DNA from: Clostridia bacterium
GTDB taxonomy: Bacteria > Bacillota > Clostridia > Oscillospirales > Acutalibacteraceae
Length of the DNA stretch: 35,089 nucleotides
Reading direction: 5' to 3'
Assembly: GCA_017475765.1 (NCBI GenBank)
Contig: JAFVEY010000005.1
Span: 1 to 35,089 of the forward strand
Each line of letters begins with the position of its first letter. Within the stretch, counting starts at the first letter, position 1. Made by a program: the position numbers and the translations under genes. Shown in pieces: positions 1 through 35,089 of this stretch. Under the pieces are notes generated by a model, which searched no databases, was not told the origin of the DNA, and saw only the letters and a list, made by a program, of their open reading frames with translations.

Positions 1-974
1 CCCTCCGCATGGTCATCATCATTGCCCTTGATGAAAACCGCTCTGAAAAAGCTGCCTGCATCAGCCGGCAGAAAGATAAATATCAGCGATGAAGCAACGC
101 ACTCATAAATCACCCTCAGCACCTCCGCCGCACTTCCCGACTGCACCGCAATCACCGAGCTGCTCAGCAGAAATGCAGCCGCCCCCGCAATCCGTCCCAC
201 AGGCGCAAACAAGCCTGCCATCAGTCCGCCGAAAGCATAGGCAGCACTTAAAAATGCAAATTCATACGAGGATAGCCCCAGAACCGTTCCCATGGATATT
301 CCGGCAACCGCACCTCCGGAAATTCCTCCGTAGCGTGACGCAAAAAGTATGATCACCACAGAAAGTATCCTGCCTATGGAAAGAGAGCCGATTGTCAGAT
401 CCGAAAGAGCAAGTATCCCTATACAGCCTGTCAGTATCAGGCAGGCAAGCTCCTGCGGCATCAGCATTCCCAAACTTTTCGTTCCACCAAGCATAATGAT
501 CGTCCGTGAGATAAAATATGCTCCTGCACCTCCGAGAAGCGCCTCTGCCGCATAAACCGAAAAAATCCGCAAAGAAAAACCGCTGACACTCATCATGGCT
601 AGTCCTGTCGCAAATGTCGGTGCAAAGCATACCGCCGCAGAATAAAGAGAATGTCTGTTCAGCTTTTTGATATCACCGAGGGTCCATCTTATTGCTATCA
701 CCGCAACCATTGCCGCAATATACCGAAAGCTGCCGCCTGAGGTCGGGAATACTATGTAGCCGATCAGAGAACCCAGAAATGCAGATAACACATTCGGAAA
801 TGGTACCGCCGCAGTCAGCGATATTCCGAACGGCGCATAACTTCCGAATACCGAACCGTTAGCCGCCAGAAATCCGAAACCGAAGCATATCAAATTGATC
901 AGCAGCTTTCCGATCCCCTCATTAGTGCCTGATCTGAGAAACTCTGCTTTTGCGGCAAGCTCACGCACCTTCAA
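1..974 (-). CDS. spoIIE: Stage II sporulation protein E, N-terminal membrane part (partial)
   Basis: About 324 codons are open on the minus strand from a TTG at 972-974 to the left edge. The start has a GGGGTGG ribosome binding site just upstream (981-987). The translation is almost wholly hydrophobic, with many membrane segments and Gly/Ala-rich stretches such as SYAPFGISLTAAVPFP, SGGSFRYIAAMVAV and GGAVAGISMGTVLGL. This is the pattern of the polytopic N-terminal region of SpoIIE, the membrane-anchored PP2C phosphatase that dephosphorylates SpoIIAA and activates sigma-F in the forespore. The C-terminal phosphatase domain would lie outside the window. A promoter with the unusual spoIIE architecture lies about 70 bp upstream and supports the call. 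The gene diverges from the LytTR regulator. Recognition is from sequence pattern, without an alignment. Confidence 0.82.
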   Translation of the reverse strand, partial: MKVRELAAKAEFLRSGTNEGIGKLLINLICFGFGFLAANGSVFGSYAPFGISLTAAVPFPNVLSAFLGSLIGYIVFPTSGGSFRYIAAMVAVIAIRWTLGDIKKLNRHSLYSAAVCFAPTFATGLAMMSVSGFSLRIFSVYAAEALLGGAGAYFISRTIIMLGGTKSLGMLMPQELACLILTGCIGILALSDLTIGSLSIGRILSVVIILFASRYGGISGGAVAGISMGTVLGLSSYEFAFLSAAYAFGGLMAGLFAPVGRIAGAAAFLLSSSVIAVQSGSAAEVLRVIYECVASSLIFIFLPADAGSFFRAVFIKGNDDDHAE

Positions 975-1044
975 AAAAACCACCCCTGATATTGATTTTT
1001 TCCTTTCTTTATAACGGACGCCAAAAGAAAGGTAATTTATTCAG

Positions 1045-1077
1045 ATTATAATTCAAAAGCAGACAATACTTTGTCAA
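1045..1077 (-). promoter_or_regulatory. spoIIE promoter with 21-bp spacer and overlapping 0A-like box
   Basis: On the minus strand a perfect -35 TTGACA (1077-1072) and a perfect -10 TATAAT (1050-1045) are separated by 21 bp instead of 17. In Bacillus subtilis the Spo0A-activated, sigma-A promoters of spoIIE and spoIIG have the same over-long spacing. TGTCAAA on the opposite strand (1072-1078), overlapping the -35, is one mismatch from the 0A box TGTCGAA. TGTCCAA at 1097-1103 is another one-mismatch candidate. Confidence 0.7.
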
Positions 1078-1152
1078 AACCGGTTTTATTGATAAATGTC
1101 CAATATTTTTCAAATCATGCAATTTTGCTTCATTTTTCGCAATGACACATCA

Positions 1153-1181
1153 TTGATTATTTGAATCTGTTGTGTTATACT
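1153..1181 (+). promoter_or_regulatory. Promoter of the LytTR/histidine kinase operon
   Basis: TTGATT (1153-1158), 17 bp, then TATACT (1176-1181), preceded by TGTGT. It lies about 40 bp upstream of the response-regulator start and diverges from the spoIIE promoter. Confidence 0.55.
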
Positions 1182-1222
1182 TGCAATGTAAGCATAAAAA
1201 GATAAACAGCTGTGAGGAAAAT

Positions 1223-1924
1223 ATGATCCGGATTTCTATTTGCGATGATGAAAAAACAGTATTGAATGAAATCAGCGGTAAAATTCAGCTTGCTTTTGAA
1301 AATGAAAATTGTCAGGCTGAGATATTCAAAACCGCCAATCCGTTTGAGCTTTTGGAGCATATAAAGCATAATGATGTGGATGTATTGTTTCTTGATATTG
1401 ATATGCCGAGCCTGAACGGGATGGATATTGCGCAGTTTTTAATTGACAGCGACATCAGAGCCTTGCTTATTTTCGTTACGAGCCATGACGCACTTGTCTA
1501 TCAGTCATTCAGATATCATCCTTTTGGATTTATCAGAAAAAGTTATTTTGATGAGGAAATCGGCTCTGTTGTCAAAAGTATTACGGACGATCTGCAAAAG
1601 AAAAGCGAATATTTTTCCTGCAAAACAAACGAAGGATTGTTCAGGTTCCTGCTTTCGGATATACTCTATTTTGAGTCGGAATCAAATTACATCAATCTGC
1701 ATTGCAAGGACAAAGTTTACAAATTCAGAAGTACCATTACAGCTCTTGAAAAGGAACTTTCCTCAAAGGGTTTCATCCGCACTCACAAGGGATTTCTTGT
1801 CAATCAACAGCACATTTTTGCTATCAGGGGTGATAACATAGAGCTGAGCAGCAAGGTGATTCTGCCGATCGGCAGAACTAACAGGGACAGCGTTAAGAAA
1901 ACGATACTGAGGTATATGAGATGA
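1223..1924 (+). CDS. LytTR-family response regulator (AgrA/VirR type)
   Basis: A 233-aa protein with an N-terminal receiver domain (about 1-120). Visible features are the acidic pair DD at 8-9, the phospho-acceptor Asp58 in LFLDIDMP, the Thr in IFVTSH and the Lys in FGFIRK. A C-terminal LytTR DNA-binding domain covers about 135-233 (ILYFESESNYINLH, then a conserved FIRTHKGFLVN). The ATG at 1223 is chosen because GAGGAAA sits directly upstream; an in-frame ATG at 1172 would add 17 residues unlike the family. The gene overlaps the downstream kinase by 4 nt (ATGA), so the two form a translationally coupled two-component pair. By position it probably regulates the ABC exporter genes that follow after a terminator, which is inference. 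Confidence 0.9.
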   Translation: MIRISICDDEKTVLNEISGKIQLAFENENCQAEIFKTANPFELLEHIKHNDVDVLFLDIDMPSLNGMDIAQFLIDSDIRALLIFVTSHDALVYQSFRYHPFGFIRKSYFDEEIGSVVKSITDDLQKKSEYFSCKTNEGLFRFLLSDILYFESESNYINLHCKDKVYKFRSTITALEKELSSKGFIRTHKGFLVNQQHIFAIRGDNIELSSKVILPIGRTNRDSVKKTILRYMR

Positions 1925-2646
1925 ACAGATACGGCAGGCTGAAAGAAGAATATGAAAAGCTCGAAAAGGACTACACCGCCGAAATCGCAAAAAATCTCGA
2001 TCTGCAGTATCAGATCGACAGCCTTGAGGCAGCATATCAGAGCAGCCGCAAAGAACAGCAGGAGATTGAAAAGCTGCACGAAAACACACGCCGACTTAAG
2101 CATGATATGAAGAACCATATTATGGTTATTGCCTCACACCTGAACAACGGAGAAATTGAACAGGCAAAGGCATATCTGTCTGTTGTGCTTGATAATCTCA
2201 ACCGTGTGTATTCGTATATTCAAACGGGCAATTCGGTGTTGAATTATATTATCAACTCAAAACTTGAATATGCGCATCAAAGCGGGATTCAGTTTAAGGC
2301 AGAAATTGAGAACCTTCCGTTTGCCAATATGGGAAGTGTGGATTTTTCGGCGGTGCTGAGCAATGCACTTGATAATGCGATCGAGGCAAGTATGAATGAG
2401 ACTGATAAATTCATCTATGTCATTATTTTCAAAAATCGTGGCTATGATACCATTACAGTCAAAAACAAAATTAGTCAGTCTGTCCTCGACAAAAATCCCG
2501 ATCTGATCTCGACAAAAGCCGATGGAGATACTCATGGCTACGGCATAAAACAGATCAAGACCATCACAGAAAAATACGGCGGTATCGTTGATATTTATGA
2601 AGAGGGCGGAATGTTCTGCATCAGTATGATGATACCATCGGAATGA
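1921..2646 (+). CDS. Soluble GHKL (AgrC/NatK-like) sensor histidine kinase without membrane domain
   Basis: A 241-aa protein. Residues 1-57 form a charged heptad-rich coiled coil. The phospho-acceptor His61 lies in RRLKHDMKNH. The ATPase domain has the N box (LSNALDNAIEAS, about 146-157) and a G box (DGDTHGYGIKQI, about 201-212), typical of HATPase_c_5 kinases that pair with LytTR regulators. The usual N-terminal block of membrane helices is absent and no signal peptide is visible, so the kinase should be cytoplasmic. Whether it senses an internal signal or docks on a membrane partner, such as the neighbouring transporter, cannot be told from sequence. It is coupled to the regulator by a 4-nt overlap. 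Confidence 0.88.
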   Translation: MNRYGRLKEEYEKLEKDYTAEIAKNLDLQYQIDSLEAAYQSSRKEQQEIEKLHENTRRLKHDMKNHIMVIASHLNNGEIEQAKAYLSVVLDNLNRVYSYIQTGNSVLNYIINSKLEYAHQSGIQFKAEIENLPFANMGSVDFSAVLSNALDNAIEASMNETDKFIYVIIFKNRGYDTITVKNKISQSVLDKNPDLISTKADGDTHGYGIKQIKTITEKYGGIVDIYEEGGMFCISMMIPSE

Positions 2647-2701
2647 TAGAATCTGCCTTTAATAGGAATTTTTTAATTTCGTTTACTATCAAATACAGTT
2701 T

Positions 2702-2731
2702 GAGGTTGTCCATTTCGGGCAACCTCTTTTT
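2702..2731 (+). terminator. Rho-independent terminator of the two-component operon
   Basis: A 10-bp stem GAGGTTGTCC / GGGCAACCTC with a 5-nt loop (2712-2716) is followed by five T residues (2727-2731). It lies 55 nt after the kinase stop codon. Confidence 0.85.
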
Positions 2732-2764
2732 GTCACGGATTTCAGGCAGTTTGTCCCAAGCGTA

Positions 2765-2792
2765 TTGAATTTTGAAATATAGTATGTAAAAT
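2765..2792 (+). promoter_or_regulatory. Possible promoter of the ABC-2 exporter operon
   Basis: TTGAAT (2765-2770), 16 bp, TAAAAT (2787-2792), located between the terminator at 2702-2731 and the first ATPase gene. The match is modest. I could not identify a clear pair of LytTR repeats. Confidence 0.35.
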
Positions 2793-2810
2793 AGAATCAG
2801 GTGAATGATG

Positions 2811-3779
2811 ATGATTGTAATGAAAAATTTGATAAAAACATTTCCAGGCGGCATAACGGCTGTGAATGATATTTCGCTCCATATCGCACAAGGGGAAACA
2901 ATCGGTCTTATCGGTGCGAACGGCGCAGGAAAAACAACGCTTATCAAAATGATTTGCGGATTGTATCTGCCCACAAGCGGATATATACGTGTATTCGGTG
3001 AAAATCCGTATGGCAGAAAATCAAAAACGCCCCGTATCGGAATGGTGACGGGACAGGTCATTACTGACGGATACAATTATCATTTCGGTCACGGCAGTTC
3101 TCTTTTGCAGGACAATATGTCGCTGGATCTCAATATGAGGCTCATTAAAACAATTTACAAAATTTCAGATGATATTTACAAAAAACGACTTACAGAAATT
3201 CTGCCGGAGTTCGATCTGAAGGAGCTTTTGCATTACAGGGTAAATCAACTGTCGCTCGGTCAGCGAATGAAAGCGGAGGTTGCAGCGGTGCTGCTGTTCG
3301 AGCCGGATTTGCTGATACTGGATGAACCTTTTATCGGAATTGATGTCATGGCAAAAGAAACTATCGGAAAAATCTTACAGGATATTGCCGTCAGTAAGAA
3401 AAGCACCGTCATTCTGACAACGCATAATGTGGAGGAATTGGAGAAGATCTGTGGCAGAATTGTCCTGATTGACAGCGGAAGGCTTGTCTATAACGGCAGC
3501 TTTGACAGACTCAAAAGAATGCACATCGGCTTGAATTCCATGCACATCAGATTTGATGGTATGCCGCCCGATTTGCAGGACTTTCCGATTGAGCGGTACA
3601 TTATTCACAACAATATCCTCACGCTTTACTACGACAATAGTGTGGTAAGCTCGAAGGATATTTCAAACTATCTTCTGTCAAACGGGAAAGTAAAGGATAT
3701 TTTGATCCGGAAACCGTCAGCAGAGGAAATTATCAGGGAGTTATACAAGGAGGGCAACAATGTCAGAAACAATTATTGA
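2811..3779 (+). CDS. ABC-2 type transporter ATP-binding protein (first of two)
   Basis: About 322 aa. Residue numbers here count from the first ATG at 2805: Walker A GANGAGKTT (37-45), signature LSLGQRM (149-155), Walker B LLILDEP (169-175) and the switch His207 in TTHNVEE are all present. The family is the long ATPase type (COG4586-like) that travels with paired ABC-2 permeases. Compared with the second ATPase it has about 13 extra residues just after the Q-loop Gln (VTGQ), rich in Tyr and His. Four near-contiguous ATGs exist (2805, 2808, 2811, 2820); 2811 gives the best spacing from AGGTGA at 2799-2804. The 3' end overlaps the next gene by 20 nt. The substrate is unknown; export is likely by family. 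Confidence 0.88.
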   Translation: MIVMKNLIKTFPGGITAVNDISLHIAQGETIGLIGANGAGKTTLIKMICGLYLPTSGYIRVFGENPYGRKSKTPRIGMVTGQVITDGYNYHFGHGSSLLQDNMSLDLNMRLIKTIYKISDDIYKKRLTEILPEFDLKELLHYRVNQLSLGQRMKAEVAAVLLFEPDLLILDEPFIGIDVMAKETIGKILQDIAVSKKSTVILTTHNVEELEKICGRIVLIDSGRLVYNGSFDRLKRMHIGLNSMHIRFDGMPPDLQDFPIERYIIHNNILTLYYDNSVVSSKDISNYLLSNGKVKDILIRKPSAEEIIRELYKEGNNVRNNY

Positions 3780-4761
3780 TGTAAATAACTTATGCAAGAC
3801 CTTTAAAATCCACAAACGCAGCTCAGGCTTCAAGGGTGCAGTTAAGAACATTTTTTATCCAACATATGAGTATAAAAAAGCGGTCAGCAATGTCAGCTTC
3901 CATATCAAAGAGGGTGAAATGGTCGGTTTTATCGGTCCGAACGGTGCAGGCAAATCCACAACAGTCAAAATGCTTTCAGGAATTCTCTATCCCGACAGCG
4001 GTGATATAACCGTTGCCGGCTATATTCCGCACAAACAGCGCAAAGAATATGTGGCGAATATCGGCGTTGTATTTGGTCAGAAATCGCAGATTTCATGGGA
4101 TTTGTCACCGCTTGACAGCTATGAGGTCATCAGGCACATCTACAAAATTCCCGAAAATAAATATAAAGAGAACCTTGAACGCTTTACCCAACTGCTTGAT
4201 ATGAGTCAATTTATCAATCAGCCCGTGCGCCAGCTTTCTCTCGGTCAGCGAATGAGGGCTGACATTGCCGCTGCTTTGCTTCACTCGCCGAAGATCGTTT
4301 TCTTTGATGAGCCGACAATCGGCATTGATGTTGTGGGTAAGGATAAAATCCGGAAGTTTATTAAAACGCTGAATCAGACCGACAATATCACGATGATTTT
4401 CACTACCCACGATATGCAGGATATTGAAAAAACCTGTGAGCGCCTGATTATCATTGACGATGGTCAGAAACTGTATGACGGCAGTCTTGAAAACGTGAAG
4501 AAAGGCTATGTTTCCTCACGGATTATTGAGGCTGAATTTGAGAGCCTGCCCATCCAGCTTGACCTTCAAAATGCAGAGGTTACGGATGTTGACAACAACA
4601 TTTTGAAAAAGATTATTTCATTTAATGCGGACGAGGTAAGTGTCAATGAGATTATGACAGAGCTGATGAACACCCACAACATAAAGGATATTTCAATCAA
4701 AGAGCCTGAGATTGATGCAATTATCCGTGACATCTATGAAGGCAAAATTGTAATGAGGTAG
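3760..4761 (+). CDS. ABC-2 type transporter ATP-binding protein (second of two)
   Basis: A 333-aa ATPase with Walker A GPNGAGKST (59-67), Q-loop in VVFGQKSQ, signature LSLGQRM (159-165), Walker B IVFFDEP (179-185) and switch His217. Residues 230-333 form the extra C-terminal domain of this subfamily. It is similar to the preceding gene throughout the nucleotide-binding core, so the pair probably arose by duplication and works as a heterodimer. An AAGGAGGG ribosome binding site lies inside the preceding gene; the start at 3760 overlaps that gene. It is followed after 4 nt by the first permease. Confidence 0.9.
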   Translation: MSETIIDVNNLCKTFKIHKRSSGFKGAVKNIFYPTYEYKKAVSNVSFHIKEGEMVGFIGPNGAGKSTTVKMLSGILYPDSGDITVAGYIPHKQRKEYVANIGVVFGQKSQISWDLSPLDSYEVIRHIYKIPENKYKENLERFTQLLDMSQFINQPVRQLSLGQRMRADIAAALLHSPKIVFFDEPTIGIDVVGKDKIRKFIKTLNQTDNITMIFTTHDMQDIEKTCERLIIIDDGQKLYDGSLENVKKGYVSSRIIEAEFESLPIQLDLQNAEVTDVDNNILKKIISFNADEVSVNEIMTELMNTHNIKDISIKEPEIDAIIRDIYEGKIVMR

Positions 4762-4765
4762 CAAC

Positions 4766-5554
4766 ATGAACACATACATACAATTTGCGGTAATAAAATT
4801 CCGCAACAAAATGGCATACCGCTTTGATTATCTGCTGGGAATACTCAACACGCTGCTGTCGTTTGTCGTATACTGGAGCATATATAAGGCTCTTTACGAC
4901 GGCGCATCAGCTGTTGACGGCGTTACGTTTTCTATGGTAACCACCAATTTTATCATATCATTAGGACTCAGCAGCGCCTTCTCGAAAAACGAGATGTTTC
5001 TGCAGGATAAAATCAAGCAGGGAACCATTGCAAACGAGCTGTTAAAGCCTGTCAATTTCAAGCTGAGAATGTTGTTTGAGGACATTGGCGAAGGTGCTTT
5101 CAGCGTGGTTTTTAACTTCCTGCCGACAGTCGTTATCGCTGCGTTCTTTGCAGAGCTGAGCGCACCGTCAAGTGCGGTGAATATTTTTCTTTGCCTTATC
5201 AGCGTGGTTCTCGGCTATATTGTCCTATGGCAGATCAGCTTTATTGTGCAGAGCTGGTCATTCTGGCTGTTCAGCGTGTGGGGTCTGGTAACGATCAAAA
5301 ATGTCATTATCAACATACTGGCAGGCGCTTATATCCCAATGTGGTTTATGCCCGATTGGCTGAAAAATGCGATTCGATTCACCCCCTTTGACTCCATCTA
5401 CTTCACGCCTGTTCAGCTATATCTCGGAGAATTGCAGGGGTGGGAAATTCTGATCAACTTTGCAAGGCAGATTTTGTGGATTGTTATTTTGTATGGTATA
5501 GGTGAATTATGCTGGCGAAAAGGAATCAAACGTCTTGTGGTGCAGGGAGGCTGA
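4766..5554 (+). CDS. ABC-2 family transporter permease (COG4587-like)
   Basis: A 262-aa integral membrane protein with about six hydrophobic segments, among them YLLGILNTLLSFVVYWSIY (about 20-40), NIFLCLISVVLGYIVLWQIS (about 135-155) and a C-terminal IVILYGIGELCW. Length, topology and the conserved two-ATPase, two-permease neighbourhood fit the ABC2_membrane_6 type of exporter permease. GAGGTAG overlapping the stop of the upstream gene serves as ribosome binding site. It is cotranscribed with its neighbours (gaps of 3-4 nt). No substrate can be assigned. Confidence 0.85.
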   Translation: MNTYIQFAVIKFRNKMAYRFDYLLGILNTLLSFVVYWSIYKALYDGASAVDGVTFSMVTTNFIISLGLSSAFSKNEMFLQDKIKQGTIANELLKPVNFKLRMLFEDIGEGAFSVVFNFLPTVVIAAFFAELSAPSSAVNIFLCLISVVLGYIVLWQISFIVQSWSFWLFSVWGLVTIKNVIINILAGAYIPMWFMPDWLKNAIRFTPFDSIYFTPVQLYLGELQGWEILINFARQILWIVILYGIGELCWRKGIKRLVVQGG

Positions 5555-5557
5555 GCG

Positions 5558-6364
5558 ATGAAGGACATTATTTCACTTTTCTTTGCTTATGCAAAATCGG
5601 GGCTGAAAAGCCGCTTTCAATACAAACTTGATGCGATTGTCGTGATCTTTGCGGTGTTTCTGCGTGAAGCAGGCGGCATTATTGCGATGTATCTCGCCCT
5701 GCTTAAATTTGACACGATCAACAACTGGAATATTGATGAGCTGCTGTTTCTGTTCAGCCTGATTTTTATCACTTACGGAATTTTCATTGTTTTCTTTATG
5801 GCTTTGCGTGACTTTTCCGATTGGATCAAGCACGGCGATTTTGACCGTGTGATGGTGCGTCCGAGGGGACTGCTGACACAGCTTGTGCTATGCGGGGCAG
5901 ACTGGCTGGCAGCGTTCGGTCACGGAACACTCGGCATTATCTTATTTATCGTCTCGGCCAATAAGGTCGGCATACAATGGGATTTCGGAATGGCAGTCTA
6001 TTACGTTGTGATCGTCATCAGCGGTGTCTTGATTCAGGGCGCTGTTTTCCTGATTTTCTCTGCGGTGAGCTTTTATGTTGTGGAAACGAACAGCTTGAAG
6101 GAAATCTTCTATTGGAATATGCGAAAATTTGCGATTTATCCGCTGAGCATTTATCATAAATTTATCCAGTCGATTCTGATTTTCGTAGTACCGTTTGCGT
6201 TTGTCAATTACTTTCCGGCACAGTTTTTCCTGCGCAAGGCAGATATGGCGGCATACCCCGACTGGGTCATGTATATCTCGCCGATTGTTGGCATTGTGCT
6301 CTACATCATCGCATATTCCTTTTGGAAGTTTAGTCTGAGATATTATAAAAGCACAGGTAACTAA
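5558..6364 (+). CDS. ABC-2 family transporter permease (COG3694-like)
   Basis: A 268-aa membrane protein, the second permease of the cassette, with about six hydrophobic spans (for example AIVVIFAVFLREAGGIIAMY, AVYYVVIVISGVLIQGAVFL and a C-terminal ISPIVGIVLYIIAYSFW). The motif DWIKHGDFDRVMVRPRG between spans is typical of the family. GGGAGG lies 13 nt before the ATG, and the gene starts 3 nt after the preceding stop. Together with 4766-5554 it should form the membrane half of a heteromeric exporter powered by the two ATPases upstream. Confidence 0.86.
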   Translation: MKDIISLFFAYAKSGLKSRFQYKLDAIVVIFAVFLREAGGIIAMYLALLKFDTINNWNIDELLFLFSLIFITYGIFIVFFMALRDFSDWIKHGDFDRVMVRPRGLLTQLVLCGADWLAAFGHGTLGIILFIVSANKVGIQWDFGMAVYYVVIVISGVLIQGAVFLIFSAVSFYVVETNSLKEIFYWNMRKFAIYPLSIYHKFIQSILIFVVPFAFVNYFPAQFFLRKADMAAYPDWVMYISPIVGIVLYIIAYSFWKFSLRYYKSTGN

Positions 6365-6441
6365 CAAAAATGCAGATATCAAAACCGGATAGATCCATAA
6401 TAATTCTGATTTACTGCACTAGCCAAAACTAAATAACAGCA

Positions 6442-6471
6442 CAAAGAGTCGGTTGTAAAATCGGCTCTTTG
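6442..6471 (+). terminator. Probable terminator hairpin after the exporter operon
   Basis: A 10-bp stem CAAAGAGTCG / CGGCTCTTTG (one T-G pair) encloses a 10-nt loop. There is no good T run afterwards, so termination may be inefficient. Apart from this hairpin and the promoter at 6664-6692, I see nothing else in the 6365-6792 gap. Confidence 0.4.
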
Positions 6472-6663
6472 TTCGTACAAAGAACATCCAGGAAATGCGA
6501 TCTTTATAGTCATTTGAAACGGCTGTCGAAAAAAATCCGTCAGAAATTTGAGATATATGGCGAAATTTATTCCGATGAAGATTTTTTGCACTAAAAGCTC
6601 ACTTAACCTAAAACTTACGTCGGATTCGTCCTTACTTTCAGGTCATTTTGGTATTATTCATTA

Positions 6664-6692
6664 TTGATAAAAACAATAAAAAATAATATAAT
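6664..6692 (+). promoter_or_regulatory. Promoter of the Y-family polymerase/YolD operon
   Basis: TTGATA (6664-6669), 17 bp, TATAAT (6687-6692), leaving a leader of about 95 nt before the ATG. I see no LexA box of the GAAC-N4-GTTC type near it, so SOS control is not evident. Confidence 0.6.
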
Positions 6693-6792
6693 ATATAGTG
6701 AAATGGTGAAATAAAAGCGATTATAGTATTTTCATTGCAGCCTGACAGATTTTCTTTTAGGACGTGCTGAACTTTTTTAGGAGGCTCTATCC

Positions 6793-8268
6793 ATGGCAGA
6801 TAACCGTACAAAATCATATATTTGTATTGATCTGAAGTCGTTCTATGCCTCGGTTGAATGTGTCACAAGAGGACTTGATCCGCTGACAACGAACCTTGTT
6901 GTGGCAGATAGTACAAGAACGGAAAAAACGATTTGTCTTGCGGTAACACCCTCACTCAAGGCTTTCGGAATTTCCGGACGTGCAAGACTTTTTGAGGTAG
7001 TACAAAAAGTAAAGGAAATCAACGAAAACCGACTCAGACGGATACCTCTTAAAATGTTTTCGTGTAAATCGGCAGATGCATCGGAAATCAAAACCGATCA
7101 CGAAGCAGAAATAGATTTTATTATCGCTCCGCCCAGAATGGCGCACTATATGGAAATCAGCACACAGATTTACAGCATATATCTTCGCTACATTGCCCCC
7201 GAAGATATTCATGTTTATTCTGTCGATGAGGTATTCATTGATGCGACAGCATATCTGACAGCATACCAATGTACTCCTCACGAGCTTGCAATCAAAATGA
7301 TACGGGATATACTGGAAGAAACAGGTATCACCGCAACGGCAGGAATCGGTACCAATATGTATCTTGCCAAAATTGCAATGGATATATCGGCAAAGCATAT
7401 ACCGCCCGATAAAGACGGTGTGAGAATTGCAGAGCTTGATGAAATGTCCTATCGCCGCAGTCTATGGGAGCATGAGCCGCTGACCGATTTCTGGCGTGTC
7501 GGCAGGGGTTATGCGGCAAAATTAAAAAAGTACGGCATCCACACCATGGGCGATATTGCAAGATGCTCTGTTGATAATGAGGAGCTTTTGTATCAGCTGT
7601 TCGGTATCAATGCGGAGCTTCTTATTGATCACGCATGGGGTATTGAACCCTGCACAATGGAGGATATCAAGAATTTTAAGCCGCAGTCAAAATCCATCAG
7701 TCAGGGACAGGTATTGTCTTGTCCGTATGATTTTGAAAAGGCAAGGCTTATCATCAGGGAAATGACAGAGCTGTTGGTGCTTGACCTTGTTGATAAAAGG
7801 CTTGCTGCCGATCAAATCGTGCTGACAGTCGGCTATGATATTGACAACAAAGGCTATTCCGGAGAATTTGAAACCGACCGATACGGCAGAAAAGTCCCTA
7901 AACAGGCACACGGTTCAATAAATCTTGATAAACAGACCTCTTCTCTCCGTCATATCATCAAAAAAACGCTGGAGCTTTTTGACAGGATCGTCAATAAAAA
8001 ACTGCTTGTGCGAAGAATGTATGTTGTCGCCAATCATACCGTTTCCGAAGATGAAATAACAAATGAACCTGTGCAGTTGAGTCTGTTTGATGACTATGAG
8101 GAAACGGAGAAAGCAGAACAGGACGAAAAGAAAGAACGCAGCCTTCAGGAAACTGTCATCAGGCTGCGCAAAAAGTTAGGAAAGAATTCTGTTGTAAAGG
8201 GCATGAATCTTCAGGAAGGTGCCACTACCATCAACCGCAACAAACAGATCGGAGGTCATAAGGCATAA
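6793..8268 (+). CDS. Y-family DNA polymerase (UmuC/UvrX/YqjW type)
   Basis: A 491-aa translesion polymerase. The N-terminal palm motif is YICIDLKSFYASVEC (catalytic Asp in ICIDLKSFYASVE). The second acidic motif YSVDEVFID lies near 150. A helix-hairpin-helix region near 180-210 contains TATAGIGTNMYLAKIAMD, and the little-finger domain follows. The C terminus contains PVQLSLFDDYEE, matching the beta-clamp-binding consensus QLSLF seen in many Y-family polymerases. Length and motifs fit the UvrX/YqjW subfamily of Firmicutes rather than the shorter DinB. AGGAGG lies 8 nt before the ATG. The stop codon TAA overlaps the start of the YolD-like gene (TAATG), so the two are translationally coupled. 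Confidence 0.93.
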   Translation: MADNRTKSYICIDLKSFYASVECVTRGLDPLTTNLVVADSTRTEKTICLAVTPSLKAFGISGRARLFEVVQKVKEINENRLRRIPLKMFSCKSADASEIKTDHEAEIDFIIAPPRMAHYMEISTQIYSIYLRYIAPEDIHVYSVDEVFIDATAYLTAYQCTPHELAIKMIRDILEETGITATAGIGTNMYLAKIAMDISAKHIPPDKDGVRIAELDEMSYRRSLWEHEPLTDFWRVGRGYAAKLKKYGIHTMGDIARCSVDNEELLYQLFGINAELLIDHAWGIEPCTMEDIKNFKPQSKSISQGQVLSCPYDFEKARLIIREMTELLVLDLVDKRLAADQIVLTVGYDIDNKGYSGEFETDRYGRKVPKQAHGSINLDKQTSSLRHIIKKTLELFDRIVNKKLLVRRMYVVANHTVSEDEITNEPVQLSLFDDYEETEKAEQDEKKERSLQETVIRLRKKLGKNSVVKGMNLQEGATTINRNKQIGGHKA

Positions 8269-8675
8269 TGGGACGATATGATGATATCATCAATTTGCCG
8301 GCGCATCAATCAACAAAGCATCCGCCGATGTCAAGGATGAACCGTGCAGCTCAGTTTGCCCCCTTTGCGGCACTAACCGGCTATGGTGCGGCTATAACGG
8401 AAACGGGCAGACTTACCGATAATCAGATCGAATTGAATGACGAAACAGCAGCAGTTCTGAATGAAAAACTGCGAATTATAATAGAGAGCATAAAAGATCA
8501 CCCCCATATTGAAGTGATCTATTTTCTTCCCGATACCCGCAAAGCAGGAGGAAAATATGTTGTTTCCGAGGGTGATGTGAAAAGCATTGATTTATATAAC
8601 AGACAAATTACCTTTACGGATAAAAGCAGTATTCCCATTGACAGTATCAGCGATATACAAATACAGAGTGAATAA
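8268..8675 (+). CDS. YolD-like protein, partner of the Y-family polymerase
   Basis: 135 aa. The N-terminal half has the YolD signature: RYDDIINLPAHQSTKHPPMS followed by an RAAQFAPFAAL segment. The C-terminal half is a beta-rich region of alternating charged and hydrophobic residues. YolD-like proteins are small Firmicute proteins that often sit beside UvrX/YqjW polymerases and have been proposed as UmuD-like accessory subunits. The 1-nt stop/start overlap with the polymerase supports joint function. Its molecular role is not established. Confidence 0.85.
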   Translation: MGRYDDIINLPAHQSTKHPPMSRMNRAAQFAPFAALTGYGAAITETGRLTDNQIELNDETAAVLNEKLRIIIESIKDHPHIEVIYFLPDTRKAGGKYVVSEGDVKSIDLYNRQITFTDKSSIPIDSISDIQIQSE

Positions 8676-8748
8676 AAATGCAGTTCAGTAATGCTTTATA
8701 TATTCTTTTTTCATATACGCACAAATTCTGTATAATATAAATCACAAA

Positions 8749-8790
8749 GCGATAACAGCATTTGTTTGATAGTGCTGTTATCGCCTTGTT
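8749..8790. terminator. Bidirectional terminator between yolD-like gene and tRNA-Pro
   Basis: A perfect 12-bp stem GCGATAACAGCA (8749-8760) / TGCTGTTATCGC (8773-8784) with a 12-nt loop. On the plus strand TTGTTT follows. On the minus strand the run is TTTGTG. It can serve both convergent units. Confidence 0.7.
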
Positions 8791-8797
8791 TCTAAAA

Positions 8798-8871
8798 TCG
8801 AGGTGACAGGACTCGAACCTGCGGCATCTTGGTCCCAAACCAAGCACTCTACCAAACTGAGTTACACCTCG
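8798..8871 (-). tRNA. tRNA-Pro (anticodon TGG)
   Basis: A 74-nt cloverleaf on the minus strand: acceptor CGAGGTG / CACCTCG with discriminator A, D stem ACTC / GAGT, anticodon stem CTTGG / CCAAG with loop TTTGGGA, and T arm GCAGG-TTCGAGT-CCTGT. The anticodon is TGG, reading proline codons. The CCA end is not encoded (TTT follows). Confidence 0.97.
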
Positions 8872-8882
8872 ACGACTTAACT

Positions 8883-8911
8883 ATTATATTACAAGTTACG
8901 AGCTTTGTCAA
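8883..8911 (-). promoter_or_regulatory. Consensus promoter of tRNA-Pro
   Basis: A perfect TTGACA (8911-8906), 17 bp, and a perfect TATAAT (8888-8883) on the minus strand, 12 nt upstream of the mature tRNA 5' end. This is a full-consensus, strong housekeeping promoter as expected for a stable RNA. Confidence 0.9.
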
Positions 8912-9278
8912 GTGTATTTTCATCACTCAAACTGATCCAAAAACTTGACATAACAAATTTTAAAAAATATAATAACATATATGCTTTGAGCATTTGTCTG
9001 CTTCTTGTCAGAATGAGCGGAATAATGACCGCAAGGTTGCACACGGCAAGTCCCAGAAAGGCACTCTGATGATAAAAGTAACGACTATGATAACGGTATG
9101 GTATTCAAAATATCGCTGTTTTATAAACACAACTTCATCTTTTGTGGTATTAATACCATTATATTCATCCATCATTCCGAGCGCCGGACCAACTACTAAT
9201 GACATCTCCAGTTTGATGCTTTCTGTAATCACTATATAATTGTTTTCGACTTATCAATATATTAAAATCACATAATTA
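8912..9278. other. Gap without a confident gene
   Basis: Short open frames exist on both strands (about 8994-9239 plus, 9008-9232 minus), but neither has a convincing ribosome binding site or a recognisable domain. A minus-strand frame ending near 8896 contains a hydrophobic stretch (FLGLAVCNLAVIIPLILT) without a start codon, so this may be the decayed 3' end of a membrane-protein gene. Confidence 0.4.
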
Positions 9279-9318
9279 AAAGTCAGCTGCACAGTATAAT
9301 TATGCAGCTGACTTTTTT
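9279..9318. terminator. Terminator of the CAP-domain surface protein gene
   Basis: A perfect 13-bp stem AAAGTCAGCTGCA (9279-9291) / TGCAGCTGACTTT (9303-9315) with T runs on both strands. It lies about 50 nt past the minus-strand stop codon at 9365. Confidence 0.85.
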
Positions 9319-9364
9319 ACCGAATCGGGGATTTATATTGTTTACGACCTTTTTTGAATCTTTC

Positions 9365-11803
9365 TCATTTTGCAGTTACTGTGAAATCCTTTACTGCAAA
9401 AGCTCCTTTGCTGTCCTTAGCATATACTCTGATATTAAATGTTCCTGCTGAAGACGGCTTGAATGTTGCTGTCGCTGCCGAGCCAAACTTTGTCCATGTG
9501 CTTGATGTGCTTCTCTTATAGTAGAATTCATAAGTATATGTACCGCTGCCTCCCGATACTGCACCCTTCACAGTGACAGTTTCGCCGACAGTAAAGTTTG
9601 TTTTGCTGACGGTAGTATTATTTAACAAACCTGCTGAATTGGCAATAAGCATGAAATCCTTTACAGCAGAAGCTCCGGCGCTGTCTTTTGCATATACTCT
9701 GATGTTAAAGATTCCTGCTGAAGACGGCTTGAAGGCTGCTGTTGCTGCCGAGCCAAATTTTGTCCATGCAGTCGCTGTGTTTCTCTTGTAGTAGAATTCA
9801 TAAGTATAAGTGCCGTTGCCGCCCGATGCCGCCCCCTTTATGGTGACGGTTTCACCAACTGTAAAATTTGTTTTGCTTACAGTAGTATTATTGACAAGGG
9901 CTGCCTTTGCGGTCAATGTAAAATCCTTCACCGAAGAAGCTCCGGCGCTGTCTTTTGCATATACTCTGATATTAAAGGTTCCTGCCGAAGACGGCTTGAA
10001 TGTTGCTGTCGCTGCCGAGCCAAATTTTGTCCATGCGGTCGCTGTGTTTCTCTTGTAGTAGAATTCATAAGTATAAGTGCCGTTGCCGCCTGATGCCGCA
10101 CCTTTTACGGTGACGGTTTCACCAACCGTAAAACTTGTTTTGCTTACAGTAGTGTTATTGGTCAAAGTTGCCCCTTCCACCGTAAGAGTTGAAACCTTTG
10201 AAGATGTATTGCCGGCACTATCCTTTGCCTGAACACGGAATTGATAGATTCCTGTTTTGGAAGGCTTATAGGAATAACTTACTGCGGAGGAATTGCTGCT
10301 CAATGTTGTCCATGATGTACTGTCGGGAACAATAACGGCATAGTCGTAGGTATAAGGGGAAAAACCTCCGGTTGCTGAGGCTTTTATTGTTACTGTATTT
10401 CCCAAAGTAAATTTATAGGAGCTTAAAGAAATATTTGCATCCAAAGCCGGCTTTACTGTTACTGTCACAGTAGCTGTTGAGGATCTGTTTGCACTATCCT
10501 TGGCAGTAATTCTGATATTATAGGTTCCGGCTGCTGACGGTTTATAGCTGCAGCTTGAGGCTGTACCTTCCGCTTGTATTACTGTATAGGAGGTGCTTTC
10601 GGAAGGCGCTGCTTCAAACTTATATTTGATCGGACTTGTACCGCCTGTCACAGAAGCCGTTATGGTTGTGCTGCCCCCGGCAACCAAAGTATCCTTACTT
10701 ACCTTGCCGCTGACTTTAAACGTATTGGGGTCATTAATAATTTTAAATTCTGCCGATGCTGTCTGGTCGATATAAGCACCGATTCCGGTCACGGTTACAG
10801 ATGCTGTTCCGACATTGATATTATTGGTATATGAAACGGTATAATCCTTATCCTTTGTCAATATTTCTCCCGAATAGGATTCTACTGTAAAAGAAGGCAT
10901 GATCGGGCTGCCTGTATAATACTGATCCGGAATATCCGATATGATACAATCGGCAAGAGATTTTGCAACGGCTATATATTCAGCCGAAGCCGTAATACTC
11001 GGATAATTCTTCAGTTTAAGTGTGATATTGCTTGTTCCGGGTCTGACGCCTGTGATTGCGCCGTTGCTTCCGGCTGTAAATGCTTTTGTATTGGAGGAGG
11101 AAACTACTCCGCAGTCAGCTGTCAACCAGGCTGTGACCACATTGTTATTTTTAATTGCAAAGCAGATATTCATTGTGCTGCCGCAGTAAAATGTCTGCTG
11201 ATCATTATAATTCAGTTTGACATTGGAAAGTATTGCCGGATAAACTGATGTTTCCTGATCCAATGTTTTGTCCGCCTGTGTAAGCACGGATGAATCAATC
11301 GTTTTCACGGTCTTATTTGAAGCCAAAAGGCAAACATATTTTTTATTTCTTACAGTAACTATGCCCACTCCCGCCGCATTCATATCATCAGCATTCAGCG
11401 TTGCATAGTATTCGGGATCGGTCTGATAAGAGTTGATCAGCGTACTGAGATTAAAAACATTAATTCCAATCAGCTGACCTCTGACATTTTCGGAATCAAG
11501 ATAATTGGATCCTCCGGGTGAATCAAGCGATGGATATATCGCAAGCTCTGCCGCCCTTTTCATTGCAAGCTCCATCAGCTCGCTGTCCATAGTCCAATCC
11601 GAGAGATTTTTATTTCTGCGGTAGTCATTGCACATATTCAGAAATGTAGCAGCCTCCTGATATTTTCTTGTGACATTGGCAATTTTAATGTCAACTGTCG
11701 TAATCGCCTGTGTTTCAAACGAAAACGCTGTCACAAACACCGACATCAGCATTATTGCCGACAGCAATATACTCAGATAGCGGTTTGTCATTTTTTTGCT
11801 CAT
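9365..11803 (-). CDS. Secreted CAP-domain protein with five tandem beta-sandwich repeats
   Basis: 812 aa. An N-terminal signal peptide (MSKK..., hydrophobic core about 9-27, likely cut after TQA at 33). Residues about 45-165 resemble a CAP/SCP domain: helix NDYRRNKNLSDWTMDSELMELA, and a later AAGVGIVTVRNKKYVCLLAS strand. About 240-280 looks like a bacterial Ig-like domain and about 285-356 like an MBG/Ig-type filler (YTGSPIMPSFTV). Five repeats follow at about 362-450, 454-542, 547-632, 636-721 and 726-812. The last three are nearly identical, each carrying YTYEFYYKR, FGSAATA, FKPSSAG and IRVYAKDS. No LPXTG, dockerin or surface-layer anchor is visible, so the attachment mode is unknown. The same repeat occurs in the next two genes. 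AAAGGG precedes the ATG. Confidence 0.85.
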   Translation of the reverse strand: MSKKMTNRYLSILLSAIMLMSVFVTAFSFETQAITTVDIKIANVTRKYQEAATFLNMCNDYRRNKNLSDWTMDSELMELAMKRAAELAIYPSLDSPGGSNYLDSENVRGQLIGINVFNLSTLINSYQTDPEYYATLNADDMNAAGVGIVTVRNKKYVCLLASNKTVKTIDSSVLTQADKTLDQETSVYPAILSNVKLNYNDQQTFYCGSTMNICFAIKNNNVVTAWLTADCGVVSSSNTKAFTAGSNGAITGVRPGTSNITLKLKNYPSITASAEYIAVAKSLADCIISDIPDQYYTGSPIMPSFTVESYSGEILTKDKDYTVSYTNNINVGTASVTVTGIGAYIDQTASAEFKIINDPNTFKVSGKVSKDTLVAGGSTTITASVTGGTSPIKYKFEAAPSESTSYTVIQAEGTASSCSYKPSAAGTYNIRITAKDSANRSSTATVTVTVKPALDANISLSSYKFTLGNTVTIKASATGGFSPYTYDYAVIVPDSTSWTTLSSNSSAVSYSYKPSKTGIYQFRVQAKDSAGNTSSKVSTLTVEGATLTNNTTVSKTSFTVGETVTVKGAASGGNGTYTYEFYYKRNTATAWTKFGSAATATFKPSSAGTFNIRVYAKDSAGASSVKDFTLTAKAALVNNTTVSKTNFTVGETVTIKGAASGGNGTYTYEFYYKRNTATAWTKFGSAATAAFKPSSAGIFNIRVYAKDSAGASAVKDFMLIANSAGLLNNTTVSKTNFTVGETVTVKGAVSGGSGTYTYEFYYKRSTSSTWTKFGSAATATFKPSSAGTFNIRVYAKDSKGAFAVKDFTVTAK
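9368..10165 (-). repeat. Three near-identical ~260-bp repeats (surface-repeat cluster 1)
   Basis: Units at about 10165-9908, 9898-9641 and 9628-9368 encode ~86-aa domains with conserved YTYEFYYKR and FKPSSAG motifs. They resemble the triple-tyrosine (Y_Y_Y) beta-sandwich type. Nucleotide identity between units is visibly high, and the same unit recurs in clusters at 11983-13050 and 16001-16264. Confidence 0.85.
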
Positions 11804-11849
11804 TTACATCAACCCTTTCTTAATTGATAACAACACTATGGTTACTAGA

Positions 11850-11878
11850 ATTTTATCATACATTTGGTAGCTTTTCAA
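11850..11878 (-). promoter_or_regulatory. Promoter of the CAP-domain protein gene
   Basis: Minus strand TTGAAA (11878-11873), 17 bp, TAAAAT (11855-11850) with a TGA extension, about 45 nt upstream of the ATG. Confidence 0.5.
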
Positions 11879-11909
11879 TATTTTATATAACAATAATTGA
11901 AATTTTTAT

Positions 11910-11950
11910 AAAAAGAGAACGATACAAGTCATCTTATGGCTTGTATCGTT
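11910..11950 (-). terminator. Terminator of the large LRR/transglutaminase gene
   Basis: An 11-bp stem AACGATACAAG / CTTGTATCGTT (11918-11928 with 11940-11950) is followed on the minus strand by CTC and five T residues (11914-11910), 30 nt after the stop codon. Confidence 0.75.
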
Positions 11951-11979
11951 TTTAACAGTAAGGTATATTCTGCTTTCTT

Positions 11980-14900
11980 TTATTGGGCTTTTGTTGCAGT
12001 CACGGTGAAATTCTTTACAGAAGCATTTCCGGCGCTGTCCTTTGCATATACTCTGATATTGAAGGTTCCAGCTGAGGATGGTTTGAAAGTCGCTGTCGCT
12101 GCCGAACCGAATCTGACCCATTTGTCCGATGTGGTTCTCTTGTAATAAAACTCATATCTGTAATCGCCGTTGCCGTCTGCGGCTGCGCCCTTGACAGTGA
12201 CAGCTTCGCCGACCTTGAAGTTCGTTTTGCTGACGGTTGTATTATTGACTAATGCGGTAAATGCTGTTAGCGTGAAGTTCTTCACAGAAGAATTGCCAAC
12301 ACTATCCTTTGCATATACTCTGATATTGAAGGTTCCAGCTGAGGATGGTTTGAAAGTCGCTGTCGTTGCCGAGCCAAACTTTGTCCATGTGCTTGCGGTG
12401 CTTCTCTTGTAGTAAAATTCATATTGATAATTTCCGCTGCCGCCTATGGCTGCGCCCTTAATGGTGACAGCTTCGCCGACCTTAAAGTTTGTTTTGCTTA
12501 CCGTTGTATTATTGATTAATGCGGTAAATGCTGTCAATGTGAAATTCTTTACCGCTGAAGCCCCGGCGCTGTCCTTAGCGATAACTTTGATATTGAATGT
12601 TCCGGCTGATGACGGCTTGAAGGTTGCTATCGCTGCCGAACCGAACTTTGTCCATGTGCTTGCGGTGCTTCTCTTGTAATAGAATTCATAAGTATAGCTG
12701 CCTGTGCTGCCGGATGCTGCACCCTTTATGGTAACAGCTTCACCAACCTTGAAGTTTGTTTTGCTTACCGTGCTGTCATTCACCAGACCTTCTGCTGTCA
12801 ATGTGAAATTCTTTACCGCTGAAGTTCCTGCGCTGTCCTTGACATATACTCTGATATCAAATGTTCCGGGTGAAGAGGGCTTGAATGTCGCTGTGGCTGC
12901 TGAGCCGAATTTTATCCATGTACTTGCCGTGCTTCTCTTATAATAAAATTCATACTCATAATCCTCGCTGCCGCCTGTTGCCGCTCCTTTGATGGTAACT
13001 GCCTGACCCGCTTTGAAATTCGTTTTTGATATGGTTGTATTATTAACAAGAGGAGTATAAACCGTTACATTGACGGATGCGGTCTTTCCGCTTGAAGTTT
13101 TTGCTGTTATTGTTGCTGTACCTGCGGATTGTGCTGTTATTCTGCCATTTGATACGGATGCAACCTTACTGTCGCTGCTGCTCCATTGAATGTTCTCGGT
13201 TACCGTTGACGGGAATACGGTCAATATCAACTGTGTCGAATCTCCCTCCGTCAATGTAATCTCGGATTTATCAAGACTGATATATAATGCTGACGATCCG
13301 TTTACATCCAGAAAGTTCAGACCGCTGCTTGCAGCATATTCTTCAGCGACAGAGCCTTTCGTGCCGATGATCGTAAAATCACTCACGCCCCGGCTGATAT
13401 CTTCTCCGATTTCCTTCACCGATTCCGGCAGCACAATATACTTCAGCTCATCTGAATTAACAAATACATATGATGACAGCTTTTCAAGTCCGCTGCCCTG
13501 TATTTCAACATTTTTGAGCGCAGAACAGTAGGCAAACGCTGCCTTACCTATGGATTTGACAGATTCGGGTATCACAACAGATTCAAGGTTTGGATTGTAA
13601 TAGAAAGCGTAATCCGCTATTTCCTTGATATTGGAGGGTATGCTGACTGCTGCCGCATTCGGCGCTGCCACCAGAATTTCATTGTCCTTATAGAGAACAC
13701 CGTTTTTATAGGTATATCTTCCCGACGCATCTATATTCTTTAACGATTGACAATCTGTAAACGCCATCGGCGAAATATTCTCCACAGAATCCGGAATATT
13801 GATGCTTTCAAGATATTGGCAGGAACAAAATGCCGCTTCACCAATATTTTTGATAGTTGAAGGGAGGATCACTTTTTTAACGGCACCAAATCGGTTATAT
13901 ATAAAATCTTCACCAATAGAAACAACGTCCACGCCGTCAATGCTTGAAGGGATTTCAAGCACATCAGGCACCTCTTCCTCATCGTAGGAATATATTTCAT
14001 AGCCGTCATATTCATTGTTATATCTGTAATGGAACAGCGTATCTCTTTTCTGAACATAATATGGTCTTGGAGCAGTTCCGCCATATCCTGCTTCCACCAG
14101 ATAATAGTCCGTACCGTCACAGACCATTGCATTCCTGTGACCGCTGCCCGCACCAGCATCATCGCCGGCATATCTTCCCCATGCTCTTAAGCCTAATTTT
14201 CTTGCCATTGTAATAATGGTATTGGTGGAAGCCCAGCAATCTCCGCCGCCCGAAATAATCAGTCCGATATAGCCCTGATAATCTATGCTGTAATCTCTGT
14301 CTGCCACGAATTTTGCTATTTTTTCCAGCTTTTCCTCAGTTGTCATATTGGCGGTTATATTTTCCGCAAGATAATCATCCATGACCTGATTAGCATAGTA
14401 ATCGGCATAATCTTTGACTGTCACTTCAACATTAAACACTTTTCCGCCTGCATACACTTCCACATTTTCTGTTCCAAAATAACAGTATTTTTCTGCCTTA
14501 TCGTATGTCTTATCCTCCAGCTCATAATCTGTTGTCATGGTTATCCAATCTTGCCCATCTTCATCGATCCAGTAGTAATAATAGTCCGTTTTATAGTTAG
14601 GCTCAATCAATCCGCTGTCTGATATCTTAACGGGTGATCTGTATGAATCTGCCTTTTCATACTGCACGGATGATGCTCCCGTCACCTCTATCTGAAAGGA
14701 CTGTGCATAATCCGAGGGTATGGATATGTACTCCTCTGCCCATGTGTTCATAGCATACAGTTCAACCTTGACAGTATTGATAGCTGCCTCCGGAACATGA
14801 TCTGAACTTGCAATATTATTTTCCTTTGCGTATGTTTCGGCATAGCTGCCTTTTTCACAATAAATGGTAAGGTTATTGCATCTTCTAAAAGCGTCGTCGC

Positions 14901-15819
14901 CTATCTCTGTCACGCCGGCAGGAATGATAATCGTTGTCAGTTCCTCACAATACCAGAATGCGTCATCACCTATTGATGTCACGCTGTCCGGAATATTGAT
15001 CATTTTCAGCTTCGTACAAGCCATAAAGCTCTTACACCCGATAGATGTTATGCCGTCTGGCAGCTTTACCGAAGTGAGTTTACTGCAACCGTAAAATGCA
15101 GCATCACCTATTGATGTCACACCGTCCGGTATATCAATGCTTTTCAGCTCTGAACAGAACAAAAAAGCATTCTCACCGATTTTTGTCACGCCTTGGGGAA
15201 TGGTTATCTCCGTTAAATCGTTACAGCTTCTGAAGGCATTATCATTGATCACTTTGACACCATCAGGAATGGTATATTCCCCTGTTTTACCGTCGGGGCA
15301 GATCAGCAATTTCGTCCGATCCTTACTGAATACCACACCATCTTCTGACGAATAGACGGCATTAGCCTTGTCAATGTCAATATTTTTTAGTGATCTGCAG
15401 CACCCGAAAGCCTGATCTCCTATGGATGTGACACTCTTCGGAATGGTGACGCTTTTCAGATCATCGCAGTAGTAGAATGCCATTTCATCTATTAATGTAA
15501 TACCATTGGCAATCGTTACATATTTCAGATTTTGACTGTCATAGAAAGCTGACTCTCCTATTTTTCTGACGCTTTTTCCGTCTATTTTATTCGGAACAGT
15601 AACCTCTTCATCGCTGCCGTTGTAGCTTGTAATGGTAACTGTTCCATCTTCGTTGACTTCATAATCAAAATCGCCATAAGTCTGATTTTCAGCTGCACTT
15701 ACAACCGTATTGGTTCCCAAAAAAACACTCAGACAGGTACTTCCTCCCGAAGCCGCCGCCACAGAAAGTACCATTGCTGCCGCAAGCACCCTTTTTAAAA
15801 TTTTATTTTGTTTTTTCAT
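11980..15819 (-). CDS. Secreted BspA-like leucine-rich-repeat protein with transglutaminase-like domain and four C-terminal repeats
   Basis: 1279 aa. Signal peptide about 1-43 (ending VVSAAE). BspA-type LRR_5 repeats cover about 85-320 and again about 620-825, with units such as LKSVTIPKSVTSIGDQAF. Between them, about 480-600, lies a transglutaminase-like domain with Cys528 (GGGDCWAST), His561 (SGHRNAMV) and Glu576 (YYLVEAGYG). The third position is usually Asp in the Cys-His-Asp triad. An Ig-like Big_2 domain covers about 845-921 (WSSSDSKVASVSNGRI). Four ~86-aa repeats follow at about 924-1008, 1011-1097, 1100-1187 and 1190-1279. BspA-like proteins are typically secreted adhesins; the enzyme domain could crosslink or cleave protein. 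No cell-wall anchor motif is visible. GGGAGG precedes the ATG. Confidence 0.9.
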   Translation of the reverse strand: MKKQNKILKRVLAAAMVLSVAAASGGSTCLSVFLGTNTVVSAAENQTYGDFDYEVNEDGTVTITSYNGSDEEVTVPNKIDGKSVRKIGESAFYDSQNLKYVTIANGITLIDEMAFYYCDDLKSVTIPKSVTSIGDQAFGCCRSLKNIDIDKANAVYSSEDGVVFSKDRTKLLICPDGKTGEYTIPDGVKVINDNAFRSCNDLTEITIPQGVTKIGENAFLFCSELKSIDIPDGVTSIGDAAFYGCSKLTSVKLPDGITSIGCKSFMACTKLKMINIPDSVTSIGDDAFWYCEELTTIIIPAGVTEIGDDAFRRCNNLTIYCEKGSYAETYAKENNIASSDHVPEAAINTVKVELYAMNTWAEEYISIPSDYAQSFQIEVTGASSVQYEKADSYRSPVKISDSGLIEPNYKTDYYYYWIDEDGQDWITMTTDYELEDKTYDKAEKYCYFGTENVEVYAGGKVFNVEVTVKDYADYYANQVMDDYLAENITANMTTEEKLEKIAKFVADRDYSIDYQGYIGLIISGGGDCWASTNTIITMARKLGLRAWGRYAGDDAGAGSGHRNAMVCDGTDYYLVEAGYGGTAPRPYYVQKRDTLFHYRYNNEYDGYEIYSYDEEEVPDVLEIPSSIDGVDVVSIGEDFIYNRFGAVKKVILPSTIKNIGEAAFCSCQYLESINIPDSVENISPMAFTDCQSLKNIDASGRYTYKNGVLYKDNEILVAAPNAAAVSIPSNIKEIADYAFYYNPNLESVVIPESVKSIGKAAFAYCSALKNVEIQGSGLEKLSSYVFVNSDELKYIVLPESVKEIGEDISRGVSDFTIIGTKGSVAEEYAASSGLNFLDVNGSSALYISLDKSEITLTEGDSTQLILTVFPSTVTENIQWSSSDSKVASVSNGRITAQSAGTATITAKTSSGKTASVNVTVYTPLVNNTTISKTNFKAGQAVTIKGAATGGSEDYEYEFYYKRSTASTWIKFGSAATATFKPSSPGTFDIRVYVKDSAGTSAVKNFTLTAEGLVNDSTVSKTNFKVGEAVTIKGAASGSTGSYTYEFYYKRSTASTWTKFGSAAIATFKPSSAGTFNIKVIAKDSAGASAVKNFTLTAFTALINNTTVSKTNFKVGEAVTIKGAAIGGSGNYQYEFYYKRSTASTWTKFGSATTATFKPSSAGTFNIRVYAKDSVGNSSVKNFTLTAFTALVNNTTVSKTNFKVGEAVTVKGAAADGNGDYRYEFYYKRTTSDKWVRFGSAATATFKPSSAGTFNIRVYAKDSAGNASVKNFTVTATKAQ
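11983..13050 (-). repeat. Four ~260-bp repeats (surface-repeat cluster 2)
   Basis: Units at about 13050-12796, 12789-12529, 12522-12259 and 12252-11983 encode the same ~86-aa domain as cluster 1. The phrases SKTNFKVGEAVTIKGAA, YEFYYKRSTASTW and FKPSSAGTFNI recur in nearly every unit. Confidence 0.85.
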
Positions 15820-15851
15820 GGATTACCCTCCCGAATCATTATATTATCCAT

Positions 15852-15880
15852 ATAATAGCACAGAAAGTACCAAAAATCTA
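15852..15880 (-). promoter_or_regulatory. Promoter of the large LRR protein gene (TAGATT-type)
   Basis: Minus strand TAGATT (15880-15875), 17 bp ending in TGTGC, then TATTAT (15857-15852). This is the same unusual -35 and extended -10 as the cargo promoters at 29639, 31678 and 32681. Confidence 0.6.
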
Positions 15881-15907
15881 TTATTTTTGTTAAAAATCGT
15901 ATCAATC

Positions 15908-15947
15908 AAAAACGGAGAAACCGCTGACGAACGATTTCCCCGTTTTT
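15908..15947. terminator. Terminator of the small LRR protein gene
   Basis: A 13-bp A/T-flanked stem AAAAACGGAGAAA / TTTCCCCGTTTTT (one mismatch on plus, a G-U pair on the minus transcript) with a 14-nt loop and flanking T runs, 50 nt past the minus-strand stop at 15998. Confidence 0.7.
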
Positions 15948-15997
15948 CCATTGATCAGCCATATTTGTAAGGCTGATTCTGCTTTATTTTTTGCAAT

Positions 15998-16823
15998 TTA
16001 TTTCGATGCGGTCAATGTAAAATTCTTTACAGAAGAATTTCCGGCGCTGTCCTTGGCTGTTACTTTGATATTGAATGTTCCTGCCGAGGACGGTTTGAAG
16101 TTTGCTGATGTTACCGAGCCGAACTTTGTCCATAAGGTGGCGGTGCTTCTCTTGTAATGGAATTCATAGGTATAGGTACCGCTGCCGCCGGATGCTGCGC
16201 CTTTAACCGTCACGGCTTCGCCGACATTGAAGTTTGTTTTTGATATGGTCGAATTATTTTGAAGTGTTTTATCCACATCCACAAATTTAAATCCGTTATC
16301 ATTTGCATATTTTTCGGCTGCGGTACCTTTTTTTGCCATAGATGGTGAAACCGGGGATTTTCTCATAATTCCGGGAATCCTCACCACAATAGTATCCTAA
16401 TGCACGAGAATCTATCGCCGTCACGCTGTCAGGGATTGTGATACTTGTCAGGCTTGCGCAACCGAAAAATGTCCCATAACCTATTGCTGTCACGCTGTCA
16501 GGGATGGTGATACTTGTCAGGCTTGTGTAACCGTCAAATATAGACTCGCCTATCCTTGTCACGGGTTTTCCATCAATTTTGCTTGGGATAACAACTTCTG
16601 TTTCGTTGCCTTTGAAATTTGTTATAGTAATACCACCATCATCATTTTCATAATAATAAAAACTGCTTACAGGTGTTTCCTGTGTGGTTCCTGCCGCACT
16701 AACGGAAATATTTATGCCGATGAATGTGCTGATTTCTGCCACAGCGCCTGTGCCGGCAAGCATAGCCGCCGCAAGCGAAACAGCACAAATCTTCCTGAGC
16801 AAAATCTTATTTTTAGAACTCAT
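15998..16823 (-). pseudogene. Secreted small LRR protein with one surface repeat, frameshifted at an A7 run
   Basis: The first frame (16823 to about 16299) encodes a signal peptide (about 1-43, ending SVSAA), a short N-terminal strand region and BspA-like LRR units (two copies of SLTSITIPDSVTAI). It then reads IYGKKRYRSRKICK and stops. The second frame, read from 16327 to 15998, continues naturally as GTAAEKYANDNGFKFVDV and one full repeat ending FTLTASK. The switch point is a run of seven A on the coding strand (16334-16328). With six A the frames join into 274 residues reading IYGKKGTAAEKYA, which matches the corresponding joint in the larger neighbour (GTKGSVAEEYA). The region is 826 nt, one base over a multiple of three. 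It may be a true mutation, phase variation, slippage, or a sequencing error. Confidence 0.85.
16001..16264 (-). repeat. Single surface-repeat unit (cluster 3)
   Basis: One copy of the ~86-aa domain (TISKTNFNVGEAVTVKGAA, YTYEFHYKRSTAT, FKPSSAGTFNIKV) at the C terminus of the frameshifted gene, homologous to clusters 1 and 2. Confidence 0.85.
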
Positions 16824-16860
16824 GTTAATTTCCTCCCAATTATTTCATTAAAATATTCAA

Positions 16861-16888
16861 ATTATAAATACCATTTCACTTTTGTCAA
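16861..16888 (-). promoter_or_regulatory. Promoter of the small LRR protein gene
   Basis: Perfect TTGACA (16888-16883), 16 bp, perfect TATAAT (16866-16861) on the minus strand, with GGGAGG before the ATG at 16823. Confidence 0.7.
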
Positions 16889-17025
16889 TACAATTGAACC
16901 AAGTAATATGAATAAACCTCAAAAAAATTATCATAATAGTTATATAACCTTTAGATTAAAAAGTAAATATAATCTTTGGGTTATATTGTAAAATTGTTGA
17001 AATAAACAATTACTGAGATGAATTT

Positions 17026-17253
17026 ATGTACTATTTACCAAGACTGAAAGAAATACGTCTGCTCAAAAACATGAAACAAAAGGATGTTTGTGAGCTGCTG
17101 AATATGAAGCAGTCACAATACAGCCGATATGAATCCGGCGAGGATGAAATGAAAATCGGAACGCTGATCGAAATATGTCAGGCGCTGAATATTTCTGCTG
17201 ATTATATTCTCGGATTGTCTGACGAGCCTTTGCTCCTTAATGACGACAGATAA
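17026..17253 (+). CDS. Small XRE-family HTH regulator
   Basis: A 75-aa single-domain Cro/CI-type protein. The HTH covers about 6-62: LKEIRLLKNMKQKDVCELLN (helices 1-2), then QSQYSRYESGEDEMKIGTLI and ALNISADYILGLSDEP, the standard XRE ending. It has no partner domain and stands alone, flanked by AT-rich DNA and by the short RNA unit downstream. The ribosome binding site is weak (GAG 14 nt upstream). Target unknown; it diverges from the small LRR gene and could regulate it or itself. Confidence 0.88.
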   Translation: MYYLPRLKEIRLLKNMKQKDVCELLNMKQSQYSRYESGEDEMKIGTLIEICQALNISADYILGLSDEPLLLNDDR

Positions 17254-17363
17254 CTTCATCAGAATCGTCTTTGGTTATTAAAACATACAATTCATTTGAA
17301 ATAATATCTAAGTTTTTATATTCATCTTGTATTTAAAGAATAAAAATGCAGTTGTCAAATTGC

Positions 17364-17392
17364 TTGACAACCGCAGATAAATATACTATAAT
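17364..17392 (+). promoter_or_regulatory. Consensus promoter of a short RNA
   Basis: Perfect TTGACA (17364-17369), 17 bp, perfect TATAAT (17387-17392). No open reading frame with a ribosome binding site follows before the terminator at 17447-17488. Confidence 0.8.
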
Positions 17393-17398
17393 AAAATT

Positions 17399-17488
17399 AA
17401 ACAAGGTGACTGACCAATTACGGCAGCCCCAAAGATTTAAGTTAAAAAGTAACCGTTATCTGTGGAGACAGGCGGTTACTTCTTTTTT
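17399..17488 (+). ncRNA. ~90-nt small RNA, possible type I antitoxin-like RNA
   Basis: The unit runs from a full-consensus promoter to a hairpin AAGTAACCG (17447-17455) / CGGTTACTT (17473-17481) followed by T6 (17483-17488). The start is predicted 7 nt after the -10. The same hairpin has a T run on the other strand (17448-17444), so it can end a convergent minus-strand transcript as well. Such a GTAACCG-stem shared by two convergent short transcripts is common at the 3' overlap of Firmicute type I toxin-antitoxin loci. The transcript is seen only as sequence signals; the antitoxin role is inference. Confidence 0.5.
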
Positions 17489-17562
17489 ATATCGTGGTAA
17501 GCCTTGATGATATCAAGGACAAAATACACAAAGCGGTAATCTTTGACTGCTTTTCCTGACAT
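17476..17562 (-). CDS. Candidate 28-codon peptide convergent to the small RNA
   Basis: The minus-strand frame from the ATG at 17562 to a TAA at 17478-17476 encodes 28 residues. It has a short hydrophobic core (FVYFVLDII) and ends in DIKKK. Its stop codon lies inside the shared hairpin stem (AAG-TAA-CCG). This placement resembles small type I toxins whose mRNA ends in the terminator. Against it, there is no clear ribosome binding site and the hydrophobic segment is short for a membrane toxin. It may be decayed or chance. Confidence 0.25.
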   Translation of the reverse strand: MSGKAVKDYRFVYFVLDIIKAYHDIKKK

Positions 17563-17582
17563 AAGCCGGATGTTTCTGACCC

Positions 17583-17611
17583 TTGCATAGATCGCAAAAT
17601 TGTGCTATTAT
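17583..17611 (+). promoter_or_regulatory. Promoter of ychF
   Basis: TTGCAT (17583-17588), 17 bp ending in TGTGC, TATTAT (17606-17611), 42 bp upstream of the ychF ATG. Confidence 0.6.
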
Positions 17612-17653
17612 CTAATAGTAAATCAGATAATCGAAAGAAAGGAACCATCAATT

Positions 17654-18751
17654 ATGAAACTCGGAATCGTAGGCTTGCCGAATGTCGGCAAAAGTACTCT
17701 TTTTAATGCTATTACCAATGCGGGCGCTCAGTCTGCCAACTATCCGTTCTGCACTATAGAGCCGAATGTGGGCGTTGTTTCTGTTCCGGACAAACGCCTT
17801 GACAAGCTCGCCGAAATGTATGAACCCGACAAATATACTCCTGCCACCATTGAATTTGTCGATATTGCCGGTCTTGTAAAGGGCGCTTCAAAAGGCGAAG
17901 GTTTGGGAAATAAATTCCTCGCCAATATCCGTGAGGTGGACGCTGTCGTCCATGTTGTACGCTGCTTTGAAAATGATGACATCATCCATGTTGACGGCAG
18001 TATTGACCCGAAAAGGGATATCGAAACCATTAATGTTGAGCTGATACTTTCCGATATTGAAATGATCGACAGAAGAATCGACAAAACTCAGAAGCTCATC
18101 AAGGGTGATAAGAAATATCAAGCTGATCTTGATTTCTTCAAGCGTGTCAAGCAGGCTCTCGACGAAGGAAAACCCGCACGTTCCGTTGAATGTACTCCCG
18201 AAGAAGCAGAGCTTCTTGCAAGCGTTTCACTTCTGACAAACAAGCCGATCATCTATGCGGCTAACCTCAGCGACAGCGATTTCAAGGACGGTTCGGCAGA
18301 CGGAAACCCGTATTTTGCAGTTGTAAAGGAAATCGCAGAGTCAGAACACGCCGGCGTCCTTCCGATATGCGCCGAAATTGAAGCAGAAATATCGGGCATG
18401 GAGAATGAAGAAAAAGAGCTTTTCCTTTCGGAAATGGGACTGGAGCAGTCAGGACTTGACAGACTGATCAATGCCTGCTATGATCTCCTCGGACTGATCT
18501 CATATCTTACTGCCGGAAAGCAGGAGGTCAGGGCATGGACGATCAAAAACGGCACAAAGGCACCCCAGGCTGCCGGAAAAATACATACCGACTTTGAAAG
18601 AGGCTTTATCCGTGCGGAAGTCATTGCTTTTGACGACCTGATTGCCTGCGGCAGCATGACGGCGGCAAAGGAAAAGGGACTTGTGCGCTCGGAGGGCAAG
18701 GAATATGTAATGAAGGACGGAGATATTGTTCTGTTCAGATTTAATGTATAA
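17654..18751 (+). CDS. ychF: Redox-regulated ATPase YchF (Obg-like)
   Basis: 365 aa. G1 is GLPNVGKST at about 7-15, followed by FVDIAGLVKGASKGEGLGNKFL (G3 region). The G4-equivalent reads NLSD instead of NKxD, as expected for the ATP-preferring YchF/OLA1 branch. A coiled-coil insert covers about 125-165. The C-terminal TGS domain has QEVRAWTIKNGTKAPQAAGKIHTDFERGF and ends KDGDIVLFRFNV. YchF binds ribosomes and is involved in stress responses. The ATG at 17654 is preferred over an in-frame upstream ATG at 17600 because GAAAGGA lies just before it and homologues begin MKLGIVGLP. The gene is monocistronic with its own promoter and terminator. Confidence 0.97.
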   Translation: MKLGIVGLPNVGKSTLFNAITNAGAQSANYPFCTIEPNVGVVSVPDKRLDKLAEMYEPDKYTPATIEFVDIAGLVKGASKGEGLGNKFLANIREVDAVVHVVRCFENDDIIHVDGSIDPKRDIETINVELILSDIEMIDRRIDKTQKLIKGDKKYQADLDFFKRVKQALDEGKPARSVECTPEEAELLASVSLLTNKPIIYAANLSDSDFKDGSADGNPYFAVVKEIAESEHAGVLPICAEIEAEISGMENEEKELFLSEMGLEQSGLDRLINACYDLLGLISYLTAGKQEVRAWTIKNGTKAPQAAGKIHTDFERGFIRAEVIAFDDLIACGSMTAAKEKGLVRSEGKEYVMKDGDIVLFRFNV

Positions 18752-18784
18752 TATCAGATTCTCAGAACTTCCCGATAAAATCAA

Positions 18785-18827
18785 AAGTACGGAAATGCTC
18801 CCATCCGGGGCTTTCCGTACTTTTTTT
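18785..18827. terminator. Bidirectional terminator after ychF
   Basis: Stem AGTACGGAAA (18786-18795) / TTTCCGTACT (18812-18821) with T run to 18827 on plus and TTTT on minus. It can end both ychF and the convergent minus-strand operon finishing at 18910. Confidence 0.8.
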
Positions 18828-18909
18828 GATTGATTATTTTTATCGGTTCTGATTCACTTATAATCATTTTCAAATCATAATAGTGATAAAAATACATCCA
18901 TCTCCTCCA

Positions 18910-19581
18910 TTAAAGACTTACCCAAGATCGATTACTGACAGGTTTACCATGACCGAAATAAATTATTCTGTTTCCTAATTGACTGATTCTTCCAGCACTT
19001 TGCAGCATCAAATCTTTGTTATGATATAACATGGATACTGTCGGATAAAACATATTCATTAAGGCATCCCCTACTATCAGATATTTTTCCTCAATGTCAA
19101 TACCTATTGAGCCGTCAGTATGCCCCGGCAACTCAATTATTTGGGCTGAAATTCCGTAATCATCAAGCGTATCACCCTCTTTTAAAAAAACTTCAGGGGT
19201 AAACACAGGAATATTGTTACTGTTTAATTTCTTTTGAGATACTGACCAAACAATTTTCCCTAAAAAAGTATGTGTATTCATTGGCTGCGTCATATTATTT
19301 GATATAAGACCGATATCATTTTTGTGCATTGCAACGGGCACATTAAGCTGATCTGATATAAAAGCCGCATTCTGAGCATGATCCAAATGTCCATGCGTCA
19401 GAATGATCAATCGAATATTATATTGTTTACAGGCATTCAGTATTTTTTCTCTGTACTTTCGTTGATTTGTGTCTATCAGTACCGCATTACTGCCATTTGA
19501 GACAATATAACAATTTCCATTCCCACATTTAATTCTTTCAATTTCCGCTATCACAATTCTATACTCCTCCGCTTCAATCAT
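18910..19581 (-). CDS. MBL-fold metallo-hydrolase
   Basis: 223 aa. The metal-binding signature is THGHLDHAQN (about 62-71), with further ligands in LPGHTDGSIG, VGDALMN and a C-terminal IYFGHGKP. This is the glyoxalase-II/beta-lactamase-like fold in its short hydrolase form. The substrate cannot be read from sequence. It starts 8 nt inside the end of the alkyltransferase gene (ATGATTGA overlap), so it is the last gene of the minus-strand operon. AGGA precedes the ATG. Confidence 0.87.
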   Translation of the reverse strand: MIEAEEYRIVIAEIERIKCGNGNCYIVSNGSNAVLIDTNQRKYREKILNACKQYNIRLIILTHGHLDHAQNAAFISDQLNVPVAMHKNDIGLISNNMTQPMNTHTFLGKIVWSVSQKKLNSNNIPVFTPEVFLKEGDTLDDYGISAQIIELPGHTDGSIGIDIEEKYLIVGDALMNMFYPTVSMLYHNKDLMLQSAGRISQLGNRIIYFGHGKPVSNRSWVSL

Positions 19582-19900
19582 CCTGTTTTCCTATTTCACA
19601 CCAAAGATATTTCCCTAAATCTATCGTATTGTCCTCCGAAAATTCAACGCCTTCCGCTTCCAGCATGGAACGCTGAACATTGGTACTGTATGTGTCAAAA
19701 GCAGACTTGGTTCTGCCGAAGCGGTCAACCACTCTATGGCACGGTACGTTTTCATCCTTACAGGCAGCCAGCGCAAAGCCTACCGTTCTTGCCCCCCTGT
19801 TCATTCCCAGAACGGAAGCAATCTGCCCGTAGGTAGAAACCTTGCCTTTCGGTATCTGCTTCACAATTTCATAAACCTTATCAAAAAATGATTCTTCCAT
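19574..19900 (-). CDS. MGMT-family methylated-DNA-protein cysteine methyltransferase, short form
   Basis: 108 aa from the ATG at 19900. It contains only the C-terminal DNA-binding/active-site domain: VYEIVKQIPKGKVSTYGQIA (HTH), RTVGFALAACK, and the active-site motif PCHRVV with Cys present. Alkyltransferase-like proteins that lack activity have Trp there, so this one may act on O6-alkylguanine, though it lacks the N-terminal domain of Ogt/Ada. GAGGATAGG precedes this start. An in-frame ATG at 19972 would add 24 residues and overlap the ABC gene upstream; that start has no good ribosome binding site. Cotranscribed with the MBL gene. Confidence 0.82.
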   Translation of the reverse strand: MEESFFDKVYEIVKQIPKGKVSTYGQIASVLGMNRGARTVGFALAACKDENVPCHRVVDRFGRTKSAFDTYSTNVQRSMLEAEGVEFSEDNTIDLGKYLWCEIGKQDD

Positions 19901-19952
19901 ATACACCCTATCCTCTATGCAGTCATTTTTCAGCTCAGAGCCTTGATACTGT

Positions 19953-21770
19953 TCAGGTGGCAAATCCCGCATACTGCGTCATATACAGATCATAGTACTT
20001 GCCCTTCTTTGCAATCAGATCATCATGGCTGCCGCTTTCCACAATGCTGCCCTGATCCATCACTACGATCAGATCGGAATCCCGTATGGTTGAAAGACGG
20101 TGAGCAATAACAATGCCTGTCCGATTGCGCATGATACGCTGCATGGCATCCTGAATGGCCTTTTCGGTGCGTGTGTCTACATTGGAGGTTGCCTCATCAA
20201 GAATCAGAATTTTCGGGTCGGCAACAAAAGCACGGGCAATGGCAAGCAGCTGTCTCTGTCCCTGACTGATGTTTTCACCGGAACCGACCAACACGGTATC
20301 AAACCCATCAGGCAGACTCTGTATCATTTCTTTGCAGCGGCTCATCTCCGCAGCCCGTTCCAACTGCACATCATCTGCATTTTCATTACCGTATTTGAGA
20401 TTCTCCCGAACGGTATCGGAAAACAGAACCGTATCCTGCAGCACAATTGCTGCATTTTTCCGCAGATCGCTCCGTGCAGCATCCCGGATATTCTGATTGT
20501 TGATGAGAATTTCACCGCTGTCAATATCATAAAACCGCATAAGCAGATTGACAATGGTGGTCTTTCCGCTTCCCGTAGCTCCGACTAATGCTACTTTTTT
20601 ACCGGAAGGAACTGTAAGTGTAAAATCCCTGATAACCGGATACCCCGGTTTATATGAAAACTTCACATTCCGGAAAGTAACGGCAGCCCTTTCCTCTTCT
20701 TCCAGCTTTCCGCCGCTCTGATCTTCATTTGTTTCATCAAGGACTGCAAAAACACGTTCCGCACCTGCAATTGCTGTCTGAAGCTGACCGTATATCTGAG
20801 CGATCTCATTGATCGGACGGCTGAACTGCTTGGCATAAACGATAAAAGCAGAAATAACACCGACTGAAATCATACCGTTGACCGAAAAATATCCTCCAAA
20901 AGCCGCAATTATCACAAAACCTATATTGCCTATACAGTTCATCACCGGACCCATGACTCCGCTGAAAATATCCGTTTTGATTCCTGCTTTGGTAAGAGCG
21001 TCTGCGGTATCACAAAAATCCGCTGTTGTGATATCCTGATGATTATATGCAACGACTGTGCGGTAGCCCGATATCATTTCCTCTACTGTTCCATTGAGCT
21101 GACCTAACAGCATTTGTCTTTTGCGTGAGAACTTTCGTACATTCCTTGAAAGGATTTTGGTTGCAATCAGCGTCAGAAAAACCGTTGCAAGACTAAGCAG
21201 GGTCAGCTGCCAGCAATACCAAAGCATGATCGCCACAGTTCCGATAATTGTCAGAATTCCCGAAAACAAAGACGGCAAGGACTGCGAAACCGTTGTGGAT
21301 ATATTTTCAATATCATTGGTCATACGGCTCATAACATCACCGTGAGAATGTGTATCAAGATAACGTATCGGCAAATCAACAATCTTTCCGAACAGCTCTT
21401 CACGCATCCTTTTGACGATCCTCTGACTGAGTTTTGCACTACACAGCCCCTGCAAAAGCTGACTTGCGCTATATAGAAGATAAAGCACAAGCATAAAAAT
21501 CAAAGTGTATTGAAAATTTCCTGTCCTGCTTCCCGCAATGATATCAACCGCATTGCTTTGCAGACTGGGCGCATAAACACCGCAAAGCGTTCCCGATACA
21601 ACAATCATCAGCATACAAAAAACCATTACTTTTTCATGTACAAAATAGGCGGCAATACGTTTCAGCGTTCCCCTTATATTTTCAGCATATTCCACCTGCA
21701 CAAAGCGATTATTACGGTTCATCCCCGGAATATTGCGTTCTTGCAGCTTCTGATGATTCTTTTCACTCAT
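19953..21770 (-). CDS. ABC exporter half-transporter with canonical catalytic site (BmrD/LmrD-like)
   Basis: About 605 aa. A six-helix membrane domain (about 45-345) is fused to a nucleotide-binding domain. Numbering from the alternative ATG at 21779: Walker A GATGSGKTT (400-408), signature ISQGQRQ (504-510), Walker B ILILDEA with catalytic Glu529, and His560 in IVIAHRL. All catalytic residues are intact. The start at 21770 is preferred: AGAGGAGG lies 9 nt upstream, while the ATG at 21779 abuts that site. It overlaps the upstream half-transporter by 8 nt. The two form a type IV heterodimeric exporter, probably for drugs or lipophilic compounds by family. Confidence 0.92.
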   Translation of the reverse strand: MSEKNHQKLQERNIPGMNRNNRFVQVEYAENIRGTLKRIAAYFVHEKVMVFCMLMIVVSGTLCGVYAPSLQSNAVDIIAGSRTGNFQYTLIFMLVLYLLYSASQLLQGLCSAKLSQRIVKRMREELFGKIVDLPIRYLDTHSHGDVMSRMTNDIENISTTVSQSLPSLFSGILTIIGTVAIMLWYCWQLTLLSLATVFLTLIATKILSRNVRKFSRKRQMLLGQLNGTVEEMISGYRTVVAYNHQDITTADFCDTADALTKAGIKTDIFSGVMGPVMNCIGNIGFVIIAAFGGYFSVNGMISVGVISAFIVYAKQFSRPINEIAQIYGQLQTAIAGAERVFAVLDETNEDQSGGKLEEEERAAVTFRNVKFSYKPGYPVIRDFTLTVPSGKKVALVGATGSGKTTIVNLLMRFYDIDSGEILINNQNIRDAARSDLRKNAAIVLQDTVLFSDTVRENLKYGNENADDVQLERAAEMSRCKEMIQSLPDGFDTVLVGSGENISQGQRQLLAIARAFVADPKILILDEATSNVDTRTEKAIQDAMQRIMRNRTGIVIAHRLSTIRDSDLIVVMDQGSIVESGSHDDLIAKKGKYYDLYMTQYAGFAT

Positions 21771-23502
21771 TCTTTTCATCCTCCTCTCCGATCTGAGAAC
21801 GGTAAATATCTTGATAAGCTGAACAGGATTTCATCAGCTCCTCATGTGAAGCACATGCCAGAATCCTGCCATTTTCGAGTACAATGATTTTATCTGCCCT
21901 TCGCACGGAAGCTATTCGCTGCGCTATAATAATTTTGGTGCTTTCGGGACTGAAGGATTGAAGGGCATGATATAAATCAGCTTCAGTTTTCAGGTCAAGA
22001 GCGCTTGTTGAATCGTCAAAAATCAGAATTTCCGCCGATTTCAATACAGTTCTTGCAATGGAAAGACGCTGCCTTTGTCCGCCCGACAAGCTCATGCCCC
22101 GCTCCGCTACAACTGTATCATAGCCGTCGGCGGAGGAAGAAATAAACTCATCTGCCTGAGCGGTAACGGCAGCCTCCCTGACAGCTTCTTCAGAAGCGTC
22201 GGGATTGCCCCATAAAATATTTTCCTGAACCGATGTGCTGAACAGCTCGCTTTTTTGCAGAGCAACCGCAACCTTTTTTCGCAATGCACTCTGCTCGTAT
22301 TCCCTGACATCCTTTCCGTCAACAAGAACAGAACCCTCTGTCACATCATAAAACCGTGTAATTAAATTAACAAGCGATGTTTTCCCGCAGCCTGTTGCCC
22401 CCATAACAGCAACCGTTTCTCCTTTATGTACGGTTAAATTGATATGTTCGAGTACCATCCGATTGCTGCCCGGATAAGAAAATGACACATCACGGAATTC
22501 GATTTCGCCTTTCTGCTCTGTTATTCCCTTGAAGTCACCGTCTTTCAACTCCGGCTCACTATATAAAACCTCTTTGACACGTTTCCAGGAAGCAAGCCCT
22601 CTTGAAATATTCTGAAACAGCATGACAAGCATCAGAATACCGTTGAGAAGCTGGGTAGTATAGGTAATGGCTGCCATGATCACACCGGGAGTTGCGCCGC
22701 TGCCGCTGACCTCAAAAGAGCCGACAAGCAAAATAACAGCAACAACAATATACATAAGAGCGTTTATGACAGGATTCATAAATGCAAAGGTTATCAGTAC
22801 CTTCAGCTGTGTTCTGATAAGCGCATCATTGGCTTTTCCGAAGCGCACCTTTTCATAGACTTCACGCACACACGCCTTTATAATGCGTATGCCTGATACG
22901 TCCTCCTGCATAATGGCATTGATGTCATCCAGCTGCGCCTGCAGTTTGAAAAATAAGGGATTTGCCTTTTTCAGGCATAATACAAGGCAGCCGACAACCA
23001 AAGGAAAAGCACAGAGGACAATCAATCCGAAATCCCGGTTCAGGGTGAAAATACAGTATATACTTCCAAAGGTAAGCAGCAGCGTACGGATCATGCCCCG
23101 GACAAACTGTGACACGAAATTCTGCACCTGCGTAATATCGTTTGTGACTCTCGTCACCAAAGAGCCTGTACCAAACCGATCAAGCTGCGGAAACGAAAAG
23201 GTCATAATATTCCGGAAGCAATCCTTGCGCATTTCATTTCCGATGTTTTGCCCGGACAGATGTACAAATACATTATTCAGCGAACCGCAGATTCCCCCGA
23301 AAAGAACCAGTCCGATCATCTGAAGTCCCAATCGCCATATCAGCTCTAAATCTCCTTTGCCGCCGTTGTGAAGTCCGAGAACACCGTCATCAACAATCCG
23401 GCTCATGATACCGGGCTGAATCAGATCCATTGTCACCTCTCCTACCATAAACAAACCTGCAAGAACGGCAAAAGGAAGATAACGCTTAATGTACTTCCAC
23501 AT
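21763..23502 (-). CDS. ABC exporter half-transporter with degenerate catalytic site (BmrC/LmrC-like)
   Basis: 579 aa. Membrane domain about 1-310, nucleotide-binding domain after. Walker A GATGCGKTS (368-376) and signature LSGGQRQ (472-478) are canonical. The catalytic Glu after Walker B is Asp497 (LIFDDS), and the switch His is Gln528 (IIIAQRI). These are the substitutions seen in the degenerate site of heterodimeric exporters such as TM287/288 and BmrCD, so one ATP site should be nearly inactive. AAGGAGG precedes the ATG at 23502. A 25-codon ORF overlaps its start (23486-23563). The folate genes lie upstream on the same strand; whether they share a transcript is unknown. Confidence 0.93.
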   Translation of the reverse strand: MWKYIKRYLPFAVLAGLFMVGEVTMDLIQPGIMSRIVDDGVLGLHNGGKGDLELIWRLGLQMIGLVLFGGICGSLNNVFVHLSGQNIGNEMRKDCFRNIMTFSFPQLDRFGTGSLVTRVTNDITQVQNFVSQFVRGMIRTLLLTFGSIYCIFTLNRDFGLIVLCAFPLVVGCLVLCLKKANPLFFKLQAQLDDINAIMQEDVSGIRIIKACVREVYEKVRFGKANDALIRTQLKVLITFAFMNPVINALMYIVVAVILLVGSFEVSGSGATPGVIMAAITYTTQLLNGILMLVMLFQNISRGLASWKRVKEVLYSEPELKDGDFKGITEQKGEIEFRDVSFSYPGSNRMVLEHINLTVHKGETVAVMGATGCGKTSLVNLITRFYDVTEGSVLVDGKDVREYEQSALRKKVAVALQKSELFSTSVQENILWGNPDASEEAVREAAVTAQADEFISSSADGYDTVVAERGMSLSGGQRQRLSIARTVLKSAEILIFDDSTSALDLKTEADLYHALQSFSPESTKIIIAQRIASVRRADKIIVLENGRILACASHEELMKSCSAYQDIYRSQIGEEDEKNE

Positions 23503-23563
23503 AAATGTTATCCTCCTTTTTCATGTCATTTTTTTCATCTGTATCGTAATGATACCTTGTCAT
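23486..23563 (-). CDS. 25-codon upstream ORF, possible leader peptide of the ABC exporter
   Basis: Starts at an ATG (23563) with AAGGGG 9 nt upstream, encodes a polar peptide (MTRYHYDTDEKND then MKKEDNIYVEVH), and ends with a TAA inside the first codons of the half-transporter gene, in another frame. Its codons cross the AAGGAGG of the transporter, so its translation would affect transporter initiation. A small dyad GTATC-ATTAC-GATAC lies within it. B. subtilis bmrCD is likewise preceded by a small leader ORF (bmrB) that mediates antibiotic-induced expression. Sequence similarity to bmrB is not evident; the analogy is positional. Confidence 0.45.
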   Translation of the reverse strand: MTRYHYDTDEKNDMKKEDNIYVEVH

Positions 23564-23595
23564 ATTCAAAATCCCCTTATTTTCTTTTGATACCT

Positions 23596-24066
23596 TTACT
23601 GTACTCTTGTATAGGTAACATATTGGTACGGGAGCTCTTCCTCAAAGGCTGCTTCAACCGTTTTCGTAAAAAGGCTTTCATTAAATTCCGGAAAGTAAGT
23701 ATCCCCCTCAATGACAGCATCTATTTCAGTGATATACATCTTCTCCGCAAGTGGTAATGCCGCTCTGTAAACCTCCGAACCGCCCGCAATATAGACATCT
23801 TTTCCTCTGCATAAATTCAGTGCTGCTTCCAGAGATCCTGCCGTCATGCAGCAGTCCGCATCGAAATTGCCGGTTCCCGACAGCACAATCGTTGTTCTGT
23901 CCGGCAAAGGTTTGCCGATCTCTTCAAACGTCTTTCTTCCCATGATCACAATGTTTCCTGTCGTAAGCTGTTTAAAGCGTTTTTTCTCGTTCCGGATATT
24001 CCAAGGAATTTGTCCGTTCCTTCCGATCACCCTGTTCCTGCTGTATGCTGCAATTAATGCTATCAT
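23596..24066 (-). CDS. folA: Dihydrofolate reductase
   Basis: 156 aa, NADPH-dependent reduction of dihydrofolate to tetrahydrofolate. Visible motifs are MIALIAAYSRNRVIGRNGQIPW (start), the IVMGRKTFEEIG-type segment (reads IVIMGRKTFEEIGKPLPDR), and VYIAGGSEVYRAALP (the conserved GG pair). The ATG at 24066 has AAAGGAG 6 nt upstream. An earlier in-frame ATG at 24090 would place that site inside the gene and add eight residues. It is the last folate gene, 28 nt after folB-folK. Confidence 0.96.
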   Translation of the reverse strand: MIALIAAYSRNRVIGRNGQIPWNIRNEKKRFKQLTTGNIVIMGRKTFEEIGKPLPDRTTIVLSGTGNFDADCCMTAGSLEAALNLCRGKDVYIAGGSEVYRAALPLAEKMYITEIDAVIEGDTYFPEFNESLFTKTVEAAFEEELPYQYVTYTRVQ

Positions 24067-24093
24067 CCATTTCTCCTTTCCGATATCCATACA

Positions 24094-24921
24094 TTATTGT
24101 CTTTTCAGACGATCCAGCAGCTGCTGAACGGTCATATTCAGAACCGGATGTCTGACATAAGGCGCTATCTGTGCCAGCGGCTGAAGGACAAATGCTCTGT
24201 TGTGCATATCAATATGAGGTATGTGCAGATTTTCCTCATCAATAATTACATTGTCATAAAAAATGATATCCAGATCAAGCGTCCTCGGACCCCAATGTAC
24301 TGTGCGCAAACGATCAGCGGAATTTTCGATTCTGTGCAGCTGTTCAAGAAGTCTGTGAGGAGAAAGACAGGTTTTAAGACGCAGCACACCATTGAGAAAA
24401 TCGTCCTGATCCACCTTTCCATACGGCGCAGTCACGATCAGCTCCGATACCTTTTCTACAATACATCCCTTTGTGTTGTTCAGCGCCTCGACCGCATTGC
24501 TGATATATTGATGTTTGTCTCCCATATTGGAACCAAGCGCAATATAAGCTGTGTGCCAATGACGCTCCAATGCCGCCGAAACCGTTTCAAGCGGCAGCCC
24601 TATCGGCGCCCACGGTTTTTTTATTTCAACCGACACACCGCTCAGAAGAGGATAGTCTGTCAGCAGCCTTAGGGCAAGCTCCTGTGCAGCAGCTTCTATC
24701 AGTCTGAAGGTATTTTCCTGCATAAAGCAGCTGATTGTTTTGCATACGCTGCCATAATCGACCGACAAGGACAGATCGTCTGTTTCGGCGGCTTCGGAAA
24801 AATCTGTGAAAAGCTGTGCAGAAACAAGAAATTTCTGCCCCAGCTTATTTTCTTCGGGATATACGCCATGATGCGCATAAACCTCTAAATCCCTGATAAT
24901 AATTCTGTCATTCATATCCAT
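24094..24921 (-). CDS. folBK: Bifunctional dihydroneopterin aldolase / HPPK (FolB-FolK fusion)
   Basis: 275 aa. Residues about 1-118 form FolB (RDLEVYAHHGVYPEENKLGQ with the catalytic-region Glu, and EIKKPWAP with the conserved Lys). Residues about 124-275 form FolK, 6-hydroxymethyl-dihydropterin pyrophosphokinase (AYIALGSNMGD, WGPRTLDLDIIFYD, IPH and the C-terminal LQPLAQIAP). It carries out two consecutive steps, aldol cleavage of dihydroneopterin and pyrophosphorylation of the product. Such fusions are common in Clostridia. It begins 14 nt after folP and ends 27 nt before folA. Confidence 0.95.
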   Translation of the reverse strand: MDMNDRIIIRDLEVYAHHGVYPEENKLGQKFLVSAQLFTDFSEAAETDDLSLSVDYGSVCKTISCFMQENTFRLIEAAAQELALRLLTDYPLLSGVSVEIKKPWAPIGLPLETVSAALERHWHTAYIALGSNMGDKHQYISNAVEALNNTKGCIVEKVSELIVTAPYGKVDQDDFLNGVLRLKTCLSPHRLLEQLHRIENSADRLRTVHWGPRTLDLDIIFYDNVIIDEENLHIPHIDMHNRAFVLQPLAQIAPYVRHPVLNMTVQQLLDRLKRQ

Positions 24922-24935
24922 GATTTCCCCTTGAC

Positions 24936-25742
24936 TTATCCTCTTTTGATTGCCTCTGTCATTTTGATAGTGCGGACATTTTCCTTGACATCGTGAACCC
25001 TGACAAATGCGCAGCCGCTTAACACCGCCATAACAGTAGTGACAAGCGTTCCTTCCAGTCTTTCATTAACAGGAAGCCCCAGCGTGTTTCCTATCACCGA
25101 TTTGCGGGAACAGCCGAGAAGTACGGGGTATCCCTGAGCACACAGCCGATCAAGGTGTCTGACAGCAGCAAGATTCATTTCGTATGTCTTTCCGAAGCCG
25201 ACTCCGGGATCAAGAATGATTTTATCCTTTGCTACTCCTGCACTCAGAGCTATGGCGGCGCTTTCAAGCGTTTCGCTGATCATATCGTTTACAAAATCGT
25301 TATACTCCGCTTTATCCTTATTGTGCATCAGACAGCATGAAACATGATACTGTGCGATAATGTCAGCCATCCTGTCATCATACTTGAGTCCCCAAATATC
25401 ATTCACCAGATCGGCTCCTGCCTGAATGGCTGCCTCTGCCACTTTCGATTTACAGGTATCTATCGAAATAGGAATATCAAAGCGTTCGTGTATTGCCCTT
25501 ATGATCGGCGCCGTTCTGTCAATTTCCTCCTCATCGGAAATTTTTGTATATCCCGGTCTGGTGGATTCTCCCCCGACATCAATGATTGCCGCACCCTCTT
25601 CGATCATCTGCCGGGTGTGTGCAAGTGCCTTATCAAGCTCGTTCCAGTTTCCTCCGTCTGAAAAAGAATCAGGCGTGACATTCAGTATTCCCATGACATA
25701 AGTTTTATTTTCTGTATCAAATTCAACATTGCCGATTTTCAT
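24936..25742 (-). CDS. folP: Dihydropteroate synthase
   Basis: 268 aa, condensing hydroxymethyl-dihydropterin pyrophosphate with p-aminobenzoate; the sulfonamide target. Motifs are VMGILNVTPDSFSDGG (near the N terminus), IIDVGGESTRPG, PISIDTCKSKVAEAAIQAG and DPGVGFGKTYEMN, with a C-terminal RVHDVKENV. The start ATG at 25742 has AAGGGGAC just upstream. The frame is open 48 codons farther to 25886, but that part overlaps the HD gene and is not typical of the family. Confidence 0.96.
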   Translation of the reverse strand: MKIGNVEFDTENKTYVMGILNVTPDSFSDGGNWNELDKALAHTRQMIEEGAAIIDVGGESTRPGYTKISDEEEIDRTAPIIRAIHERFDIPISIDTCKSKVAEAAIQAGADLVNDIWGLKYDDRMADIIAQYHVSCCLMHNKDKAEYNDFVNDMISETLESAAIALSAGVAKDKIILDPGVGFGKTYEMNLAAVRHLDRLCAQGYPVLLGCSRKSVIGNTLGLPVNERLEGTLVTTVMAVLSGCAFVRVHDVKENVRTIKMTEAIKRG

Positions 25743-25755
25743 AATTGTCCCCTTA

Positions 25756-26253
25756 TCAATATAATATCTCCATATTTTTTCTGCCTTGATCCCAGTAACA
25801 TTCTTTTTCGGCACGGCAGCAGAAACAAAGCCTTGACAGCTTATCAGCACGATAAAGAAGGCTTCCCAGCAGATTATTTTCTTCATCAGCGCCTGACGTC
25901 CGGTGACTCAGAATTGCTTTTTGTATCTGTTCTGTTTCCGGAATGTCGAATCCGCACTCCGGCAAAATTGCCGCCGCAAGATCGGCGCCTGCCCTGTCGT
26001 GCGGAATATTGCTTTCATACTGCATGACCCGTCCCATATCGTGCAGAAGTGCTGCTGCATAAATGATGTCCTTTGGCAGCGGCAGTTTTTCCTCAAGAGA
26101 AATGATATACATAATTCTTGCTGTATCAAGAAAATGCTCTATGGTGTGACAGCAGAAAAATCTGTTCTTTTCCATCTCATTAAGCCGCCGTAAAAGCTGC
26201 TGATATGCTTCATTTCCGAAAATGAGGTTGACCCGTTTCATTTCCGTTATCAC
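25756..26253 (-). CDS. HD-domain phosphohydrolase in the folate operon
   Basis: 165 aa. The HD-superfamily signature is visible: His in [14 protein letters not shown], the His-Asp pair in [10 protein letters not shown], and a later conserved His in HDRAG and ILSHR. It lies between folE and folP, sharing a GTGA overlap with the folE stop (GTG start at 26253; an ATG at 26241 is the alternative). The other steps from GTP to tetrahydrofolate encoded here lack an enzyme for dephosphorylating dihydroneopterin triphosphate. Position therefore suggests that role. HD enzymes act on a related pterin intermediate in archaea (MptB). The specific assignment is inference. Confidence 0.85.
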
Positions 26254-26804
26254 GATTTAACCATCTCCATCAGCATCCTCTGCTTTGTCAAGTCCTGCCT
26301 GAAGCAGCCTCTTGCCGCATACGTTACCGTCAGACTGCCGGGCTTTTTGATTCCCCTCATGGTCATGCACATATGCTCCGCTTCGATCATCACCATAACT
26401 CCCTGCGGATGAATATATTTTTCAAGCGCATCTGCGATCTGTCCTGTCAGCTGTTCCTGAATCTGAGGCCGCCTTGCATAGACCTCAACGGTTCTGGCGA
26501 GCTTGCTCAGACCTGCCACCTTGCCGTCGGGGATATAGGCAATATGCGCCTTGCCGTAAAAGGGCAGAAGATGATGTTCACAGGTGGAATAAAACGTGAT
26601 ATCCTTTACCAGTACGATTTCATTATGATCGACCGTAAACTGTCTGGAGAGATGTTCTTCGGCACTCTGCCCCATTCCTCCGTATATTTCCTCACACATC
26701 CGTGCAACACGGTCAGGTGTTTCAAGAAGTCCCTCTCTTCCGGGGTTCTCGCCTATTCCTTCGAGGAACAATTTCACGGCTTCTTTTATTTTTTCCGTAT
26801 CCAT
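26250..26804 (-). CDS. folE: GTP cyclohydrolase I
   Basis: 184 aa, converting GTP to 7,8-dihydroneopterin triphosphate, first step of folate synthesis. Zinc-site and catalytic motifs: [20 protein letters not shown], then [20 protein letters not shown], and [16 protein letters not shown] with the second zinc Cys. The start at 26804 follows GGGAGG by 10 nt. That ribosome binding site is part of a hairpin below a THF riboswitch, so the gene is controlled by reduced folates. It is the first gene of the folate operon. Confidence 0.97.
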
Positions 26805-26814
26805 CAACAAAAAA

Positions 26815-26848
26815 CCTCCCATGCAGTATTCCGGATACAACACAGGAG
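26815..26848 (-). promoter_or_regulatory. Expression-platform hairpin of the folE riboswitch
   Basis: CTCC (26848-26845) can pair with GGAG inside GGGAGG (26820-26815), stacked on an inner GTAT/ATAC helix. Six T residues (26814-26809) follow directly. It therefore masks the folE ribosome binding site and could also act as a weak terminator. Confidence 0.5.
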
Positions 26849-26861
26849 ATTTTTCTATGAA

Positions 26862-26959
26862 GCAGCGGAATGCGGCAATGAAATCGCAAGACTGCATCTT
26901 TTCGTCCTGATAACAACTTCCTGTTTACCGGGCACTTAACGCTTCAAAGCCTACTCTGC
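26862..26959 (-). promoter_or_regulatory. THF (tetrahydrofolate) riboswitch
   Basis: A 98-nt minus-strand element upstream of folE. The outer P1 helix is GCAG / CTGC. Conserved sequence blocks of the THF class appear in order: AGAGTAGG at the 5' end, GCGTTAAGTG, a GTTGTTATCAGGACGAAAAG block, and TTTCATTGCCGCATTCCGCT at the 3' end. The class binds tetrahydrofolate derivatives and controls folate synthesis or uptake genes in Firmicutes. Location directly before folE fits. Assigned by eye against the remembered consensus. Confidence 0.85.
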
Positions 26960-27015
26960 AAAATTATTTTAACTCTGTTCTGCCGATACATTCATAAAAT
27001 CTACCGGTATTATTG

Positions 27016-27044
27016 ATTGTATCATATTGATACCGATTATGCAA
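27016..27044 (-). promoter_or_regulatory. Promoter of the folate operon
   Basis: Minus strand TTGCAT (27044-27039), 17 bp, TACAAT (27021-27016) with an extended TGA just before it. Transcription would begin about 50 nt upstream of the THF riboswitch. Confidence 0.55.
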
Positions 27045-27436
27045 TATTCCAGAATAAATTTTCCTGATAACTTGAAAATATAAATGACCGAAGTACAGCA
27101 CGATTAACCCTACCGGATGATTGATTTATACTATCACGTGAATTCTTATATATAATTCAGGGCAAAAATAGAAAAAACTCTATTAAGGAAACAAAAACAT
27201 ATAAATCCTATAATACATATAAGCATTGATTATACATATATATTTTATAATTTTATTAAAAAGAACAAGTTCGGGAAAATTGCCTTTTTGTCCTTAAAAG
27301 TGACAGATAGTCATTTCATCATTTTTCATGTAACTCACAACTTAGCGGAGAGCCGCCGCACCCAATTATTAACCGTTAGTTATTTCAATTCTCTTACATT
27401 ATCTTCAAAGTCAACTTTTGTAGCGTAAATCAAAAT
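27045..27436. other. AT-rich intergenic stretch, possible island boundary
   Basis: About 390 bp without a gene. 27175-27270 is very A/T-rich. A GC-rich 19-nt motif GCGGAGAGCCGCCGCACCC sits at 27345-27363 and recurs with two changes at 34333-34351. Core metabolic genes lie to the left and accessory genes to the right, so an island junction here is plausible but no att repeats were recognised. Confidence 0.4.
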
Positions 27437-27673
27437 TTATTCATAAATACTACCTACATAAAACAAAGTAGCAATAAAATCCCAATTTATGTTTTGAGGT
27501 ATTTCTTTTCCGGTATTGTAATAATAACTTTCCATATCTTCTGTCCAAGATGATACTGATTCCAAATACGCCTTAAAAGATGAATCATTAATAGTTGAAG
27601 CATATATTTCTATAAATTTGATAAAATCTTCTTTGCTATTTATTTTCCCTAACATTTCAATGTGTTTTTCCAT
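27437..27673 (-). CDS. Small acidic protein, DUF7660-like
   Basis: 78 aa, acidic, beginning MEKHIEMLGKINSKEDFIKF and ending WDFIATLFYVGSIYE. The pattern SWTEDMESYYYNTG followed by IPQNINWDFIA and a terminal IYE is typical of small DUF7660-type proteins found in varied accessory regions. Function unknown. A TAGAAA-17-TATAAT promoter (27718-27746) lies just upstream and overlaps the end of the Rpn tail copy at 27691-27873. AGGTGT precedes the ATG. Confidence 0.65.
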   Translation of the reverse strand: MEKHIEMLGKINSKEDFIKFIEIYASTINDSSFKAYLESVSSWTEDMESYYYNTGKEIPQNINWDFIATLFYVGSIYE

Positions 27674-27690
27674 AGTTACACCTACAAATT

Positions 27691-27873
27691 CTAATCTATC
27701 GCACGAACGACACTTTGATTATAACACACATCATTGCCCGTTTCTAATGAAAGACCTGTCACATTTGCGGTTTCTTCTCTTGCTATCGTTCCGAGTTTGA
27801 GAAGATTGACAGCAATAAATATCTTTTCTTGATACTTTTCATCTTTTACTCTCTCTTCCATAACCTTACACAT
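27691..27873 (-). CDS. Free-standing Rpn C-terminal tail, copy C (3' end replaced)
   Basis: 60 aa from an ATG at 27873 preceded by AAGGTGG (27885-27879) with 5-nt spacing. The first 26 residues (MCKVMEERVKDEKYQEKIFI and six more) are identical to the tail of the full Rpn gene. It then drifts (LLKLGTIAREETANVTGLSLE) and runs into unrelated residues (TGNDVCYNQSVVRAID) encoded by the promoter of the next gene. The 3' end was therefore lost by a recombination whose junction is near 27745. It could be a small antitoxin-like protein, an orphan tail cassette, or debris. Confidence 0.6.
   Translation of the reverse strand: MCKVMEERVKDEKYQEKIFIAVNLLKLGTIAREETANVTGLSLETGNDVCYNQSVVRAID
27718..27746 (-). 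promoter_or_regulatory. Promoter of the DUF7660-like gene
   Basis: Minus strand TAGAAA (27746-27741), 17 bp ending TGTGT, TATAAT (27723-27718). Same geometry as the TAGATT-type promoters at 29639, 31678 and 32681, with a similar sequence after the -10 (ATCAAAGTGT). Confidence 0.55.
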
Positions 27874-27883
27874 ACAATCCACC

Positions 27884-28048
27884 TTATACCGGAACTGATT
27901 TTAACTCATTTTGAATCTGATCAATCATTTCCAATGATAATCCTGTGATTTTTGCAATATCACTTTTTGATACTGTACCTAATCTGAGAAGATCAGCGAC
28001 TACCCTTATCATTTGTTCTTTTACTCTTTCTTCCATAACCTTACACAT
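27884..28048 (-). CDS. Free-standing Rpn C-terminal tail, copy B (alternative tail)
   Basis: 54 aa from an ATG at 28048. It begins with the same MCKVMEERVK as the full-length gene and copy C, then has a different tail (EQMIRVVADLLRLGTVSKSD, then IAKITGLSLEMIDQIQNELK, then SVPV). AAGGTGA (28060-28054) is 5 nt upstream and overlaps the stop codon of the Rpn gene (TAAGGTGA), so it should be translated by coupling. Copy B ends two bases before the GTG that opens the copy C frame, with the same TAAGGTG arrangement. The preserved start, frame and ribosome binding site argue against simple debris. Confidence 0.65.
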   Translation of the reverse strand: MCKVMEERVKEQMIRVVADLLRLGTVSKSDIAKITGLSLEMIDQIQNELKSVPV

Positions 28049-28058
28049 ACGATTCACC

Positions 28059-28235
28059 TTATGCCGGAATACCTTTTAATTTCTCGTTAATCTGTTTTAC
28101 AATTTCGATACTAAGACCTGTTAATTCGGCAATTTCTTCGATTGTGTCTTTTCCTCTTTTGAGAAGATTGACAGCAATAAATATCTTTTCTTGATACTTT
28201 TCATCTTTTACTCTCTCTTCCATAACCTTACACAT
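28059..28235 (-). CDS. Putative intragenic C-terminal product of the Rpn gene (RpnS-like)
   Basis: An in-frame ATG at codon 220 (28235) is preceded by AAAGGAG (28250-28244) with an 8-nt spacer, a near-ideal ribosome binding site within the coding sequence. It would yield a 58-aa protein, MCKVMEERVKDEKYQEKIFI onward, equal to the C-terminal tail. The same start sequence heads the two downstream tail copies. In E. coli, short Rpn proteins from internal starts block the toxicity of the full nuclease; this is the parallel I infer. No experimental support is available here. Confidence 0.5.
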   Translation of the reverse strand: MCKVMEERVKDEKYQEKIFIAVNLLKRGKDTIEEIAELTGLSIEIVKQINEKLKGIPA

Positions 28236-28892
28236 ACGATCCACTCCTTTCGGTGTTTCTTTCAAAAATTTCATTATGTCTGCAAACGGAGATAAAACCA
28301 TTTCATCAGCCTTTTTACATCTGAAATCGTGTATCAGCTTTGCAAGGTCTGATGTATCGTCCTTGTTGTCATAAGCACCGTTGACATAGATGATATGCTC
28401 ACCGTCATTAAAGTGCCTGCCTGTTGTAGTGTTTACACGCTCTATCAGGTAAATTGGTTTACCCTCGCCCCATACATCGTTTTCGGTAATGAATATAACA
28501 TAGGTATCAGGCAGGTTTCTGAAATCTTCTCTTGTTTTCAGATTATCAACATCCATTGCTGCCGAGTGATACCTTGCTCTGTGTGCATTTGCTCCATCAT
28601 CTGCTATCTGTACTTCACAGTCATATTGCTTACCATCGCTGTCCTCACCGAACACATCAAGCGTAATGGAACGGCTGCCGAACAAATGCTGTAAATCATA
28701 CTGAGTTTCCTCTTTTGTCAGAACTAAGTCAGGCTTGCCGATGATGATACGAAGCATAAACTGTGCAAGCTCTAAATTATTTCTGAATACTTCTCTCATA
28801 AGGGTATCATCAAGAATTCTCAGCTTTTCAAGTGTTTCCAGATCCTTTTGATGTCGTTCTTCAGGTGTTAGCGGATTTATCAAAAGTGCCAA
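28059..28892 (-). CDS. Rpn-family PD-(D/E)XK nuclease (recombination-promoting nuclease / 'transposase' PF12784 type)
   Basis: 277 aa. N-terminal region NPLTPEERHQKDLETLEKL, then DDTLMREVFRNNLELAQFML, typical of Rpn/YhgA-like proteins. The nuclease motif shows Asp79 in ITLDVFGEDSDGKQYDCEVQ and Glu93-x-Gln95 (EVQ), followed by RARYHSAAMD. The C-terminal tail (about 220-277) carries ITGL-type small helices. The start is a TTG (28892) with AAAAGGAGAG upstream. Rpn proteins are DNA nucleases linked to phage defence, and in E. coli some contain an internal start that makes a C-terminal inhibitor. Here too an internal ATG with a good ribosome binding site exists (28235). Confidence 0.88.
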   Translation of the reverse strand: MALLINPLTPEERHQKDLETLEKLRILDDTLMREVFRNNLELAQFMLRIIIGKPDLVLTKEETQYDLQHLFGSRSITLDVFGEDSDGKQYDCEVQIADDGANAHRARYHSAAMDVDNLKTREDFRNLPDTYVIFITENDVWGEGKPIYLIERVNTTTGRHFNDGEHIIYVNGAYDNKDDTSDLAKLIHDFRCKKADEMVLSPFADIMKFLKETPKGVDRMCKVMEERVKDEKYQEKIFIAVNLLKRGKDTIEEIAELTGLSIEIVKQINEKLKGIPA

Positions 28893-28931
28893 CGGATTTA
28901 CTCTCCTTTTATTATGTACTTCCTCAATACT

Positions 28932-28960
28932 ATTATACTATGAATCCGGTGTGTATGCAA
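28932..28960 (-). promoter_or_regulatory. Promoter of the Rpn gene
   Basis: Minus strand TTGCAT (28960-28955), 17 bp, perfect TATAAT (28937-28932), about 40 nt upstream of the TTG start. Confidence 0.65.
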
Positions 28961-28990
28961 GCGTTTCAAAAAGTTTAGTTATTTCGACAA

Positions 28991-29215
28991 TTTCATTCGC
29001 AGCGTATCGACAAGCTGAATGAGCATAAAAAATCCCTTTCAGAAGTAACCGATCAAATCGGCAAGGAATTTCCGAAAGAAGCAGAATTTCAGGCAAAGAC
29101 AGCCCGTCTTGCCGTTCTCAACGCTGAACTTGATACAGACGGCAAGAAAAACGAACAGGGCGGCATTACACAAGACGATACACCACCTGTACAGGGTAAT
29201 GGTGTAAAAAGATAA
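28991..29215 (+). pseudogene. 3' remnant of a large conjugative-element helicase/methylase gene
   Basis: 75 open codons on the plus strand with no start. The translation is polar and helical: RIDKLNEHKKSLSEVTDQIG, then KEFPKEAEFQAKTARLAVLN and a terminal AELDTDGKKNEQGG region, ending at TAA (29213-29215). The phrase FPKEAEFQAKTARLAVLNAEL is typical of the extreme C terminus of the very large SNF2-helicase/DNA-methylase proteins of clostridial integrative elements. Only this end remains; the rest was lost when minus-strand cargo (the Rpn block) came in on the left. Assignment rests on remembered pattern. Confidence 0.55.
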
Positions 29216-29216
29216 T

Positions 29217-29250
29217 GGACTGCTTTTGTAGGCAGTCCTGAAAATGTCGA
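29217..29250. repeat. Hairpin-containing flank, copy 1
   Basis: GGACTGC (29217-29223) / GCAGTCC (29232-29238) followed by TGAAAATGTCGATTATCAAGG. A similar block (GGACTGCCGTGTTGACAGTCC, then TGAAAAGTACGGTTATTAAG) lies at 31787-31821. Both directly precede (plus sense) a cargo gene's 3' end. Confidence 0.5.
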
Positions 29251-29253
29251 TTA

Positions 29254-29592
29254 TCAAGGTGAATCAGCATAAACCAAATCTTCTTCATAATATCTTTTAC
29301 TTACTTTTTTGTTGTTCACTTCTATGTAATAATTGAAAGTTCGATTCTTAAAATGCCATATTATATCTCGGATTTTTCCTTTTCTATCCGGGTGATTCAC
29401 AGGACAGACATAAGCACCATAAGTGTATTTAGGAGAATCAGCGATGACTATTATTTTTTTTAGATCGACTTCAAAGTTTGGAAACGGCTGAACAATGATT
29501 GCTTTATTGTTATCCGAACTAAGCTCATATTCAATTACTCGCTGAGATAGCTTTCCTTCACATAATGATACATCCAAGCATATTCCCCACAT
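29254..29592 (-). CDS. Hypothetical cargo protein
   Basis: 112 aa with no domain I recognise. It starts MWGICLDVSLCEGKLSQRVI; the middle reads KKIIVIADSPKYTYGAYVCP then VNHPDRKGKI, and the C terminus is NYYIEVNNKKVSKRYYEEDL. No signal peptide or membrane segment. A GGGAGA ribosome binding site and a TAGATT-type promoter (29639-29667) lie upstream, so it is a monocistronic cargo gene. It is flanked on its 3' side by the ICE helicase remnant. Its small size and Trp/Tyr-rich beta pattern would suit an immunity or defence accessory, but this is speculation. Confidence 0.7.
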   Translation of the reverse strand: MWGICLDVSLCEGKLSQRVIEYELSSDNNKAIIVQPFPNFEVDLKKIIVIADSPKYTYGAYVCPVNHPDRKGKIRDIIWHFKNRTFNYYIEVNNKKVSKRYYEEDLVYADSP

Positions 29593-29638
29593 AATATATT
29601 TCTCCCGAATGCAGATTTATCGCACTAATGACAATTCG

Positions 29639-29667
29639 ATTATAGCACAATAAAGTTAAAAAATCTA
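29639..29667 (-). promoter_or_regulatory. TAGATT-type promoter (cargo gene 29254-29592)
   Basis: Minus strand TAGATT (29667-29662), 17 bp ending TGTGC, TATAAT (29644-29639). Identical boxes and spacing occur at 31678-31706 and 32681-32709. Confidence 0.65.
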
Positions 29668-29744
29668 TATATACTTTCAGTAAGTTGGACTTCAAGTCCC
29701 GGTTGCAGAAAAATCTCCGGCTGAAATAACAGTCGGAGATAATC

Positions 29745-30017
29745 TTATACAAACTCAATTTTAAGTTTTTTGCCAAGTCCTCTTGCTATGGCTTCAAGTG
29801 TAGGAATATTAGGAATACACATTCCTCTTTCGATACGGCTGATGTTGGACTGCCTGACACCGGATAATTCTGATAATTCCTTTTGTGTCAGATTTTTTTC
29901 TGCTCTCGCCATAACAAGCATACGCATAATTTCATATTCGGTTTGATTATCTTCCCATTCTTTTTTGAATTCAGGATCCTGCAAACTTTCGTCTAAAAGC
30001 ATTTCAAAATCATCCAT
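29745..30017 (-). CDS. HigA-like XRE antitoxin
   Basis: 90 aa. Acidic N-terminal stretch (MDDFEMLLDESLQDPEFKKE), then an XRE helix-turn-helix at about 30-85 (LVMARAEKNLTQKELSELSG, VRQSNISRIERGMCIPNIPT, LEAIARGLGKKL). This is the standard antitoxin of HigBA/RelBE-like pairs whose toxin is encoded upstream. It overlaps the end of the toxin remnant by 8 nt; AGGAG precedes the ATG. The antitoxin is intact, while the toxin has an internal deletion. It probably still represses its own promoter, where a dyad is visible. Confidence 0.88.
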   Translation of the reverse strand: MDDFEMLLDESLQDPEFKKEWEDNQTEYEIMRMLVMARAEKNLTQKELSELSGVRQSNISRIERGMCIPNIPTLEAIARGLGKKLKIEFV

Positions 30018-30202
30018 TGTTCATTCTCCTCTCATAATCAGATTTGTATTTCAATGCATGGTTCTCTCAATTCTGTTCCGAACTCTTTCAGCAGCCCAAT
30101 TTCCTGCAAGGTTTTACGCTTCATTTTCGGCTGTAAACTTTTGATAAATTCAGCAACAGGCTTTGTATCATCTTCTTTTTTATAAAAAACTATTTCAAAC
30201 AT
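30010..30202 (-). pseudogene. RelE/HigB-like toxin with internal deletion
   Basis: Starts at an ATG (30202) with GGAG upstream and encodes 46 normal residues: MFEIVFYKKEDDTKPVAEFI, KSLQPKMKRKTLQEIGLLKE and FGTELREP. The frame then runs into CIEIQI and stops at 30038. In another frame the expected toxin C terminus follows at once, ALKYKSDYERRMNNG and a TGA overlapping the antitoxin start. About half of a normal ~110-residue toxin, including its core strands and catalytic region, is missing between REP and ALKYKSDYE. The toxin should be inactive. Confidence 0.82.
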
Positions 30203-30219
30203 TATCGTTCTCCTATAAC

Positions 30220-30248
30220 ATTCTATTCCCTTTAAGGAATATTATCAA
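30220..30248 (-). promoter_or_regulatory. Toxin-antitoxin promoter with operator dyad
   Basis: Minus strand TTGATA (30248-30243), 17 bp, TAGAAT (30225-30220). Between the boxes lies the dyad ATTCC-N6-GGAAT (30225-30240), placed where a HigA-type repressor would block RNA polymerase. Confidence 0.6.
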
Positions 30249-30278
30249 TACTTTTTATTAAAAACATCTAAATGTCCA

Positions 30279-30872
30279 TTATTCTTCTTTAAGAGCTTTC
30301 CGTATTCTGCTCAGTGACTCAGGCATGATTCCAAGATATGTTGCGATATGTTTTTGCGGAACACGGTCGCAAATTTTAGGATAAAGCTTTTTTAAATGCA
30401 AATACCGCTCGGTAGCATTCTCAACTAAAAAAACATTTTCACGGTATATTTTGTAGCGTAACCCGTTTTCTAATAATTCAATCCAGATAGTCTTCAGATT
30501 TTCACTGCTCATAATCATATCCTTGAACGCTTTGACATCGAATATCATTAGTGTGGATTCTTCAAGCGACTCCCACACACATACATATTCTTCATAACCC
30601 ATTACACCTTCATCCATGCACATACCGCCATCAAAAGCAAAACCTCGTGTAATATCGTTCCCGTCACTATCAATATAATAACAGCGTACAAGTCCCTCAA
30701 GCACAATGGCAACTACCTGTGCCTTATCGCCAATACTTTTAAGAATAGTTCCCTTTGGAAACACTTTAAACTGAGCCAGTTCAATAGCTTCGCTCAGGAC
30801 TTCTTCCCCAAAACAGACACCGTTTAACTCAGCAAGTTTTTTAAGCTGGAGCATAATACTTTCTTTATTCAT
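30279..30872 (-). CDS. Crp/Fnr-family transcriptional regulator
   Basis: 197 aa. A cyclic-nucleotide-binding-like beta-barrel at about 20-125 (FPKGTILKSIGDKAQVVAIV, LEGLVRCYYIDSDGNDITRG) and a C-terminal winged HTH (RVPQKHIATYLGIMPESLSRI). There is no Cys cluster for an iron-sulfur centre of the Fnr type. GGAGGG lies 7 nt before the ATG at 30872. The start overlaps the stop of the upstream CPBP gene (ATGA), so the two are coupled; the regulator may respond to or control the membrane protein. An in-frame upstream start (30983) would overlap that gene and is less likely. Confidence 0.88.
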   Translation of the reverse strand: MNKESIMLQLKKLAELNGVCFGEEVLSEAIELAQFKVFPKGTILKSIGDKAQVVAIVLEGLVRCYYIDSDGNDITRGFAFDGGMCMDEGVMGYEEYVCVWESLEESTLMIFDVKAFKDMIMSSENLKTIWIELLENGLRYKIYRENVFLVENATERYLHLKKLYPKICDRVPQKHIATYLGIMPESLSRIRKALKEE

Positions 30873-31570
30873 CCAATCCCTCCACTTATGACGATCAGAT
30901 ATACTACTGATGCCAGATTTGCACCGCCGTGTGCAATCATCGAAGAAATCAGATGACCGCTTTTTTTGTAGGACCATATCCAAAGCAGTCCTGCAAAAAA
31001 TGAAAATCCGAAATTATACCAATCAAGCATTGCAAACATTAAATTAAACAGCAGCAGTGCTTTGGTTTCTCCCAAAACTGAACCGACAAAGCTTTTCGCA
31101 AACCCCCTGAAATAGATCTCTTTACAGATACCGCTGACAAAGACCAATGAAATAATTTTCATGATCGTTGTTCCCAGGGAAGTATCTGCATCAGTAAATG
31201 AAAGTCCTGTTCTTCCTGTGTAATAAACAAAGTTATATGCCAAAGCTAAAAGCAAGGTAGCAGCCAACGCCGCCAATCCCAAAAGAATATCCCTGCCAAG
31301 AGTCTTTTTCTCGGCAATTTCTTTTTTCAGGCTCATGCCGCTTTGATGATATAGCAGAATGGCAGACGGCAAAAGTATTAGATTTGCCAAAATGAGTATC
31401 AGACAGTAGACATTCATATCAGCGTTAGCATAGGTTGCGATGTCAAAAATATTCATTCCAAAGCGATATCCGCTTGATGCCATCAATACTTCAAAGCCTG
31501 CGACAAACAGGGTGAGTGTAGTGGTGATCGTAAGAGCTGTTTTTGCATATTTAATATTGTTTTCTTTCAT
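30869..31570 (-). CDS. CPBP-family intramembrane protein with atypical active-site motifs
   Basis: 233 aa with about seven hydrophobic segments. The family's motif 1, EExxxR, appears as CKEIYFRG (first Glu replaced by Lys). The His expected in motif 2 (FxxxH) appears to be Asp in FAMLDWYNFGF. Motif 3 His is present in MIAHGGANLAS. CPBP (Abi) proteins are membrane metalloproteases related to Rce1 and often appear in bacteriocin and defence contexts. The substitutions question protease activity. The ATG at 31570 is preferred; a TTG at 31579 abuts the GGGGG site. Coupled to the Crp/Fnr gene; promoter at 31678-31706. Confidence 0.82.
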   Translation of the reverse strand: MKENNIKYAKTALTITTTLTLFVAGFEVLMASSGYRFGMNIFDIATYANADMNVYCLILILANLILLPSAILLYHQSGMSLKKEIAEKKTLGRDILLGLAALAATLLLALAYNFVYYTGRTGLSFTDADTSLGTTIMKIISLVFVSGICKEIYFRGFAKSFVGSVLGETKALLLFNLMFAMLDWYNFGFSFFAGLLWIWSYKKSGHLISSMIAHGGANLASVVYLIVISGGIG

Positions 31571-31677
31571 TGGTATCAACCCCCTGAAAGAAAGTATATC
31601 ACAAGCTGCTGCCGTTTTACATTGATGTATGTTAAGTTTTATAAAAAAGACCGACTTGTAAACTCATTGATACTTTG

Positions 31678-31706
31678 ATTATAGCACCATAAAACCGAAA
31701 AATCTA
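31678..31706 (-). promoter_or_regulatory. TAGATT-type promoter (CPBP-crp operon)
   Basis: Minus strand TAGATT (31706-31701), 17 bp ending GGTGC, TATAAT (31683-31678), about 110 nt upstream of the CPBP start. Confidence 0.65.
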
Positions 31707-31785
31707 TACTATCTTTTTCTGTAAAAGGCTGTTCAGACGGCGGCAATCGGGAGCACAGGCTCTGTGCCGCAAAAGAGGTAAAAAA

Positions 31786-31821
31786 AGGACTGCCGTGTTG
31801 ACAGTCCTGAAAAGTACGGTT
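31786..31821. repeat. Hairpin-containing flank, copy 2
   Basis: AGGACTG (31786-31792) / CAGTCCT (31802-31808) followed by GAAAAGTACGGTTATTAAG. Similar to 29217-29250. Preceding sequence (31726-31785) has no clear gene and may be a decayed ICE reading frame. Confidence 0.5.
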
Positions 31822-31863
31822 ATTAAGATGATTTGGAATTTATCACTTAAATTTCCAATGTAA

Positions 31864-32607
31864 TCACTTTCTACATCTAAAAAATATAAAATCAGGATGA
31901 TGGATTACACCACCAAATTTCTCGGGGTATTTTTTTATGATTTCTTCAGGTAATTTTGATTCCTGACATTCTTCAATAATAAAACCTGCGGAAACAATCT
32001 CATTTATAAGAGTTGAGAACTTTCGGTGATAAACTTCATAATCATCTACAACCCACTGTATATGCCTTACACCTTCTATTCCATAATTGTGTAAGTTAGC
32101 ATATAGCTTCTCACCCGTTTTCGTTCGTGTGTATCTGTCATAAACTCCATCATATGCAGTAGAAATTGGGTGTGACATAGAAAAAACACAAACACCGTTT
32201 TCATTTAATAAACTATATATCATCTTCATCAGCATTCCGAAATCTTCCACATAATCAAAAGCTAATGAACTTGTAATTACATCAAATTTGTCATTCAACT
32301 GATTCAAATCTTCAAAAGCCATTTTACGGTAAGTAATATTATCTGCAGAATTATGCTTCTTTGCATATTCAAGCATTTTTTCAGAAATATCAATTCCAAA
32401 TACAGATAAAGCTCCACTTTTTGCATATTGCATTGCGTGTTGCCCCATACCACAGCCAATATCCAAAACTCTTTTAGCTCTAAGTTCGGGTAACATTTCA
32501 GTTATTATAGGAGTCTCTATAACATCATTAAAATTGAGCTCTGACGCTCTAAGATTTTTGAAGTTTTCATAAAACATATCGTTATCATAAATATTTTGCT
32601 TTGCCAT
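31864..32607 (-). CDS. Class I SAM-dependent methyltransferase
   Basis: 247 aa. SAM-binding motif I is VLDIGCGMGQHAMQYA (about 50-65), motif II FGIDISEKMLEYAKKH, motif III DVITSSLAFDYVEDF. The C-terminal half (VCVFSMSHPISTAYDGVY, HRKFSTLINEIVSAGF) fits the UbiE/Methyltransf_11 small-molecule type. The substrate is unknown. The ATG at 32607 follows AGGAGG by 7 nt; a TTG at 32625 would include that site. A TAGATT-type promoter lies at 32681-32709. It is the last minus-strand cargo gene before the plus-strand conjugation genes. Confidence 0.9.
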   Translation of the reverse strand: MAKQNIYDNDMFYENFKNLRASELNFNDVIETPIITEMLPELRAKRVLDIGCGMGQHAMQYAKSGALSVFGIDISEKMLEYAKKHNSADNITYRKMAFEDLNQLNDKFDVITSSLAFDYVEDFGMLMKMIYSLLNENGVCVFSMSHPISTAYDGVYDRYTRTKTGEKLYANLHNYGIEGVRHIQWVVDDYEVYHRKFSTLINEIVSAGFIIEECQESKLPEEIIKKYPEKFGGVIHHPDFIFFRCRK

Positions 32608-32680
32608 AATTTCCTCCTGTGACAAAATCGAAATATAAACTGTTCGGCAAATACCGATTTATCATATTAACAACATTTTG

Positions 32681-32709
32681 ATTATAGCACAGCAAAACAC
32701 AAAAATCTA
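32681..32709 (-). promoter_or_regulatory. TAGATT-type promoter (methyltransferase gene)
   Basis: Minus strand TAGATT (32709-32704), 17 bp ending TGTGC, TATAAT (32686-32681). The sequence after it (ATCAAAATGTTG, then GATAAATCGG) resembles the leader at 29610-29640. Confidence 0.65.
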
Positions 32710-32831
32710 TATATTTCTTTACACTATAAAGGGGGTGGTCAGCCCATTTTATCATCAGGAGGTGGTCAGCACAACAATTCTTGTCCGTCCGTAAACCATA
32801 AATTCAAATAAGGAAAAGGAGATAGATAACT

Positions 32832-33086
32832 ATGGCTATCAAAATTATTGAAAACGAAAACGGTACTGTTACCGAAAAGACAAGCAGACAGGTTACAAGA
32901 GAGCGTAAGTTCCATAAGTTTCAGAAAGCAGTAAGTGTTGCAGGCTTCACGGCGGCTATGCTTGCAATGTTCTCAATTTCTGCTTTTGCAGCTAACACCG
33001 AAAACAGTACTCCGTCAAATGTCAATACATCAACCATGAACTCAATGATTGACATCATAATGTGGATCAAAAGACATATTAAATAG
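32832..33086 (+). CDS. Pilin-like conjugation protein, truncated at its C terminus
   Basis: 84 aa. A charged N-terminal stretch (MAIKIIENENGTVTEKTSRQ) is followed by a hydrophobic signal-like segment, AGFTAAMLAMFSISAFAANT, with a likely cleavage after AFA. A polar linker and the start of a membrane helix (MNSMIDIIMW) follow, then an abrupt KRHIK end. VirB2/TrbC-like pilins of clostridial ICEs continue with two membrane helices, absent here. The next frame opens without a proper start in TrbL-like sequence, so a deletion probably joined the pilin gene to the TrbL-like gene near 33070. AAAAGGAGATAG precedes the ATG. Confidence 0.6.
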   Translation: MAIKIIENENGTVTEKTSRQVTRERKFHKFQKAVSVAGFTAAMLAMFSISAFAANTENSTPSNVNTSTMNSMIDIIMWIKRHIK

Positions 33087-33099
33087 TACGAATATTCAG

Positions 33100-33561
33100 T
33101 TGAATTTACAACACAGCGATGCGTGGATTATTGGCTGGCTGATAGACTTCTTCAATGGTTTATTGTTAGCATTTGGTATGTTATTGTTTTTGATTCCACT
33201 CATAGTGCTTATTGATATAATGTTCATCAAGTTGTTCGTTCGGTCTTTTGAGTTAGCAATGCTCCAATGTGTATCACCTGTGTTTTTTGCCTGCCTAACA
33301 GGCGAAACCACCAAACAGTATTTCAAAAAATTTATTTTAACATACATCTCCGTTGTAGTTGAAGTGGTCTTTATGGCGGTGATATGGTACATTTACATTG
33401 AATATCTGAATCAAGCGTTTACTGCTTCAGAACCAGCAGGATCAATTCAAGACATTCTAAAATATGATGGCAGCATAATGAGATTTTTCTTGGTATCAGC
33501 TGGTGCATTTATCTTGATGCTAAAGCCGCCCCAAGTACTGAAAAATTTGGTAACAGCATAA
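33100..33561 (+). CDS. TrbL/VirB6-like conjugal transfer membrane protein, N-terminally truncated
   Basis: 153 aa from a TTG at 33100; the frame is open farther upstream, into the pilin-like gene, without a good start. Three to four membrane spans (GWLIDFFNGLLLAFGMLLFL, a FLTYISVVVEVVFMAVI-type span, FFLVSAGAFILMLKPP). The motif FELAMLQCVSPVFFACLTGE, then TTKQYFKKF, and the ending MLKPPQVLKNLV are typical of the C-terminal part of CD1112-type TrbL/VirB6 proteins (usually near 290 residues). The N-terminal half is missing. It is probably non-functional together with the pilin-like gene. Confidence 0.7.
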   Translation: MNLQHSDAWIIGWLIDFFNGLLLAFGMLLFLIPLIVLIDIMFIKLFVRSFELAMLQCVSPVFFACLTGETTKQYFKKFILTYISVVVEVVFMAVIWYIYIEYLNQAFTASEPAGSIQDILKYDGSIMRFFLVSAGAFILMLKPPQVLKNLVTA

Positions 33562-33565
33562 CACC

Positions 33566-33594
33566 TTGACTTTACGTGTAAAATGTGGTAATAT
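33566..33594 (+). promoter_or_regulatory. Promoter of the zinc-ribbon cargo gene
   Basis: TTGACT (33566-33571), 17 bp, TAATAT (33589-33594), 36 nt before the ATG, starting only 5 nt after the TrbL-like stop codon. Confidence 0.6.
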
Positions 33595-33629
33595 TTAGTC
33601 TAATAGATTACAAAATTGAGGTGAATGCG

Positions 33630-33965
33630 ATGAAAAAATCACAGCAAAACAGTTTGATGAAAAAATGTCCTCATTGCGGTAGTGATAATATTTCGTTTCA
33701 GCTAATGCAAAAAGAAGTTCCGGGGAGTAAAATAAATGGACTATTTATTGGACCAGTTTTGTTTACGGACAGTAAAAAAGTCGATGAAGTTACTTATGCT
33801 TTATGTAATAACTGCGGTAATTCTTGGGTACATCAGAATAGAAACGAAGAAATTCGCCAGAAAAAGAGGAAAGCAAAAAAAAGAATCATTATTTTTGCTG
33901 TTGTTGCTCTTGTTATCGTAGCCGCTTGTATTGAATTTTACTTTATGGCTAAATATAGACATTGA
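33630..33965 (+). CDS. Zinc-ribbon protein with C-terminal membrane anchor
   Basis: 111 aa. Two CxxC pairs form a zinc ribbon (CPHCGSDN near 12-19 and CNNCGNSWVHQ near 61-71). A basic stretch (RQKKRKAKKR) precedes one membrane helix (IIIFAVVALVIVAACIEFYF) at the C terminus. GAGGTGA lies 5 nt before the ATG at 33630. It has its own promoter and terminator and is wedged between two conjugation genes, so it looks like inserted cargo. Function unknown. Confidence 0.8.
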   Translation: MKKSQQNSLMKKCPHCGSDNISFQLMQKEVPGSKINGLFIGPVLFTDSKKVDEVTYALCNNCGNSWVHQNRNEEIRQKKRKAKKRIIIFAVVALVIVAACIEFYFMAKYRH

Positions 33966-33982
33966 ATTTAAAGCGATTGCTT

Positions 33983-34012
33983 GACACGATTTTGAAAATC
34001 GTGTCTTTTTTT
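33983..34012 (+). terminator. Terminator of the zinc-ribbon gene
   Basis: An 11-bp palindromic stem GACACGATTTT / AAAATCGTGTC (33983-33993 with 33995-34005) followed by seven T residues (34006-34012). Confidence 0.85.
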
Positions 34013-34052
34013 ATTTATGTGGCTTAAAGCCCCAAAAAGGAGTTGATGTAAT

Positions 34053-34468
34053 TTGATTAAAGTTGAGCTGACCAAAAACATATTCAATCAGCGTGGCGGC
34101 GGTCTGTTCGGATTGAAGCCGATACAGTTGGTCTTTGCGGCTGTTGCCGTTGTGGTCGGCGGTCTGACTGTACTGTGGCTTATGCAGTACAATCTTTCGA
34201 TTGACCTGATCGGTTGGATAGTGTTTATCGAAATGGCTGTTATTATCGGTCTTGGGGTGGTGCGTCCGGGAGGAGTAAATCTTTTTTCTTTCCTGTTGTC
34301 ATCACTAAAGCCCGATACAAGATATTTCTGTCGCGGAGAGCCTCCGCCCCCTAATAGTTCCGGAAAGGAATTCACTACCGGAGCTTCATTTCTTACAAAA
34401 AATAAATTGGGACCGGCAGCTTGCCGGAGGAGGATGTATTTGACGATGCTATTCTGGAAAAAGAATAA
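34053..34468 (+). pseudogene. PrgI/TcpE-like conjugation membrane protein interrupted by a short insertion
   Basis: From a TTG at 34053 (AAAAGGAG upstream) the frame encodes MIKVELTKNIFNQRGGGLFG and two membrane helices (PIQLVFAAVAVVVGGLTVLW; DLIGWIVFIEMAVIIGLGVV), then NLFSFLLSSLKPDTRYF. After about 34330 the residues turn unnatural (CRGEPPPPNSSGKEF). A plausible native C terminus, GTGSLPEEDVFDDAILEKE then TAA, appears in another frame from 34409 to 34468, overlapping the VirB4 start. About 80 bp between 34330 and 34408 therefore look inserted. The insertion contains GCGGAGAGCCTCCGCCCCC. Read straight through, the first frame stays open into VirB4, giving a fortuitous fusion. PrgI-like proteins normally precede VirB4 in these elements. 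Confidence 0.65.
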
Positions 34469-35089
34469 GATAAACAAGAAGTTTTTGGGTGCGAAAAAGG
34501 CTGTTATCCCAAAGACAGCACAAAAAACAATACCATTTCAGGAAGCTTACGAAAACGGTCTGTTCCTGAACTATGACGGCAGTTATTCGCTGATTTTCAG
34601 CTTTGAGAATATTGACTATTCGCTGTTCCGTGACGAAGAAAAGCAGGAAGTTTATAAGAAGTACACACAGCTTATGAACTCTATCCCGACTGACATCAAA
34701 TTGCAGGAATTTCTGATGAATACGGATATTGACACGGATATTCTCAGGGAAACGCTTATGCCCTTTTCACAGGATTATCCTGAAATCTCGGACGATTACA
34801 GAAAGATTATGGGTGATGTTATCAGTGGTAGTACCGAAGCAGGAGCAAAGAAAATTATGCTGATGGCTCTGTCCTATAAGCCAACAGGAAAGATCGACAA
34901 TGCGAATGTGCTGTTCAAGTGCTATCAGGACTTGCAGCAGCTTTTTTCTTCTCTCGGCTCTACAACGAAGCAGTTGTTCCCCGAAGAAGTCTTTGAGATA
35001 CTTTACAAATTTTATCATCAGTTTTCGGAAGTGCCTTTTATGCTCTCGAAAAACGCTTACGGCAGTCGTATCAAAAACTATGTTACGCC
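34446..35089 (+). CDS. VirB4-like conjugation ATPase, N-terminal part (partial)
   Basis: About 214 codons to the right edge from an ATG at 34446 (MLFWKKNKINKKFLGAKKAV); GGAGGAGG lies 12 nt upstream, and a TTG at 34440 is the alternative start. The start of a VirB4/TraE-type protein is recognisable: FQEAYENGLFLNYDGSYSLI, then FSFENIDYSLFRDEEKQEVY and KKYTQLMNSIPTDIKLQEFL, which is the typical N-terminal CagE/TrbE-like domain. The Walker motifs would lie outside the window. VirB4 powers type IV secretion in conjugation. The start overlaps the end of the PrgI-like gene. Confidence 0.85.
   Translation, partial: MLFWKKNKINKKFLGAKKAVIPKTAQKTIPFQEAYENGLFLNYDGSYSLIFSFENIDYSLFRDEEKQEVYKKYTQLMNSIPTDIKLQEFLMNTDIDTDILRETLMPFSQDYPEISDDYRKIMGDVISGSTEAGAKKIMLMALSYKPTGKIDNANVLFKCYQDLQQLFSSLGSTTKQLFPEEVFEILYKFYHQFSEVPFMLSKNAYGSRIKNYVT

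Follow-up and report, generated by a model that had tools for sequence, protein, structure and literature searches.

A putative rpn-type nuclease gene of a gut bacterium, with a probable role in phage defense, lies on the minus strand of the window (the whole 35,089-nucleotide stretch of clostridial DNA analyzed here) and is followed by two free-standing copies of its own C-terminal tail. On the basis of sequence comparisons, we consider it probable that this is an RpnL/RpnS-type locus with displaced, exchangeable antitoxin tails, in which the first free tail (B) would be an antitoxin-type domain of another specificity and the second (C) a decaying recombinant. In E. coli, Zhong et al. (2023; PMC10327210) described RpnL/RpnS toxin-antitoxin pairs whose antitoxin is encoded within the toxin gene, and single downstream RpnS genes are also known there (rpnE/ypaA and rpnC; PMC10327210). 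The two-copy array and its anatomy are new; neither this arrangement nor the displaced-tail reading was found in the literature searched, which included PMC10327210 in those portions of its main text that were available. A preliminary description of this DNA knew of no account of such an array, which holds for two-copy arrays within that literature; extragenic antitoxins as a kind are known as single copies from the E. coli genes (PMC10327210).

Organization of the rpn locus

The rpnL-like gene (28059..28892, minus strand) has a TTG start and encodes 277 amino acids, comprising a predicted PD-(D/E)XK nuclease core and a C-terminal tail. With Pfam PF12784 (34.6 bits versus a cut-off of 27.4) and NCBIfam TIGR01784 (53.5 versus 52.1), its product scored above the curated threshold. 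The genome from which the window comes contains seven PDDEXK_2 matches at an E-value of 0.001, five of them above the cut-off. Among 40 aligned sequences, E93 and Q95 were invariant and D79 nearly so; we take these residues (D ... ExQ) to be the PD-(D/E)XK catalytic residues. The AlphaFold2 model of the protein (pLDDT 87.8) has a mixed alpha/beta core, a long helix at residues 214-246 and two shorter helices at 251-258 and 262-273. A Foldseek search with this model returned EndoMS first, with XisH, EcoO109I and BstEII among unrelated matches and no E-value below 0.001; these four proteins presumably share the PD-(D/E)XK fold. A sequence search of the PDB gave no credible relative of the nuclease core, and PADLOC (PADLOC-DB version 2.0.0, 2023) gave no family for the nuclease at an E-value of 0.1. 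Upstream of the gene, a possible promoter (TTGCAT, 17 nt, TATAAT; 28932..28960, minus strand) was noticed by eye, and a similar sequence is present in G022, a genome carrying a 91% identical orthologue of the window gene followed by one free tail. This candidate was absent from the promoter scan output, and its -35 hexamer agrees with the consensus at only 3 of 6 positions.

The last 58 codons of the gene form tail A (28062..28235, minus strand), a putative intragenic rpnS-like frame pointed to by its Shine-Dalgarno sequence, codon conservation and predicted helices, which starts at an internal ATG at 28235. The Shine-Dalgarno sequence and its spacer (AAAGGAG plus 8 nt; 28236..28250, minus strand) double as codons for K-G-V-D-R. 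Conservation of this site was evaluated in the 119 distinct parent genes that carry a Gxxx[MV]C motif, parents lacking the motif being left out. The glycine codon that forms the Shine-Dalgarno sequence was GGA in 89 of them, versus 36.9 (31%) expected from the same ORFs, and four other conserved glycines of the same genes, used as a control, were encoded by GGA in 15-36%. A binomial p-value overstates the strength of this bias because the sequences are related, but the contrast with the control glycines is independent of it. With a generous motif list, an SD-like motif was found at the internal start of 118 of the 119 parents. Judging from codon choice, the internal start is conserved at the DNA level, beyond the protein. 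In one relative (L199; G485:C18, 823-1626) a stop codon overlaps the internal Shine-Dalgarno sequence, so that core and tail are separate ORFs, a natural two-ORF form. The family matches, the codon conservation and the E. coli precedent, as reported in PMC10327210, together support the earlier proposal of an Rpn toxin with an internal antitoxin start.

Two further ORFs lie downstream from tail A on the same strand, namely tail B (27884..28048, 54 aa), a complete three-helix domain, and tail C (27691..27873, 60 aa), and MCKVMEERVK opens both. Each has a ribosome binding site, TAAGGTG, that overlaps the preceding stop codon, with 10 nt between stop and ATG at both the A/B junction (28049..28061, minus strand) and the B/C junction (27874..27886, minus strand). 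Three helices are predicted in A as in B, and in the model of tail B (pLDDT 83.7) they span residues 3-23, 28-35 and 39-50. Foldseek gave no significant PDB match for this model, and RpnAS (7TH0) was absent among the 50 matches listed. As a separate observation, residues 23-49 of tail A match PDB entry 8vd6, annotated 'CAP REPEAT', in five stretches (E-value 9.3e-11), and the helix 2-3 unit may thus occur as a tandem repeat protein.

The two free tails relate to tail A in different ways. Tail C is identical to A over 26 residues (78/78 nt) and then diverges sharply (45/96 nt); such an exact 78-nt repeat inside 500 nt is far beyond chance. The helix 1 of C has the same length as that of A, but its normal tail end and third, last helix are missing and the frame reads into other sequence. 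C is therefore mosaic, a within-tail recombinant with helix 1 from A, then sequence resembling the free tail of G022, then a truncation. Tail B shares 51/66 nt with A in helix 1, which is four residues shorter than in A, and 55/96 nt beyond it. Re-reading of the sequence bore out the preliminary description on the ORF coordinates, the internal ATG, the AAAGGAG at 8 nt, the common heads, the TAAGGTG over the stops, the 26 residues shared by C and its parent, and the divergence of B from A after the head. The shortened helix 1 of B and the lost end of C had gone unmentioned in that description.

Other features of the neighborhood were recorded. A DUF7660 protein (57.8 bits; 27437-27673, minus strand) directly follows the truncated copy C. 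Behind the free tail of G022, inspection by eye showed a terminator-like hairpin that the terminator scan output did not list; none was seen at window positions 27437-27673. On the other side of the locus (29745-30202, minus strand), a Gp49-like ORF of 54 aa is followed by an HTH_3 protein, an arrangement resembling a toxin-antitoxin pair of HigBA type in which the toxin is shortened; the Gp49 match is weak, below the cut-off, and covers the first third of the profile.

Distribution of free tails in related genomes

To follow up the suggestion in the preliminary description that rpn loci of relatives be surveyed for downstream tails, we analyzed loci from named genome contigs (the best 80 of at least 545 confirmed relatives) and from further genomes, with matches in 13 of 64 searched in the same genus, 34 of 398 in the family and 32 of 394 in the order. 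The tail counts cover the fetched loci, a subset of all matches. They rest on 138 distinct parents, obtained by removing duplicates and 16 parents with less than 400 nt of downstream sequence. Free tails were found downstream on the same strand in 14 of the 138 parents, the window included, and none was found upstream (0/138) or on the opposite strand (0/138). Since only 14 of the 138 loci have them, such copies are not needed. Several copies fall outside this set: that of L097, which includes the core; that of L045, a weak remnant; and those with a parent interrupted at a contig end or falling short of the core threshold with flank (L013, L194, L195 and others). Tails with little or no preceding core were also seen in G055, G014, G708 and G775 (L018, L020, L188 and L190).

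Two downstream tails were present in 3 of the 14 loci: the window, L111 and L050 (Ruminococcus sp. YE71). In L050 (3819-4647), two open free tails come after a second nuclease core that is broken. L194 (G784:C96, 3212-3837) has three consecutive tails, with Shine-Dalgarno sequences, at the end of a contig, where the parent core is cut off. These loci bear on the explanation that the B-C array is an assembly artefact in which strain variants of a locus with one copy, like that of G022, were joined. The assembly comprises 81 contigs, of which the window is one, so that misassembly at the 78 exact nucleotides shared by A and C is possible. Two more contigs of the same genome (G000 contigs C23 and C39; L003 and L006) end inside short repeats of other rpn-like genes, and such repeats therefore probably break assembly. 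We nevertheless regard an artefact as very improbable, because L111 and L050 have independent two-copy arrays and G784 has its three tails and because the A-B-C stretch has a single further match in its own genome, of 61 nt at 79% identity.

Carriage by mobile elements was also considered. A mobile-element reading of B and C was rejected on account of that same single genomic match. Plasmid carriage was rejected as well, the three plasmid records found all being below 60% identity. Matches came from 6 phage records and 8 viral contigs. A transposase reading is ruled out on grounds published by Zhong et al., as given in the available part of their article (PMC10327210); in the present locus the repeated unit is the tail alone and not the whole rpn gene.

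Divergence, decay and exchange of the tails

We compared free tails with the tails of their parents. Helix-1 lengths were derived from alignment gaps, with the gap runs of six loci recomputed, and could be scored in 19 of 23 parent-copy pairs; L129 and L163 (both broken), L141 (ambiguous start) and L194 copy 2 (aligned to copy 1) were left out. The length differed in 11 of the 19 pairs, and all 11 differences were multiples of four residues, ranging from 4 to 48. It was equal in the other eight, and the copy of L048 is identical to its parent at 57 of 62 residues. These likenesses agree with a dose model, in which B and C would be extra cognate antitoxin copies coupled to the toxin gene and would raise the antitoxin:toxin ratio. 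The coupled ribosome sites with their 10-nt spacing fit such a role, as does the helix 1 of C, which is exactly that of the toxin. When all tails were compared, 7 of the 15 copies whose parent is in the set matched their own parent best (L013, L044, L048, L078, L176, L178 and window C), as would be the case for plain duplicates.

The remaining eight copies score better elsewhere. Tail B had its top score with the toxin-borne tail of L043, from another Ruminococcus (52.5 bits), its own parent ranking fifth (41.2 bits), in a comparison of only 54 residues. For the copy of L080, the own parent ranks 57th. The best match of L111 copy 2 was the toxin tail of L106 (85.5 bits), with L111 copy 1 close by (85.2 bits); L106 and L111 come from one assembled genome (Lapin-023 bin7). 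Extra dosage is opposed by the helix-1 lengths, since B and 10 other copies differ from their parents by multiples of four residues, and one extra 4-residue repeat abolished inhibition between RpnC forms, according to the available text of PMC10327210. C, in turn, has no helix 3. We therefore hold the dose model to be unlikely, and the view in the preliminary description that B and C expand the antitoxin set of this very toxin becomes doubtful, with B off by one 4-residue unit in helix 1 and C without its third helix. The likeliest reading of B is that of an intact domain of antitoxin type with a predicted specificity other than that of the present toxin.

We estimated constraint on the copies from parent-copy dN/dS. 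Sixteen comparisons yielded a value, and nine of these lay below 0.5: L013 (0.33), L048 (0.21), L078 (0.23), the two copies of L111 (0.13 and 0.33), L141 (0.14), L195 (0.07), L176 (0, with 5 synonymous and 0 non-synonymous changes) and L194 copy 2 versus copy 1 (0.16). A low ratio may stem from recent copying of a constrained parent and not from selection on the copy. The ratio exceeded 0.5 in the other seven, namely window B (0.73), window C (0.57), L036 (0.54), L044 (0.52), L080 (0.63), L132 (0.70) and L162 (0.55). Decayed copies were also identified: truncated window C, the broken copies of L129 and L163, and broken remnants of the copy of L041 in L043 and L045. Together with the 0.73 of window B against A, these could suggest that the free tails are inert debris, that is, tandem copies left by recombination at a gene end that is rich in repeats and changes fast, with frames that stay open only through being short and young. 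Against debris of this kind stand the SD-like motifs, which precede all but two of the 28 free tails (the exceptions being the copy of L041 and the broken one of L163), the nine low dN/dS values, and the detection of the YpaA protein (free RpnES) in E. coli, reported in the consulted portion of PMC10327210; we find it rather improbable. The spread of dN/dS and the presence of some decayed copies indicate that free tails are neither uniformly constrained nor mostly broken; predominant frameshifting, which the preliminary description had named as the opposite result, was not the outcome of the survey.

Exchange is indicated by L041 and L043, whose cores are 94% identical at the protein level while helices 2-3 are only 27% identical. 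The DNA flanking the tail is homologous on both sides, including the start of a downstream copy; by eye, the tail of L041 is of the window A type and that of L043 of the window B type. In the 181 pairs whose core identity reached 90% or more, identity averaged 0.76 over helices 2-3, versus 0.85 over the least conserved 33-column window of the core and 0.90 over the first nine tail residues; in 114 of these pairs, helices 2-3 were less alike than that core window. As far as these alignments tell, tails are exchanged on conserved cores. The idea of a reservoir of exchangeable tails, put forward in the preliminary description, gains support from these very different tails on 94% identical cores and from the one-gene E. 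coli loci described below.

Proposed model and comparison with known systems

In the displaced-tail model that we favor, a PD-(D/E)XK DNA nuclease would act as a toxin and would be restrained by a short protein translated from the internal start in its own tail, the long first helix of which would serve as dimer and recognition element. Duplication or replacement of the tail region would leave the older or alternative tail downstream with its own ribosome site. B, as a former or alternative tail, could neutralize related RpnL toxins and could recombine back into the toxin; C would have received its helix 1 from A while its 3' end decays. The toxicity of the nuclease, translation from the three starts, the activity and specificity of the antitoxins and the order of events are all inferred from sequence. 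A more general proposal, which we offer tentatively and as a possibility that is somewhat against the odds, is that Rpn loci are tail-exchange systems. The tail would be replaced as a cassette and the displaced tail kept as a coupled gene, and this record, growing with each former specificity, would both protect the cell against RpnL toxins bearing older tails and template the rebuilding of the dimerization helix of the toxin by gene conversion, a template role to which mosaic C and the one-gene E. coli strains point.

Should the free tails represent former specificities that were displaced, a readable record of antitoxin change would be kept in Rpn loci. The fast variation in RpnS repeat number would then become testable by pairing free tails with toxins of matching helix length, and orphan RpnS genes (ypaA, or short 'hypothetical' ORFs behind rpn) may provide immunity against other alleles and not act as spares.

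We analyzed the rpnE locus of E. coli in the same way. In K-12, ypaA begins 12 nt after rpnE, with AAAAGGAG touching the rpnE stop, and carries one extra 4-residue unit. Twenty E. coli rpnE loci, picked to span match lengths and not at random, comprised 14 two-gene and 6 one-gene loci. The toxin tail was of type P and the free tail of type S in 12/12 scorable two-gene loci of the 14 (in L227 and L228 the toxin tail fits no scoring pattern), and this unlikeness of type also speaks against extra cognate copies. Repeat number was unequal between toxin and free tail in 12/12 loci, in 10 distinct combinations; with 0.75 equal pairs expected by chance against 0 seen, this mismatch is no evidence of selection for mismatch. 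In all 6 one-gene loci, BL21 included, type S was fused to the toxin, with cores 98-99% identical to that of K-12. We infer that the E. coli free tail would be one that the toxin can carry as an alternative. Zhong et al. (PMC10327210, available text) already mention that the separate gene can be lost through deletion or fusion.

The clostridial locus can be set beside three known systems and would work as that of E. coli does. The rpn gene of Clostridioides difficile tested by Zhong et al. is likewise Gram-positive and, expressed in E. coli, gives an RpnS from a predicted internal start, but the available text of PMC10327210 mentions no downstream tail array for it. With E. coli RpnL/RpnS, the window locus shares the nuclease core, the internal Shine-Dalgarno sequence and start, the 4-residue steps in helix 1 and the Shine-Dalgarno sequence of the free tail at the toxin stop. 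It differs in having two downstream copies, whereas each of the 14 two-gene E. coli loci has one; moreover, RpnE is not matched by the clostridial core profile, and the tail head is MTIAERL in E. coli but MCKxMEE in clostridial tails.

In Rhs and CdiA systems, old C-terminal modules are displaced downstream of a conserved core as orphan tips, by recombination at a conserved head. The likeness to the rpn loci is that the displaced module is of the same kind as the fused one, on the same strand, and downstream only (14/138 against 0/138 elsewhere). They differ in that the module exchanged here would be an antitoxin-type domain, where those systems have a toxic tip and an immunity gene apart from it; for the rpn loci, nothing suggests export. 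The Rhs/CdiA comparison is therefore meant as an analogy and not as membership.
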